This document shows, piece after piece, positions 1 through 64,000 of a stretch of DNA of 64,000 nucleotides (within the stretch, counting starts at the first letter, position 1; each line of letters begins with the position of its first letter). The notes under the pieces are model-generated. The model saw only the letters and a list, made by a program, of their open reading frames with translations. It had not been told where the DNA came from and made no database searches. The position numbers were made by a program, and so were the translations under genes. Origin of the DNA: Stentor roeselii (Eukaryota > Ciliophora > Heterotrichea > Heterotrichida > Stentoridae); assembly GCA_006503475.1 (NCBI GenBank), contig RSEH01000264.1:1-64000 (forward strand), written 5' to 3'.

Positions 1-739
1 AAAAATACCCATCATCAAAATATTCACTCGAACTAGACTAGACCAAATCTCTCTACTTTAACGAAAGCTGGTTCCAAACATCTTCAATTTAAATCAAAAT
101 AGCAAGACCCTAACTTTCGATGGTGTCCTTGGGCAGATGTAAATGTATTAGAACAAAATCAATTCAAAGACTTAATCTAACAAATTCAACTTATATTAGC
201 TCTACCTGAAGCGAGTATCCTACAAAGGAGTTCATTTCTTAACTCAAGCCAAACAGCCGCCACTCAAGTCTTGTCCTCTTTTTTCATCATCATTGAGAAA
301 ATCGTGAGTGTTTTGAAGTTTCTGGTTCGAATGAGGCTTCGGTTCTGTTGGCTATAGGGGTAAGACCTGGAGAATCACAAGCTTCGCAGATTTTTCTTAA
401 AATTAAAAAATAATAGGCTAGTCTCTAGTAAAAACTTTCCGAACAATAACTTCGAGCTCGAAATACATTTATTGCCTAACATTCCATCGATTTCTAGCTT
501 TTATTATCTTTATTTCACATAATATCCTAATCCAGGATTAACCACAATTCGCCTTATAAAGAATGCTTATCATATCAAATCACTATTAAATCTACATTTG
601 CTTTACATCAGATGATTCACAGAAAAAATTATTTCAAGATTAATAGTAAACTTCTTAATTATTCACCATATTAAAACCATAATATAAATCCTTATAATCT
701 TCAACAAAAATAATCCCACCTAAATAATCCTAATCTAAT
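1..739. other. left-edge region without a supported gene
   Basis: AT-rich sequence with no long open frame. A short plus-strand frame, 297-413 (38 codons ending TAA), has G/T-rich coding-like composition. It could be the last exon of a gene running in from the left, but no start, splice join or domain supports this. The part from 414 to 739 looks like ordinary flanking sequence. Confidence 0.4.
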
Positions 740-3700
740 TTATTCATTCGTTCGTAATCCAAAACTAATCAAACCCCCCTTCCCTTCAACATTCCCATTC
801 CCTAAATTCGAAAACAAATCAATTCCAACCCTCATCACACTTTCACTATGCACTTTCCTATTCCTCCTCATCCCAATTTTTTCCACAAGACCTTCAGTAC
901 CACCCATAAAAATAGCAAAAATTTCAAGTAATCCAAAAACCGATCCAATGCAAGTTCCAAGATAAGCAAGAAAAGAAGAAATAGTTTTTCTCGTAGTAAC
1001 TAAAGTAGTTGTACTTTTTTTTATCTGGACTTCAATGTTAATACTTGATTCTGAATAAATTCTACTTAACTTTACCTTTCATTGTTAACAACAGAGCCGA
1101 TGATTAAGTTGTTGGTATTGAGAATGTGATATCCTGTCACTTTTCTTGGCCAGTCTGACTTGAAGATCTGAATGAAATTTACTGAAGGAATGAAATCTAC
1201 GCTGATACCTGAAGGAGAAGGACCTTTGAATACCAGTGATTTGTTTGGAGGACTTACATGTTGAGAGATTTCACTTGGGGAAGAAGGGATTGAAGATGAA
1301 ATTGAAAGGTTTATTGTAAGATGGCTTGTGAAGCCGAATAAGTCGTATAAACGAACTTTGAGAATGCCGTTGGAGATTAACTCGAAGTCTGAGTAGTCGA
1401 ATATAAGAATACAGCTTTCTGAGATTCTTTTAATTTCAGAAGATCTTTTAGTGTATACTACGCCAGTTTCATTTGTTATAATTGAGTTCATGTTAATGGC
1501 ATTTTTTTGAGTGCAGTCATTAGGATAATTACTTAGTTCAACAGAAAACCTGAAATTCTCAGAAATAATTCTGTCCTCAACTATGATACTTGGAATTAAA
1601 GTTTTAAATTCTTCGACATTTGCAGTAAAATACATATAAAATGTAAAAATAGCTGAAATGATCGCGACTAGCAAAAAAACAGTAGAAAAAATGCCACCAA
1701 TAAGAGTTTTTTTAAAAATAACAGGTTCTTCAAGAGTAATTTTATGCTTATCAATAAAAATATCAAATTTCTTAAATCTCTCCCTAAAATTTTTCACTAA
1801 AAGTAAACATGCAAGAATAATCCCATAAAAAATAATAGAATATATCGCAACAGTGTACATTAAATCATTCAATTTTCCTGAGTCAGAAGTCCAGGCTTTT
1901 GGCTGAATGCTTTCATTTCCATATTTTTTCATTAAGGTCATCGGAGATTTACACCCTAATGGACAATAAAAGTTCAAAGGACACTCTTTGCAATGACTTG
2001 CTCCTGTCTTGTCGTTAAACGTTCCAAAGTTGCAAAAACTGCATAGATATTGATTTGAAATTCCATATTTATTTGAAAATTTTCCTATTGGACATGGAAT
2101 ACAAGTTTCGTTTGAACTGTAGCTTCCAAGACTGCAGAAATTGCATTTATTTTTCTTTTCTCCGTGTAAACATGACAGGTTCAGGAAGTTTTTATCGAAG
2201 GAAAATTTTAGAAGTTGGTTTGTCTCGGATCTTTTGATGTCGACGTTTTCTGAACTTTTAACTCCTCCGAAGATGTAGATTGAGTCTAATAAATGAACTG
2301 CTGATAAGGAAAATAAACCGAATTCTTCGGAAAATGGAACTTTTTTCACGTTTAAAGTGATTAAATTTATTGAAATAATTAAGTTTGAAACCCATTCGGC
2401 TTGAATTGATCCGCCGATTATGTGAAGCCAATTATTGTCTAAAACTAGAGCAAAGAAAGCAGGAAAAGTAAAGTCAAACTCAATCTTTTCAATGTTTTTC
2501 ATTTCAATACTTGAGTTAGCAACTCCTGATATTTCAAATCTTAATAATTGTTTTGTTGAAAACCCTTGCAAATTTCTTCCACCTACTAAATAAACCTCAA
2601 CACTTTCCTTAAGTTCCCGAGATTCACAGCGAAAATCAGAAAGTTCTACTGGAAGATAAAAATCATTCTTTATCTCTTGACGAGATGATATATCAACGAT
2701 TATAAAATCCCTCAAGATTTTATAATCGTTGAGACCCCCAAACGCCAAAATAATAGTTCCTGTGAAAATTAAACAAGATCCATACCTCGGACTGTTATTA
2801 AAAGCTGAGAATTTGTATTCAGTCCATTCATTTATAGAGACATCATAAAAAACCGTGTCTGAAAAAACAGATTTATCATCCCTGCCTCCAAATATCAAAA
2901 ATCCAGTATTGAATACATTAAAAGAAGAAGCCAACTCTCTACCATTTGGAGTCACTCCTTTAGGAATCATTCCAGTCCACTCCAGACTCATAAGATTGAA
3001 TTTCCAAAGATCATTCAAGTAAAGCCGATTATCAAAAACTCCTCCAAAAATAAAAATTTCATTATTTATCGCATGGCTCAAATGATTCCTTCGTGGTGGA
3101 GGGAGATTCGCCGATGAAATAATAATATCCGGAACATTTAACAAAGATTTTAAAGAAAACCTAATAATTGAATTTTCCACTTGTTTAAAGGTAGAGCCTG
3201 ATATAAAGTATATCGAATCATTTTTTACTATCGAGCTTGACCCGAACCGAAAGATTTCATAATCAATTAAAATTTCGCTCCATTCATTTTTTCTGAAGTC
3301 AAACTGTAAAAAATTTCCAAGATTATTGATATTCTCATCAGTTCCGAAGAAAATGTAAAGTTTATCATAATAAACTACAGAAACATGATGCAATCTCCCG
3401 ACAGGCTGATAATCATTACTCTTCATGATATTCCAAACCTCTTGATTGAGGTCATATCTAAAAAAGTTCTCTTTCAAGTCCTTTGAAACTCCAAAAACGT
3501 ACAAACTTCCATCAAAAAACACAATTGAATGTCCATGGATTCTTCCAGGACCTTGCCCATCTTGACTCATTTTTCTTGAAGTTAAAGTCTCAACGTCAAT
3601 CCTATCTTTTTTTTACAGAAACAAACTACTGCAGGTTCCAGTGAAGTCAACTCCTCCATGAACAGCAAGCCAGCTGCTTCCATTGAAATTAAAAAAAATA

Positions 3701-4128
3701 AAAGCAAAATCACTGACAGTTCTGATCTCATCACCTTTAAAAACCTCTAAAGTCCATTTGTTGGTCTCGAAGTTAAAACTATAACAATCCGAGTTGATCT
3801 TTTTACTTGTTTTTCCCCAAAACAGGTAAAACTTCGAATTATAAAAAAAACATTTCGAGGAGTAAAGACCTGGCGGAGTCAAAGAAGACCTTGAAACAAT
3901 TTCTCCCCATTTCAAAGTCCTGAAATCAAAAAAATGAAAACTCGAGTAAACCAAAGATCCTTCAATATTACTTCCTCCAAAAACTACAACTCGATCCATT
4001 TTCTCATCAAATCCAGCACAACTAAACACACTTCCAGGTGGATAATCATTTCCAGTAGGTATAAAATCCACCTTCTTAGCAAAACAATTAAAAATCCAAA
4101 AAAATATCCCAAAAAGTCCACCCTTCAT
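740..4128 (-). CDS. kelch-repeat, Cys-rich multi-pass membrane receptor-like protein, two tiny introns
   Basis: I read this as one gene of three exons: 4128-3617, 3601-1076 and 1061-740. Their lengths sum to 3360 nt, exactly 1120 codons (1119 aa). The start gives a hydrophobic signal-like leader (MKGGLFGIFFWIFNCFA). Residues from about 35 to 600 carry kelch-type blades with repeated FGG/FGGR motifs. Residues about 650-730 form a Cys-rich module of the GCC2/GCC3 (ephrin-receptor-like) type with repeated CxxC. Membrane segments lie near 750-775 and 800-828, and a third near 1040-1066 is encoded by the last exon. Such kelch/Cys-rich/TM proteins are common in ciliates; ligand and role are unknown. 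Without splicing the locus breaks into two frames and loses the last membrane segment. It lies 23 nt downstream of the RPA1 stop on the same strand. Confidence 0.85.
1062..1075 (-). other. candidate 14-nt spliceosomal intron in the kelch gene
   Basis: Read on the minus strand the sequence is GTAAAGTTAAGTAG. Removing it joins GAA AG to A ATT TAT TCA and opens 106 further codons with a clear membrane segment, ending in TAA at 740-742. The frame difference requires a length of 2 modulo 3, so the usual 15 or 16 nt cannot work. A single-base deletion in the assembly of a 15-nt intron is the main alternative. Confidence 0.65.
3602..3616 (-). other. 15-nt intron in the kelch gene
   Basis: Read on the minus strand the sequence is GTAAAAAAAAGATAG. 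It splits a Leu codon (phase 2) and would otherwise put TAA in frame. Removal joins the first kelch blade to the next without loss. Length and GTAA...TAG ends fit the heterotrich 15-nt intron class. Confidence 0.88.
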
Positions 4129-4151
4129 TAATAATCCATTAATAACAACAC

Positions 4152-5900
4152 CTAACCACTTAAAAGTTCCTCTATAATCATCAAGTTCCTCTTAATACTT
4201 TTCACCGGGTCAAAGTTCTGAACTGAATTCAACACAAACTGCAATTTTTTCCCTTGTGCGCCTTCACTGATCTTCACTTTAACGACCCCCTCTATTCTCT
4301 TCATATGAATTTTCTGAAGAACTTCATCAAACTTGTCTTGACTGTCCAAGTAAATATTGTGAAGTTCAGTTGCTGAAATTCCGACAATGTTTGCAGCGAC
4401 TTCATCAAATGCGACCACCCAGAGAGCGTCGGAGTAGTCTTGAAGTCTCATGCTTAAGTAGTAACGAAATTCGCATTGCTCGAATTCTTCTGCGCAGGAC
4501 TCGCATCGGTAAAGGCCAAGACTGTCTTTTAGGACTTTTTTTTTGCATTTTTTTACGTTTTTGCAGGCTGTGTAAAACATGTGCTCAGGCTCGTTTCGGA
4601 TGAAACCGATTGATCCACTTATGAGGTAGGACTCTTCTTTTAATAACATTTCACATTCTTGCTTTATTTCTTCGAAGTTCTTGAATGGCTTATCGCTTGT
4701 TAGACTTCCTCGGACACTTAGGTTTCGCGAAGATTCCCAGTTGGAACGCTTTGAGAGCCATTGCTTTAAGGATTTTGATTGGGGAACGTCTGCGTTGAAG
4801 ACAAGTTGACTGGTTCTGTCTGAAGTCAGAGACAACCCGTTGAAGTTAGTAAGCTTTAATGACTTACCCACTAGAATGAAAGGTAGACGAGGAAAATCTA
4901 GATGCGGGTCGACAGCAGCTTCATTCCACAGCGACAGGTCAATAAAACAATTGGACATATCAACTATTCTAACAATTCTCTTCTTAAACGGTTTTCCCGA
5001 TTTCTTCGAAACAATTTCAGTCAGATCCTGAACTTCAACAACACCCGCACAAACATCACAAAAACTTCCAGGCTGCAAAGTAACAAGTGACTCAATAGAA
5101 ACAGGGTTAAACTTGATACTAGAAATATCCGCCTGGTCATGAGTTTCAACAATTTCAGTGCGTTTATCAGCACAGATTGTATATTCATTATCAACAGTCT
5201 GAAACTTTTTATTACTGATTTTAACCTGTCCATTCCTAAATATATAAACCTTCCCTTCCTGAACCAAATTAAAGAACTTATCAGCATCTTCCTTAAAAAA
5301 AGTGACAGAAATTTCTTCATTAAACGAATCAATTATATTAATGCTGAAAAGTTTCCCTGTTCCTCTTTCATTTTTCCATTCTTTTATATCCATCTTTTTA
5401 GTGACTCTTGCTTTTATAGCAAAGTCCCTAGAACTAGAAGTAAGAGTCTTTACTGAAGTAAATTCGCAATTTTCTTTACTTGAGGCCTGGTTTCTTGAGA
5501 CTTGATGACTGGCAGAAGGAAGGTTCACGTTGTTTGAAGGTACTGGCCTCGAGTCTACCCTTGAAGGAAGCTTTTCTGAGTTTTGAGGATTTCCGATTAT
5601 TTGCTTTAAACAAGTAGAAGGCTCGATTTCCAGAAGTGTGATGATTGAACCGTTGTTGATCTCGCTTGCTGAAAAGTTGTTTATTCTTATTAACTGGTAT
5701 ACTTGCACCATGCCGCTGCTGAAGAAATGCTGGGATGGACCGCCTATTAAGGATTGAGTGAAAAATTCACCGTCGGAGATTATTGCTCGGTATCTTGACG
5801 AGGCGATTAACTTTATGTCGATGATTTGGACTGTGTATACCTGGCCTTCTTTTTTGGGAAGATTTCGAAGATTGTATACCGCGTTTTTTGTTACTGCCAT
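4152..5900 (-). CDS. RPA1: replication protein A large subunit
   Basis: Largest subunit of the heterotrimeric single-stranded-DNA-binding complex RPA, acting in nuclear replication, repair and recombination. The 582 residues match the family length. The N-terminal protein-interaction OB fold spans about 1-105, followed by a linker rich in Ser, Pro and Asn. DBD-A (about 155-250) carries the typical KEWKNERGTGKLFSIN stretch, and DBD-B spans about 265-375. DBD-C (about 400-575) contains a four-Cys zinc ribbon near 440-465 (CKNVKKC followed by CESC). The start is an ATG preceded by AATA; the stop is TAG. It lies 65 nt from the coiled-coil gene and 23 nt from the kelch gene, all on the minus strand. 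Confidence 0.95.
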   Translation of the reverse strand: MAVTKNAVYNLRNLPKKEGQVYTVQIIDIKLIASSRYRAIISDGEFFTQSLIGGPSQHFFSSGMVQVYQLIRINNFSASEINNGSIITLLEIEPSTCLKQIIGNPQNSEKLPSRVDSRPVPSNNVNLPSASHQVSRNQASSKENCEFTSVKTLTSSSRDFAIKARVTKKMDIKEWKNERGTGKLFSINIIDSFNEEISVTFFKEDADKFFNLVQEGKVYIFRNGQVKISNKKFQTVDNEYTICADKRTEIVETHDQADISSIKFNPVSIESLVTLQPGSFCDVCAGVVEVQDLTEIVSKKSGKPFKKRIVRIVDMSNCFIDLSLWNEAAVDPHLDFPRLPFILVGKSLKLTNFNGLSLTSDRTSQLVFNADVPQSKSLKQWLSKRSNWESSRNLSVRGSLTSDKPFKNFEEIKQECEMLLKEESYLISGSIGFIRNEPEHMFYTACKNVKKCKKKVLKDSLGLYRCESCAEEFEQCEFRYYLSMRLQDYSDALWVVAFDEVAANIVGISATELHNIYLDSQDKFDEVLQKIHMKRIEGVVKVKISEGAQGKKLQFVLNSVQNFDPVKSIKRNLMIIEELLSG

Positions 5901-5965
5901 TTATTGATGTGGGACTTTTAAACTTCAAGGCGGTGAATCCCAATAAAACATTAATCATTAAATAA

Positions 5966-7555
5966 TCAATCCTCAGAAATCTCAGGTGTTGACTGAACCT
6001 TGGCCAAAATCTCCTTTTCCCTAACAGCCAGCTCTTCCTTAAAAGCAAGTAACTCAGCTTCCTTCAACGCAATAGCTCGAATCCTTTCCTCCTGAACCCT
6101 AAGCAACTCTACAATTTTTTCCTTTTCAAAACGAATCCTTGCATCTTCATCCTCCTGAATTTTCTTCTGCTGCATTAAATCAAGATTTAAACTTTTCACC
6201 AATTCAGCAGTTTTATCAATTTCAGTCCTTTCCTTATTTAAATTTTTTTCAATTCCAATCAACTCTTCCTCCTTATTCTGAATCTGAGCAAGTTTATCCT
6301 GAAAGTCTTCATCCAAGAACTGACTTGAGTCCTTTCCATTGAGTTGTTGTTCAAGTTCTTCACATCGATTTTTATAAAATTCTATTTCTTTCTTAAGACT
6401 TTCTTCAATTTTCTTAAAAGCCGTCCATCTTTCTGAGAACTTTTGTTCTTCTTCATTGAGTCTTTCAATCATTTCCTCGATATACTTTTCCTTTTCATCA
6501 TTTTCTGACTCGAATTCAGAAGTTTCATTTGGTTCTCTGATTATTTCAAGTTGAAGACTTTTGTAGTTGTTGATTTCTTTGTCAAGGATGAGTCTTTGTT
6601 CTTGAAGTTTAAGTTTTAAACATTCCAGGTTTTCGAGATCGGAGTCGAGTTGAGTCAGTTTGTGTTTTAAAGACTTTTCTGAGGAAACAAGAGAAGATTC
6701 TCTTGATTTTAACTGAATCAGCTGAGAACTTGCCTCTTGTTCGAATTTTAGTTGGTCTTGCTGGAGTTTTGAACGTGACCTGTCGAGTTCATTTGAAAAA
6801 CTGGAGAGTTCTTCGAATTTTAACTTGAGAGACTGTTCTTGCATTAGAAGGTTCTGCTCGAAATAAGCGAGTTTGAAGTTTTTTTCATCAAGAAGTTCAT
6901 TTTCGTAGTTAATTTTCTGGTATTCTAAAGAAATCTCAGCTTCTTTCTTTGCCAAGTCTTTTTCCTTCTGTTCCACTGCACGTAAAATATTCGCTTTCAG
7001 ATCTTCTTCAATAGAAACTTGTTCACTTTCAATTTTTTTCAGTTGTTTTAAGGTTTCATTAAGTTTAAACTCACTTTTTTTTAAAGTAATCTGAAGAGTT
7101 GAGTTTTCTTTAGAAAGATTTTTATTTTCACTTTCAAGTTGAAGCTTTTCCTGGCTAAGGTCAGTGACAAGAGCTTTAAGTTCATGACTTTCAGAGCCGA
7201 GACTTGATCTTTCTGCTTTAAGTTCCGCTTCTTCTTCTTTTAACCGCTTGTCCTTTATTTGAAGAAGAGTGTCAAGCTGCCGGATGTGTTTTTCACGTGT
7301 TTCGAACCTGTCTTTTTCTCTTGCTAGTTTTTTTTTTAGGTCGAAGATTTGACGTTCGAGACGAATGCAGTTGCTGCAGAAGGACCCGATGTTTGAGGAG
7401 GAGTCGATTTTGAAGTGCTTCATGTCTGATGATATTACTCGTTTGTGACTGGGCTGCTTGTCTAGGAATGTTAAGTACTCTTTTTCTGTGTCGGTGTTGT
7501 ACGAGGAGTCCATTGGAGTTATTGATCGGATTGGTGTCCGGCTAAAGTCTTCCAT
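5966..7555 (-). CDS. long coiled-coil protein, CxxC/LLQIKDKRL family member A
   Basis: The 529 residues are almost entirely heptad-rich coiled coil after a 75-residue polar head. Just before the coil is a CxxC pair (FCSNCIRLERQI), then EKHIRQLDTLLQIKDKRL and an acidic EAELKAE segment. The same order of motifs occurs in the 545-residue protein at 49266-50903, so the two are paralogues, although the rest of the coil has diverged. I do not recognise the family outside this window. Structural, cortical or basal-body roles are possible but unsupported. The stop is TGA. Confidence 0.8.
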   Translation of the reverse strand: MEDFSRTPIRSITPMDSSYNTDTEKEYLTFLDKQPSHKRVISSDMKHFKIDSSSNIGSFCSNCIRLERQIFDLKKKLAREKDRFETREKHIRQLDTLLQIKDKRLKEEEAELKAERSSLGSESHELKALVTDLSQEKLQLESENKNLSKENSTLQITLKKSEFKLNETLKQLKKIESEQVSIEEDLKANILRAVEQKEKDLAKKEAEISLEYQKINYENELLDEKNFKLAYFEQNLLMQEQSLKLKFEELSSFSNELDRSRSKLQQDQLKFEQEASSQLIQLKSRESSLVSSEKSLKHKLTQLDSDLENLECLKLKLQEQRLILDKEINNYKSLQLEIIREPNETSEFESENDEKEKYIEEMIERLNEEEQKFSERWTAFKKIEESLKKEIEFYKNRCEELEQQLNGKDSSQFLDEDFQDKLAQIQNKEEELIGIEKNLNKERTEIDKTAELVKSLNLDLMQQKKIQEDEDARIRFEKEKIVELLRVQEERIRAIALKEAELLAFKEELAVREKEILAKVQSTPEISED

Positions 7556-7593
7556 TTATTTGAAAGTACCTGGAAGACACTTGATTGGAGATT

Positions 7594-7651
7594 GGTTTAG
7601 GATTTTAGGATTTTAGGATTTTAGGGTTTAAGGGTTTAAGGGTTGAAGGGG
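7594..7651 (+). repeat. degenerate G-rich 8-nt tandem repeat
   Basis: Three to four copies of an 8-mer of the form TTTAGGAT run into about three of the form GGGTTTAA/GGGTTGAA, followed by looser T/G-rich repeats. The stretch lies in the 269-nt gap between the coiled-coil gene start and the Nup62-like gene end. The 8-nt period and G-rich strand recall heterotrich telomere repeats (G strand TGTTAGGG), but the unit is not identical. Confidence 0.6.
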
Positions 7652-7824
7652 TTTTATTTTAGGTGAATTTTATTGAGGATTAGGGAGTTTAAGGGTTTTT
7701 AGGGAATTTTAGTTGAATGGGAGGATGGGATGGGTTTAAGTTGTTTTCAATTTTGATAATTCTAATAAAAATAACATGTGATAATTAAGCATGATTTAAT
7801 CATCAATAGTTAAAATGATTCTAT

Positions 7825-8769
7825 TTATATCAAAAAATTATACCTTTTCTTAAGTTCCTCAACTCTTAAAGCATTTCTAGAAGCTTGTTTTTCAATCCAA
7901 TCCAAATTATCAAAGCAATGATTTAAAAAAGTTTCAACATCTTCTCCCTGTTCTAAATCCAAGTCAACCCTATCATCAATTTCCTTAAATTTCCTCAAAG
8001 TTTCCTTCTCAATCTCATCAACGGTTGCTGAAAGTTTAACACAACAAGCATAAATATTTTCCTTATCAAGCTGCATAGTATAAACTCCACTTCCCTGAAA
8101 TACTTTATCAAGATTTTTATCAATAGAAGAAACAGCAGATTCCATATGTTGCAATTCAGTTTCAAGAAAATCAAGACTTTCCTCATCATCTTGTTTTTCT
8201 TTCTTTATCTTAAAATGAACATCAAGAATCTTATTGATAATATTTTGACAGTTCCTCATTTCGCTTTCATGCCCAACAGTTACTTTCGCTGAAGACTGAA
8301 AGGACTGAATATCTCTAAGAAGACATTGTTTCCAGTCATCGAAAAGCTCTTGAACACGTTTTTGATTGAGACTTGAAAAAAGCTTAGAGTCTAACTCAGA
8401 TATACTCACTGATGATGAGATTTGAGAAGAGTTTGATGGAAAATTTAATGCCGCGGTTAATGAATTAGATCCTTGGATTGATGATGAACTCGCATTTGGG
8501 ACTTGTGATGAGGATGGCCTTGATGATTGAACTAATGGGTTTGAATTTGCAACTGTTGAAGATAGGGATGATGATGGGAATGTTGAGATGTTTACCGGGA
8601 AAGATGAACCGCTTTGGGATGGCATTGATGTGCTACTTGATGCGAATACTGATCCTCCACTTGGAGTTGATTGTGATTTGAAAATCTTGAATGGACTCGG
8701 ATTCGAGATTGCTTCGTTTCTGTTTGGTGAGTCAAGTCCAGAAGTTTTATTCACACTAAAGGGGTTCAT
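7825..8769 (-). CDS. Nup62/Nsp1-type nucleoporin lacking FG repeats
   Basis: The C-terminal half (about 130-314) is a helical region matching the Nsp1/Nup62 C-terminal coiled coil. It includes the segment ending in DNLDWIEKQASRNA, with the family's ATVDEIE and VDEVLN-like positions. This part would assemble the central channel subcomplex of the nuclear pore. The N-terminal 130 residues are Ser/Pro/Asn-rich with scattered Phe, as in a disordered nucleoporin tail. However, no Phe in the whole protein is followed by Gly, so the usual FG, FxFG or GLFG repeats are absent. At 314 aa it is shorter than metazoan Nup62 (about 520). It is divergent to the RING gene with a 22-nt gap. Confidence 0.72.
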   Translation of the reverse strand: MNPFSVNKTSGLDSPNRNEAISNPSPFKIFKSQSTPSGGSVFASSSTSMPSQSGSSFPVNISTFPSSSLSSTVANSNPLVQSSRPSSSQVPNASSSSIQGSNSLTAALNFPSNSSQISSSVSISELDSKLFSSLNQKRVQELFDDWKQCLLRDIQSFQSSAKVTVGHESEMRNCQNIINKILDVHFKIKKEKQDDEESLDFLETELQHMESAVSSIDKNLDKVFQGSGVYTMQLDKENIYACCVKLSATVDEIEKETLRKFKEIDDRVDLDLEQGEDVETFLNHCFDNLDWIEKQASRNALRVEELKKRYNFLI

Positions 8770-8791
8770 GATAAAAATTCAAATTTATAAA
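8770..8791. promoter_or_regulatory. 22-nt divergent intergenic region
   Basis: The Nup62-like start (8769, minus) and the RING gene start (8792, plus) are separated by only 22 AT-rich bases. Any bidirectional promoter must reach into one or both coding regions, or transcription must start almost at the start codons. Confidence 0.5.
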
Positions 8792-9517
8792 ATGGATCGA
8801 AAACCTATGAAAAGACAGCTGAAACCCGTGGAATCTCCAAAGCCCATCCAGCCCTCAAAACCATTGCAACCCTCATCAATCCGACCAAATCCGAACCCAT
8901 CAGAAGAGCGAAAGCTTCCAAAACTAAACTCAAAAAAGCAAGACCTTCTTCCACGTCCCTTAAAATCCCTTTCAAATCCGTCAAAAGCCATATCAAAATC
9001 AACCCCTTCATCATCCCTATCACCAGATGAAGAAATTCTGCATTTAAAAGAAAAAATTCGTAAAAATTCCGAGGTAATCTCTTCATAGACCTTAAAAAAC
9101 CTATTCGAAAGGTACTTAAAAAACAAATCCGAGATGACTTCCCTTCGAAACGAGCGAAAAATGATGGAAAGTAATGCAAACAAGTTAGAACTTTTAAGAG
9201 GTTTCGTTATGAGCGAAATTGAAAATTTTTTCCATCATCAAGTGGAAGAAGACTACACATATGAGGAGCTTTTGGAACTTGAAGAGCAGATTGGAAAAGT
9301 GAGTCAAGGCTTTTCACAGGAAGAACTTAATCACATCACAACGAGGCCTGCTTTGGCAGACTCTCAATGCAGCATCTGCTTGAGTCCTGTAGAGACAGGC
9401 TCTGAGTCAATAGTTTTAGTGCCTTGCGAACATGAGTACCATCCAGACTGCATCAAGTCCTGGTTACAGGAACATAAAACTTGCCCTTTATGTTTGCAGG
9501 AAGTAATCCTTAGGTAA
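8792..9517 (+). CDS. RING-H2 E3 ubiquitin ligase, BIG BROTHER-like, one 15-nt intron
   Basis: Exons 8792-9073 and 9089-9517 encode 236 aa. The N-terminal 90 residues are Pro/Ser/Lys-rich and disordered, followed by a short coil. Residues about 149-180 contain YTYEELLELEEQIG, the conserved pre-RING segment of BIG BROTHER-type E3 proteins. The RING-H2 domain spans 188-229 with CSIC, CEHEYHPDC and CPLC, so all eight zinc ligands are present. Predicted role is E2-dependent ubiquitin transfer; substrate unknown. I chose the ATG at 8792, preceded by TTATAA. An in-frame ATG at 8768 overlaps the neighbour's start codon and is less likely. The stop is 4 nt before the PKG start. Confidence 0.86.
9074..9088 (+). 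other. 15-nt intron in the RING gene
   Basis: The sequence GTAATCTCTTCATAG lies between codons (phase 0), so unspliced it puts TAG in frame. Removal joins the proline-rich N-terminus to the coil and RING part with frame kept. It has the same GTAA...TAG form as the intron at 3602-3616. Confidence 0.88.
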
Positions 9518-9521
9518 TATA

Positions 9522-12194
9522 ATGGGAAGTTGTTCACTTAAAAGGACTGAAGGACAAGAGCAGGTTATTAAAATCATCGCTGTCACTAATCATCTCGCTA
9601 CTAATGAAGAAGAAAAAAAAATTGACAATAGCTTTGGAAGGGTCAGGTCTGGGAAAAGTAAACAAAAAGCTCCTTTACATGAGATAAGAAAGGGCTCGAT
9701 ACCTCAAACTGATGCACCCACTGCTGTTGTTAAGGATGTTGTCAAGACTCAGAAGGATATTCAAATGATTCAGAGCTTTTTTGAAAAACACTTCATTTTT
9801 AACACCTTGACTTCTGAACACAAAAGGTTGGTCATTGAAGCCATGAAACTTTATGTTTTGGCATCGGGGCAGATTATTTTTAGACAAAATCAACCTGGGA
9901 ATAACTTTTTTATTGTGACTTCTGGGATTTTAGAAGTGATTATAAATGAGGAACGGAAAAATACTATTAATGAAGGACAAGGATTCGGCGAATTAGCTCT
10001 AATGCACGACACTCCAAGAACAGCAACAGTAAAGACCTTAACAGCGACATCCCTCTGGGGTCTAGACCGTGGAACATTTAAAAGACTAATCGAAGACCTA
10101 AACGTGATGAACTACCAAGAAAACAAAGCTTTTATCGAAAGCGTAACACTTTTCACATCCCTAAGCCAATCCCAAAAAGACGCTTTGGTAGGTTCCCTGA
10201 ACACATTAAACTTCTCTCCAGGCCAAGTGATAGTAAAAGAAGGCGACATCGGTGACTTGCTTTACATCGTGAAAGAAGGTTCAGTCTCCTGTTTTCGAGG
10301 CGGGTCGGAGATAAAAAAGTTCACAAAAGGCGAGTACTTCGGAGACCAGGCCCTAATCTACAACAGTCCACGAACAGCGACTTGTGTTGCAATATCTCAA
10401 GTAGTCTGTCTTTCAATTGACCGAACCAGTCTCAACTCTGCCCTCGGCAGCCACCTTCAGCAGATAATCTTTAAAAATTCTCAGTCAATTATCATCAACC
10501 GCGACAATTACTTAAAAAAACTCTCTGAAATTCAATCAAACAAGATGATTGACTCGATGCTTATTCAAAATTTTAAACCTTCTGAAGTTATTATTCCTAA
10601 AGACTCATCTAAATGTGACCAGATTTTAATGATACTTAAGGGAAAGGCACTTTATGGAGAGGTTTATTTAGAGAAGTTTGAATGTGTTGGTGTCACTGAA
10701 ATGATTGAATGTATTGACTTGAGATTTGAATTTGATTTGGTTGCTTTTGAAGAAACTGATGTTGCTAGAATTGATAGAAATGGATTCGAGAAGTCTATTG
10801 GAGGAGCTTATTTGAATGTCACTTTGAATAATGAAGCTCTTAAGATTTTAAAGCAGGTTCAGATATTAAGAGGCGTTTCTGATGAAAAACTCGCAGCTTT
10901 GAAAGATGCGATGAAAGTAGAAAGTTTCGCACCTGGGCAGGTCATCGTTGAACAGAACAGTGAAGGAAATGCGTTTTTTATCATTAAAAAAGGAAAAGTG
11001 CAGGTCAGCATTGATGGGCATGTCGTTCGAGAAATCACGAAATTGGACTACTTTGGAGAAAGGTCTGTCATTTTCAATCAAAAAAGAACTGCTTCGGTCA
11101 TTGCTTGTGAAAATGTTGAATGCTGGGTGTTGTTTCAAAAAGATTTCTTGAGGATTATTGATCAGGGACTTAGAAATCAGCTTATGAAAAGAATTGAACT
11201 CCAGGATGATAACTTGATTTTAGAGGATTTAGTTATTGCTAGGTTGCTTGGAAAAGGCATGTTTGGAAATGTGTTTCTTGCTGTGCATAAAAATAAGAAA
11301 ATTTTTTATGCTTTGAAAACAGTTGATAGGAAAAAAATCGCTGCTTATGAGTTGTATGAAAGTTTAGTGCTTGAAAGGAAAATTTTACTTCAACTCGACC
11401 ACATCTTCATAATGAAGCTAGTAAAAACCCTAAAAGACGACAAAAGAATATACTTCGTCTTAGAATACGTTCGAGGAATGGACCTATTCGACGTTCTGCG
11501 AAACATGCAAATAGTTTCAGAAGAAGATTCCAAGTTCTACACAGCCTGTCTAATAATAATCCTCCAGCACCTTCACGAGCGAGAGATAATCTACCGTGAT
11601 CTAAAGCCAGAAAACATCGTAGTAGACGAAGAAGGTTACTTAAAACTGATCGATTTCGGTACAGCGAAGCTAGTAAAAGGCCGAACTTACACAATAGTCG
11701 GTACTCCTCACTACATGGCCCCCGAGGTGATTCTCCGCAAAGGCTACGGCGTCGCTTCCGACTACTGGAGTCTCGGAATCCTTTTATACGAGCTTCTCTT
11801 CGAAAGAGTTCCATTCGCCGACGAAGAAGAAGACCCGATGATAATTTACGAAATCATCCTGACATCAAAACTCAGATACCCTCGTCTTCCAACTTCCATG
11901 AACAACGTCAAGTCAGTCATCAACCAGCTGCTCAACAAGAACCCTTCTCACCGCATGGGCTCTGGCTTTGAAAAACTTAAGACAAGTCCTTGGTTCAGCA
12001 TGTTCAGTTGGGAAAAGCTTCTCAGTAAAGAACTTCCTGCACCTTATCTGCCGAAAATTAAAAAATTCGACTTGGACCTCGTAATTGAAACGTCTTCGAA
12101 AAAATCACTTGAGTCTGTCTTTCGAAATGAAGAACAAGACGAAATCCCGATGCCCACTTCGAAGGCTCCTGAAGGCTGGGATGAGGAATTTTAA
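9522..12194 (+). CDS. PKG: cGMP-dependent protein kinase with four CNB domains
   Basis: The 890 residues carry, from the N-terminus, MGSCS (Gly2 for N-myristoylation, Cys4 for palmitoylation), four cyclic-nucleotide-binding repeats and an AGC kinase. CNB-A (about 80-210) has GFGELALMHDTPRTATV, and CNB-B (about 215-330) has FGDQALIYNSPRTAT. CNB-C (about 340-440) lacks the phosphate-binding Glu/Arg cassette. CNB-D (about 445-550) has FGERSVIFNQKRTA. The kinase (about 565-830) has GKGMFGNV, YRDLKPEN near 690, DFGTA near 711 and MAPE near 733. Layout and degenerate CNB-C match apicomplexan and ciliate PKG. It is likely membrane-anchored and activated by cGMP. It lies in a same-strand run 4 nt after the RING stop and 11 nt before the hydrolase start. 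Confidence 0.95.
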   Translation: MGSCSLKRTEGQEQVIKIIAVTNHLATNEEEKKIDNSFGRVRSGKSKQKAPLHEIRKGSIPQTDAPTAVVKDVVKTQKDIQMIQSFFEKHFIFNTLTSEHKRLVIEAMKLYVLASGQIIFRQNQPGNNFFIVTSGILEVIINEERKNTINEGQGFGELALMHDTPRTATVKTLTATSLWGLDRGTFKRLIEDLNVMNYQENKAFIESVTLFTSLSQSQKDALVGSLNTLNFSPGQVIVKEGDIGDLLYIVKEGSVSCFRGGSEIKKFTKGEYFGDQALIYNSPRTATCVAISQVVCLSIDRTSLNSALGSHLQQIIFKNSQSIIINRDNYLKKLSEIQSNKMIDSMLIQNFKPSEVIIPKDSSKCDQILMILKGKALYGEVYLEKFECVGVTEMIECIDLRFEFDLVAFEETDVARIDRNGFEKSIGGAYLNVTLNNEALKILKQVQILRGVSDEKLAALKDAMKVESFAPGQVIVEQNSEGNAFFIIKKGKVQVSIDGHVVREITKLDYFGERSVIFNQKRTASVIACENVECWVLFQKDFLRIIDQGLRNQLMKRIELQDDNLILEDLVIARLLGKGMFGNVFLAVHKNKKIFYALKTVDRKKIAAYELYESLVLERKILLQLDHIFIMKLVKTLKDDKRIYFVLEYVRGMDLFDVLRNMQIVSEEDSKFYTACLIIILQHLHEREIIYRDLKPENIVVDEEGYLKLIDFGTAKLVKGRTYTIVGTPHYMAPEVILRKGYGVASDYWSLGILLYELLFERVPFADEEEDPMIIYEIILTSKLRYPRLPTSMNNVKSVINQLLNKNPSHRMGSGFEKLKTSPWFSMFSWEKLLSKELPAPYLPKIKKFDLDLVIETSSKKSLESVFRNEEQDEIPMPTSKAPEGWDEEF

Positions 12195-12205
12195 TATAAG
12201 TAAAA

Positions 12206-13006
12206 ATGATCAACTCTTTTGTGATTGGCACCGGAAAAAAGCATATTTGGATGCATGGACTTCTTGGAAATTGTCTTAATTTAAGTCCTTTGGCCAGAAG
12301 TCAGAATGGAATGCATTTTTTAATTGATGCCAGGAATCATGGAAGTAGCTTTCATCAGGATGGAATGGATTATAAGGTCCTTGCGGAGGATGTGAAGAAG
12401 TTTATGAGTGGAAAGGGAATTGATAAGGCGGTTATGGTTGGGCATTCAATGGGTGGAAAAACTGCAATGGCTCTTGCGTTGCTTTGGCCGGAATGTGTTG
12501 AAGCTGTTTGTGTCTTGGACATCGCGCCTGTGTCTTATTCACTTGTTATGGAAGAGTATTATGGATATGTTAGACAGTATCTTAAGTTTATTAAGGATAC
12601 TCAACTTGATGGAAAGACTAGAAAAGATGTTGAACAGATCGCTTTGGAAAAGTTTCAGGATGTTAAGATCATGCAACTTATTGCTAGTAATCTGAGGCAA
12701 AATGAAAATGGATTGGAATGGAGGATTGGATTTCAGCAACTTTTTAATGGAATTCAAGATGTTGGTAGCTGGTCGATTCCAGGTAAATACACCGGCCCAT
12801 TCCAAGCGATCGTAGGTTCAAACTCGATCCACACCTGCAAAAGTCCTCTTCTATCCTCTTCCCTTCCAGTATCATCTCTCTACTCACCTCAATTTCCCTC
12901 AGCCTCAATAGAAATAATAAACAACGCAGGTCACTTTCTCCACGTAGACCAAGCAGAATCAGTAAAAAAAAGCATAACTAAGTTCCTTTCCTCACTTTCT
13001 AATTAA
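12206..13006 (+). CDS. alpha/beta hydrolase, ABHD11-like
   Basis: A 266-residue single-domain serine hydrolase. The nucleophile elbow is GHSMGG near 78-83. The HGLLG oxyanion segment lies near 17 and the DARNHG motif near 42. A C-terminal NAGHFLHVDQ supplies the catalytic His near 243. This set and the length are typical of ABHD11/YbfF-type esterases. Mammalian ABHD11 is mitochondrial, but no clear targeting peptide is seen here, so location is open. The start is the first ATG after the PKG stop, and the stop TAA is a single base before the next ATG. Confidence 0.88.
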   Translation: MINSFVIGTGKKHIWMHGLLGNCLNLSPLARSQNGMHFLIDARNHGSSFHQDGMDYKVLAEDVKKFMSGKGIDKAVMVGHSMGGKTAMALALLWPECVEAVCVLDIAPVSYSLVMEEYYGYVRQYLKFIKDTQLDGKTRKDVEQIALEKFQDVKIMQLIASNLRQNENGLEWRIGFQQLFNGIQDVGSWSIPGKYTGPFQAIVGSNSIHTCKSPLLSSSLPVSSLYSPQFPSASIEIINNAGHFLHVDQAESVKKSITKFLSSLSN

Positions 13007-13007
13007 T

Positions 13008-14189
13008 ATGATTGCAGACCCTGAAATAATCGAAGAAGACCTCTACAGTACAAACGACCTGATCCTATTCGCGAATCCTCGTTCAGGTTCAAACAAAGCA
13101 AAAGAATACCTGAAACTTTCCAACACCCAACTAAAGCTTTCAACTGCTTCAAGCACGACCTTCATCCACATCTACGACTTGACAAATAACGAGAGTCGAT
13201 CTTCAGGAGTCTTAAAAATCAAAGACTTGCTGAACTCTCCAGAAATCGTCCTTCTTCGAATCGTCGTCGCTGGAGGAGATGGAAGCCTTATCTGGACCAT
13301 TGAATTACTTAAAGCTCAGGGTGTTAATTTCAATCAAATCGCATTCGCCATCCTGCCCTTTGGCTCTGGTAATGACCTGGCAGCGACTCTTGGATGGGGA
13401 AGAGACCCGCCGAGTGATTTGATGGAATCTTATATGTTCTTGTGGCTTAAGGCTTTACCGCATCAACTTGATATCTGGGACTTGAAACTTAAAGTTCATG
13501 ATAATGGCGGATTTGGAAAAGTGAAGAAAACGAAGGAAAATGTGGAAAAGTACTTTTTGGAGAGAAATGGGGAAAAACAAAAAAAGATTAAAAAACTTAT
13601 GTCGAATTATTTTAGTATCGGACTTGATGCAAGGATCGGCCTGGGATTTGATAAGCATCGGACTAAATCGAAATGTTGTAATCGTTTTTTTTACTTTTGG
13701 GAAGGAATTAAGAAAATGTGCTGTTGCTTGAAAACTGCTTCGATTCCTGAAGTGGTTAAAAGTGTGAAAGAACAGGATAATGTTATTTTTGATAATGCTA
13801 GTGATAAACTTACTTTAGATGAAGATACGTCTGTGTTACTGGCACTTAATATCAGGACTTATGGTGGAGGGAATAACTTTGTTTGGGATAAATCTAGAGG
13901 AAAAGCTAAGAGAAAATGGCTTAGGCAGAGTCCAAATGATGGAAATCTTGAAATTCTTAGCTTTAGTGGAAAGATGAGTCTTGGGTTAGAGCAGATTAAA
14001 TGTACTCAGGGCCAGGCCAGGAAGTTAGAACAGGGACCTGGACCTTTTAGTATAGAATTTGATCAAACTAAACAGAAATGCTATTTTCAGATCGATGGTG
14101 AGTACTTTTTTATGGAAGCACCGAAAAGTGCGAGACTTAAGTTGTGGGAAATGAGTAAAGAAATTAAGGTGCTATTTAGGGCTAAGTAA
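13008..14189 (+). CDS. diacylglycerol kinase
   Basis: It phosphorylates diacylglycerol to phosphatidic acid, ending DAG signals downstream of phospholipase C. The 393-residue protein has the catalytic domain with NPRSGSN near 22, VVAGGDGS near 86-93 and the nucleotide-binding FGSGNDLA near 119-126. It is followed by the accessory domain with YFSIGLDARI near 204 and LNIRTYGGG near 280. There are no C1 domains, EF-hands or membrane segments, so it is a minimal eukaryotic-type DGK. A Lys-rich insert is present near 170-200. It sits one base after the hydrolase stop and makes functional sense near the IP3-receptor-like gene, but linkage proves nothing here. Confidence 0.93.
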   Translation: MIADPEIIEEDLYSTNDLILFANPRSGSNKAKEYLKLSNTQLKLSTASSTTFIHIYDLTNNESRSSGVLKIKDLLNSPEIVLLRIVVAGGDGSLIWTIELLKAQGVNFNQIAFAILPFGSGNDLAATLGWGRDPPSDLMESYMFLWLKALPHQLDIWDLKLKVHDNGGFGKVKKTKENVEKYFLERNGEKQKKIKKLMSNYFSIGLDARIGLGFDKHRTKSKCCNRFFYFWEGIKKMCCCLKTASIPEVVKSVKEQDNVIFDNASDKLTLDEDTSVLLALNIRTYGGGNNFVWDKSRGKAKRKWLRQSPNDGNLEILSFSGKMSLGLEQIKCTQGQARKLEQGPGPFSIEFDQTKQKCYFQIDGEYFFMEAPKSARLKLWEMSKEIKVLFRAK

Positions 14190-14765
14190 TAATGATTATG
14201 TTGTTGTTGAGAGTACTAGTTATTAAGGTTTTTAGGATTTAGAAGTTAACTTTTACTGGATAAGATTGATTTTAGTGCTGTTTTGTACTGATTAATTAAT
14301 GATAGGGTCTAAAGATAAGTTTGAAAGTCCAAATTTCAATTATTTTTTTGATTAATGATGTTGAAAATTGATTGAAGAATTTTCTGGATATGTAAAGTTG
14401 AAAACTTAAGAATGAAGCACAGAAAATATAAATTTTTCTGATTTATTAAATTTTTTTCATTAAGATATGTCCTATATTATATGAGTTTAGTTGGATTCAT
14501 TATTTCCATATCGATACCGAAATATTCTTGTATCTAATTCTTATAAGTTTTCATCTATTCTCACAATAGTTTATTTGAACAATCCTTGAAAAGGAACCAT
14601 TTTAAAACTTCAAACCTTTATGCTCTGAATTCATCTTTTGCTAATACCAAAGACTAATAATTTTTTCTTTACCTAAGCCAGTGAATCCACATTCCTTATA
14701 TAATCTAAGCCTTTTAAATAAAATATCAATTTAATTTAATACCCTTTAAACACTAAAACTTATTA
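14190..14765. other. 576-nt intergenic region
   Basis: AT-rich, T/G-skewed after the DGK stop and shifting to A/C-rich before the next start. No open frame, repeat or RNA gene is recognisable. Confidence 0.6.
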
Positions 14766-16592
14766 ATGGTCGACAATCTAGTCAAAAAACAAGTCATCCA
14801 GCCGCTTCGGAAATTTATCGAAAAATTCATTTCACATGAAAAAAACCCTTCTGAAGTAACAGTCACTTCCTCAGGTGAGCTTCTCCAAGTAAAAAATTCA
14901 GATTCAATCACATCAACATCAATCTCAGAAGGGACCCTAGCCCAAAACGTTAGAAGCTGGGACTATAAAGTGACTTTCAAGTCCTGTCCAACAAAACTCT
15001 CATTAACTGAGTTGCTTTTGCAAGGTGATTATTTGAATGCAATTGAAATTCTGAAGACTGACCTGACTTTAGTCGAATCTGTACTTTTTGAAGCCTGCTT
15101 CGCTAACAATAGCGAACTCGTTTGTATCTTGGTCGACCCGGATAAACTTTCAACATTTGCTGGGGATGTTAATGTGAAAAACTCTTATGGTAAAGGAATT
15201 TTGCATATTGCTGCTGCTGAAGGGTACTTTGAAATGTGTCAAACGTTGTTTCAGGTCAGAAGTGATGTGGATGTCAATTTGCAGGACCATGACTTGAAAA
15301 CTCCTCTGCATTTGGCTTGTATGAATAAGGAGTTTAAAATAGTAAAACTTATACTGGATCGGCAAGCGACAGTTGATATGGAGGATGTCTTTGGAAACAC
15401 TCCCCTTCATTACGCATTCATAAGCAACAGCCCCCAAATAATCCAAGAACTTCTCTCAAAAGGTGCCGACACATCAAAAAAAAACCTCGAAGGAAAGCTC
15501 CCAGAAGACTTCAAAGTAACCTTCTACAACGGTGGCAGCGGTGTAAGTGACGATTGCTACACAATAAAAATCCAAGACGAGAACAAATACTCAATAATGA
15601 TCCAAGAAATCAACAATTTTTTTATAAAGCCTTATTCAGGTCTAGGTCTCTCTCCTCACGACTTCACGCCTTTAAAAATCCTAGGAAAAGGCAGTTTCGG
15701 TGAAGTATACCTCGTGAAAAAGAAAGACTCAGGCGAAAAATACGCAATGAAAATCCTCGCCAAGAACAAAGTAATCGCAGAAGAACTAGTCCGATACGCC
15801 TTAACAGAAAGAAACATAATGAGCATGATGAATCACACTTTCATCGTCAGTCTTTGGTACGCTTTCCAGACCCAGTCCAAGCTTTACCTAATCCTCGACT
15901 ACTGCCCAGGAGGCACATTAAAAAACATCCTGATTCACAGAGGGCCTCTAAAAGAGCCCCTTGCACGAAACTACCTCTGTGAAATAGTCCTCGCCCTTGA
16001 AGAACTGCACAGAAATGGAATAATTTACAGAGACTTAAAACCAGAAAACGTCGCAATTGACTCTGATGGACACATCAAACTCATCGACTTCGGACTTGCC
16101 AAAGACCAGGTGGGAAATAAGGAATCTTATAGTTTCTGTGGAAGTGTCAGTTATCTTGCACCTGAAATGCTTCGGAGGACTGGACATGGAAAAGCTGTTG
16201 ATTGGTACTTGCTTGGAATTGTTTTATATGAAATGCTTACAGGACGGGTACCGTTTTTCGCGATGAATAATGAAAAAATGTTTAAGAAAATACTTAAGAA
16301 TGAACTTCAATTACCGAAAAATGCATCTGAACCTTGTCAAAAATTACTTAAAGCTCTTATTACAAAATTTCCTGAAGATCGACTTGGGTTTTTTAATGGA
16401 GCAGATGATGTCAAAAAACATGAATTTTTTTATGGTGTTGATTGGGATCTTGTTGTTATGAAAAAAGTTGAAGTGCTTAAAAATCAGGAATTTTGTGAAG
16501 ATGGGGAACTTCCTGAAGATGCGATTTTAGATAAGAGCTCGGAAAATTTACCGAATTTGCAAGGATGGACTTTTGTGCATTCTGAGGTTTGA
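14766..16592 (+). CDS. ankyrin-repeat AGC-family protein kinase (copy 1)
   Basis: The 608 residues have a polar N-terminus, about four ankyrin repeats at 85-250 (for example NSYGKGILHIAAAEGY, KTPLHLACMNKEF and NTPLHYAF) and a kinase at about 298-560. Kinase landmarks are GKGSFGEV, catalytic Lys in YAMKIL, YRDLKPEN near 419, DFGLAK near 440 and FCGSVSYLAPE. The activation segment has Ser where PKA has Thr. A C-terminal AGC tail ends GWTFVHSEV, resembling a hydrophobic motif. A 587-residue paralogue with the same order lies at 61654-63417. No cyclic-nucleotide domain is present, and the ankyrins probably give regulation or targeting. Ends in TGA at the position homologous to the paralogue's TAA. 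Confidence 0.92.
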   Translation: MVDNLVKKQVIQPLRKFIEKFISHEKNPSEVTVTSSGELLQVKNSDSITSTSISEGTLAQNVRSWDYKVTFKSCPTKLSLTELLLQGDYLNAIEILKTDLTLVESVLFEACFANNSELVCILVDPDKLSTFAGDVNVKNSYGKGILHIAAAEGYFEMCQTLFQVRSDVDVNLQDHDLKTPLHLACMNKEFKIVKLILDRQATVDMEDVFGNTPLHYAFISNSPQIIQELLSKGADTSKKNLEGKLPEDFKVTFYNGGSGVSDDCYTIKIQDENKYSIMIQEINNFFIKPYSGLGLSPHDFTPLKILGKGSFGEVYLVKKKDSGEKYAMKILAKNKVIAEELVRYALTERNIMSMMNHTFIVSLWYAFQTQSKLYLILDYCPGGTLKNILIHRGPLKEPLARNYLCEIVLALEELHRNGIIYRDLKPENVAIDSDGHIKLIDFGLAKDQVGNKESYSFCGSVSYLAPEMLRRTGHGKAVDWYLLGIVLYEMLTGRVPFFAMNNEKMFKKILKNELQLPKNASEPCQKLLKALITKFPEDRLGFFNGADDVKKHEFFYGVDWDLVVMKKVEVLKNQEFCEDGELPEDAILDKSSENLPNLQGWTFVHSEV

Positions 16593-17241
16593 GAGGAAGG
16601 GTGGTTTTGGATTTTAATGGATTTAGATTTTTAGAAATTTTTTAGGGTAAGGATTGTTCAGGATCTTTTTTTCTTTTGATTTGTTGAAATTTGATTTTGT
16701 TCATTTTAGGTTGAGGGTTGTTTTTTTAGTTAATTATGATGAAAATTGGGGATTTTTCTATTTGATGAACATTTTGTATTTTAACTTAAGTTTGAGAAAC
16801 TTTTCATTTTATTATCCTGCATTATTAATTTGTTAGAAATAAATATTCAAACCTCTTACCTCTTTTGTTAATCATACCTTTTATCTAGAGAGGAATATAA
16901 TCTAATAATATAATTGGATTATGAATTTAATATTCTTTGAAATATTCATTATACATAGACATTAGATATGCCTGCATGAAATCAACAATCTTGCACCTTA
17001 ATTATAATATGATACAGATAAATCCTTAGTTCAATAGAGATCATAAAGTATTTATTCTGAAGCTTTCAAACTTGTCAAATAAAAACTTCTGGTTAAATAG
17101 ATATATTTTGTAAATATAAACTAATAATCAATCATATAATAAATTTAAATATCATTGAATCAAATACAAGCCAAAACTCTCTAAATTCCCAATCTTTCAA
17201 TAAGTCCCCGAGCATCCAACACAAACTTCGAATAAACTAAA
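16593..17241. other. 649-nt intergenic region
   Basis: T/G-rich after the kinase stop, then plain AT-rich, then C/A-rich close to the next start. A 60-codon frame at 16654-16836 is low-complexity Phe/Leu and not credible. Confidence 0.6.
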
Positions 17242-18759
17242 ATGGATTTAGTCTCAAAATATAGATCATTCTTAAATTACCTCAACAATACAGTAGTTTT
17301 TCCCTCTGCCTCCCTATCAAATCTCTCAAACACACTACAAACAATTTTCCTAGTGATAGTTCAATCCGACCACCTAATTTCCCTCCTCCTGACTCACAGC
17401 TGCTACCAAAACTGCATCCTATGCATCCTAAAACAAATCCACTCTCTATTCAAATCAAACAAGTCAATTCCAAAATCACTGACTTCCCATCTTCAAATAA
17501 CTCAAACTTCAGATTTTCTAAAAACATTTGATTCAACCCTTTCCCTTCTTTTTCAATCCAATTCATCAAAACTCCCAATATCCAGTTATTTCGTCGATCT
17601 TTTCTATGAAAGCCAATGCAACTGTGGATTGATCGAAGGGACTTCACTGTCTAAAAGTCTTTCAATTCGAGTTCCAGTCGATAGACTGATGCTTCCTGAA
17701 AGTCAATTCAAAGACTCTTTCTGCATCATTGAACGTGATCGAGCCTTTATGAAGCGAGTGAGTCGACTAGGGAAAAAAAGTGTCTTTTTCAGAAGTAATC
17801 AAAAGATCTGTGAAAATTTGAAGAGCATTCTACATAAACCTGAAAAAAATAGAAATTTATGCGAAAATGATGAATGTTCTGGATTTTCTGAGAAAATCGT
17901 TTTGAATGACCAGAAAGGAAAAGAATTGTTTTTTGGATTTGAGTATAAACAAGAAGATAAAATTTTGTTTAACTCGATTCAGATTTTAACACAACTTGAG
18001 AATCCTTTAGAATTGAATAAAATTGTTGAAGGTTCAGAAAAGGTTATGTTTATAAAATTCATTGTTTTTACTGATTTTAAGATAAACTCGTTATGTTTTT
18101 TGAAGGACTTTCGGTGGTTCCAAGCAAATGAGTCTTCTTTTTCATTGATTGGAAATGGAAAATGGGCGGATTTGGCTTTATTTGCTTTGAAGTCAAGTTT
18201 TTTTCCACTGATTGTTTCGTATTCTTCAGAAGTGGCTTCTGAATGTTTATCTAAGAAAAATTTGACTTTTTCCAAGTACCAGTTGATAATACTAGAGATG
18301 CTTAGTTATTCAATTGAATTTATTGGGAATAATCAAGGTTTAATCGCAAGTCTTTTTTATAATATCGGGTCTTTTCACTGTGATCGATTGGAAATACCGA
18401 CGGACTGCATTTTTTGCAAGAAGAAAAAAAAAATATATGAAATTTGTCAGTGCGGATTCGTCGAAAATGACTGGATTTGCAGTAATTGCAATTATTATAA
18501 TTTTTGTTACTGTAAAATTTGCTCGAACTGCCAGATGATCAGGATTTGGCTTGAAAGTGAATATTTTTGTGATAAGTGTGGAATGTGCAGCTTTGGATCA
18601 CTTTCTTGTCTTTATTGTCCGTTTACAAGGTGTAGCTCTTGCTTTGAAAGACTTTCAGCTTTTATAAGTGTTTTTTGCACTAGTTGTGGAAAGTATACCT
18701 TGGGAAATTCGAAATGTAATCAACACAGTCTTAAATGTAAGAATTGTTTGAATTATTAA
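17242..18759 (+). CDS. unknown protein with Cys-rich zinc-binding C-terminus
   Basis: I do not recognise this 505-residue protein with confidence. The N-terminal 150 residues include SCYQNCILCILKQIH and later YESQCNCG, loosely like the start and finger region of a ubiquitin-specific protease, but no catalytic Cys/His box can be assigned. The middle is unremarkable. The last 125 residues contain about 25 Cys in CxxC pairs (CIFC, CSNC, CKIC, CSNC, CDKCGMC, CTSCG), indicating several zinc knuckles. Composition is normal for the neighbourhood and the frame is intact, so it is a real gene. A divergent, probably inactive USP-like protein or a novel zinc protein are the options. Confidence 0.78.
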   Translation: MDLVSKYRSFLNYLNNTVVFPSASLSNLSNTLQTIFLVIVQSDHLISLLLTHSCYQNCILCILKQIHSLFKSNKSIPKSLTSHLQITQTSDFLKTFDSTLSLLFQSNSSKLPISSYFVDLFYESQCNCGLIEGTSLSKSLSIRVPVDRLMLPESQFKDSFCIIERDRAFMKRVSRLGKKSVFFRSNQKICENLKSILHKPEKNRNLCENDECSGFSEKIVLNDQKGKELFFGFEYKQEDKILFNSIQILTQLENPLELNKIVEGSEKVMFIKFIVFTDFKINSLCFLKDFRWFQANESSFSLIGNGKWADLALFALKSSFFPLIVSYSSEVASECLSKKNLTFSKYQLIILEMLSYSIEFIGNNQGLIASLFYNIGSFHCDRLEIPTDCIFCKKKKKIYEICQCGFVENDWICSNCNYYNFCYCKICSNCQMIRIWLESEYFCDKCGMCSFGSLSCLYCPFTRCSSCFERLSAFISVFCTSCGKYTLGNSKCNQHSLKCKNCLNY

Positions 18760-18919
18760 GTTAAAGTAATTTTTTAATTCAAATATTAAATCACTTTTTG
18801 TTTCAGTTTTTTAAAGGTTGGAAAGAGATGGTAACTCTTTATTTATTTAAGTTCTTGTTGCAATGTCCAATACAATAGACTCCAATTTAAACTTTCCAAT
18901 CTAATTTCTAACCTATCCT

Positions 18920-20872
18920 CTAAATCTCCATATTTTTCTTTTCATTAATGTCAATAAGTGACAAGTCTTTGCCATCCCTGACTTCAGTCTGGTTTTTCGT
19001 CTTGAATCTTCCAAGGATCATTTTTTCCAAGTTTCCCGAAGGCATTTCAACAGCTAAAACAATAGGAATAGAGCAGGCAAAGCTAAGCAAAAAGAAGTAA
19101 ATAAAGTCTCTGATATTATTATACTGGTTGTACTCATATGAGGTTTTAATACTTCTTATAATAATTTCGATGATTCCATAGTGAATCAAATACATGACAA
19201 AAGTGAATTTCGCAATAAAGCTCCAGACATAAAGAGACATCATCCAGGTGATTACTTTGAAATATCCTAGTAAGCAAGGTAGTAAAATCATTGAAATAGC
19301 TAATCCATAAGCGAATCTTTCCAAGGCAATAAAAGTGTAGTTCGCATGTTTTGACCAGTGTCGGTATTTCAAGTCGTCTCCTGGGTGTTTGTAAGCATCG
19401 TATTGTACAAATATTAGCACGTTTAGTAAGGCAAGACCGCTTGCAAAGACAAAACTTCTCACATAAAAATTCTTAAAAGATCTGGAAATAAACAGAGAAA
19501 TACTATCTGTCACATTTATGGACTTCTTCATCTTGCGATAATTATGCAAGATTATCCCACACCCAATCCCTAAGGCATAAGGAGCGACTCTACAATAAGG
19601 TTTTACATAATAATAATCAAAATAATTGTTACCTGTAGTGAAAATAACAGGGTTAAGGTCGAAATGATGAGCAATTGCGGCAGAGGTGGCAATATTCAGC
19701 AAGTTGAGTCCTCCGATGATACCCCAAGCGGCAAGTTTGTTGATTTTTAAATAAACAACAAGGATAATCGGTGATATGAAGAAGAACTGCATATCATCAG
19801 CGAGGTACCAAGAAGGACCAAGACAGCTTTCAGTCTTATAATTCGGCAAAAAATTATTCAAATAAAGCAAATTTGCGTACCAATACTTATGACAGTCCTC
19901 GTAAAACGCTTCAGTCACATTAAACCAAAGAGGTCCATTTCCTAAATAAGGCGTCATGGCCCACATAAACAACAAGCAAAACATATAAACTGGAGTAATC
20001 CTCAAAATTCGATGCACATAAACCAAGACAATCCTCAACACAGTTAAACTCCTGGGCTTATCAAACTCGACTAAAAACAAGTAAGTCATTAGCAGTCCCG
20101 AAAGCCAAAAAAAGGTATCAACAGCATAAAAGCCTCCATAAATAACTATATACTCTTTTCCTGTAAAGATCCTACTCAACTCGGTGTAATTAACGCAAGG
20201 CACGAAAAAAGCGTAGTTGATATAAGTATGCCCAAGGATCACCCATCCGATGCTGAAAACTCTCACAGCATTCAAAAGCTCCAGCTCGTCTTTCTGCCCC
20301 AGTCGAGACTCTCCCCTGCTGACGATGACCCGTTTGCAGTTGGCGATGAGTGAAAAGCACTGAACTAGTTCCAAATAAGACCCTGTTAAAGCCCTTCCAG
20401 ATGTTTTTCTGATGTGAAGGTACTCCAGAATCGTGCAGAAGACTACTAAAAAACTGAGAATTGATATAAAAATTATCATGAAAATCGCTCCTGTTGAGTA
20501 GTCTCTGTAGTGGTCTGAACGGTACTTGTGTGGAAAGTAGACCTTAAATGAAGGGGAGAGGTAAAAGGGAAGAAGATTTGAAGTGTAAAAAGACTCGTCG
20601 CATGAAAGAGGACCGCAAACTCCTTGAACTGAGTTCATGGTTTCGCTGAGGACGAATGTTACGTAACGAGCCCGTGAGATCTTGTTGCAGCCGTTGTAGT
20701 TTCCCAAGTCATTTAGACTGAAACCTGAGTATTGGTACATCATCCAATAGTCGTGGGGAATTGAAAGGTTTCGCTGGCTGTTGTATATCAAATTCCACTC
20801 TTCTGAACAGCTCAGACTGAGGGAAGGGCTGATCTGGACTGACAGAAGGATAAAGATAGTGGAAATCGACAT
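18920..20872 (-). CDS. NRF-6-type acyltransferase-3 membrane protein (copy 1)
   Basis: The 650 residues begin with a signal peptide, then a Cys-containing NRF (nose-resistant-to-fluoxetine) luminal domain (about 20-125) with CSEEW, CGPLSC and NGCNK. An acyltransferase-3 domain with about ten membrane segments follows. The likely catalytic His is in RVFSIGWVILGHT near 205-217, and a WYLADDMQFF motif follows, as in the family. Such proteins transfer acyl groups or move lipids across membranes in animals and protists; the substrate is unknown. The adjacent gene at 21083-23053 is a close tandem duplicate in the same orientation. Stop TAG. Confidence 0.9.
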   Translation of the reverse strand: MSISTIFILLSVQISPSLSLSCSEEWNLIYNSQRNLSIPHDYWMMYQYSGFSLNDLGNYNGCNKISRARYVTFVLSETMNSVQGVCGPLSCDESFYTSNLLPFYLSPSFKVYFPHKYRSDHYRDYSTGAIFMIIFISILSFLVVFCTILEYLHIRKTSGRALTGSYLELVQCFSLIANCKRVIVSRGESRLGQKDELELLNAVRVFSIGWVILGHTYINYAFFVPCVNYTELSRIFTGKEYIVIYGGFYAVDTFFWLSGLLMTYLFLVEFDKPRSLTVLRIVLVYVHRILRITPVYMFCLLFMWAMTPYLGNGPLWFNVTEAFYEDCHKYWYANLLYLNNFLPNYKTESCLGPSWYLADDMQFFFISPIILVVYLKINKLAAWGIIGGLNLLNIATSAAIAHHFDLNPVIFTTGNNYFDYYYVKPYCRVAPYALGIGCGIILHNYRKMKKSINVTDSISLFISRSFKNFYVRSFVFASGLALLNVLIFVQYDAYKHPGDDLKYRHWSKHANYTFIALERFAYGLAISMILLPCLLGYFKVITWMMSLYVWSFIAKFTFVMYLIHYGIIEIIIRSIKTSYEYNQYNNIRDFIYFFLLSFACSIPIVLAVEMPSGNLEKMILGRFKTKNQTEVRDGKDLSLIDINEKKNMEI

Positions 20873-21082
20873 AATTTATTTATGATTTGATTTGGTTCAG
20901 TTTTTTGAAGTGAATTAATTTATTGATAATTTTTAAGTTTTTAAGAAATTAGTTAAAGGAAATAATTGGATTTGGAAAGTTGTTTGTTTTGGTCTCTTGA
21001 GAATTTTGAGAACAGGCTTGCTTTTTATTTAAATTTTATGATTCACTTAAACTAGTAGTTTTTATTGCTTCCTATTATCTAA

Positions 21083-23053
21083 CTAATAAAGTCTATCTTT
21101 TTGTTTAGTATTCGATCCTGAAAAGTCTTCTAACAGCAAGCTTTTCTTCCTATCTTCTTCATTTTCTTCTTCCTTCTTCTTAAAAGACGAGAACATAATT
21201 CTTTCTAAGTTAATCGAAGGCATCTCGACTGCTAAAACAATGGGAATAGCGCACACGAATGACAAGAAAAAGAAATAAAACGAGTCTCTAATATTGTTAT
21301 ATTCATCAAACTCAATACTAGTCTTGGTGCTTCTGAGACAAATAGTAATAATAGCATAATGAATCAAATACATAACAAAAGTAATCCTCGCCATGACACT
21401 CCAAATATAAGCAGACAGAACCTGTGCAGGGAATTTCATATACCCTAAAAGCATCGGCATGAGTACCAAGCTAAGTCCAAGCGCATAAGCCACTCTTTGG
21501 AGGGCAATAAAACTATACCTTTCATTATTACTCCAATGATGATACTTTGAAAAGTCTCCAGGGTGTTTATAAGTATCATATTGGAAGAAAATAAGGAAGT
21601 TGATAATACAAAAACCTACAAAAAAACTCGAGTATCTTATGTAGATGTTGTCTATCGCTTTTCCCATGCTCAGAGCGAGTTTATCGTAAATTCTTCCGGT
21701 TTTCTTGTACTGTCGATATGAAAAAAGAATCATTCCGCAGGCCAAACCGATTGCGTAGGGTGGGACTCTGCAATAAGGTTTTGTGTAGTAATAGTTGAAG
21801 TAGTTTAGCTTGTTGTCGGCTGAAAATATCACTGGGTTTAGGTTGAAGTGATGAGCTATCACTGCTGATGTTATTATTCCCAGGATGTTTAAACCCACAA
21901 TGATACCCCAAGAGAGTAGTTTGTTGATTTTCATGTAGATGATCAGGATCACTGGAGAAATCATGAAAAATTGCATGTCGTTTGCCAAGTACCACGACTG
22001 TCCTAAGCAGCTGCTAGTTTTCCAATGTGGAACAAAGTTGTTAACATAGAGCAAGTTAGACCACCAACGTTTATGACAATCTGGGTTGAAATTATTGGTC
22101 ACATCAAACCAAAACGGTCCATTTCCAAAATACGGCATCAAAGCCCAGAAGAAAAAGAGGCAAAACATATAAACAGGAGTAATCCTAAGAAACCTATGAA
22201 CATAAGTGAGTATCAAGGTAGGAGCCGGTGATCCTTTAATTTTATCAAACTCATTAATAAACAAGTAAGCCATGAGCAGGCCAGACATCCAGAAGAATGT
22301 ATCAACCGCGTAAAACGCAGTATAAACCAATATATACCTCGAGTCTTTGAACTCTTTATAGTAATCCGTGAAGTTTGTAAGCGGAACAATCGAAATATAA
22401 TTCAACAGCGTGTGCCCCAAGATGACCCATCCAATGCTAAAGACTCTCACAGCATTCAAAATCTCTAAAGAGTCTTTTTCACCAAGTCTGTCCTGACTTC
22501 GAGTTGTCAGTAGTTTCTTGACGTTGAAGATCATTGAAAAAGACTGAAGCAGCTTGAATACGAACAAGTTTCGAATTGAATTTTTTATGAAGAAATCAGC
22601 TGCTGTCGCTACCACTACAAGAAAGGAGATCAATGAAGTCACGACTAACATTGCGATCGGTCCTGAGTCGTAATGCTTGTAGTGGTCTGTTTGGTATTTG
22701 TGAGGAAATTCGACGAGGGCTGGGTATCCTTTGTAAAATGGGAAGGTAGTGTTTTTGTAGTAATCTTTTTTGCATTTGATCGGACCACAGACTGCCTGGA
22801 GAATTAATGGAGACTCTGCAAGACCGATCACTGTATACCTTGCTATGTCGATTTTGTTACAACCGTCGTAGTAACCGATGGAATTTGGAGTGAAACCTGA
22901 GTATTGAAACATCATTCGATAGTCATTTAAAGCTTGAGAACTATTTGCTTGACTATTAAAAATTTTTCCCCATTCTATTAAGCATTCTGTATATGTTCCC
23001 TCAGATAGAAGAACTATAGAGAACAGAAAGAACACTCGAAAGGTAAAAAACAT
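21083..23053 (-). CDS. NRF-6-type acyltransferase-3 membrane protein (copy 2)
   Basis: The 656 residues have the same architecture as the downstream copy: signal peptide, NRF domain with CLIEWG and CGPIKC, multi-pass acyltransferase-3 core with RVFSIGWVILGHT and WYLANDMQFF, and the same PSGNLEK-like end (PSINLER) before a short charged tail. The two copies align over nearly the whole length and are separated by 210 nt, so they arose by tandem duplication. Divergence is spread across the protein, so the event is not recent. Both frames are intact and keep the catalytic His. Confidence 0.9.
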   Translation of the reverse strand: MFFTFRVFFLFSIVLLSEGTYTECLIEWGKIFNSQANSSQALNDYRMMFQYSGFTPNSIGYYDGCNKIDIARYTVIGLAESPLILQAVCGPIKCKKDYYKNTTFPFYKGYPALVEFPHKYQTDHYKHYDSGPIAMLVVTSLISFLVVVATAADFFIKNSIRNLFVFKLLQSFSMIFNVKKLLTTRSQDRLGEKDSLEILNAVRVFSIGWVILGHTLLNYISIVPLTNFTDYYKEFKDSRYILVYTAFYAVDTFFWMSGLLMAYLFINEFDKIKGSPAPTLILTYVHRFLRITPVYMFCLFFFWALMPYFGNGPFWFDVTNNFNPDCHKRWWSNLLYVNNFVPHWKTSSCLGQSWYLANDMQFFMISPVILIIYMKINKLLSWGIIVGLNILGIITSAVIAHHFNLNPVIFSADNKLNYFNYYYTKPYCRVPPYAIGLACGMILFSYRQYKKTGRIYDKLALSMGKAIDNIYIRYSSFFVGFCIINFLIFFQYDTYKHPGDFSKYHHWSNNERYSFIALQRVAYALGLSLVLMPMLLGYMKFPAQVLSAYIWSVMARITFVMYLIHYAIITICLRSTKTSIEFDEYNNIRDSFYFFFLSFVCAIPIVLAVEMPSINLERIMFSSFKKKEEENEEDRKKSLLLEDFSGSNTKQKDRLY

Positions 23054-24353
23054 TTATTAAGGGCAAGAATGAATATTCCTATGGACCCTGTTTTTCCAAA
23101 TATGGAATATTTAAGAGTTTTTGCCTAAAACATGAGATACGTCTAGGAAATAATTAAAAGATTTATGATTTGGAATTGTTTTAAAACAAGATTCAGAAGT
23201 ATTGGATTAATTTTAAAGTATTTAGATTCGTTAATTTTGATTAGGAATATAAACTTTGAAGAAAAATGTTTTTTAAAGTTGTAGAGAAATATATATCAGT
23301 ATAATTTAAAAGTAAAGAAAGCTAAGGAAAATTCAAACAATAATATTTTTGTTAAATTCAAAGTCAAAAAATTATATATCCTTTCTTTAAATGATTAATT
23401 ATCACAAAATGTGAATATTTCTATTGGATAATCTTGAAAATCGATTACTATATGATATCAAGGTAAATTCTGTTTAGTGATCGGATTATTTGAATCTTAC
23501 CTAATCTAAGTTTGCACAACATCATTAAAGTTTGTCCAATTTATAAGTACCTCAATTAAGTCTGGTAATGAATATTCACTAAGTTGGATTTGAATTAAAT
23601 ATTGAATAGAGATAGATATTTGAAGTGATATTTAATCAAGAGAATGCAGCCATAAAATCTTATTGAGTGATTTAGAGTTTAGTATCATTATCCCTGATCA
23701 CTTTGTTTTTATTGTTTCTGTTGGCATTTCATTTGGTTGTTAACTTCTTATATTGTATTATCCTTTATATCTAAAATCTCAGCGTAATTTGATATTTTTA
23801 TTATAATCACTGATTTAATTTCAATCTGAGATTTATTTGCATTCTTTATTATAATCAATTTCGAAGTATTTTGAATCTTGAGGTGTTTAACAATATTTAC
23901 ATATATTTGCAAGAAAAATAAGATAGACCTTATGATTTCTTTATAATCATTGATCTTTTTTTTTATGTGGATTAGAATTTCTATTTTCTTCTGTGAATCC
24001 TTTTTCAGCATCTTCTTAATAAAAAAGCTTTTTTTAAATTAAAAATCGAATCAATATTTCGCGTTTTAGAGGTGGCCTAATATTACTTTAGTAAATGTTT
24101 ATTTTCATATTCATATAGAGTAACTTCATTTCCACTTTGAATCAATCAGGGTTTAACTTAGGATTCTGCAAAATTACTAATCTAAAATAATCAAGTTTTA
24201 TATACAGTTATAATCCCGATTTACTAATAATCTGTAAAAGTTTAAAGAAATGCCAAACGTTGAAAATTTCTGAAATTTTAATGAGAATAACAATTCTAAT
24301 AAGGCAATTATATTTAAACCAATAAATTATATTCTTAATCTCTAACCTGATTA
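23054..24353. other. 1.3-kb intergenic region
   Basis: AT-rich, with no supported gene. A minus-strand frame at 23748-24011 is Lys/Ile low complexity and rejected. It separates the acyltransferase start (5' flank) from the IP3-receptor-like gene end. Confidence 0.6.
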
Positions 24354-27300
24354 TTATCTAATAATATGCTTGCTTTCCATATAAAGCTCCATGCTTCTCT
24401 TAGTCTCTTTAAGCTCTCGATCAAAATTAGCATAAATTTCTTCCACATTATCCAGCATTTTCCTCATCAAATTTTCATCCTCAAAGACTTTCCGAATACT
24501 AAGAGCCCGATATTGAGGAATCCAAGAGGCATCTTGATTCTCAATCATATCATTCAAATAGCTTTCCATGCCAGTCCTTTCACTAGCTTCCTTATTTTGC
24601 AGATAATTGATAAATCCAATATAATTCCATTCACAATGTTCAAAAGTCGTATGATACTTAAAAGGCCTTTCAGTAGCATACTCAATGAATTCCTTATCAA
24701 GACTACAAATAAAGCACCTATTTTCCCTATCCAAAGCATTCATTTCATTAATTTCTCTCAAATAAGCAAAAGTATCAGCAATGATACCTTGAATAGCACT
24801 CAACATAATAATAATAACCATTGAATAAAACAGTGTATCAAAGACCAGTCTAAAGTTGTTATGAAATTCAGTTTCTTGCTGATTCAAATACTCGCCAATC
24901 CCTCCTCCATTTTTCAGTCCCTGGTCAAAAGTGACCTTGAAGCACCTGATGAGATTATTGCAATCACCGTCAAAGTAATCCGAAAAGCTCAGATACGCCC
25001 AAATCGAGTACAAGTAAAGCAAAATCAAAATAAACAAAAAAGTCAAAAGTAAAGATTTTCTCGGAATAGTGACTGATTTAATCACGTTTTGAAGAGTGGG
25101 GTATCGATAGAGTATATCCAGCAAATGAAAAGAAAAGAAAAAAGGATGACCTGCTGTGCCTAAGACTGAAAATGAAAGATACCCGATTTGATAAAGAACA
25201 TTCACCTCACTTAAGGCAAAGTAAAGAGTGAGTAACCCGTTTTTACATTTCTGGAAAGCCTTGATGAGACAATAAGACGACTGGTTCTTCCAGTCATGAC
25301 GTTTCCACCCTCGGTTTATAAGGACTGGAGCGTTTTTCATCAAGAAAAACGCGACAATGCAACAAGAACAAGCCATCTGAATGCTTCCAAGGATGCTGAT
25401 CAGCCTTAAAGTACTCCCTTCATTTTGTGACTCATATCCAAGCGCTTCTTGATTGATCTGGTTATCGTAAAACGAAGCAATTATAACAACGTTTAAAATA
25501 ATCGTAGTGGTAAAGGCGACTTCTTTCCAAACTCCGACATTCGCTGCTATTAGACTGACAAAAAAATTCCTTTTCAGAAGTTTCGAAAGTTTAGCCTCGT
25601 GAATCATTTCTTCAATCACCTTATCAGCTTCTTTTAACAAATACTGAACTTTTGCCTTATGTGAACTTCTTTCAACATAAAAGTGAAAATTTTCCTTTTG
25701 TTCTTCTGTGATAAAATGAGCCTCAGGTCTAATCCAGAAGTAAATCCTGAAAATATTTCCTTGAAAGATAATCTCGATATTTCCTGTATGTTTCTGGAAA
25801 AACGCGTACGCGTTTTTCAATATTTTTGCCTTGTCAACTTCATTCATTACTACTTTTTTCGTTTTTACCATTTTTTTCATCTGTTGAAAACCTCTGTTAA
25901 ATAAGGCCAGGCCTATTTTTCCAAGGTCTGTTAGAAGTTTAGTCCCCATGAAGCCTTGTTGAATATCATTAACAGCAAGTTCTGGAAGTTCATTCATTAT
26001 AATTCTTTTATTTTCAGGGTCTTCGTTATCCTTGAAATGGCACATAAGGTGGAAGACCATAAAGCCGACTTCTATAATCAATTGAAAATATTCAGGGTTG
26101 TCAGAATGTTCCACGTCTTTCTTCGGGTGATAGTCTTTGTTTTTCTCGTGATGGTTGAAGATTTCGTCGTCGTAGAAGTCGGGAGGGTATGACTGGGTGT
26201 AAGAATGATAGAAACTTAAAATGTTTTCTTTCAAGATCTCAATGTTCAGTGATCGAATCATTCGAGTAATCACATAGTTATCAGTCTGTCCTTCTAACAA
26301 ACTAAGTAAAGTAATCATGCACTTATACTTCAAATGTGCAATCATCCATCCTAAAAGACATTCAGAGCTAAAAGTATCTCGACTTCCAGCAGAAGAAAGC
26401 ATTTCTTCCTTTAACAAGTGATACTTATTTAAATTATCAGAAGTTTCATCAAAACTCAACAAACGACTTGAAATTTCTAGAAACTTTGAATCAACAATAG
26501 CAATTTGATTACTTTTGCAAGGTCCTTGTATAAATTCAGTAAGAGTATCAAAACATTGACTAATGACTGAAAAATCGAAATCTCTGCATCGTTTGAGTAG
26601 TTCTTCAAGTAAATTAACGACACCAAGTACAATATTAAAACTTTGCCTGGACTTGTATTGATTTCTGAGGTAGTTTTGGAGTTGTTCATTGTGATTTTCA
26701 CATAAAAGCTGAAGAAACCTCAGAAGGACCTCACATCCAGAGAAGGGTTCTTTATAGACGAGGATGTTTTTGTTCCATTTGGTCTTAGAAAATGTCAGAT
26801 AGTTTATGAAGAAGGTGTTGATTTGATTGAAGAAGTTTTGAGAACTCTGACTTAAAGTGAAGTAGTTAAAAAAACTGTTTTGGTAGTCTAAATCTCCTTC
26901 TTCTAGGATTTCACAGGATAGTTTCAGAAGGTAGATAAAAGTGTTGCTACCTGTTGTTGAGTCACAAAGAAGAGACATTATTGTTCTAACGAAACCTGCT
27001 TCGTTTAGCTGTTGCTTTATCAGGTTTAATGTCTCTTCTGAGGACTTTCTGATGCTGGATAAGAAAAATGTCAGAAGTTTTAAGGCCTTGTTGAGAAGAG
27101 AAGTTTTTGGCTTGTGAAAGGTGTAGTTGTTTATGTATTCTAACAAGGAAACCATCACATCGGTGGAGGTAATAGTTGGGTTGTACTTAGAAATATTGAT
27201 AATAATGCTAACCAGTTCTTTTTTTTCTTCTTTCAACAGCTTCTTCAAGGACATGTTGTATAAAATGTTTTGTTTGAACTCATGCCAAGAGCTTTTAACA

Positions 27301-30300
27301 AGATTCACACTTCGACCAGCAGAGCTACTTTCATTAAAATCTTCAAATAAAACAGCAGGGAACTCAACTTCATATCTTTTTCCAAGACTTTCTACTTTTT
27401 CTATAATCAAATGACGAGAAGGTGACTCATTAATCTGTTCAAACTTTTCTAAAATCGCCAAAAGAAAGTCTTTGATAACATCATAAGTATCATAAACAAA
27501 AGTTCCAATAAAATAATTGTTTATATATCGAGTCAATATTGCAACAACTACTGCCAAGTCACTTATTTCTTTATCACTTACTTGCTGCTTCTCCCTCAAC
27601 ATTTGACTAGTGACTTGAATAAAGTTTATTAAAGAAATAGAATTCATCAAATTTTCATTAATTTTTTCAGTGTCAATATAAGCATGATAAAAAAAGTTCA
27701 ACAGGCCTGAAAAAATCTCAGAAAAGCCTGACTGGGTGCCTTTCATCATAAGTTCTAAGATATACTCAAAATTTAACAGTTTTTGACACTTCATCTCAGT
27801 TAAATAAACTCCACTTCCACCGTAAGCACTTGTTGCTAGAACTTCTAAAAGACTTGAGTGATATTTGTAAGGCTCGTCTTGGTAGTCATCGTTCACTGCG
27901 TTGGTGTTGCCTTCGAATATGAAGTGGTTCGACTTTCCTAGACCCATGAAGCAGAGGTACTGATAATCGCTGTCTAATAAAACTTTTGCTACTAGTCTTT
28001 GGTTCTCAGCGATCAGGTCTTTTTCAGAACCTTGAATTACTTGGAAGACTTTTAGGAATTTCGCTTGTCGGCCGTATTTGAAGATAAGATCTGTGAAGAG
28101 AAGAAGAAATTTCTCGTCGATTTGAATGCAGAGCTTACGGTTTCCTTTGAAGATGTTGCAGATTAAATCGATTTGGCCTACTGGGATGTGAATGTAAGAG
28201 AGGAAGACGGACAAATACTTATGAAAAGCTTCCTGTATTTTTTTATTATCCTTAGTCAAATCAGACAAGAACCTATAACAACTTTTAATAACATTCGAAA
28301 ACAGGAGCCTCGCCTCACATTGAGCTTTAGAAGCACTAGGCACAAACAATTCCGATATAGTTTGCATAGAATCCTGTAAAAGATTGATAATAATTTCATG
28401 AACATAAAGATTAAAAAACGTTCTCTGTCGAGTCTTATCAATGACTCCAGATTGCCCATGTTGAAGATTAAGTCCAACAAGTCTCGAGTTAGCATCAAGT
28501 GCTTTATTAGTCTCTTCAACAGCAAGTTGCAAAATTTGAACTTTTTGTTTATTTTTTTCATAATTTTCTCCCTTTTGATTCCAAAAATTAAGCCAAAGTT
28601 CTGACTGTTCAGCAATTTGTTTAATAGTTTTAATATTATTCCTGACCCAAACAAACATCTCAGAAGTTTCAACAGTTGTGACGATTTGAATCGTGTTGAT
28701 TTCCTTTAACATCCTCGTTCTCATATTGAAAGACTTGGACAGAACAAGGATGATAAGAGTTCGAAGTTCATAGTCCTTGTTTTGAACGAACTGAAAAATG
28801 AGTTCTGAATGAATCTTCGGGTTGAAAAAAGGAAGGTCTTTGATTTCAGGTTCTTTAAACAGTACAAAATTTCCTATTTTACTTGAAACAGGAGGAAAAA
28901 GCTGAAAATAACTCTCTTCACCTGGAGACTGGCTTCCATTAAACCAGGCGATTAGATTATTAACAAGAAAATCAAGTCTCCAAGAGAGAAGATAGTCAAA
29001 AAGCTTACAAATCTTGATTTTACATTGAGTTTTGAATGAAAGGTCTAAGTCCTGCACTTGTGCCTGCATTTTGACGAAGTTTTTATAGGTTTTCTGCACT
29101 TCCTTCATCGGCGAAGGGTCTGCCTTTTCAAAGATCGCTTCAGAAATTTCAGGAAGGGACTTTTTTCCTTTGTTTTTTTGGTCTGACTTGATGGGGACTA
29201 GTTTAAGGACTTCTGAGTCGTCAAACATCATCAACTGGATCAAAGCTCGCACTAGACGAGTGATGTCAAGTTCTTCGTAGTTAAAAAGAGAGTTGAAAGG
29301 ACTGACAACAGCAGAAAAAGAAGCTTCTAACGACCGGGCATATGAAACAATTCCAAACCTGACCAAGTACTCAGCAAGAACAATTATTTCAAATAAAAGG
29401 ACATCAAAACTCGGGGCAATTGAAACATCTTGTAAAAGTTTAATCAAGTCTTCCTTAAGTCTATAAATCGTCAGTTCTTCTCCTTCAAAAACAACAAGTC
29501 CTTCATTTTCATAAGCACTTTTTTGCTGGTACTTCGAAAAAGTTGCAGTAGTTCGAATAAGGCCTACTAAAGAAACTTCATTTTCCTCAAGTTGGAAAAG
29601 ATTTTTAAATCTTTTTGCTTGGTCCTCGTTTTCTTGAAGACTCAAAACTTTCACTGACTCTGGAAATTTTATTTCATGTCTTGGATGTGAATCGACGTAT
29701 AAGTGAAGAATGAGTCGAATAAATGTTGCACGGATTTCTGATGAAAGGTTCGAGTCTCTTGCGTAGTTTTTAAGGATTTCTACTGGGAACCAGTCTTTAA
29801 TTGATGATTTGCAGGTGTAGTTACGGTCTTTGCACATGCAGGCGAAAAGGTCTAACATGTGGATGAAGTAACTGATTTGGGTTTCGAATTCTTCGAGAAG
29901 TACTCCACTTTCAAAGCACTCGCTTAGAAGGATTTCTTTTTCTTGATGGTCACCTGGAAGGATTATGCTCAGCGTGTCTAGGTGGGCTATTGTTGTTATT
30001 ACGGCCTTGCGGAAGGTTTCGGAGTTTAGGAATAAGTGATCGTGGATACGCTCTTGTGTTAGTTTTACTCCGGAACCTTGAGTTGTGCAGATACTTTTTA
30101 GGAAGGATATTAAATGAGGTTTACGGTTTTGACCATTCATCCTCAGTAACCAGGTGAAATGTTGAATTAAAGTACATGGCGGTTTCGAAAGAGAAAACAA
30201 AAGACTTTGATTATCATTCACCAAAGCAAGTAAAAGATCAGTAGATGTCTGAATCGTATTCACATGTTTCATATAAACCTCAACCTTATGAAAAGCCAAA

Positions 30301-31829
30301 GCTTGATTCTCAGGGTTTTTCTGAACAACCAAAACAAGAGTTCTATAAACCTGTCCAATAGTCTGAAGCAGCTGCCGATAAACCACTTTAAAAACTTGAT
30401 TATCCAAAGTTTTCGATTGAATAGCTTCAGGGTGAAACTTACTAAGCAAATCAGAAAACATCTCAATAAACTTCTGTTCCCTCAAAATCTGTTGACGATC
30501 CGCCTGTATCTGCCCAAACTGTTTCTGAAAGTCAATAAATCCAATCAATTTATTATTCAAATACAAATTAATCTGCTCAAGACACAAAGAAAGTTGATTC
30601 GAAATCCTCAAAAAATTCCTCACATTTAAAGTGTTAAAATCCAATTTTTTTAAATATTTCGTAAATTTTTGCACAGGACTGAGACAGTTCATTAAAAGAT
30701 GAGTTTGTTTGATGTCATTTTCCTCACATTTCATTATTTTAAAAAAAGCGGTTTCTGACTCGTTACTTTTGACGACTGGTGCTTCTTTCCCAATTCGACA
30801 GTCAAGTAAAGCCTGAGTCTCACAGTTGACAAGTGAGTACAAATTTGACCTGGTGACAACTTTTTTCTTTTTATAAGCATGAACAAACTTCCAAAGAGTA
30901 AAAACGTCTCTATTCGCAGAGAGTACTGGGCGAACTTTTGTTTTTCCTTTATAAAAATCAGTCTTCAAACTGAGGTACATACCGCTGCAAAGCTGTTTAA
31001 TTCTATAACCTTCTCCAGTTTTCACTACTTCTCCAACAGTATTTTCTTCGCCTTCAATCTTCCAGATGCCGTTCGAGTCATGAGTTGATTTGCTGAACAA
31101 CAGCGAGTTGCCCTGTTGAATGACGCAACTTCCTATTTCAGTATGATAAAGCCAAATATAGTCTCCAGTGTAGAGTTCTTCAGGGTTCTGGTCAGTTAAG
31201 TAAAGTTTAAACCGCCACATTGTTTTACTATCAAAGCAGCAATTAACCTCCTTCAGTGCCTGGTCCTTCGAGTCACTTTCATGCATGAAGCCGACTTTAT
31301 TAGTACCCGGCATCGAAAATTCAATGAAAACTGAATCATTGTCTCGAAGCCAGGCATTTCCTTCTTTTTGATACTTGTAGGCTTGATTGATTCGTAGTTG
31401 TGAGTAGTCTGAAGTGAAATGTTTTACTTGAATTTTTAAATTGTCTCGCTCTAGCTCCGCGTTTTCTTTCGGCTCGATTGAGATGAACTTTCCAGAAGCG
31501 ACGTGTTGAAGTTGGATTAAAGAACCGAATTTTATTTGCTGGTTTTGGAAATTTTGGTAAATTTGGATGTTTGTTTTGATCTCACCTTCTGCGGACTCTT
31601 TTAAACGAAGAACGGTCTCTGGGTAGTCTTTTCGAGCGGATGAGGAGGTCAGTTCGTTTTGGATTGAGTTTATGGTCTGGGGGTAGATTCGGAAGATTGA
31701 TGAAAAAAAATCACGGTCTTCGATGGAGGTCATGTGAAGAGTCGTTGATATGAAGCCGGGAGTTGACATGAAGGAATTGTTGGTTGTGCTTAGGCAGATT
31801 AAGTCGCCGTAACGGAGATAGTCTCCCAT
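24354..31829 (-). CDS. inositol trisphosphate receptor-like calcium release channel
   Basis: A 2491-residue single frame without visible introns. The N-terminus (YGDLICLSTTNNSFMSTPGF) and several MIR repeats (about 100-360) match the ligand-binding suppressor and core region of IP3 receptors. RIH-type helical repeats follow (from about 410) with a long solenoid. Membrane segments lie at about 2095-2370. The pore loop near 2305-2310 reads NGGGIGEYL, the counterpart of the GGGVGD selectivity filter, with Glu in place of Asp. The C-terminus keeps the linker zinc-finger-like CFIC...H...H and the WNY..F..YLQ stretch of the family. Expected role is Ca2+ release from internal stores. Whether it binds IP3 cannot be judged from sequence alone. 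Confidence 0.93.
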   Translation of the reverse strand: MGDYLRYGDLICLSTTNNSFMSTPGFISTTLHMTSIEDRDFFSSIFRIYPQTINSIQNELTSSSARKDYPETVLRLKESAEGEIKTNIQIYQNFQNQQIKFGSLIQLQHVASGKFISIEPKENAELERDNLKIQVKHFTSDYSQLRINQAYKYQKEGNAWLRDNDSVFIEFSMPGTNKVGFMHESDSKDQALKEVNCCFDSKTMWRFKLYLTDQNPEELYTGDYIWLYHTEIGSCVIQQGNSLLFSKSTHDSNGIWKIEGEENTVGEVVKTGEGYRIKQLCSGMYLSLKTDFYKGKTKVRPVLSANRDVFTLWKFVHAYKKKKVVTRSNLYSLVNCETQALLDCRIGKEAPVVKSNESETAFFKIMKCEENDIKQTHLLMNCLSPVQKFTKYLKKLDFNTLNVRNFLRISNQLSLCLEQINLYLNNKLIGFIDFQKQFGQIQADRQQILREQKFIEMFSDLLSKFHPEAIQSKTLDNQVFKVVYRQLLQTIGQVYRTLVLVVQKNPENQALAFHKVEVYMKHVNTIQTSTDLLLALVNDNQSLLFSLSKPPCTLIQHFTWLLRMNGQNRKPHLISFLKSICTTQGSGVKLTQERIHDHLFLNSETFRKAVITTIAHLDTLSIILPGDHQEKEILLSECFESGVLLEEFETQISYFIHMLDLFACMCKDRNYTCKSSIKDWFPVEILKNYARDSNLSSEIRATFIRLILHLYVDSHPRHEIKFPESVKVLSLQENEDQAKRFKNLFQLEENEVSLVGLIRTTATFSKYQQKSAYENEGLVVFEGEELTIYRLKEDLIKLLQDVSIAPSFDVLLFEIIVLAEYLVRFGIVSYARSLEASFSAVVSPFNSLFNYEELDITRLVRALIQLMMFDDSEVLKLVPIKSDQKNKGKKSLPEISEAIFEKADPSPMKEVQKTYKNFVKMQAQVQDLDLSFKTQCKIKICKLFDYLLSWRLDFLVNNLIAWFNGSQSPGEESYFQLFPPVSSKIGNFVLFKEPEIKDLPFFNPKIHSELIFQFVQNKDYELRTLIILVLSKSFNMRTRMLKEINTIQIVTTVETSEMFVWVRNNIKTIKQIAEQSELWLNFWNQKGENYEKNKQKVQILQLAVEETNKALDANSRLVGLNLQHGQSGVIDKTRQRTFFNLYVHEIIINLLQDSMQTISELFVPSASKAQCEARLLFSNVIKSCYRFLSDLTKDNKKIQEAFHKYLSVFLSYIHIPVGQIDLICNIFKGNRKLCIQIDEKFLLLFTDLIFKYGRQAKFLKVFQVIQGSEKDLIAENQRLVAKVLLDSDYQYLCFMGLGKSNHFIFEGNTNAVNDDYQDEPYKYHSSLLEVLATSAYGGSGVYLTEMKCQKLLNFEYILELMMKGTQSGFSEIFSGLLNFFYHAYIDTEKINENLMNSISLINFIQVTSQMLREKQQVSDKEISDLAVVVAILTRYINNYFIGTFVYDTYDVIKDFLLAILEKFEQINESPSRHLIIEKVESLGKRYEVEFPAVLFEDFNESSSAGRSVNLVKSSWHEFKQNILYNMSLKKLLKEEKKELVSIIINISKYNPTITSTDVMVSLLEYINNYTFHKPKTSLLNKALKLLTFFLSSIRKSSEETLNLIKQQLNEAGFVRTIMSLLCDSTTGSNTFIYLLKLSCEILEEGDLDYQNSFFNYFTLSQSSQNFFNQINTFFINYLTFSKTKWNKNILVYKEPFSGCEVLLRFLQLLCENHNEQLQNYLRNQYKSRQSFNIVLGVVNLLEELLKRCRDFDFSVISQCFDTLTEFIQGPCKSNQIAIVDSKFLEISSRLLSFDETSDNLNKYHLLKEEMLSSAGSRDTFSSECLLGWMIAHLKYKCMITLLSLLEGQTDNYVITRMIRSLNIEILKENILSFYHSYTQSYPPDFYDDEIFNHHEKNKDYHPKKDVEHSDNPEYFQLIIEVGFMVFHLMCHFKDNEDPENKRIIMNELPELAVNDIQQGFMGTKLLTDLGKIGLALFNRGFQQMKKMVKTKKVVMNEVDKAKILKNAYAFFQKHTGNIEIIFQGNIFRIYFWIRPEAHFITEEQKENFHFYVERSSHKAKVQYLLKEADKVIEEMIHEAKLSKLLKRNFFVSLIAANVGVWKEVAFTTTIILNVVIIASFYDNQINQEALGYESQNEGSTLRLISILGSIQMACSCCIVAFFLMKNAPVLINRGWKRHDWKNQSSYCLIKAFQKCKNGLLTLYFALSEVNVLYQIGYLSFSVLGTAGHPFFFSFHLLDILYRYPTLQNVIKSVTIPRKSLLLTFLFILILLYLYSIWAYLSFSDYFDGDCNNLIRCFKVTFDQGLKNGGGIGEYLNQQETEFHNNFRLVFDTLFYSMVIIIMLSAIQGIIADTFAYLREINEMNALDRENRCFICSLDKEFIEYATERPFKYHTTFEHCEWNYIGFINYLQNKEASERTGMESYLNDMIENQDASWIPQYRALSIRKVFEDENLMRKMLDNVEEIYANFDRELKETKRSMELYMESKHIIR

Positions 31830-31941
31830 TTTATTATGTCTATGTGATTCTAGAGGATTTTTTTTTCAATGTTTATATATTTTTTTATTTAGAGATTTGA
31901 TTTTAGATTTTTGCATTTTCTTTGGAGTGATTTTATTATAA
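31830..31941. promoter_or_regulatory. 112-nt divergent promoter region
   Basis: AT-rich gap between the IP3-receptor-like start (minus) and the coiled-coil start (plus). It contains long T runs. Both start codons have A-rich contexts (AATAAAATG and TATAAATG). Confidence 0.5.
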
Positions 31942-33444
31942 ATGGCTGAACAACTGCTTCAAAAAAAATACGCCAAGATGAAAATTGATAAGGATCTTAA
32001 AGGTGCGATTTCGGAATTGGTTTCGTTGGTTTCTTCTAAGGTTCTTCAGAAGTTTCGAGAGAAACCTTCGAAACCTTTGAAAACAAGAGACATGAACGAG
32101 CTCATCTTAAAGAATCTCGCTAAGCTTGACCCAGCTGATGTCGAACTCAACTTAAGAAGAGCCAAACTTCGAGAGGCCAAAAGGGCTAAAAAAGAACTAG
32201 AAGCCAAACTAGTCCATATCAAAGAATCCATTGAAAACTTTTCAGCTATTGATGAACTCACTAAAGTCAAACCAACCCTGCAAGACAGTCAGATTCGTCA
32301 GGAATATTATGAAGAGCAAAAGCTTAAAGCAAAAGAAGTCCAAAAAAAGACGCAGGAATATAGACAACAGCAAAAAAAGAGGCAGGCGAAGATTGAAAAG
32401 TATATCTCTAATTTAGAGCAGCAGATTGAAAATGATAAGGTTAAAAAACAAATGCAAATTGAAGAAATCTCTCATAAGAAGAAAAAAGATTATGAAAAGT
32501 ATCTTCAGAAAATACATGAAAAAGCTAGAGCTAGGAAAAAAGATTTGCAGGAAAGTAAAGTTTATTCGCAGTGCTTCCAAAAAGCCGATAAACCTCTATA
32601 CATCAAAGTCTCTGAAAAGTTCTGGAAAGATATCGAAATGCCCGAATTAGAAAAACGCAAAGCCGATCTTCAACGCAAGAGAATTTTAAACTCTTACTCC
32701 AGTCAGCAAATTCTTGATCATGCAAAATGGTATGAAACAGTTCGTCAAGAGCACAAAAAAAAATACGAAAAAGAGCTTCAAAGTGTCTCAATGGACAGAA
32801 AAATAAAAAGTACCGAAAATAATTTCACCATTTGGCAGCAGAAAATCAAAAACGAAGAAAAAAACTTGAAAGAGGAGAAAAACAAAGAATTTGAAGAAAT
32901 TATGAAAAAACTTGAAAAAAGAAGTCAGTATTCAAGCCTTGTACGGCAGATGTATCCTCCTTCAGTAGACTCTGCAAAGTCGAAAGAGGTTGAAATGAGA
33001 AAGCTCAAATTCGCTGCGAGTGTGAATCTCATTAAAAAAGAACTCCCTGAGTCCATTCCTGAAAAAACTGACTGGAAGCCTCATAAGTTCAAACCAAATA
33101 AAATGGCTCCTAAGAAACAAGAAGCTAGAAAAACTCCTGAATACGTAGATTATTTGAAGAAAATTAGAGAGGAAAAGTTTAAAGATATGGAAGAAAAAAA
33201 TCAGGATGAAAAAGAAGAAGTTAAAGACTTAAAAATCAACTTTGAACAGTTAGAGAACTTAAGTGATGAGAAAAAAGTAAAAATTTTGAAGAAAAAAGCT
33301 AAAATGATCGAAAACGAACTAAGAAAAAAGGAGAATAAATTCAGCAAAACTCCAATAAACTTAGCTGAAACCGATGACATCAATGAAATGTTGATTTCTA
33401 GTATAAAAGCAAAACTAGCGATAATAGAAAAGACAAAAGAATAA
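31942..33444 (+). CDS. Lys/Glu-rich coiled-coil protein of unknown function
   Basis: The 500 residues are highly charged, with helix and coiled coil over about 60-330 and 390-490. Short conserved-looking non-coil islands are KPLYIKVSEKFWKDIEMP near 213 and YSSLVRQMYPPSVDSAKS near 332, followed by WKPHKFKPNKMAPK near 375. The islands suggest binding segments on a filament-like protein, possibly axonemal, but no family is recognised. Divergent to the IP3-receptor-like gene. Complete frame with ATG after TATAA and TAA stop. Confidence 0.8.
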   Translation: MAEQLLQKKYAKMKIDKDLKGAISELVSLVSSKVLQKFREKPSKPLKTRDMNELILKNLAKLDPADVELNLRRAKLREAKRAKKELEAKLVHIKESIENFSAIDELTKVKPTLQDSQIRQEYYEEQKLKAKEVQKKTQEYRQQQKKRQAKIEKYISNLEQQIENDKVKKQMQIEEISHKKKKDYEKYLQKIHEKARARKKDLQESKVYSQCFQKADKPLYIKVSEKFWKDIEMPELEKRKADLQRKRILNSYSSQQILDHAKWYETVRQEHKKKYEKELQSVSMDRKIKSTENNFTIWQQKIKNEEKNLKEEKNKEFEEIMKKLEKRSQYSSLVRQMYPPSVDSAKSKEVEMRKLKFAASVNLIKKELPESIPEKTDWKPHKFKPNKMAPKKQEARKTPEYVDYLKKIREEKFKDMEEKNQDEKEEVKDLKINFEQLENLSDEKKVKILKKKAKMIENELRKKENKFSKTPINLAETDDINEMLISSIKAKLAIIEKTKE

Positions 33445-33619
33445 CTTATTAGTTTTAAGTATGCATCATATTATATCTTAAAGATGAAATAATGGTCTTT
33501 ATTGATACCAACCAGCATTCCTAAAAACTTAATTTTTAATAACTTAATAATTCTTGTTATTCCAATTTTCACACAATCAAAAAACCTCAATCATTCCATA
33601 ACTTTCTAAATCCAATTAA

Positions 33620-35017
33620 ATGTTTTCCTATAAGTCCTTCATAAAGTCCTGTCTAACCGGCAAGTCAGAAAAACGTTCTCTATCAAAGCCAGTTCCCTGC
33701 CAATTCCCTTCATCATCTCTAGAAGGTCGTTCAGTGCAAATCAACAGTTTAAACTTTTCCTCAATACCAGCAGCAGAAGATCGTTTTTTTTACAGTCCTC
33801 GCGTTCCTCAACTGCCATCAATGTCGATTCCGATGCGTTTGACATTTACTCACCGAGCGAAATCAATCACGCGTTCTCCTTGTCCAGGAAGACACCGAAG
33901 TCAATTTTCAAACCGAGAAGGAAAAAGTCTTCAAATTCAAGTGATTCCAGCGGATCCTGAAAGAGAAGACTTGAAATTAAGTCCTTTTTCAAGTGTGAAG
34001 GTCTCCAAGTTAAACACTAACTACTGCTGTGGGGAAGAAGAAATAATGAAAAGCATGGAAAAGGCAAAGCAGTACTTCCCGATTCCTTTGGGAAGGAAAC
34101 ATTTAAGGACTAGTTCTCTGAGCATCTCTCATACACCCATGTCAAGGCTCTACTCTCCACAAAATTTCATGAAAAGGGAAAAAAAACATGTAAAAGATTC
34201 TAAAGACTTTAAAGATCTTCATGAAAAAAACGCTAGAACTGGAAAAGAAGAAGAAAAAAATAATAGAATTATTTCAGGGTTTAAAGAAGGGTCTGAAAAT
34301 CGTGATGAAAATGGAAAGAAATCTGAAAATCATCCGAAAAACTGTTTGAATCCTCCTCAGGGTTTTTTACAAGCAAGTAACTGTTTCAGTCCTCGGTTTG
34401 AAGTGAAGACTGGTGCAAGTTCTATCTATTGTAATGACCTTGACGTTGAAGGCAGAAAAGCTGGGTCTAAATACCGCGTCAGGACTTCAAAGCCGTTAAA
34501 AAGGACTGACCTTTACGACCTTCTCATCAATTTCAGCAACCAACTCGAGTTATTCAAAAGAAAATTTTATGAAATCGACAAACACAACAAAGGGTATCTT
34601 TTATATGAAGACTTTCGAATTTGTTATGGAAAAAATATTGCAGATTCAGCAGTTTCTCTTTTTGGTAAAGTCTCTGGACGGAAACAAGTGTTTCTTGCTG
34701 ATTTTTTAGCAGTTTGTGCTGTTTTTTTACATAATGGAGGACAGGTTAAAGGCTTTCAAGTTGATGACCTCGAAGTTTTAAATAAACTTGAAGAAGAAGT
34801 TGATGAAATCAAGAATATTTTTGAAGTTCATACTAAAGGAACAGTCATTCCAAGAAATTATTTGCAGGGAGTGACTCAATTTTTACAGCCTGGGGAAGAC
34901 GTGTTGAAAGCGGAAAGTTTGGTTTTAGGTCAGACTATTGATTTTGCAGAGTTTTTGAGATGGATTCCTTATTTCTTATATATTCATGTACAACTTTTAA
35001 ATAAAGCTTTTCAGTGA
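33620..35017 (+). CDS. EF-hand-like protein with disordered N-terminus
   Basis: The first 280 of 465 residues are Ser/Pro/Arg/Lys-rich and look disordered, with several SPxx and RSxS motifs suitable for kinases. The last 170 residues are helical, with an EF-hand-like unit around FKRKFYEIDKHNKGYLLYEDFRI: the loop D-K-H-N-K-G-Y fits an EF-hand start but lacks a clear Glu at position 12. A second degenerate unit follows. Calcium binding is therefore possible but uncertain. Stop is TGA, 32 nt from the convergent neighbour. Confidence 0.75.
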   Translation: MFSYKSFIKSCLTGKSEKRSLSKPVPCQFPSSSLEGRSVQINSLNFSSIPAAEDRFFYSPRVPQLPSMSIPMRLTFTHRAKSITRSPCPGRHRSQFSNREGKSLQIQVIPADPEREDLKLSPFSSVKVSKLNTNYCCGEEEIMKSMEKAKQYFPIPLGRKHLRTSSLSISHTPMSRLYSPQNFMKREKKHVKDSKDFKDLHEKNARTGKEEEKNNRIISGFKEGSENRDENGKKSENHPKNCLNPPQGFLQASNCFSPRFEVKTGASSIYCNDLDVEGRKAGSKYRVRTSKPLKRTDLYDLLINFSNQLELFKRKFYEIDKHNKGYLLYEDFRICYGKNIADSAVSLFGKVSGRKQVFLADFLAVCAVFLHNGGQVKGFQVDDLEVLNKLEEEVDEIKNIFEVHTKGTVIPRNYLQGVTQFLQPGEDVLKAESLVLGQTIDFAEFLRWIPYFLYIHVQLLNKAFQ

Positions 35018-35049
35018 TTAGATAAGAACTGATTGAATGAATGTTTAGC

Positions 35050-36230
35050 TTAGATGTTGTAAGTCTTCACACCGTTCACGTTTTTCATTAGCTTGAATAC
35101 TGCTAGTTTAGTTGTTGCTTGGGCTTTTGATAGATCTACAAGAAGACTCTCAGCTTTTTTTGATAATGCTATGTCTGAATCACTTCGTTCTTTAACCATA
35201 TTGCTGAAAAGTGGAACTATGTTTGGGATTTCACCGGATTTTAAGGTTTTTTCGAGACTTTGATCGAATGTTGGTAGTTTTGCTGCCATTTCTTTGAAAA
35301 CCCTTTCAAATTCCTCTGCAGCTTCAGGGAAATCCCTGACTACAGCCTTCATTTTCTCATCAATAGCAGCAACAACCTCTTCAATTCCCTGCCAAACATT
35401 CAAAATAAACTGAAAATTCCTCTCAAGTCCCTCAAAAACCTTTCCAAACTCAACAGAGCAAGTTTCAGTAGCATTACTTTCATTAACATCTTCGACAGAA
35501 TCAATGACTCCTTCAATCCATTTCCAGAAATTCGCTCTAAGTTTGAATTCTTCTTCTTTTCTTTGATCAGCTTTTTCAGCTTCACTCATGATATTAGAGA
35601 AGTTTTGGATTCTTTCATCTGATGACGAGATCCAGATGTCTTCTGGGTCTAAACTTGGGTCTGAGTCGTGGATTTTGTTTATTATTTGAGATGTGTAGAA
35701 GATCTGGCTGTAAGTGTCTCGCAGTTCTGTAAGGATTCGTCGGTGAAGAAAAAGAATTGAGCTCCAGGATGGCTCAGAGGGTCCTGGCAGTGAGGATGTG
35801 ATGAACGCGTTTGCTGATGAGTTTAGGGAATCAATTGTGGCTAGGCCTGTTGGAGGGGATGAGAAATAGCTGTCATATTTGCTGAAGAGGTCTACGTGGT
35901 TTATTAGATAACCGAAGGCTAGGAGAAGATAGTTTGACTTATTTTGCAGATGGAACGGAAGCTTGTAGCGGTATAACGCATAGGTCACAAATCTTTGCAA
36001 ATCTGGAGTGAAGGTAGGAGTCTGATTAACCCTAATGCGAAAGTTATGAACATTCAAAACAATAATCTGAAAAAGTCCAACCCAGAACTTTTCAACCTAC
36101 TTAAACCTACCACTTTATCATCTCCCGTCTTAGCAAGTCGAAAAGATTCCGGATTAAGAGCCCTGACACCAAAAAACGCGAGAATATTGCAAACATGTTC
36201 AATAGACTCTTTAGCAACTCGTGCATTCAT
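35050..36230 (-). CDS. TEDC1-like protein (tubulin epsilon/delta complex), one 14-nt intron
   Basis: Exons 36230-36111 and 36096-35050 give exactly 389 codons (388 aa). The first 40 codons contain NILAFFGVRALNPESFRLAK and the second exon opens with EKFWVGLFQII. Together they resemble the N-terminus of TEDC1 (C14orf80), where a helix, a PE.FR.AKF-like strand and an FW motif follow one another. Further on, YLLLAFGYLI corresponds to the SRELLLAFGWLL-like motif. The rest is helical. In animals TEDC1 acts with delta- and epsilon-tubulin for centriole triplets, which fits a ciliate. Without the intron the frame starts only at a TTG and loses this N-terminus. It begins 6 nt after the upstream gene's stop. 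The family assignment is by motif memory and not certain. Confidence 0.65.
36097..36110 (-). other. candidate 14-nt intron in the TEDC1-like gene
   Basis: Read on the minus strand the sequence is GTAGGTTTAAGTAG, between codons GTG and GTT (phase 0). The frame change demands a length of 2 modulo 3, so 15 or 16 nt fail. An 11-nt version ending at the earlier AG leaves an in-frame TAG. A 17-nt version starting at the upstream GTGG is the only near alternative. It shares the ending TTAAGTAG with the intron at 1062-1075. Confidence 0.6.
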
Positions 36231-36236
36231 ATTTAC

Positions 36237-37052
36237 TTACAATTTTCTGAGTTTAACCCCACGAGTGACGATATGTCCCTGAGTGATTTCAAGCGACGGG
36301 TTTCTTTTCGTATCTTGACTGAAGATCTGGTAAGAGTGGTTAAAAACAGGTGAACATATCAAGCTGTACTCTTTCTCAAAAGCTGTTTTCGCAGGGGCAA
36401 TCGCGAAAATCCTGTTTTTTTTTAACAGTTTTTTACTACTTGCTCTCGATTTCGACTTATTCGCCTTGATCTTCAAATCTTGCAGGTTCTCAGAAAGTCG
36501 ACTGTTTTCAAGTTTAGTAAAACTCAGCTCTTCCTTCATGAAGTGGTTGTAGCTACTCGCTGTTTCAAAGATTTCAGAACTTTGGTAAAGAGAAAGTTTT
36601 GCTGATTTGAACTGTTCACGAAGTTCTTTGTTTTTTTTCTTCATTTCACGAATTTTTAAGAAATAATTCGGTTTGTCGCAGTCACCGTCAGATCGAGAAG
36701 CTGCTTGTGTCAGTTCCTCGAATTTCATCTGTTTTGACTCAATCGACGCTAAAAAATAAGGATTTTTTCGAGATTTATCAAGTTTTTTACAGTTTATCCT
36801 GCTTTGATCTAGGATTTTTTTTAGTTCTTCAAGTTCGTCTCTGATTTCATCAGCTTCATTTATGATTTCAACGTTATTTCCATGTTTTTGTTGAAGAAGG
36901 TTTCGACCTTCGTACTTTTTCGAAGGTTTTAGGTCTTTTTGGCTATTTTTCCAGAAAATTGAAAAATTTTCAGCAAGTTTTGAGTTTTTGCAAAAAACTT
37001 CATTTTTTTCAATGATTTCAATTTGGGTGCTTCGAAGATGGTTCTGGAAATC
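36237..37052 (-). CDS. coiled-coil protein or C-terminal part of the LRR gene
   Basis: The frame is open from just after a TGA (37055-37053) to TAA at 36237, 271 codons. The first in-frame ATG is only at 36728, which would give 163 aa. Yet the 108 upstream codons look coding: FQNHLRSTQIEIIEKNEVF, then a clear coil with EIINEADEIRDELEELKKIL. The upstream LRR frame is in the same register and joins through a 15-nt intron-like sequence. The simplest reading is one LRR/coiled-coil protein of about 450 aa interrupted by one TGA. Otherwise this is a separate gene with an unseen start. The C-terminal 60 residues are basic. Confidence 0.6.
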   Translation of the reverse strand, partial: DFQNHLRSTQIEIIEKNEVFCKNSKLAENFSIFWKNSQKDLKPSKKYEGRNLLQQKHGNNVEIINEADEIRDELEELKKILDQSRINCKKLDKSRKNPYFLASIESKQMKFEELTQAASRSDGDCDKPNYFLKIREMKKKNKELREQFKSAKLSLYQSSEIFETASSYNHFMKEELSFTKLENSRLSENLQDLKIKANKSKSRASSKKLLKKNRIFAIAPAKTAFEKEYSLICSPVFNHSYQIFSQDTKRNPSLEITQGHIVTRGVKLRKL

Positions 37053-37056
37053 TCAG

Positions 37057-37071
37057 CTATAAAAAAATTAC
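37057..37071 (-). other. candidate 15-nt intron at the LRR/coil junction
   Basis: Read on the minus strand the sequence is GTAATTTTTTTATAG, a phase 2 intron of the same form as 3602-3616. Removing it turns the LRR end from VLM-stop to VLI followed directly by TGA, so splicing alone does not join the two parts. Confidence 0.5.
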
Positions 37072-37604
37072 ATCAAAACTGGGTTGTTTTTAAGGATAAA
37101 GACTAGAACTGCTGATGGAATCAAGGGAAGAACGCTTGAAAGACTTGTGAGTTTGTTGTGTTCTAAGTCGATTTCCACCAGTTGGTGAAAAGTCTGAAGG
37201 ACTTGAAGGTCTTGAAGCAAGTTATACCCAAGCAGTAGGGTTTTTAACGATTTTAAATATTGTAAAGGCTCGATATTTGAAATCAGGTTGCAGGATAAGT
37301 CAAGTCTTTTCAGACGATTGAGAATTGATAGAGGCTTTAGATCTTGGATGTGGTTGCACGATAAATTAAGAAATTCTAGGGAGAGTGGCAGTGGGTATAT
37401 GTTTAGGATGTGGTTTAAGGACAGGTTCAAAGTTTTTATTGATTTAAGATGCAGTAGGTCTTCTTGTTCTTCATCTAGACAGTTTCCTGATAGGTCTAAG
37501 TCGATCTTTATAAATTTTACAATGTCAGGTGGTACAAGTTTAGCAATTTTCGACAGGCCCTGTTCACAAAGTTTCAAATGAAATCTTGAAGTATTTTTTT
37601 GCAT
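37068..37604 (-). CDS. leucine-rich-repeat protein (SDS22-type)
   Basis: The 178 residues contain five to six 22-residue LRRs with the LxxLxLSxNxIxxI pattern (for example LNLSLNHILNI, LNLSCNHIQDL, LDLSCNLISNI, IDLEHNKLTSL). It stops at LKNNPVL, where LRR proteins usually continue into a cap (NP followed by a Y/H-rich helix). The frame downstream offers such a continuation (NHLRSTQIEII) after a candidate intron and a TGA. So this may be the N-terminal part of a longer gene rather than a complete protein. Divergent to the TBC1D20 gene. Confidence 0.8.
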   Translation of the reverse strand: MQKNTSRFHLKLCEQGLSKIAKLVPPDIVKFIKIDLDLSGNCLDEEQEDLLHLKSIKTLNLSLNHILNIYPLPLSLEFLNLSCNHIQDLKPLSILNRLKRLDLSCNLISNIEPLQYLKSLKTLLLGYNLLQDLQVLQTFHQLVEIDLEHNKLTSLSSVLPLIPSAVLVFILKNNPVLM

Positions 37605-37716
37605 TTATAATCTTTAATAAGAATTCAATGATGATCTTTAAATCAATTCCATCAACATCCAACCCATCTGAAAATTCCTAAAAAACTATAAAAAAAAATA
37701 ACCAATACCCTAATAA
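37605..37716. promoter_or_regulatory. 112-nt divergent promoter region
   Basis: AT-rich gap between the LRR start (minus) and the TBC gene start (plus). No clear elements beyond A-rich start contexts. Confidence 0.45.
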
Positions 37717-38718
37717 ATGGATCAAGAAAAACTTCTGCTTCTTCACGAAACAGTCCACAACTCTCAAAACGCTCTTCAACTTCGAATGCTTTCTCTATCC
37801 CCTCAAGGTTTAGTTTCCTGCGAATTCCGACGAAAGGCCTGGCCTTTAATCCTATCCTCATCTTGCACTTCCTGGAGAATATCAAAATTCGACGATAACA
37901 AAGACGTCGGAATAATTCGATGTGATGTTGACCGGTCAATATTCGGTTCAGACCTTGCCGACTCTTTTTCCGACTCAGAACGAGAAGCGCGTCGAGAAGA
38001 GCTGTTCGAAGTGATAAACACAGTGATTAAAAAGAACCCAGATCTGCATTATGTTCAAGGTTTTAACTATATTATTTCTGTTTTCCTGTTAACTGCAGGT
38101 TTCGACAGTTCTTTTGGACTTAGTGAGAAATGTGGGCAGAATTATATAAGAGACTATCTTCGAAAAGACTTTCGTGATGGAGTGATTCCTTATTTGATGC
38201 TTGTTTATAAGATTTTAGACAGGGTCGACCCTGAAGTGTCAGAAAGGTTGAAATTAGTTTATACCTTTGATGAAGAGTTAAATGTTCCTAATGTTATTTT
38301 GCCTTGGATCATCTGCTGGTTTTCTAGTAATTTTTATAAGTTTCAAGATATTTGCAGGATTTTTGACTTTTGTCTTGCTACTCATCCACTCGCTCCTTTG
38401 TATTTAGCGGCATCGGTTATTTTAGAGAAAAGAGAAGAAGTTCTTGCTGTTGAGGATATGGCTGAAGTTCATTCGGCTTTGAGAAATGTGGATTATCTTG
38501 ATGTTGATATGCTTTGTGAGAAGAGCTTTGATATGATGATGGTTGTTCCTCCTTTGGAATTGGCTAGTAGGAATTGTGATCAGTTTAAAAGTGATTCTTC
38601 TGTTTTGAGGGATAATGGGTTTGATTTGATTTTGAAGAGGAAAAGGATGGAAAAAAAAATGAGGTATTTGGTTTTTGGGGTTATTTTTACTACTAGTTTT
38701 TTGTTAATGATTAAGTGA
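37717..38718 (+). CDS. TBC-domain Rab GTPase-activating protein, TBC1D20-like
   Basis: The 333 residues form a TBC domain with a C-terminal membrane anchor (YLVFGVIFTTSFLLM), the layout of TBC1D20, which is ER-anchored and acts on Rab1 and Rab18. The arginine finger is in CDVDRS near 68-73 and the glutamine finger in HYVQGFNYI near 109-117. Later segments LPWIICWFSSNF, FDFCLATHPLAPLYLAA and VPPLELA follow the TBC1D20 order closely. Catalytic residues are present, so it should be active. Stop TGA. Confidence 0.9.
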   Translation: MDQEKLLLLHETVHNSQNALQLRMLSLSPQGLVSCEFRRKAWPLILSSSCTSWRISKFDDNKDVGIIRCDVDRSIFGSDLADSFSDSEREARREELFEVINTVIKKNPDLHYVQGFNYIISVFLLTAGFDSSFGLSEKCGQNYIRDYLRKDFRDGVIPYLMLVYKILDRVDPEVSERLKLVYTFDEELNVPNVILPWIICWFSSNFYKFQDICRIFDFCLATHPLAPLYLAASVILEKREEVLAVEDMAEVHSALRNVDYLDVDMLCEKSFDMMMVVPPLELASRNCDQFKSDSSVLRDNGFDLILKRKRMEKKMRYLVFGVIFTTSFLLMIK

Positions 38719-39523
38719 TTGAGTAGATTTGGAATTGGGATTAGGTGGATTTGAGTTGATGGATTTTATTTTTGGAAATGATTTGGTTGAGGATTTAATG
38801 TTTTAATTTAATAGATATGTTGAATTAGAGGAGTCTTGATATGATATAATGTTGCATAATAAATTATCTGAAAATTCAATTAACTTTGATTGATTATCAA
38901 TCATAAAATTATTTTTTCAGAGATGATTGAGCTGAGGAGTACATAGTCAAATATTTAAAATCAGATTATTTCTTATAAAGTAATCACTTGATTAATAATT
39001 CGCAGCGATTTTTAGGAAATCTGAATAGATAGCAGTGGCTTGAAAAATTATTATCATCATATAATCCATTTTATTAGCTAAGGTAAATTGGTTTGAATTT
39101 TTGGGAAGAACTATCTTTAAATTACTAATTTAACGAAAATAGTTGAAGAATTTCTTATTATTATTAATAACTACTAAGGATCTGATTTACATTTTTCAAC
39201 AGCTTAGAACTATCGAGAATATCTATAAGGTTATGAAATTAACTGAAATTAGAAAAACGCATTTCCTTTTATCATCATTAAAATTTTCTGTATATTAATC
39301 AAGAAAAGTACCTTCTATTAAGATAAACTGTATTCTCTATATAAAAAACTTCACCCATTCCATATTCTTCAAGATTTAAGCTAAAAAATACCGATTTTTA
39401 ATATAAAGACATTAATCCTTTTTATATTTAAAGTTTAACTTCAAAAAAAGCTTAATTTAAAATCAATTTTATCAAGAAACGAATTCGTTGAAATTACACA
39501 TAAAATCTCATAACAACCTTATA
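38719..39523. other. 805-nt intergenic region
   Basis: AT-rich with no open frame of note. T/G-rich just after the TBC stop, C/A-richer towards the WD40 start. Confidence 0.6.
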
Positions 39524-41587
39524 ATGAAATGTCAAAAATGCTCATTATTTCCTTTATTTATCTGCCACTGTTCAGGCTTATACTTCTGCAAGACCCATCT
39601 GGATAAGCACTTATCAAAGAAAAAAAATCATAACTCCCAAAACTTATTCGAAGACCTCGACCCAATAGAAAAGAGTTTATTCTACAAAAAGGTTTCAACC
39701 TGGATAAAATCTTTAAAATCCTTAAAAAAAAAGCTGAACCTCCAATACAAAGAATTACTAAAAACCCTTTCATCAAGCCTAAATTCATCAACCTCAAAAA
39801 TCAACTCTCTTCTAAAAAATCTTCAAACCTTTTTACTCAACCCAAACCATCCTACCGATTCCTTCGAAATAAAATCACTATTCGCATCTTCACTAACTCT
39901 CAATCCTCTTCAAGTATTTTCCTTAAACCAAGAAATATCTAAAGTCTTTTCTGAAGACTTTTATTCATTCACACCAGACCCAGTAAAGCAACAAGTGTTA
40001 AAAGCGAAGAAGTTTCTTCAAAGTCACAATGGAGGCTTCAACTGTCTTGCCATTTCAAGTGATGGACAAACTCTTTTGACTGGCTCAGAAGATTCTTCTG
40101 TTCGGATTTGGGATTTGAAGAACAGGATTCAAATTGCGTGTTTTAATCAACATCTTTCAGTTGTTAATTGCATTTCTCTCAATCATGATTCGACTTTCGC
40201 TGCTTCGGGCTCGTTTGACAGAAGGATCATTTTGTGGGATGTTTCTGGAAAAAAATTAAAAAATGTGCTTTTTGGACATTCTGCTGCGGTTTATGCTGTC
40301 GCTTTTGGAAGTTATTCGAAGATGCTAGTATCTGGAAGTGAGGATAAGGAAATTATGGTCTGGGATCTGGAGAAACTAGTCTGTTTGAAGAAAATTTTAG
40401 CTTGGAGTGTTGTTTGGTGTTGCTTCGTGTCTGGTAGTAATTTGGTTTATACTGGGATTGGAAATCGACTGGAAATATGGGAATTAATTTCCTATAACAG
40501 TCTCTTTTCAATCAGCGCCCATGATCTGGCTCTCACCTCACTCGCTTTATCTAATGACGAGCAATATTTAGTAACTTGTTCCGATGATAAACTAGTAAAA
40601 ATCTGGAAGACACTTTCTCACTCTCTCTTCTCTACCCTTTCCGGCCATTCAAGTAAAGTGAAATCAGTGTCAATAACCCAAGACAATAAATTAATCCTAT
40701 CAGGTTCCTGCGACTTTTCCATAATAATTTGGATCCTGGAGTCAAAATCAAAATTACATCAATTCAACTACCACAGAGACCACATCTACGGAGTTGCCAC
40801 ATACAACGACTTCATCTTTTCAGCTTCTCGTGACTCAAGAGTAGGCATTTCAAGTATATCTTCAAAGAAATTCCTCTGTTTTTTAGAACTTCAGCCTTTT
40901 AAAGTCGGCTCAGAGTCGATGAAGGCTGATTTAGTCGCTTATGGAAGTGTTTTTAACGTCGTCATATACGATTCCAGTCAAAATATCTGTGATTTTACAC
41001 TTACTGGGCATGATGGACTTGTGCGAGGCACTTGTATCTCGAAAGGTTTAAATCTTTTAGCGAGTTCTTCAATTGGGAAGAGAAAAAATCTGTTTATCTG
41101 GGATTTGAGAAGGAAAAAAATCATTTCTGAACTTCTTGGATGTAAAAATTCAGTATTTTGTGTTGATATCGCAGATGATGAACTTCAAGCTGTCTCTGGT
41201 GATGCGAAAGCAAAAGTCAGAATTTGGAATTTGAATAGTTTTAAGCAGGAATTCGTGTTTTTTGGGCATTTAGGAAGTGTTTATTCTGTTAAATTCACCT
41301 CAAGTCAGAGATTTGTAGCTTCTGCTGGAGAGGACTTTAAAGTAATCATTTGGGATATGAGGTCTAAGAATTTATATGCACAGTTTTCGCATTCTACTAT
41401 TGTTTGGAAGGTCCTTTTTACTCATGATGATCAGTTTGCTGTTGCTGGAGATTTTTTTGGAGAAGTTAGAATTTGGAATTTAGAAAATAAAAAAGTGGAA
41501 TTTTTGTTTAGGAATAGAGAAGAGGCTCGAGAGTGGCTTGACAGGAATAAAGATCTTGAGTTTGAGTTAAATAAATACTTATATTAG
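39524..41587 (+). CDS. WD40-repeat protein with N-terminal B-box-like zinc finger
   Basis: The start is the ATG at 39524; an in-frame TTG 12 codons upstream is not a likely start. Residues 2-45 have a CxxC...CxC...C...H...H pattern like a degenerate B-box, then a coil to about 110. About ten to twelve WD40 blades from 170 to 675 carry DSSVRIWDLKNR, DRRIILWDVSGK, DKEIMVWDLEK and similar ends, enough for one or two propellers. It is probably a scaffold; the partner is unknown. Both ends are complete. Confidence 0.88.
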   Translation: MKCQKCSLFPLFICHCSGLYFCKTHLDKHLSKKKNHNSQNLFEDLDPIEKSLFYKKVSTWIKSLKSLKKKLNLQYKELLKTLSSSLNSSTSKINSLLKNLQTFLLNPNHPTDSFEIKSLFASSLTLNPLQVFSLNQEISKVFSEDFYSFTPDPVKQQVLKAKKFLQSHNGGFNCLAISSDGQTLLTGSEDSSVRIWDLKNRIQIACFNQHLSVVNCISLNHDSTFAASGSFDRRIILWDVSGKKLKNVLFGHSAAVYAVAFGSYSKMLVSGSEDKEIMVWDLEKLVCLKKILAWSVVWCCFVSGSNLVYTGIGNRLEIWELISYNSLFSISAHDLALTSLALSNDEQYLVTCSDDKLVKIWKTLSHSLFSTLSGHSSKVKSVSITQDNKLILSGSCDFSIIIWILESKSKLHQFNYHRDHIYGVATYNDFIFSASRDSRVGISSISSKKFLCFLELQPFKVGSESMKADLVAYGSVFNVVIYDSSQNICDFTLTGHDGLVRGTCISKGLNLLASSSIGKRKNLFIWDLRRKKIISELLGCKNSVFCVDIADDELQAVSGDAKAKVRIWNLNSFKQEFVFFGHLGSVYSVKFTSSQRFVASAGEDFKVIIWDMRSKNLYAQFSHSTIVWKVLFTHDDQFAVAGDFFGEVRIWNLENKKVEFLFRNREEAREWLDRNKDLEFELNKYLY

Positions 41588-43386
41588 TTAATAGGTTATT
41601 ATCTGAACTTTGATTATATAAGATTCTTAATATTCATATTTTTTAGGTTAGATATTTTCTTGATGTAAATGACTTAAGATAGAGATTTTTTATTTCTTTT
41701 TTACATGTTGAAGATATTGAGATATGCACCTTGATACTTGAATAATTAAGAGAAGATTTAAAAAGGTTTTCGGATAATAGTTTTTTATCTTTAATTAGAA
41801 ATGGTGGTCTCAATCTAAGAATTTTTTGAGTTTAATAGTCTTAAGTGCTCATTATAAAAAGTTGAATAATGCGCATATAGCCATCCAATATGTCAATTAG
41901 AGATTTATAACAATAATTTTAATTAAACTTGTTCACTACTTTAGAAAAGCTTCAAAATAAGAAATATAATCAACTTTTTTTAAGGCACTACAGTCAATAT
42001 TCTTTATTGATTTCTTAGGAAAAAGATGAATATAGATACAACAGCATATTATTTAATCGGTGTTTGATTTGCAATAATTATCTTATCATTGCATGAATCT
42101 TTCTTTAACCTACCAAGATCAAAAAAATATCAAGATAAAAACATTTGTGATCAATTAACCATAAGATTTGAATAAAGGTGCAAGTATCCTAATTGAATCT
42201 GTTTTGTAATGAATGGTCGATGAAAAGTTGAGAAACTCATAATATGTTTGCCAATATTAATCATCAGCAAAAGTTTAATTTAGATAGTTTCATCTTCTAG
42301 GGTCAGTTAAGAATTTGAAACTTTACATTCATGCTGATTATTCTACTGACTTTCATTAAATATACAAATATTCTTTTGTGCTAAAAAATCTAAATATAAT
42401 ATACCTGTTGATTGTGACATGACTCAATTACTTACATCTGGAGTTAATAGTTTAGTATCAATTACAATGAATGATCTTTATTTTGAGATCAATAAATCAA
42501 TATCTCTTTTCTGTGCTACAAGATTATGCTTAAAATGAAATTCAAAGATTTTAATTAGTTAAAATAGATAAAGAAGAGTCTGTTTGAAAATGATACTTGC
42601 CATTTATTTATGCCCTAAGGCGACAAAAATCATTTAGGTAATTATCAAAATATTAAATTAATTGATTGCATGATACAAGAATAGCTCTTTTAAAAATTTT
42701 AAAACATGAGTGAATCTCTGGCTTAATTTATTCAATAATTAAAACCTTATATTTCTTTAAATCTTAATTGCATTTAGCTGTTAACAAAAATTTTTAAATT
42801 AAATGATTTTCAAGTATCTACGAAAACCTATTATGATAAATTCCTGTAAAATTAAAAGACATAATGCTGATATAATGATATTATTGATAATTTGAAAAAA
42901 ACCGACTCTTAAACCTACAATAGTGATATAAAGACCTTAAATATTTATTGATGAAAATTCAGAAAAATATCTACTGCTAAAAAATTTCATCTAAAATTAG
43001 CAACAAATCTTATAAGATATCTCAGAAATCAAATTCTCAAAAAAATCACCTAAAACTTCAACTATAAGCCCTGACTCTCTCCTCTATTATTTTTCTTTCT
43101 ACTTACCCTCTCAGCTCCTATATTCAACAATTCCAATCAACAAAAACCCCTTCAACCCTTTCCCATCCCTCCCTAAACCCAAAACTCTAAAAATAACTCA
43201 AAAAATACTTAAAATCTCCCGATTCCTGAAATCCAATCACAAGCCAATCCACCTCAAAACGATTTAAAAGCATACTCAAATACCTTAGCCCCTTTTTCTC
43301 AAGCTCTCCACATCCATTCCCATCTTCAACCCACAAAAAAAACCATAATCATAATTTAATTGTTGAACTCATTCTAAACCCCATAA
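41588..43386. other. 1.8-kb gene-free region
   Basis: The longest stretch without a gene. Mostly very AT-rich. The last 300 nt before the exchanger start become C/A-rich on the plus strand. I find no open frame, tandem array or tRNA that I can support. It may hold a non-coding RNA or regulatory DNA. Confidence 0.6.
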
Positions 43387-46359
43387 ATGTCAGAAGTTTC
43401 TCAAGTCTGGTTAACAGTCTTATTCATGTTCCTGAGCGTTCTGATAGCGACAGGTTGTCGCGAGTTAAAGAAAGTCTCTAAAATTTCAGTCACCTTCAGC
43501 ATCATGATATCTGGAGTTCTGTTCCGAGTCATCGGCAGCTACGTCGGAGACCTTGCAGCTGTTGTTGACTTCGTCAAGTCAATTAATCAGACAGTCTTCC
43601 AATTCGCAGCGTTTCCGATGATTATCTTTCAAGGAGCCTTGTCGAAGAACTGGCATACGATGAGGAAAGAATTGGTTCAGATATCGATTTTGGCTTCTAC
43701 TCATTTGTTGTTGACGAGCATTTTCAATGCTTTTATTTTAAAATACGTTCTTGGATATCGTGATTTTGATACAAGTGAAATTTTGTTACTTGGAGTTGTT
43801 TTGTGCTCGACTGATAATTTCGCAATTGATAGTATTTTAGAGGAGGTTGTTTTGCCTGATGATCTTGAAACTTTGATGAGTGGAGAGACTATGTTTAATG
43901 AAGCAGCTGTTTTTGTTATGTTTCAGGTACTTCTTAATAGTAGTGGAGGAGCTTTGAATATTGCTCAAGCTGTTGGGATTGCTTTTAGACTTACTTTAGG
44001 AGGGTTAAGTCTTGGAGTTTCTTATGGAGTAGTTATGGGTTTCCTATTCCGAAGAATGCAAAACGATTTTTTTTTAGTGATGAATACTTTTCTAGTAGCA
44101 GTCTACTCTCTCTTCTTTACCTGCGAAGGTACAGTAGTTCGTTTTTCCGGAGGTTTCGCCTTAGTAGCCCTAGGTCTATTCCTATCAGCCTACGGTAAAG
44201 CCTTGATCCACCTCGAGATCCTGGACCAAGTAAACAACATTTTAAACATCCTAGCTCGAAACAGTGAGTCAATAGTATTTTTAATCTCAGGAATCCTAAT
44301 AGCAGACATATCAATATACGAAACAAACGGTCTTCAATCAAAAGACTTCATCTCCCTCGCTGCATTATTCCCTTTATGCCACTTGACCCGAGGGGCATCT
44401 CTTTTACTTCACTACCCTCTTCTCAAGTGCTTCGGTCCTCATTTCAATTGGAAAGAATACACAATCCTCGCCTTGGCAGGTGTAAAAGGAATCTTCTCAA
44501 CGACCCTCGCTTTAGTTTTATTCACAAGCGACACATTAAAAAACCCTCGATTTCAAAACGTTTCAGCTTTTCTCGCAATAGGTTCAGCTGGTTTAACTGT
44601 AGCGACATCAGGAGTGATCATCAAATTTTTCACGAAAATTTTAGGCTTTGGAAAAATTGACGAGTTTCAAGAAAACTTGATGTTGGGTGTTGCGAAGGCC
44701 ATCGCTGATGTCTCTGAAGAGAAAATAAAAGAACTGCAGGGTGATAAGAACTTAAACTTGGTGAAGTGGGAAGAAGTTATCTTGAATTACGGTCCGAAGA
44801 GTTTAGTGCATAGGATACTTAAAAGTGTTGAACAGACCTCGGTATCGATTTTTGATCTTTTTCAAATAAACAGACCTTTTTTGCATAGTCAAGAGTCGGA
44901 AAAGACTCCTTTGAGTCGAAGGTTTATGGTTGTTGAGGTAAGAACTAGGTACTTGTCTGCACTTAAAGGAATTTATTGGGAATCTTATCAGCAGGGCATG
45001 TGTGAAGGAAGCACTTTTTTGTTATTAACTGAATCTTGCAATTGTTGTCTTGATCGTCAGTTGGAAGTCATGAAAGACTGGGAAATTGTTGTCAGTTCTG
45101 CTTATTCTAATCAGAAAGTCAAATGGCTGACAAAGGCTTCAAAGATTTCAATCATTGGAAGGGTTTTTAAGAAAGTTTATTATGAGTTGATTTACTTGGC
45201 TTGTGATGCTGCTCAAACTTTTATCAAGTGTCATCAAATGACTGAAGAACTTTTAGATAAACTCGAAGTTGACTTTGATAGAAACGCTTTTGATGAAATT
45301 ATTCAAGAAGCGAGTAATCAAATAGAACTCGCTAAAAAATTTTTAAATCTTTTTATTTTAGACTGTTTTCCTGAAATTCTTGCTGAAACTCAAACGAAAA
45401 GATGTTGCAAGGGAATTCTTTATGTGCAGAAAAAAACTATTAACAAGATTTTCAACCAAGGTTTAATTAAATCCTCTGAATACGAAACTTTAAAACTTTC
45501 AATTGAGTCTTCTTTGAATTCAATAGTTTTTAAAGGCTCATCTCCTCCAGTTCTTCGAGAAATTCTTATAAATCGATTTCAAGAAGCGAAACCAGCTGAA
45601 ATTGACTTTTTATTGAGCAAGATTCAAGAAATTGAAGTAAATCCAGAAGAAACGATTTTTACTGAGAATGAAATAGTGAAAGGAGCTTTTCTTATCATTC
45701 GCGGTAGAGTCTTAGAGTCAAGCTCCTGGATTAACCAAGAACTGATCACTGGAAATATCTTGGGTGTTCAACACCTTCTGCCTGAGAATAGTTTTTATTA
45801 TAAATCCTCAGCCAAAGCGATAACTCCCAGTGTTTTTGCAATGATTCCTAAAGAAATCATTGAAATTCCAGGGTTTTTACTTGATCTTTACCAGGAAGCC
45901 ACTGAAGAGATACTTTTGTTGAATAGAGAAAAGTATGACTTACAAGATGTGGATGAAAAATTGATTATTCGAGTAGCTTCTGCTTCGAAAGTTATCAGTT
46001 TAAAGAAGGGAAAAAAATTTTGCTTTGTTGATGGAGCTTTGGCTGTTAATGGGCAACCGACAAAGAAGAAAAAAAGGGTTTTTTTAAGACCGAACAAAAA
46101 AAGGAGAAAAATTTTTGAGGATTGCATTTTTATTGTTTTTCCGAAGGATTTTTCTTTGGCTTATTCTAAAAAATTTAGCCTGGGGAAGTGTTTTGAAAGG
46201 TTTTGTCTGAAGAATATAAATAGATATAAAGGAAAGGAAAATGAAAAACTGGATTATTATAGTCTTACCAGGAATCAAAATGATGTGACTGTGCTTGAAG
46301 CAAGTAATCAATCTTTAAAGTTTAAAAGAAAGAAAATGCATCCGGATAATAAAATATAA
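43387..46359 (+). CDS. CPA1 Na+/H+ exchanger family protein with C-terminal CNB-like domain
   Basis: The 990 residues begin with about 12 membrane segments (1-430) of the cation/proton antiporter 1 fold. A soluble region around 515-560 (TRYLSALKGIYWESYQQG) resembles the post-membrane part of plant SOS1-type exchangers. A cyclic-nucleotide-binding-like fold lies near 738-830. Two motifs differ from active relatives. The TDPVA-like site reads STDNFA near 140, and the transport Asn-Asp pair reads NE (GETMFNEAA near 167-175). The CNB cassette lacks the Gly-Glu...Arg pattern, so nucleotide binding is doubtful. It has no voltage-sensor segment, unlike sperm NHE. The last 100 residues are very basic. 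Confidence 0.85.
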   Translation: MSEVSQVWLTVLFMFLSVLIATGCRELKKVSKISVTFSIMISGVLFRVIGSYVGDLAAVVDFVKSINQTVFQFAAFPMIIFQGALSKNWHTMRKELVQISILASTHLLLTSIFNAFILKYVLGYRDFDTSEILLLGVVLCSTDNFAIDSILEEVVLPDDLETLMSGETMFNEAAVFVMFQVLLNSSGGALNIAQAVGIAFRLTLGGLSLGVSYGVVMGFLFRRMQNDFFLVMNTFLVAVYSLFFTCEGTVVRFSGGFALVALGLFLSAYGKALIHLEILDQVNNILNILARNSESIVFLISGILIADISIYETNGLQSKDFISLAALFPLCHLTRGASLLLHYPLLKCFGPHFNWKEYTILALAGVKGIFSTTLALVLFTSDTLKNPRFQNVSAFLAIGSAGLTVATSGVIIKFFTKILGFGKIDEFQENLMLGVAKAIADVSEEKIKELQGDKNLNLVKWEEVILNYGPKSLVHRILKSVEQTSVSIFDLFQINRPFLHSQESEKTPLSRRFMVVEVRTRYLSALKGIYWESYQQGMCEGSTFLLLTESCNCCLDRQLEVMKDWEIVVSSAYSNQKVKWLTKASKISIIGRVFKKVYYELIYLACDAAQTFIKCHQMTEELLDKLEVDFDRNAFDEIIQEASNQIELAKKFLNLFILDCFPEILAETQTKRCCKGILYVQKKTINKIFNQGLIKSSEYETLKLSIESSLNSIVFKGSSPPVLREILINRFQEAKPAEIDFLLSKIQEIEVNPEETIFTENEIVKGAFLIIRGRVLESSSWINQELITGNILGVQHLLPENSFYYKSSAKAITPSVFAMIPKEIIEIPGFLLDLYQEATEEILLLNREKYDLQDVDEKLIIRVASASKVISLKKGKKFCFVDGALAVNGQPTKKKKRVFLRPNKKRRKIFEDCIFIVFPKDFSLAYSKKFSLGKCFERFCLKNINRYKGKENEKLDYYSLTRNQNDVTVLEASNQSLKFKRKKMHPDNKI

Positions 46360-46455
46360 GAATTTAATAATTATTTAAGCCTTATTTTATAACCATGATT
46401 AACTCCAGATTAAATTTATTCTGAGAAAAGCTACAGATCTATTCCTTTCTAATAC

Positions 46456-46656
46456 AAAAAAATCACTTAAAAACAAAATCCTTCATAGAAAAATCTCTTC
46501 ATAAAAAATCACTTAATAAAAAATCACTTCAAAAATCACTTAAAAAACCACTTAATAAAAAATCACTTCATAAAAAACCACTTCATAAAACAACCAATTC
46601 AAAAAAATCACTTCATAAAAAATCACTTCAAAAGGCTCTTCAAAAAATTCACTTAA
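46456..46656 (+). repeat. imperfect short tandem array, about 12-16 nt unit
   Basis: About a dozen copies of a unit of the form AAAAAATCACTTCAT, with variants (CCACTT, ACTTAAT), fill the DNA just upstream of the TRMT11 start. Copies differ by a few bases and in A-run length. The array ends about 25 nt before the ATG, so it lies in the promoter or 5' leader. Confidence 0.8.
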
Positions 46657-46680
46657 CCCGAAATCTGACTCAATCTAAAA

Positions 46681-47961
46681 ATGGAAAAATTTCTCTGCAG
46701 CATCATATCAAAACCACGTCTTCAAGAGTTTTCAATCCACGAGCTAATCTCCTTATCATCTCTATTCAACATTTCCCCGGACCAGCTCTTTTCCTCCTAC
46801 AACTTAAACTTATCAACTGGTGAGAAGTACAGTCAGCACTTCACTCCCCTGATCAGTCAAAACCCATTCCTCGAATTAAACCTAAGCGAGGCTCTCTGCA
46901 AAAAAATCGCATCTCGATCAGTATCAATAGAAAGATTTTCCTTCTTGATCTCATCAGGTTCAAGTCTTTCAACTTTAATTCAAAACACAATTTCCCGTCA
47001 CAATTCAGACCTTAAAGTAAAACAACTGATCTCAGAAAACTCTTCATTCGCCTTCCGTTTCGACACATATCACGGAAAAATCTCTCAAAGCCAAAAACAA
47101 GAGATCATCGACGCCTTCGCCTCTGTCGGCTTCAACGGCGCTGTGGAGCTGAACACGCCTCAAAGGACTTTTATTGTCAGTGTCTGCAAAGAAAACTTTT
47201 ATTTTAGCTTGGAAGTCGCGAAGTCGAAAGTGAAAAGAGCTCATTTTTATAGCAAGTATAATCTTCCGGATAGGGAGTACTTGGGACCCACTACTACTGA
47301 CTTGGACTTGGCTATGCTCATGGTTAATCAGGCCCAGGTTGTTCAGGATTCTTTTGTGCTTGACCCTTTTGTTGGAACTGGAGGCATTTTGTTGGCTGCT
47401 TCGATTTTTAAACCTTTTTGCTTTGGAGGGGATATTGATATGAGGGTACTTAAAGGACTTAGTGTTGGAAGATCTACGAAGGGCACCCAGGCTGATATTT
47501 TTACAAATTTTAGGAATTATGGCTTTCAAGTACCTGAAATTTTTAGGTGTGATAACTCAAATCCGTGTTTTAAAAAAGAGGGATTTTTTGATGCTATCAT
47601 CTGTGACCCCCCATACGGTGTCAGAGCTGGATCACGAAAAGCCAAAAAAGGTACAACTGAGATATACGAAGGCAAAAAGGTCTTTTGGGACCTAATGGAA
47701 CTCGCCTCAAGAGTCCTTCGAGTTGGAGGCCGACTTGTATTCCTTCTCCCAACAGAGCGTGAACTTTACGACCCCGAATCTCTTCCTTCACATCCTCGTC
47801 TTGAGTTGGTGGCTAACAGTGAAAATATTTTAAGTAGAAAGATATCTCGAAGGTTGATCACTATGGTGAAACTCGAAATTACCCAGGTCTTTGAAAATTC
47901 AGGAGAAAAGTCGTTTTACAATGATATTCGGACCACCTGGTATAGAAAAGAAATGAGATAG
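46681..47961 (+). CDS. TRMT11: tRNA (guanine(10)-N2)-methyltransferase catalytic subunit
   Basis: It methylates G10 of tRNAs using S-adenosylmethionine, in complex with TRMT112 in other eukaryotes. The 426-residue protein has a THUMP-like N-terminal domain, then the Rossmann core. The family segment REYLGPTTTDLDLAMLMVNQA lies near 198-218, SAM motif I is DPFVGTGG near 227-234 with GDIDMR after it, and the catalytic DPPYG is near 309 followed by VRAGSRK. Length and motif spacing match yeast Trm11 and human TRMT11. Complete frame. Confidence 0.95.
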   Translation: MEKFLCSIISKPRLQEFSIHELISLSSLFNISPDQLFSSYNLNLSTGEKYSQHFTPLISQNPFLELNLSEALCKKIASRSVSIERFSFLISSGSSLSTLIQNTISRHNSDLKVKQLISENSSFAFRFDTYHGKISQSQKQEIIDAFASVGFNGAVELNTPQRTFIVSVCKENFYFSLEVAKSKVKRAHFYSKYNLPDREYLGPTTTDLDLAMLMVNQAQVVQDSFVLDPFVGTGGILLAASIFKPFCFGGDIDMRVLKGLSVGRSTKGTQADIFTNFRNYGFQVPEIFRCDNSNPCFKKEGFFDAIICDPPYGVRAGSRKAKKGTTEIYEGKKVFWDLMELASRVLRVGGRLVFLLPTERELYDPESLPSHPRLELVANSENILSRKISRRLITMVKLEITQVFENSGEKSFYNDIRTTWYRKEMR

Positions 47962-48105
47962 ACTGAAAATAAATAAACAAAGAAATATTAAATAGAAATG
48001 AATATCACCTCACAATAGATATCTACATTAACAAAACTCGAAACAAACAAAAGAAATGAAAAATTCTATCCTTTAATTATTTCTATCTATAATCCTAATA
48101 AATCA

Positions 48106-48633
48106 TTAAAAGAATCCTGTCATGCTCCGATCAGCTTCTTTGACTTCTCCTTGAGGTTCCAAAATACTTTCATATCCTGAATTTTCAATTAAATAAGAGC
48201 TGATAATAGTTGACCCTCTTTCAATATTATTCGCATCAACAACAGACACATCCATAGAGTTTTGAACACTGCCTGACTGATCCTTAACCATGGGAATCGT
48301 GCTTCCAGTCAGAGAAGACAAGCAAGTGGATTCATTCTTTATCTGAGAACCTGAACTTAAACTAAAAGGTTCAAATTGACTGGCTAGAATCTCATCAACC
48401 GTATCTTTCATGTTACTATCCTTCAAGACATACTTATTAAAAAAGCAGGTCAAGTCATCTCCTTCAAACTTAAACGCCTTGATACTAACCTGCCCATTCA
48501 CAGCCGGTTTTAAAGTAATTCTAACCTTTCCAGTTTCGCATTTATAAGAAACTTTAAACAATTTCATATACTGTTCTTTGTCAATATCAAAAAAAATATT
48601 TCCTTCCTTCACAAACAGTTCTATATTTTCCAT
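48106..48633 (-). CDS. unknown 175-residue protein
   Basis: Not recognised. The first 75 residues look folded, with alternating strands and Lys/Phe pairs (ELFVKEGNIFFDIDKEQYM, KVRITLKPAVNG). The remainder is Ser/Asn-rich and acidic, likely disordered. The start ATG lies 7 nt after the stop of the next minus-strand gene. Intact and with normal composition, so probably real. Confidence 0.65.
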   Translation of the reverse strand: MENIELFVKEGNIFFDIDKEQYMKLFKVSYKCETGKVRITLKPAVNGQVSIKAFKFEGDDLTCFFNKYVLKDSNMKDTVDEILASQFEPFSLSSGSQIKNESTCLSSLTGSTIPMVKDQSGSVQNSMDVSVVDANNIERGSTIISSYLIENSGYESILEPQGEVKEADRSMTGFF

Positions 48634-48640
48634 TTATTTC

Positions 48641-49129
48641 TTAACTAAAATAAACTCTCTGTGATTTATGCCTCACAATGTTCTTCTCAGACACAGGGTC
48701 ATATAAACTACTCCAGAAAAATTTTTCCCGAGAGTCAATTCGACGACTTTTTTCGAAATAACTCAAAAGAGGACTTCTGATGCTGCCTCTGGAAGTTGAT
48801 TTATGGTCGTAAACCATTGGACTGTCGAAGAATTCTCGACAATCTTTATAATACTTGTTGTTGTCTTTACTTACTTTCACGTGAAAGTTAGGGTCCCATC
48901 CGAGTTCTTTTAGTTTTTCGTGTTTTTTTGAAGATTTTGGTAGGGGAAGACGGTCTGAGAACTTTTCGAGAGTGGACCTTAGGTTGGGGTAGGAATTTTT
49001 GGAATAGTTTCCGAGGAGAAGTTTTTCTTGCTTTTTTCGTGAAGGCTTGTCGAAGTAGACGCGGTAGAATTCGTGTAGCTTTGGGTTGCTACTGCTTGAT
49101 ACGATATTTAGTCGGCTATCTAACATCAT
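48641..49129 (-). CDS. unknown basic 162-residue protein
   Basis: Not recognised. Rich in Lys, Ser, Tyr and Asn with short motifs such as KLKELGWDPNFHVKVSKD and REFFDSPMVYDHKS; largely disordered. The start is MM at 49129 after AAT. It shares a divergent 136-nt gap with the coiled-coil gene at 49266 and is 7 nt upstream of the next gene. Confidence 0.65.
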   Translation of the reverse strand: MMLDSRLNIVSSSSNPKLHEFYRVYFDKPSRKKQEKLLLGNYSKNSYPNLRSTLEKFSDRLPLPKSSKKHEKLKELGWDPNFHVKVSKDNNKYYKDCREFFDSPMVYDHKSTSRGSIRSPLLSYFEKSRRIDSREKFFWSSLYDPVSEKNIVRHKSQRVYFS

Positions 49130-49265
49130 TAATATGGATTTTGAAGGTTTAATTTATTACATGAAATTTAACTATTTCATTGAATTGATTATAGGATGAT
49201 CAGGGTTTATTGAATATCGTTCTATGAATGATCAGGTTTTATTTATTAAATAGCTAGTATAAAGA
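49130..49265. promoter_or_regulatory. 136-nt divergent promoter region
   Basis: AT-rich gap between divergent starts. It contains a near-direct repeat of GATGATCAGG/GAATGATCAGG (about 49194 and 49226), each followed by a T/A-rich run. Confidence 0.45.
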
Positions 49266-50903
49266 ATGAATGAAGAAAACCATTTGAAATCTAATCAAGG
49301 ATCTTTTTACACCCTAAAAAGTGACTCTTCTCTTTCATCATTCAAACCTGCAGACCTAGACGACGGATTCTTCTATGTGAATGACAACCAAGAGTTCAGT
49401 CTAGTCAACCGAAACTCAGGTCTTAACAAGCCGAGAAAATACCCAGTGGCCTACAAGTCAAACGAAAGAATCCCCAACTACAGACCTCGCCTTTCAACTG
49501 AAAAGCTGAGCCCGAGCAATCATTTCTGCTTATCCTGTGTACGACACTTGCAAACCATCGAAGAACTGAAAAAAGACCAAGAAAAGTCTTCTGAAAGGTA
49601 CTTTTTGACTGAAAAACACCTGAAGCAATACGACAACCTCCTGCAAATCAAAGATAAACGACTTGCACAAGATGAAGCAACTTTAAAAGCAGACTTCGAG
49701 TTTCTGGAAAACGAGAAAGAAAAACTGAAAAAAGAACAGAAACGACTTGAAGCTATGCAGGCTGAACTTTTAATTGAAAAAGAACAAAATGAGCTGAAAA
49801 AACTTGAATTAACGAATTATCATCGAGAAAATGTTGAAAAAGATCAGATTCTTGAACAGTTTTCTATGGTTTTAAAGGAAAAGGAATTAGAAATCACAAG
49901 AATTTTAAAGGAAAATGATGAACTTAAGAGAAAAGTGCAGGAGTTGGTCTTGGTTAATGGTGAACAGAGTAATAAAATGAAACTTCTTGAACCTAAAATT
50001 TTAGCTGAAAAATTCCCGGATATTGAAAAATTTAGAGCGAAATTTAATGAAAAGAAAAATAAATTGAAACTTGTTGAACGTGAAATGGAAATTTTAAATA
50101 ATGAACTCAAGCAAAAACAACAATATATTAATGAGAAAAATCTTTTTATTGAAAGTGAAGAAAGAAGACTAGAAAATGATAGGAAAATGCTTGATGAAGC
50201 GAAAAAACAGGTATTTGAAGAGTTTGAGTCTGTTGAAGAGCTGAAAATTATTTTAAAGGTTGAGGAAGACAACCTTAACAGGGAAAGAGAACTCTTGAAG
50301 GAAAAATATGATGCAAAAGTAGCAGATGTTGAAGAACTGAAGCAGAAACTTGCAGACAATATAAAAAGACTCATGGAAGAAAAGGAACTTTTCACTACTG
50401 AAACACGAGATGTCAGTCAAGACAAACTCGAAAAAATAATTATTGATTTGGAGGCGAAGGTAAAATATTTAAGTCAATCAGAAAAGGTTTTGACTGAAAA
50501 AAATGAAAAACTCACTAATTTCAACATAAATCTGCAGAAAGACCTGGAAATTCTTAAAGAAAAATATGATTTACTTGTTTTTCGAACTGAAGAAATCGAA
50601 AATAATGAAGATTTGCTTGAATCTTCATTTAAAAATGAAGAATTTCAAAAGGATTCGTCAGAATCTTCAGAAAAAATTAAGAATATTGACTTGTTTTTTA
50701 ATAAAGACTCATTGTTTGAAGACATTAATAAAAGGGTTGAAGATGCGAATCAAGAACTGAAAAACGCAAATGAAAGACTTCTAATGGAACTGGACTCTCT
50801 AAGAGAAGCACCATCGAAAGATGAGGCTTTAGATTCTTATAGGGCCAGAGCTCATGGCAGACAAACTAATAAAGAAGAGATTCACTTTTCATTTAAGAGC
50901 TAG
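49266..50903 (+). CDS. long coiled-coil protein, CxxC/LLQIKDKRL family member B
   Basis: The 545 residues have an 85-residue polar head, then HFCLSCVRHLQ (CxxC), TEKHLKQYDNLLQIKDKRL and DEATLKAD, in the same order and spacing as the protein at 5966-7555. About 400 residues of coiled coil follow. Only the head-coil junction is well conserved between the two, suggesting it is the functional site, perhaps a metal-binding or dimer-nucleating collar. The Cys pair alone is too few ligands for a zinc site unless two chains share it. Complete frame, TAG stop. Confidence 0.8.
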   Translation: MNEENHLKSNQGSFYTLKSDSSLSSFKPADLDDGFFYVNDNQEFSLVNRNSGLNKPRKYPVAYKSNERIPNYRPRLSTEKLSPSNHFCLSCVRHLQTIEELKKDQEKSSERYFLTEKHLKQYDNLLQIKDKRLAQDEATLKADFEFLENEKEKLKKEQKRLEAMQAELLIEKEQNELKKLELTNYHRENVEKDQILEQFSMVLKEKELEITRILKENDELKRKVQELVLVNGEQSNKMKLLEPKILAEKFPDIEKFRAKFNEKKNKLKLVEREMEILNNELKQKQQYINEKNLFIESEERRLENDRKMLDEAKKQVFEEFESVEELKIILKVEEDNLNRERELLKEKYDAKVADVEELKQKLADNIKRLMEEKELFTTETRDVSQDKLEKIIIDLEAKVKYLSQSEKVLTEKNEKLTNFNINLQKDLEILKEKYDLLVFRTEEIENNEDLLESSFKNEEFQKDSSESSEKIKNIDLFFNKDSLFEDINKRVEDANQELKNANERLLMELDSLREAPSKDEALDSYRARAHGRQTNKEEIHFSFKS

Positions 50904-51277
50904 TTTTGCTTATTTAAAAAGAACTAGTATATTACTAGAGATTTAGTAAATGGGTTAATGGTTTGTTGAAAGTTTCGGTATTCAAATGCATATGGAGTAA
51001 ATGATGACTTTTATTTTAAATATCTGATAGTGATATTAATTTTATATTTCATAGAAATATAACTTTTACTTTTTGATTTTTGTTCATTTTTTAAGATCCT
51101 TCTTAATTTTGAATGTGTTCTATGAAGACTGCATTAAATAATCGAAAGATGGAATGAATATTGGAACTTTATTATTTATTTAAAAGTTGAGCATATGATT
51201 AAAGATTGACTATTAAGGTAATAAATAATCTAACATTTTTTTACTACTCCTAATCGATAACATAACGCAACTTTCCT
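50904..51277. other. 374-nt convergent intergenic region
   Basis: AT-rich and T-rich. It lies between two gene ends, with nothing recognisable. Confidence 0.6.
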
Positions 51278-51856
51278 TTAATTAATAATCTCAGTAAATA
51301 TCGCAGGCTGAGGTATTTTCGCTAAAATTTTCTTTCTCTTATCATTCCCTTCCCTACTATTCGCTCTTTTCCTTAAACTTTTTCTCCCTTCATTTCCTTT
51401 TTCTCGATATTTATCAAGACGTTCAATTTTCTGACTATGTCCAAAATTTTTCTCATTCTTGATAACGACCTGAAACAATTCTCGAGTTTTTTTCTTGTTT
51501 TTCAAAGATTTTTGAGATTTACTCTGAAAAAAATTTCCAGAATTTTGACCCGATTCTTTTTTTTGCATCGGGTAAAAAGTTGAAGGCAGGGTCATGCGCA
51601 CATCTGGAGACTTATGCATGAAAAAATAATTAAGTTTAGGCTCAAGAATAAGCATTGAACTGCGCTTTTTAAGTAACTTTAAGTCTAAAAAATCGCTTAT
51701 CTTTTGTTGAGTGTCTTTTTTTAATATTGGACTTGGGCTTTTAGTATCTTGATTCTTAGTCATTGTAAGAGTTGCTGCTTTGGAAAAAGCTTCACGAAAA
51801 TTGAAGGATTTCATAGGAATTCTGGTTCTGGCTTCAGACAAAAAAGATAGGCCCAT
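51278..51856 (-). CDS. unknown basic 192-residue protein
   Basis: Not recognised. Very rich in Lys, Arg and Ser with repeated KKK/RKR clusters and few hydrophobics, so mostly disordered. Short hydrophobic islands (SMLILEPKLNYFFM) lie near 70-80. Nucleic-acid or cytoskeleton binding would fit the charge but is only a guess. Start ATG at 51856, TAA stop. Confidence 0.65.
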   Translation of the reverse strand: MGLSFLSEARTRIPMKSFNFREAFSKAATLTMTKNQDTKSPSPILKKDTQQKISDFLDLKLLKKRSSMLILEPKLNYFFMHKSPDVRMTLPSTFYPMQKKESGQNSGNFFQSKSQKSLKNKKKTRELFQVVIKNEKNFGHSQKIERLDKYREKGNEGRKSLRKRANSREGNDKRKKILAKIPQPAIFTEIIN

Positions 51857-51994
51857 AGTTTATTAATAAATTTTCCGAAATTAAGAAAATCATTTCCTTA
51901 TTCTCAGTCATTTCAAGAACGTTTCAGTTATTTTAGATACACAACCAAAAACTTTTATATAAAAAAATAACGATCTATATCTTTACCTAATAAC

Positions 51995-54376
51995 CTAATC
52001 TAAATTCCCTTCTCGAATCCTTTCAGGTTTCAAGACAAAATGTTCATGATGACTCGGAACAAACTTAAGATTTCTAAGTTCCATTTGATGTTCTAAATTA
52101 GTAGCTTTTCCATAAATCTTCTCAGCAGCCATTCTTTTACTCCAAATAAGTCCTTCTTTGACGACCCTAGGAGTAGGTTTAAGTCCAACAAGTAACATAT
52201 ACTTAACAGCAAGTAAAATATGTTCAAGTACAACAAAATGCAGCCACATTTCTCCATTCCTGTAATTATTAGTTCCAGCGATTTTTATATCAAAAACATC
52301 AGCAGTGAATACAAGAATAGCTGTATTCGTAAGAGCTCCAAAGATAGAAACAGCTCGAATAATAGCAATCCAAGTTCCTATTGAATTAGTGGGTGTCGGG
52401 TACGGTCTTTGGCAAAGGTAACAAATTTTATAAGCGTCGACTCTGACTTCTAAAATATTTAACAACAGTGAAAACAACGGGAATAAAGGACAAGCAACAG
52501 AAAACATGACGACGTATCCGTAGTTTATTACCAGTTCCATGTAGTCATCGAGAGGTGTTTCATATGGAGAGAGCTTTGACTGACTTTCAATGCTAGACAA
52601 AGGAGTCGTTTTTTCTGAAGTATCTGAATTATTTTGATCTTTCATTCTTTTTTCTTCTCGGTAATCAGCGATTTTTTGCTTCAAATAAGGGAAACCGAGC
52701 TCAAACCCATTCATGAAAGTATTGAATATCAATATCCAGAACAACTGCTCTTGTAGTTCTTTCATACAATTCCCTGTAACTGACCCGCTAATACAGATAT
52801 CGCTTCTTTTTATAAAAGCGATGAAAAAAAGAGACGAGTAGCTGTTGATAAACTGAAACAGGTAAAGTTTTACAGTTAAAGCATTGTTGTACTCTGAGTC
52901 ATATTCGTAGTTTTCCCATTGAGTCAGTTTCATCGCTATGACTCTATGAGCAGTGTTCATTATTTTTATCTGCATCGCATTTGCAAGGGACAAGTAAGTC
53001 GAATACTCTCCATAGTCAATCTTCACCGTTGTTATTAAAATTATCAGAGAAAGCACTGCTGTTGTAAAGAAAATAGTTACTGTGAACCCAATCGACCTTT
53101 TAAATTTTTCCCAGCCTCTACTTGTTTGGATCTTTTTTTTAATTCCTGAAATAGGGTCAGTTTTGTATTCTCCTTTAAACGCTGGCCTTTGAGGCTCGAT
53201 TTCAACTAAGTCAGTTGTTCCCCATTTCCAGGCTAAAATATTTTCTTTACGAATCCAGAGCTGGTCAAGTAAAGTTGAGCCAAAACTGAGAATAATTGAA
53301 AAAGCAAGAAGAAGAATTTCATATAAATCAAGTTTTTCTTCGAATTTATAAATGTCCTTGTTGATCGCACGTACCAGAAAGGCAGCAAGTCCGACAAGTG
53401 AAGGAACAACAAGCCAGCGAATATAATACTGCAAATAAGCGAAGTACATTGCAACCTTTTCACCGAAGTACCTTCTGATGGTTTTAATATCTTGAATCTT
53501 ATAAAATTTCGCAAAGTTTCCCCATTCACTCTTTAAATAATCAAGTTGAGGATCGAAGTGCAGGCAAAAGTTCGAAGTAATTATCTGATTTTCAAGTAGT
53601 TCTCCTAAATCAACCACAGAAGTAATCATTGCAGTGACAAGTTGAACTTTATCTTTATACCTGAAAACAGAAGCGACTCCTTCATTATTTTTCGCTTTGC
53701 CTTCACAATGATTATAAGTCTTATAAATCGAGTAGAGTTCATCATCAGGAATGGTTTTAAACTGAAACTCTCCATAAGGTGATACAAAAGAAAAGCCTTC
53801 TTTAGGATAACAACAGTCATCATTCGAGTAAACTTCAGGTCCAGGGCGAGAAATATTGACTTGTACTTGATAATCAATAAGATCTGCTTGAATTCTCATA
53901 TTTGTTTCACTTGCCTGAATTTTCATGAAGATTTCGTCTTTATCTCGAGAGTAAAACAAGCTGAAGTCCAGGTGCAAGTCTTTTTCAAATACAAGGATAA
54001 GGTTCTCGACTATCAACTTCAACACGTTCCTCCATCGGACCATCCCGTTGTTGACATCTCGCAAGAAGTTGTCTCTTGAATCTTTGATTGTCTTGAAACT
54101 TGCGCTGTATTCTCGGTCTTTTCGCTTTTTAGACCTTTTGCCAATCATTTTCAAGTCAAGAGTTCTTCGCATGTTGGACACGTCTACCATTTCTTCGGCA
54201 GCTTCTTCTTCGATGATCTTGAAGATTGCGTTGTAGATTTTTAGGAATCGCTCTTTTGGGATTTCTTTGTCCAGAGACTCGCTTAGGTCTTCAGCTTGCG
54301 AGAAAAAGTTTGGAAAAACAAAGACTTGATGGGCGAGGGTTGAACTCGTCTTTTCTAGAAGAGGAGCTTCGGCCAT
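51995..54376 (-). CDS. anoctamin (TMEM16) family protein
   Basis: The 793 residues have a cytosolic N-terminal domain (1-300), then the helix-entry motif YFGEKVAMYFAYLQYY near 304-320 and ten membrane helices. The Ca2+-site positions are kept: N and E in FMNGFELGFP near 550, E in MELVINYGYV near 607, and E and D in LEVRVDA near 638. It should be a Ca2+-activated lipid scramblase or ion channel. No PIP2-site or pore residue allows choice between the two. It pairs functionally with the IP3-receptor-like channel as a Ca2+ effector, by inference only. Confidence 0.92.
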   Translation of the reverse strand: MAEAPLLEKTSSTLAHQVFVFPNFFSQAEDLSESLDKEIPKERFLKIYNAIFKIIEEEAAEEMVDVSNMRRTLDLKMIGKRSKKRKDREYSASFKTIKDSRDNFLRDVNNGMVRWRNVLKLIVENLILVFEKDLHLDFSLFYSRDKDEIFMKIQASETNMRIQADLIDYQVQVNISRPGPEVYSNDDCCYPKEGFSFVSPYGEFQFKTIPDDELYSIYKTYNHCEGKAKNNEGVASVFRYKDKVQLVTAMITSVVDLGELLENQIITSNFCLHFDPQLDYLKSEWGNFAKFYKIQDIKTIRRYFGEKVAMYFAYLQYYIRWLVVPSLVGLAAFLVRAINKDIYKFEEKLDLYEILLLAFSIILSFGSTLLDQLWIRKENILAWKWGTTDLVEIEPQRPAFKGEYKTDPISGIKKKIQTSRGWEKFKRSIGFTVTIFFTTAVLSLIILITTVKIDYGEYSTYLSLANAMQIKIMNTAHRVIAMKLTQWENYEYDSEYNNALTVKLYLFQFINSYSSLFFIAFIKRSDICISGSVTGNCMKELQEQLFWILIFNTFMNGFELGFPYLKQKIADYREEKRMKDQNNSDTSEKTTPLSSIESQSKLSPYETPLDDYMELVINYGYVVMFSVACPLFPLFSLLLNILEVRVDAYKICYLCQRPYPTPTNSIGTWIAIIRAVSIFGALTNTAILVFTADVFDIKIAGTNNYRNGEMWLHFVVLEHILLAVKYMLLVGLKPTPRVVKEGLIWSKRMAAEKIYGKATNLEHQMELRNLKFVPSHHEHFVLKPERIREGNLD

Positions 54377-54568
54377 TTATAGAGGATGAGAATGATGAGG
54401 CTTTTTATTATATGGATTTTTGGGAAGGGGAAGGAAAGGTTTTGGATTGGGTTGTGTTTGGAGGTGGTTTTGGGTGTGTTGGGTAATTACAGAGTGGCTT
54501 GTTATTTAGTTTAATTTATTAAATTTTTTTTTAGAATTTTGCATTTGACAATGTGTATCTGTTAATTT

Positions 54569-55474
54569 TCATTTTAACACATTTAATGCTATAATTTTTT
54601 TCAGTCTAAAGTTTTTCAACTCTACATAACCGAGTTTAATAGGCAACGGTGAAAAACAGCTAAATTTCATCCGTTGTTTCTGCGCCTTGATCTTCTGATA
54701 AGACGGTAAAAACGATTTCCCAATCTTCAAAAAATTCCTCTTATCCTCACCTTCAACCAAAGCACATTTCACAATAGGAAAAATAAAAATTCCTAAAAAC
54801 TCTTCAAATTCCCAAAATTCCTGCCATTCAAAATCAACCAACTCTCTACATTCATCCAAATTCAAGCTGAAGCCTTTTTTCAATAAAAATTCCGATATAG
54901 AAAGTGCCGAAATCCTTGTTTTTCCGTCACTTATTTCATTCCACCAGTTAAGCACTAGTCTGAGGTAGTCTTGTGAGTTTTTTTGTGTTGTATGAGGATA
55001 ACAAAACTGCCTTGACGATTGTTTCACGCGAAAAGATGAAGACAGCTGAAATGAAGCAATTTCAGGCGAAAAGTGGCCCTTTGGGTCGAATTTGCAGCAT
55101 TTTTCCAAGAAATTAAGAATTTTATCAGATTTTTTATTGTAAATGAATGAAGCTAGTAAGTCTTTTAGGTTCATTTTGATGTCTGAGGCATTTTCAGCTT
55201 TGAATATCCTGCATAGTTCTCTTTCAGCGGATTTTTTAAAAGGTAATAACGGGGGAGGTAGTAGGGCTGATAGAAGAACTTCAGCTGATGGGAGTTCTTT
55301 ATCGTCTTGTTCGATGTTTTTGGAGAAATCTTGGTTGAAGTGGTTTGAAATGTTTTGGTTGTTTGTAGTTGATTTGAATTTCAGGTTGATTAGTCTGATT
55401 GGACTTGCTGAAGGACTGTCTTGTTGCCAGGAATTTCGGTTTTTTCCTTCAAAAGATTTGTTTTTAATAACCAT
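54569..55474 (-). CDS. unknown 301-residue helical protein
   Basis: Not recognised with confidence. The first 75 residues are Ser/Asn-rich and disordered, the rest helical. Two segments, including FLLKKGFSLNLDECRELVDFE, have the rhythm of degenerate EF-hands but lack loop ligands. The end is basic (QKQRMKFSCF). Ends with TGA, 192 nt from the anoctamin start. Confidence 0.65.
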   Translation of the reverse strand: MVIKNKSFEGKNRNSWQQDSPSASPIRLINLKFKSTTNNQNISNHFNQDFSKNIEQDDKELPSAEVLLSALLPPPLLPFKKSAERELCRIFKAENASDIKMNLKDLLASFIYNKKSDKILNFLEKCCKFDPKGHFSPEIASFQLSSSFRVKQSSRQFCYPHTTQKNSQDYLRLVLNWWNEISDGKTRISALSISEFLLKKGFSLNLDECRELVDFEWQEFWEFEEFLGIFIFPIVKCALVEGEDKRNFLKIGKSFLPSYQKIKAQKQRMKFSCFSPLPIKLGYVELKNFRLKKIIALNVLK

Positions 55475-55938
55475 GAAATATTATCTATTGTTTCAAAACC
55501 TGATTGGAATGAAAATTATTCAAATTTGAATCTTTTTTGTAGTTTTTTGAACTATGGATTGTGTCATTTACAGTTATTATAGTCAATTAAACTAGTCTGT
55601 GGATTAAGATATGGATTCTTAGGACTCTTTGAGTATTTACTTATAAAGCATGCAAGTGAATAGAGATTTGACTATTCAAAGTTTTCAAAAATTTAGCATG
55701 GATTAGGATATTGAAAATTTGAGATTCAATTACCCTGAACATGAATCCTCAGAAACTTAAACCTTAAATTTACCTGAAACATAAAATTTAAATATTCCTA
55801 TCTTTTAATCCTTCCCCCACTTATCACTCCACCCCCCCCAAGATCATCCTACCTCCTTCCCCTCCAATCTCCTGAAACCTCCATCCTTTCTCTAAACTCA
55901 TCCTTATCCAATTCACTGATTAATCGAATAATCAGTTA
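55475..55938. other. 464-nt divergent intergenic region
   Basis: AT-rich on the left, strongly C-rich on the plus strand from about 55810 to 55920 with a run of eight C. No open frame is supported. It is probably the promoter region of both flanking genes. Confidence 0.5.
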
Positions 55939-56511
55939 ATGGACACATCAAAAGACACTCAAGAAAACTCCAAACTATTCGACTCAAACCCAGAGACATC
56001 CTCAGATCCTTTATCCTTTCCAATCGGCACTTCATTCATCTCATACTCGGACATTGAGAACCCTCAAATCGACACAACCCTGAAAGAAGAAGAATCCCTT
56101 TCACTAGAAACCGAGCCAGTTTCCATTCCAAGAAAATCAGATTCATATTCAACGATTCTTCCTCAAGTGGAGCCTTTCTACAAACGTTACTATTCAGACA
56201 AGTCCTCAGAGGGTTCATCGAAACAGACAGGTTTCGAATGCGAGTTTTTTATTCGCTATGAAACAACTTTCGGCCAACAAATAGTTTTAGTCGGAAATTC
56301 AGCAGACCTGGGGTCTTGGAATGTTTTTAAAGGGGTTCCTTTGGCTTGGGGCCCGGAGCACTTGTGGAGTGCTAAGGTCTTTATTTCAAGTCTTCCTTTG
56401 GAATACAAATATGTCCTCATGTCGGATGAGAAAAGTCTCTGGGAAAGTGGCAGTAATCGCAAGTTGTTGAGAAGGACTGAGGAAGTCATTGACTATTGGC
56501 AGGAGTTTTAA
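55939..56511 (+). CDS. CBM20 starch-binding domain protein
   Basis: The first 95 of 190 residues are acidic, Ser/Pro-rich and disordered. Residues 98-190 form a family 20 carbohydrate-binding module: ECEFFIRYETTFGQQIVLVG, then GSWN, then LWSAKVFI, YKYVLMS and WESGSNRKL, the last being the typical starch-binding WE.G.NR motif. No catalytic domain follows, so it probably tethers partners to storage polysaccharide, as laforin-type CBM20 domains do. Its 3' end overlaps the convergent gene by 26 nt. Confidence 0.88.
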   Translation: MDTSKDTQENSKLFDSNPETSSDPLSFPIGTSFISYSDIENPQIDTTLKEEESLSLETEPVSIPRKSDSYSTILPQVEPFYKRYYSDKSSEGSSKQTGFECEFFIRYETTFGQQIVLVGNSADLGSWNVFKGVPLAWGPEHLWSAKVFISSLPLEYKYVLMSDEKSLWESGSNRKLLRRTEEVIDYWQEF

Positions 56512-56869
56512 TTAGTTCGAAGTAAGGAAAGATGGATGATATCTTTGATTCTAGCTTGTCTAGGTGGAATGAGACTGATACGCCTGTTTTGTCTGAATGG
56601 AGACCGTCTAGGGTTGAATGGATTTTAGAACCTTTTATTTTTAGCTTGTTTTTCTTTATGAATACTCGCAGGTAATCGTTTTCTTTTAGTAGGCGGATGT
56701 ATTGTTCGGTTAGTCTCGCTTTTAATAACTTTTGACGCTTGTTTTCAAATACTGGGTCGAAAAAAGGGTCTGGGTCACTTTGTGAACGACGTCTTGAGTA
56801 GAAGTTTTGAAGCATTTTTTCGCCGTGACTTATGATGGGCTTGTTGAAAAACATATCATCTCTTAACAT
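56486..56869 (-). CDS. unknown 127-residue protein
   Basis: Not recognised. Basic with a short helix (KLLKARLTEQYIRLLKEN) and Ser/Arg-rich head. The last nine codons overlap the CBM20 coding end on the opposite strand. The start is ATG after AATAA, facing the kelch gene across 29 nt. The small size leaves some doubt. Confidence 0.58.
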   Translation of the reverse strand: MLRDDMFFNKPIISHGEKMLQNFYSRRRSQSDPDPFFDPVFENKRQKLLKARLTEQYIRLLKENDYLRVFIKKNKLKIKGSKIHSTLDGLHSDKTGVSVSFHLDKLESKISSIFPYFELIKTPANSQ

Positions 56870-56898
56870 TTATTAGATTTATTTACTTATTTAATTTC
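56870..56898. promoter_or_regulatory. 29-nt divergent intergenic region
   Basis: Only 29 AT-rich bases separate two divergent start codons. As at 8770-8791, promoter elements must be very short or lie inside coding DNA. Confidence 0.5.
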
Positions 56899-58518
56899 AT
56901 GGGATGCAAAAGCTCAAAAAGTTTAGATATTTTTATCGAATATCAAGGCAGCAAACGCCAACTAACTGGAGACCCTCCATCCTTCGATCATCTAAACACC
57001 TGGATCCTGTCTCAGTTCCCAAGCCTCCAAGGTCGTGCAATAAGCCTAAAAGTAAATTCAATTCCATTGAAGTCCTCCGAAGATTTCCTCCACATGGCAA
57101 GAAAGTCCGAATCTCTAAAAATAAATCTAGAAAAAGTGAAAAGTTTAGTAGAAACCCAGTTCGGAGTAGTAAAATTCGGGACTTCAAATGAAAAAGTCCT
57201 CGGAACCGGTTTTTTAATAACAAAAGAGTTCATCCTGGTCTACATCTCCCTCTGGAACTCAGTGAAAAACTGTGAACTTCAAGTGATTTTCCCAGACGAC
57301 AGCGAAATCAAGTTAAAACCATCAAGTCCCCCTCTAAAGTTAACTGATTTTTTCGTAGCCCTTCAACTAGAACGAGAAATTTCATCATTCGATCCAATTC
57401 TAGTAAGTCAAACATCTCTTTGCACAGAAGACCAATCAGGAACTGTTCTTTTTTACAGTAAAAAATTCCCAGTTCTCCAGAAGTACACAGGAAAGTTCAT
57501 ATTTAAAGACAACACTTTTTCCAGTTCTCTTATTCTTGAGTCTGGAGGTGTCGGGTCGCCGTTGATTTCATCTGACAATAAACTACTTGGAGTTTACATC
57601 AACGACCGACAAGTCTTTCCCGCTTCTTCCCTTGCTGCAGGGATGAAGCTTTACGTCGAGTTGTATCAAGACAGTCTTTCCGATTCAGTCGATTCTTCCC
57701 CACAGATCCTTCTGGACTCGTTCCAAACAACGACTGCTCATCTCGACACTCGCAGATCACGACTTATTTACTACTGCCCAGTGGAAACCATCAAAAAGTC
57801 CTTCATCTGCAGCGACTTGATGTTGGGTTCAGTCGCTATTTCAACACCCTACGGCATCATGATCACTGGAACTAACTTGAAAAGCGACCCTGTCGCTTTT
57901 TTGTTTAATAAAAACGCTTTGATTCAGATAACACCTCCTAACAAGCCACATCTTCATCATTGTGCTGTTTTGTTTCATGATGAATTTTTCGTCATTTCTG
58001 GATCTAGTCCTGCTGTCGAAAGTTTCAATTTTAAATCTCAGAAATGGAATCAAGTTGCTTCGCTTAGCAAATTTAGAAATTATTCTTCGGCTGTTTGCTC
58101 TGCTGGGCAGATTTTTTTGTTTGGAGGAAGAAGAGATGCGAAAATACTTAGGTCTATTCTTAGGTTTCAGAATGGAAATTGGAATAGACTTCAAGTTTTT
58201 TTACCAGCTGGAATCATGAATTTGGGAACTTTGGAAGTTAATAATTCGGTTTTGTTGTTTGGAGGAGAAGGTGGAGCTGGGAAGAATAAAATGATGTTTA
58301 AGTTCAATACCAGTTATTTTTTGATTGAAAGTGAAAATTGCTTTGTTTGTTATAATTTTGGAAGGGCTTTAGCCTTTCAGGATGATGGGGAAGCTGTCTT
58401 GTTCTCGAACGACGGAGTACTAGTGAGATTCGATAAATCAAAGCAACTCTTTCTAGTCCTAATAGTCGACGAAGAAGAACTACACCCAGACCAAACCGAC
58501 CTGCCATCCCTAGTCTAG
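56899..58518 (+). CDS. myristoylated pseudoprotease-kelch protein
   Basis: The 539 residues start MGCKSSKS, a strong N-myristoylation and palmitoylation signal. Residues about 90-250 have the trypsin-like double-barrel layout (GTGFLI, DFFVALQL, GGVGSPLI, LLGVYI). The Asp is kept in DFF, but the His position (ILTNAH in active enzymes) reads ILVYIS and the Ser position (GxSGxP) reads GGVGSP, so it should be inactive. From about 290 to 515 are kelch-like blades (FVISG, FLFGGRRD, LLFGGEGG). It is likely a membrane-attached scaffold. A cryptic in-frame 15-nt intron at 57458-57472 cannot be excluded. Confidence 0.72.
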   Translation: MGCKSSKSLDIFIEYQGSKRQLTGDPPSFDHLNTWILSQFPSLQGRAISLKVNSIPLKSSEDFLHMARKSESLKINLEKVKSLVETQFGVVKFGTSNEKVLGTGFLITKEFILVYISLWNSVKNCELQVIFPDDSEIKLKPSSPPLKLTDFFVALQLEREISSFDPILVSQTSLCTEDQSGTVLFYSKKFPVLQKYTGKFIFKDNTFSSSLILESGGVGSPLISSDNKLLGVYINDRQVFPASSLAAGMKLYVELYQDSLSDSVDSSPQILLDSFQTTTAHLDTRRSRLIYYCPVETIKKSFICSDLMLGSVAISTPYGIMITGTNLKSDPVAFLFNKNALIQITPPNKPHLHHCAVLFHDEFFVISGSSPAVESFNFKSQKWNQVASLSKFRNYSSAVCSAGQIFLFGGRRDAKILRSILRFQNGNWNRLQVFLPAGIMNLGTLEVNNSVLLFGGEGGAGKNKMMFKFNTSYFLIESENCFVCYNFGRALAFQDDGEAVLFSNDGVLVRFDKSKQLFLVLIVDEEELHPDQTDLPSLV

Positions 58519-58561
58519 CCCATCTAAACTAAAAACCTAAAAATACAAAAAAATCACTAAA

Positions 58562-59341
58562 ATGAACTCCATCACCTTTTACTCCAACCCCCTCAGTTCC
58601 GTGAACCCAAGTGATTTATCTCCAGTGCTTCTCTCAGTCAACTCCTCCAGTTCAATCGAAACTTTCATCTCTCCCCTTATCCCTCAACTTCCTCTAAACT
58701 CAAATTCCCTCTTCTCTCGTTCTCTTCTCTCATCACTCTCCTCCCGACAAAGCCCAAATTTAATTCAAAGTCTTTTCTGCGCCTGTGGAGGCCTTTCTTC
58801 ACAAGACCTTCAATGCAAGCACAAAATTTGTTCAACTTGCGCACTTCAAGGCTTTTGCAACTTCTGCAATTCAAAACTTCCATCTTATTCCCATTCAAGC
58901 CGACACCCCTGCCTTTCATGTTCAGTGACAAGAGTTCAAAGACTAGACTGCCCTCACTACTGCTTAACATGCCTAAAGCGCAAGCTTCGAAGTACTGAAA
59001 AATTCAGTTGTTTGATTTGTTGTCTTACTTTCCACAAAACTGAAATCGAAACATTGAAAGCAGTCTGTTCAAAGTGCTTGACTCTTTCAAACACCTTCTT
59101 CGAGTTAAGCTGCGGATGCCTTTCATGTCAAGACTGCCTGATTCAAGCCCTTAAGCAGAAAAAGTGCTTGAAATGTGAAGAAAGTCTTGAATTTAAAGAA
59201 CTTTTAAAGTTAAAAAAAGGTCTGAAATTCAGATGTCTTCTTTGTTTCAACCTGAAAAGCAAGAAATATTTCAGCAGAAGATGCTGCTCAGCGAAGATCT
59301 GCAGAAAATGCGAAGACGGGTCGACGAGATGCTGCAAGTGA
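58562..59341 (+). CDS. Cys-rich RING-like zinc protein, unknown
   Basis: The 259 residues have a Ser/Leu-rich head (1-65) and about 30 Cys and His spaced as CxxC pairs in three or four successive RING-like modules: CACGG...CKHKICSTC...CNFC, then CLSC...CPHYCLTC...CLIC, CSKC...CGCLSCQDC...CLKC, and a last CLLC...CCSAKICRKC. The modules resemble repeated RING fingers without the Trp/Pro needed for E2 contact, so ligase activity is doubtful. It sits 43 nt after the kelch gene and 30 nt before kinesin on the same strand. It may be a distant relative of the gene at 17242. Confidence 0.75.
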   Translation: MNSITFYSNPLSSVNPSDLSPVLLSVNSSSSIETFISPLIPQLPLNSNSLFSRSLLSSLSSRQSPNLIQSLFCACGGLSSQDLQCKHKICSTCALQGFCNFCNSKLPSYSHSSRHPCLSCSVTRVQRLDCPHYCLTCLKRKLRSTEKFSCLICCLTFHKTEIETLKAVCSKCLTLSNTFFELSCGCLSCQDCLIQALKQKKCLKCEESLEFKELLKLKKGLKFRCLLCFNLKSKKYFSRRCCSAKICRKCEDGSTRCCK

Positions 59342-59371
59342 ATGTTAAGTTGTTATAACTGGTGACTAAAT

Positions 59372-61642
59372 ATGTCTGAAGAAGAATCTGGAGCCAGCAA
59401 CATCCGAGTCATCTGTCGCTTCCGGCCTGTCAATGACCGAGAAAGAATAAACTACTCGGAAAAAACCTGCATGGACTTCGTCGACTCGAAAACTGTGCAA
59501 ATGACTTCTTCATATGAAAATGGTTCTCCTTTGAGTTTTACTTTTGATCATGCTTTTCCACCTTCTGCTGCTCAAGTCGATGTTTATAACGTTTCTGCTA
59601 AACCTATTGTGGAATCTGTCATGCAGGGATTCAATGGAACTGTCTTGGCTTATGGACAAACTTCTTCGGGAAAGACTTTTACTATGACTGGACCTGATAT
59701 GAATGATGGGGAAATGATGGGAGTTATACCGAGAATGGTTTCAACTGTTTTTGATCAGATTGAAAGTTCTGACCCGAAAATTGAGTTTCAGGTTAAGGTT
59801 GGGTATTGTGAGATTTATCTTGAAAGGATTAAGGATTTATTGGATACTTCTAAGGTTAATCTTAAGGTTCATGAAGATCGGGCTAGGGGAATTTATATTG
59901 CGGAACTTACTGAGGATTATGTTAGCTCAAGGGATGAGGTTTATCATTTGATGAGACTTGGAAGTAGTAATAGAGAAGTTGGGTATACGCAGATGAATTC
60001 TGGGTCTTCCCGATCGCACTCAATCTTCATCCTAACAGTGACTCAAACCAGTCTAACCGATCTCGCAACCAAGACAGGAAAACTTTTCCTAGTCGACCTT
60101 GCAGGATCCGAAAAGGTCGGAAAGACAGGAGCAGAAGGGAAAAGACTAGAAGAAGCTAAAAACATAAACAAATCACTAACAATGCTAGGCAACGTGATAA
60201 CAGCACTGACTGACGGAAAATCCTCTCATGTGCCTTACCGTGACTCGAAACTAACTCGCGTGCTTCAAGATTCTCTTGGAGGCAACTCGAAGACGACTCT
60301 TATAGTGACATGCTCGCCTTCTCCATTCAACGAGGCTGAAACAATCAGCACTCTTCGATTTGGAGTCAGGGCGAAAAGTATTAAAAACAAACCGAAGGTA
60401 AACAGGGAGTATAGTGTTAATGAGCTTAAACTTATGCTTGCTCAAGCGAAAGAAGAAATTAGTAAAAAAGATAGAATTATTGCTGCTCTTAAGAAGGGAC
60501 AAGGAAATGTTAATGAGGATCCACTAATATCCAAGCAAAGCAATTTCGAAGACGCAGACGAAAACTCAAGTGACGAAAAATCCGAAAAAGACTCCCCAAG
60601 CTCCGAGATGTACTCTCAAGTAATGATAGAGCTCGACTACCTGCAGCAAAAGCTTTCCGAAACCGAGTCAACATTACGTAAATACAGAAGTCTCGCAGAA
60701 GACTTCGAAGACGAGAACCTTCAAATGAAAGAAGACCACGTATTTATCTACAAACAAGTTGCAGACCTTCAAAACAAATTAATCCAAACAGAAGAAAGTG
60801 TCGCCCAACTGAACATCGAGAACGAGTCATTAAAAAACGAGTTAATTGTTGAAATAGAAAAAAAATTCAAACTTGAAAATGAACTGGTTGAAAAAAATTC
60901 TCAGTTAATTGAGGCAAACAACGACATCATTCAGACTGTAAAGCAAGAAAAGGCCAAAATAACTGGACTCCTCGAAGAAGAAAAGTTGAAAAATGCAGAA
61001 TTAAATAAAGATATTGAAAGAATGACCCAAGAACTTAAACAAAACATGAAAAATATGAATGAGGATAATAAACTTAAACTTCTTGAACTTAACTACCAGA
61101 CTGATAGAGAACGATGGGATAAAGAAAGGATTTCTCTTCAAAATCAGATAAAACATGGAGCTAGTCAAGTCATTAGTCTTCAGATTCAACTGGAAGAGTC
61201 TTCGAAGATATTTAAAAATTTGGAGAATACGATGAGTGAAGGTGAAAGACATACTAAAAAAGTCAATGATCAATTGAAAAGAAACCTTGAACAACTCAAT
61301 CTTATGTATCATAACCTTCTTAGTTCAAGCTCACAACATAAGGTTAATCGAGCTATTGCGGAAAAAAAAGCCACAAGACTTCAGGATCGTCTTACTCTGG
61401 CAGAAAAAGCTTTGAAAGATATGTCGGAAAAGTTTTTAAACTCAGAAAAAGAAGTCAGTTCATTAAAATTCAACCTTCACGAATTAGAAATCACGAACAA
61501 ATGTCTTTCATCCGGTTTTGCCGTTTCCGGAAATATCCGCAAAGTGATCCGAGGAGGTGGTGACCTTGTCTTTAAACCAAACCGTCGAACAAACAGTGCG
61601 ATTCCAGAGACTTCTCTAACAGAGGAAAACGAAGACGACTAA
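59372..61642 (+). CDS. kinesin-1 heavy chain-like motor
   Basis: Plus-end microtubule motor, 756 aa against about 960 in animals. The motor domain (10-345) has the P-loop GQTSSGKT at 94-101, switch I MNSGSSRSH near 208 and switch II DLAGSEKVGKTGAEG near 240, and follows kinesin-1 closely through YRDSKLTRVLQDSLGGN. The neck and stalk form coiled coil to about 705. The tail holds GNIRKVIRGGGDLV, comparable to the autoinhibitory and microtubule-binding QIAKPLRGGG tail motif of fungal kinesin-1. The ATG is 30 nt after the previous stop, and the stop is 11 nt from a convergent stop. Confidence 0.92.
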   Translation: MSEEESGASNIRVICRFRPVNDRERINYSEKTCMDFVDSKTVQMTSSYENGSPLSFTFDHAFPPSAAQVDVYNVSAKPIVESVMQGFNGTVLAYGQTSSGKTFTMTGPDMNDGEMMGVIPRMVSTVFDQIESSDPKIEFQVKVGYCEIYLERIKDLLDTSKVNLKVHEDRARGIYIAELTEDYVSSRDEVYHLMRLGSSNREVGYTQMNSGSSRSHSIFILTVTQTSLTDLATKTGKLFLVDLAGSEKVGKTGAEGKRLEEAKNINKSLTMLGNVITALTDGKSSHVPYRDSKLTRVLQDSLGGNSKTTLIVTCSPSPFNEAETISTLRFGVRAKSIKNKPKVNREYSVNELKLMLAQAKEEISKKDRIIAALKKGQGNVNEDPLISKQSNFEDADENSSDEKSEKDSPSSEMYSQVMIELDYLQQKLSETESTLRKYRSLAEDFEDENLQMKEDHVFIYKQVADLQNKLIQTEESVAQLNIENESLKNELIVEIEKKFKLENELVEKNSQLIEANNDIIQTVKQEKAKITGLLEEEKLKNAELNKDIERMTQELKQNMKNMNEDNKLKLLELNYQTDRERWDKERISLQNQIKHGASQVISLQIQLEESSKIFKNLENTMSEGERHTKKVNDQLKRNLEQLNLMYHNLLSSSSQHKVNRAIAEKKATRLQDRLTLAEKALKDMSEKFLNSEKEVSSLKFNLHELEITNKCLSSGFAVSGNIRKVIRGGGDLVFKPNRRTNSAIPETSLTEENEDD

Positions 61643-61653
61643 TTTAATTAACA

Positions 61654-63417
61654 TTAAGCTTCTGACACGAAAGTCCATCCCGAGACTTTATTAGTTTCCG
61701 CGAAGAACAACGGGCCATAAATCTTCTCAGCTGGGATCCCCGACTTGGGCACTTCTGACAAAGGGATCCGCGGCGGATGAAGCTGTTTATTCAAAGCAGC
61801 TTCCCAGTTAATTCCTTTAAAAAACGGGTGTTTTTTTATTTCTTCAGCGTCTTGGACTGCTCCTAGTCTTTTACTTGGGTCTCTTTGAAGTAACTGAATA
61901 AAAATTACACTTTTTATCAGGTCTTTCACTTCTGATGAAAGGTTTATGGGAAGCTTCAGTTTTCCTCTTTGGATGTTGTTGAAGAGCTCTTGTTTGTTAC
62001 TGGAGAAGTAAGGAGGGGTTCCTACTACCATCTCGTATAATACTACTCCTAGAAGGTACCAGTCTAGAGCTTTACCGTGGCCTTGGCGCTTTAAGACTTC
62101 TGGAGCGAGATATGCCAGAGACCCGCAGAAACTTGTGGCTTGGTAGTTGTCGTATACTTTTTCTTTTGATAGGCCGAAGTCTGTTAGAAGTGCATGACCG
62201 TGCTTATCCAGTACAATATTATCAGGTTTCAAATCCCTATAAATAATATCTCTTTTATGCAATTCTTCTAAAGCCAAAACAATTTCACTAATATAAATAC
62301 TTGCTCGATACTCAGTAAACTTCTTATCCTTATGCAAATGACTAGCCAAGTCCCCTCCAGGACAATAATCCAAAAAAAGAAACAATTTTTCATTAGTCTG
62401 CAGCGCATATTTCAAAGAAACAATAAAAGGATGTCTTATATAACTAAGCACATTTCTCTCAGTAACCGCGTATTTAATCAAATTTTGCCTTAAAATCTTC
62501 TCCTTCTGCAGAACTTTCATAGCAAACAACTGCGAAGTATCACTTTTAACAACTAAAAAAACCTCTCCAAAGCTTCCCTTTCCAAGTTCTTTCAAAACCA
62601 CGAAATTAGCAGGAGTTAAATTTTCACCATTAGCGATAGTTTTGCTTCTATGAAAAGAAATTTTTTGATCATCACTGAAACAAGGCCCAGCAACGACGAC
62701 TGTTCTTTTTAAGAATTTTTTAAAGATAAGGGCAATGTCTTGACTTGCAAGTTCTTCTGCAGTTCTGCCTGTTTTGTCCTTTATGAGAATATTCGGCCCG
62801 CGAGTGACGAGCCAGGTGACGAGATTTTTATGACCGAGACTGGTGGAGATGTGTAGAGGGGTGTTTCCATAGATATCTATGGCGTTCAAGTCAGCACCTG
62901 ACCTTACAAGAAGCTGAACGACTGGTAAGTGGTTTTCTTTGCAGGAGAGGTGAAGGGCGCTTGATGAAAAGTGGTTGAGACAGTTTATTAGAGGGGTTTC
63001 GCTGTAGTCTAAAAGGACTTCGCAGACCTTTAAATGACCTCTTTCAGCTGCTATGTGAAGTAAGGTGTTGTTGTTCTCCCAACGACGCTCCAGTGAAGGG
63101 CGGCTCGGTTTTGATAGCAACTCTTTGCATCGCTCTGCATCGTTTAATGTAACACTTTCATATATCTCCCGCTCTTCCTCTGAACTGTGAAGCTGCATAT
63201 GCCCTGGACATGATAGTTGTGGGACTCGCTGAATCAACAAAGAAGAGCCTCCTTCTGATATTGAACCGAAGTCGCTCTCGCTTAAGGAAGAAGATTCGCT
63301 CGAGTCTTGGGCTAACGTTGTTTGTTTAAATGATGATTTTGTTTCTTCTTCGTTTAGGCTTCGCTCACATAATGCTTTTGATTTTACCTGAATCGCTTTG
63401 CACTTTTCGATGTTCAT
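61654..63417 (-). CDS. ankyrin-repeat AGC-family protein kinase (copy 2)
   Basis: The 587 residues have an acidic, Ser-rich N-terminus (1-85), ankyrin repeats (about 85-235; NNTLLHIAAERGH, SSALHLSCKENH, NTPLHISTSLGH) and a kinase at about 266-525. Kinase landmarks are GKGSFGEV, catalytic Lys in FAMKVL, YRDLKPDN near 390, DFGLSK near 411 and FCGSLAYLAPE. The tail ends VSGWTFVSEA, matching GWTFVHSEV of copy 1 at 14766-16592. Both kinases appear active and share the same order, so they are paralogues in opposite orientation about 47 kb apart. Convergent with kinesin-1. Confidence 0.92.
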   Translation of the reverse strand: MNIEKCKAIQVKSKALCERSLNEEETKSSFKQTTLAQDSSESSSLSESDFGSISEGGSSLLIQRVPQLSCPGHMQLHSSEEEREIYESVTLNDAERCKELLSKPSRPSLERRWENNNTLLHIAAERGHLKVCEVLLDYSETPLINCLNHFSSSALHLSCKENHLPVVQLLVRSGADLNAIDIYGNTPLHISTSLGHKNLVTWLVTRGPNILIKDKTGRTAEELASQDIALIFKKFLKRTVVVAGPCFSDDQKISFHRSKTIANGENLTPANFVVLKELGKGSFGEVFLVVKSDTSQLFAMKVLQKEKILRQNLIKYAVTERNVLSYIRHPFIVSLKYALQTNEKLFLFLDYCPGGDLASHLHKDKKFTEYRASIYISEIVLALEELHKRDIIYRDLKPDNIVLDKHGHALLTDFGLSKEKVYDNYQATSFCGSLAYLAPEVLKRQGHGKALDWYLLGVVLYEMVVGTPPYFSSNKQELFNNIQRGKLKLPINLSSEVKDLIKSVIFIQLLQRDPSKRLGAVQDAEEIKKHPFFKGINWEAALNKQLHPPRIPLSEVPKSGIPAEKIYGPLFFAETNKVSGWTFVSEA

Positions 63418-64000
63418 TTTAGATTTAAATGTTTCTACAGGATGAATCGATCAAAATGGAGGGATTTTGAATTTATCGAATTTATACTGAATTATTGATT
63501 TTGAATTTTTAAGAATTGGTTGAATTGATTAGAAATTGTTGATTGTAATTTGGACTTGGTGAAAATAAGAGAATGATTTGGTTTCCAGTTTATGATTTAG
63601 GATATGAATGGAGAGAGAATAATTTATTAGATGTTGGAGATATTTGGATTTTGAATAGATTTGCGTTCATAATACTAATAAGATAATAAAAAATCAAATT
63701 AGGGAAAAGATAAATTCATCTATAGAAATCTACTATTTGATTGAATTTCGACAGCGGATATGTTTAAATAAGCAATAAAAAATATATATTTTACTTCTGA
63801 ATTATCAAAATTTAGAGATATGTTATTATGAAAGTAAATTAGAATATAAGTGTTTCATTAGATTCTTATTGTTTTTAAATTGATTCTGCTCAAAGTTAGA
63901 AGATGATGATTAGATTTTTATCTATCTAAATCAAAGTTTTTCTGCACTATTGAACTAGATTCAATTTTAGTTTTCGATAAGATCTAATATAATAAGATTT
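63418..64000. other. right-edge intergenic region
   Basis: 583 nt of AT-rich sequence upstream of the ankyrin kinase. It shows no open frame, repeat or RNA gene that I can support. Confidence 0.6.

Follow-up and report, generated by a model that had tools for sequence, protein, structure and literature searches.

Two candidate 14-nt introns at reading-frame breaks in a compact heterotrich-like ciliate genome

Two 14-nt sequences on the minus strand of the window, the whole 64-kb stretch of DNA analysed here, are probably spliceosomal (U2-type) introns of a heterotrich-like ciliate that also has 15-nt introns. The first, GTAGGTTTAAGTAG (36097 to 36110), lies in a TEDC1-like gene, and the second, GTAAAGTTAAGTAG (1062 to 1075), in a Kelch-like gene. 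The original prediction had placed a 14-mer with a GTA start and a TTAAGTAG end at each of these positions, and both were located there; the strand, absent from that prediction, was found to be minus in each case. Both 14-mers have the GTA donor, an AG acceptor (as TAG) and an adenosine six bases from the 3' end, A(-6), which stands at position 9, leaves a 5-nt tail and is the putative branch adenosine. Neither site has the 15- or 16-nt length of heterotrich introns. The pattern GTANNNTTAAGTAG had two matches in the 64-kb window compared with a shuffle mean of 0.02, and two matches were reached in 0 of 100 shuffles. By itself, TTAAGTAG is not unusual in the window (4 matches compared with 2.59 expected, 25 of 100 shuffles reaching 4). 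The general form of a 14-nt intron with A(-6), GTA-N5-A-NN-TAG, had exactly two matches on both strands of the 64 kb (4.43 expected), namely the two 14-mers; here the argument is that both matches fall at frame breaks, and their frequency is irrelevant. Four further sense-strand GTA..TAG 14-mers were present inside open ORFs, none with A(-6) (Fisher p 0.067).

In the TEDC1-like gene (minus strand), exon 1 runs from 36111 to 36230 and comprises 40 codons from an ATG at 36230-36228, while exon 2 (35050 to 36096) comprises 348 codons and a stop. At the break, the exon MNARVAKESIEHVCNILAFFGVRALNPESFRLAKTGDDKV and the exon starting VEKFWVGLFQIIVLN are open in different frames, that of the latter opening right behind the TAG of the 14-mer. 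Across the whole gene there was no GTA..TAG of 11 to 21 nt other than this 14-mer. The Pfam TEDC1 profile (PF14970) matched residues 84 to 238 with 15.6 bits (E 0.019); the gathering score of 27.4 bits was not reached, and the gene is therefore named only TEDC1-like. The profile is unable to decide the junction, since its match starts only beyond it and near-equal scores were obtained for the products of a 14-nt cut, a 17-nt cut and a frameshift (15.6, 15.7 and 15.6 bits, respectively). A search for a TEDC1 relative among solved structures returned none, the four weak matches (best E 0.058) being unrelated by name, and the structure predicted for exon 2 alone was unusable (mean pLDDT of 37.5). 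Animal TEDC1 proteins carry an FRRAK...LW.LLF-type segment ahead of the Pfam domain. The 14-nt product would presumably align to this segment gap-free, whereas a gap of one residue would be needed for the 17-nt product, an expectation given zero weight here. An imperfect 10-base tandem repeat, GTAGGTTTAA/GTAGGTTGAA (36091-36110, minus strand), overlaps the 14-mer and extends into exon 2. A tandem duplication of these 10 bases or a leftover IES was considered for this site and dropped, as the frame is not restored by removing 10 bases; a pair of 16-nt introns was likewise dropped, the gene being without any GTA..TAG 16-mer.

The second gene, also on the minus strand, encodes a membrane protein named Kelch-like by eye from its repeats, and at 1.07 kb it changes frame in the same sense as the TEDC1-like gene. 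Its middle exon (1076 to 3601) and last exon (740 to 1061) flank the 14-mer, and a 15-nt intron, GTAAAAAAAAGATAG (3602 to 3616), precedes the middle exon. When the C-terminus of the protein was searched against the window, no paralogue was found at E < 2 except the gene itself. The 15-nt introns had been described as ending in GATAG, CATAG or TATAG, and these endings were matched by GTAAAAAAAAGATAG, by GTAATCTCTTCATAG (9074 to 9088, plus strand) and by GTAATTTTTTTATAG (37057 to 37071, minus strand). GTAAAAAAAAGATAG and GTAATCTCTTCATAG were picked by the gene search, the latter in a gene named RING-finger by eye, where its retention would leave an in-frame TAG; GTAATTTTTTTATAG, in a leucine-rich repeat (LRR)/coiled-coil gene, was not picked and has an in-frame TGA directly behind it. 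A(-6), position 10 at this length, was present in one of the three 15-mers (GTAAAAAAAAGATAG); in each of the other two, no A occurs after position 4 except at positions 12 and 14, so adherence to the Stentor branch rule is imperfect in the window. In the LRR/coiled-coil gene (37604-36237, minus strand; named by eye), GTAATTTTTTTATAG is followed by one base and then by the TGA (37053-37055), and the frame of this TGA stays open for about 270 codons more. The TGA may be recoded, a nonsense variant or the result of an assembly error.

At both sites the reading frame can be joined only by removing 3k+2 bases, with open exons on either side, and a single 15- or 16-nt intron is therefore excluded by arithmetic at both. 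Each site offers 12 frame-restoring GT-AG choices of up to 80 nt, and at each only one of the 12 is GTA..TAG: the 14-mer. As a null model, 6000 one-base losses were simulated in a set of 24 open ORFs totalling 45,195 bases, from which the two tested genes were excluded. A frame-restoring GT-AG of 8 to 40 nt was found in 4792 of the 6000 losses, so the presence of a GT-AG alone carries no weight. GTA..TAG of up to 17 nt restored the frame in 200 losses, GTA-N8-TAG (14 nt) in 33, the same with A(-6) in 4 and the same with TTAAGTAG in 0. On the strength of frame and motif together, we infer that both sites are probably spliced as introns, with a putative branch at A(-6).

A gene search by codon model, run on both strands with GTA..TAG introns of 10 to 30 nt allowed, placed four introns (two of 14 nt, two of 15 nt) and six frameshifts. 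Of the frameshifts, two stand at boundaries between genes (13001 and 4192), two lie within ORFs that are antisense to other genes (35295 and 33226), and the last two mark an unexplained break in the LRR/coiled-coil gene (37070 and 37026). The 12 decoy end pairs gave scattered lengths, at 0 to 6 uses per pair. The decoys GTT..TAG and GTA..AAG reached six uses each, with total scores 4.8 and 2.2 under that of the true pair. Since these scores are close to the true one, it is the narrow lengths and not the score that carry the argument.

The main rival explanation is that both 14-mers are ordinary 15-nt introns from which one base was lost in assembly. This would agree with the heterotrich rule of 15 nt, as a single lost base would turn such an intron into a 14-mer needing exactly 3k+2, and each 14-mer contains a run of three equal bases at which a loss might have occurred. 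However, the 24 other long ORFs are open throughout their 45,195 bases, whereas both losses would have to fall within approximately 60 to 75 intron bases, a strong clustering; the 24 ORFs were chosen for openness and so cannot serve as a measure of the error rate, and an unexplained break is present in the LRR/coiled-coil gene. Two such losses are unlikely, and we regard this explanation as a minority one.

A somewhat less probable explanation is that the introns are real but have other odd lengths, 17 nt at the TEDC1-like site (GTGGTAGGTTTAAGTAG, 36097 to 36113, minus strand) and 11 nt at the Kelch-like site (GTAAAGTTAAG). These were the introns picked by a first gene search in which any GT-AG of 8 to 40 nt was permitted. 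Both are stop-free and have the same frame outcome as the 14-mers, the 17-nt cut giving a product one residue shorter, and their codon scores were 13.3 compared with 13.25 for 14 nt (TEDC1-like) and 8.05 compared with 8.03 (Kelch-like). Such near ties are insufficient to fix the intron length, and the Pfam scores given above do not discriminate either. A 17-nt cut starting at GTGG had been named in the original prediction as evidence that would count against it; that cut does leave the frame open, with an equally good score, but its donor is GTG, whereas GUA is stringently conserved in Stentor introns (PMC9505925). Furthermore, 17 and 11 nt are both missing from the Stentor set and require two odd lengths rather than one, and removal of 11 nt at the TEDC1-like site leaves a stop. 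The 14-nt length is favoured because a single length with GTA, TAG and A(-6) fits both sites, because GUA is conserved in Stentor and because 11 nt leaves the TEDC1-like stop. From these considerations, 14 nt is the most likely intron length at both sites.

It is improbable that either site lacks an intron altogether and owes its frame change to a one-base assembly error in an exon or to -1 ribosomal frameshifting. A 2-nt removal, equivalent to one missing base, would work at 44 positions at the TEDC1-like site (36100-36054) and at 9 positions at the Kelch-like site (1082-1074), and Euplotes ciliates are described as frameshifting frequently, though in the +1 direction. On the other hand, the best scores were slightly lower (12.37 and 7.93, respectively), inspection by eye revealed no classical slippery site, and the intron-like 14-mer would be a coincidence of 4/6000 per site. 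That one or both genes are pseudogenes with a frameshift is very improbable, since 348 codons are open past the TEDC1-like break and 106 past the Kelch-like break, even though the in-frame TGA and frame trouble of the neighbouring LRR/coiled-coil gene suggest that disrupted genes may exist here.

The original prediction had gone further in proposing a distinct 14-nt class, marked by TTAAGTAG, as opposed to random sequencing errors. The part concerning errors was supported: both sites need 3k+2, the unique GTA..TAG at each is the 14-mer, and a random base loss in coding sequence is unlikely to have coincided with such a 14-mer. A class marked by TTAAGTAG found no support beyond the two cases, and two cases are too few to define a class. 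Of the eight letters of TTAAGTAG, the four of A(-6) and TAG are those expected of Stentor introns in general. Chance agreement in the other four (positions 7, 8, 10 and 11) is expected in 0.5% of pairs at window composition and in up to 1% at 75.6% AU, for an agreement that was spotted post hoc.

The two 14-mers resemble the 15- and 16-nt introns of Stentor coeruleus in their GTA start, AG end and A(-6), and the genes resemble those of that species in having few introns each and the standard genetic code (PMC9505925). According to the same source, the S. coeruleus annotation contains 8806 introns, of which 8173 have 15 nt and 633 have 16 nt; a length of 14 nt does not occur. The branch adenosine is assigned there to position 10 in 15-nt introns (8005) and to position 11 in 16-nt introns (442), together 8447 of 8806, with a constant 5-nt tail. 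The 14-mers differ in having the A at position 9 and a predicted loop of 9 nt compared with 10 to 11 nt (PMC9505925). Heterotrich introns are given as approximately 95% 15 bp, the rest being 16 (PMC11441545), and those of Blepharisma as predominantly 15 and 16 bp (PMC9942806). Blepharisma stoltei likewise has tiny introns, in a compact heterotrich macronuclear genome of the kind to which the window may belong, but reads UGA as tryptophan, whereas the long ORFs of the window fit three stops; the available text on B. stoltei contains no mention of 14 nt for its introns (PMC9942806). In the karyorelict Loxodes magnus, from the sister group of the heterotrichs, introns are also short (mode 17 bp) but, unlike the 14-mers, have a mean of 19.3 bp with a negligible number below 16 bp (PMC11441545). 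Mikrocytid introns likewise span very few lengths, close to the lower limit, although the group is an unrelated lineage (Rhizaria) and its introns, at 16/17 nt, are longer (PMC10245619). The 15-nt Stentor introns are named among the shortest known (PMC12316389), and the intron minimum given for P. bursaria is 15 nt (PMC12862383). In the available text of the literature surveyed (including PMC10946202, PMC8899921, PMC2633312 and PMC10980511) there was no report of 14-nt spliceosomal introns, and 14 nt is shorter than any spliceosomal intron described there. The 14 bp in PMC9942856 concerns IES logos, and PMC7859197 deals with group I introns of algae and has no bearing here.

If spliced, the GTA donor of each 14-mer would be read by U1/U6 and attacked by the adenosine at position 9, with the last TAG as the acceptor. 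The branch-to-acceptor tail would be held at 5 nt, as in the 15- and 16-nt introns of Stentor, and the shortening would be borne by the donor-to-branch side, reducing the lariat loop from 10 or 11 to 9 nt. The A at position 9 in both 14-mers suggests that the 5-nt tail was kept. This branch mechanism is weakened by the finding that position 10 is A in only one of the three 15-mers in the window. We tentatively suggest that 14 nt may be a regular intron length here, with the 5-nt tail kept and the donor-to-branch loop cut to 9 nt, and that TTAAGTAG may be a stricter branch/acceptor signal for minimal introns. There is a tension between 14 nt in two of the four GTA..TAG introns chosen in the window and 0 of 8806 annotated in S. 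coeruleus; this may reflect a difference between species, an annotation unable to register 14-nt introns, or a misreading of one or both 14-mers.

The window has a G+C content of 35.3%, and ORFs of at least 600 bases under three stops cover 78% of it. Thirty-one gene models, hand-picked from two gene searches after 11 antisense-shadow ORFs were dropped, cover 84%. Pfam analysis of six of the proteins revealed RPA1, a diacylglycerol kinase, an IP3-receptor-like channel, a cyclic-nucleotide-regulated kinase, a kinesin and an acyltransferase. Long ORFs open under the standard code, the tiny introns, the high coding share and these eukaryotic genes fit a compact heterotrich macronuclear genome. 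Tiny introns are said to occur in the compact heterotrich genome of Fabrea salina. No relatives were confirmed in the viral_contigs and genome_contigs collections, and an Rfam scan of the window at gathering thresholds returned nothing. Same-strand neighbours were observed with stop-to-ATG gaps of 1, 4, 6 and 11 bases (13004-13010, 9515-9524, 36228-36239 and 12192-12208, respectively), implying either an overlap of UTRs with coding sequence or shared transcripts. At 48631-48643 (minus strand), an in-frame TAA is followed closely by an ATG in the same frame (KK*MENIEL) inside apparently continuous coding sequence. Two similar-looking acyltransferase genes lie in tandem at 18920-20872 and 21083-23053 (minus strand), of which the second, the one submitted, matched Pfam Acyl_transf_3; the pair is probably a local duplication.

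As judged from the DNA, the two candidate 14-nt introns are a probable new length variant of the tiny introns of heterotrichs, although two computed cases do not establish 14-nt splicing. If confirmed by RNA, they would lie one base below the 15 nt usually quoted as the shortest intron length. The lower limit of intron size bears on how the branch helix, the donor and the acceptor fit into the catalytic centre, and the question of how even a 10-nt loop escapes clashes has been raised for Stentor (PMC9505925). Were the 5-nt tail unchanged in a 14-nt intron, this would indicate that the loop, and not the tail, is the part still able to shrink. Annotation limited to introns of 15 and 16 nt would then mis-frame genes such as these.
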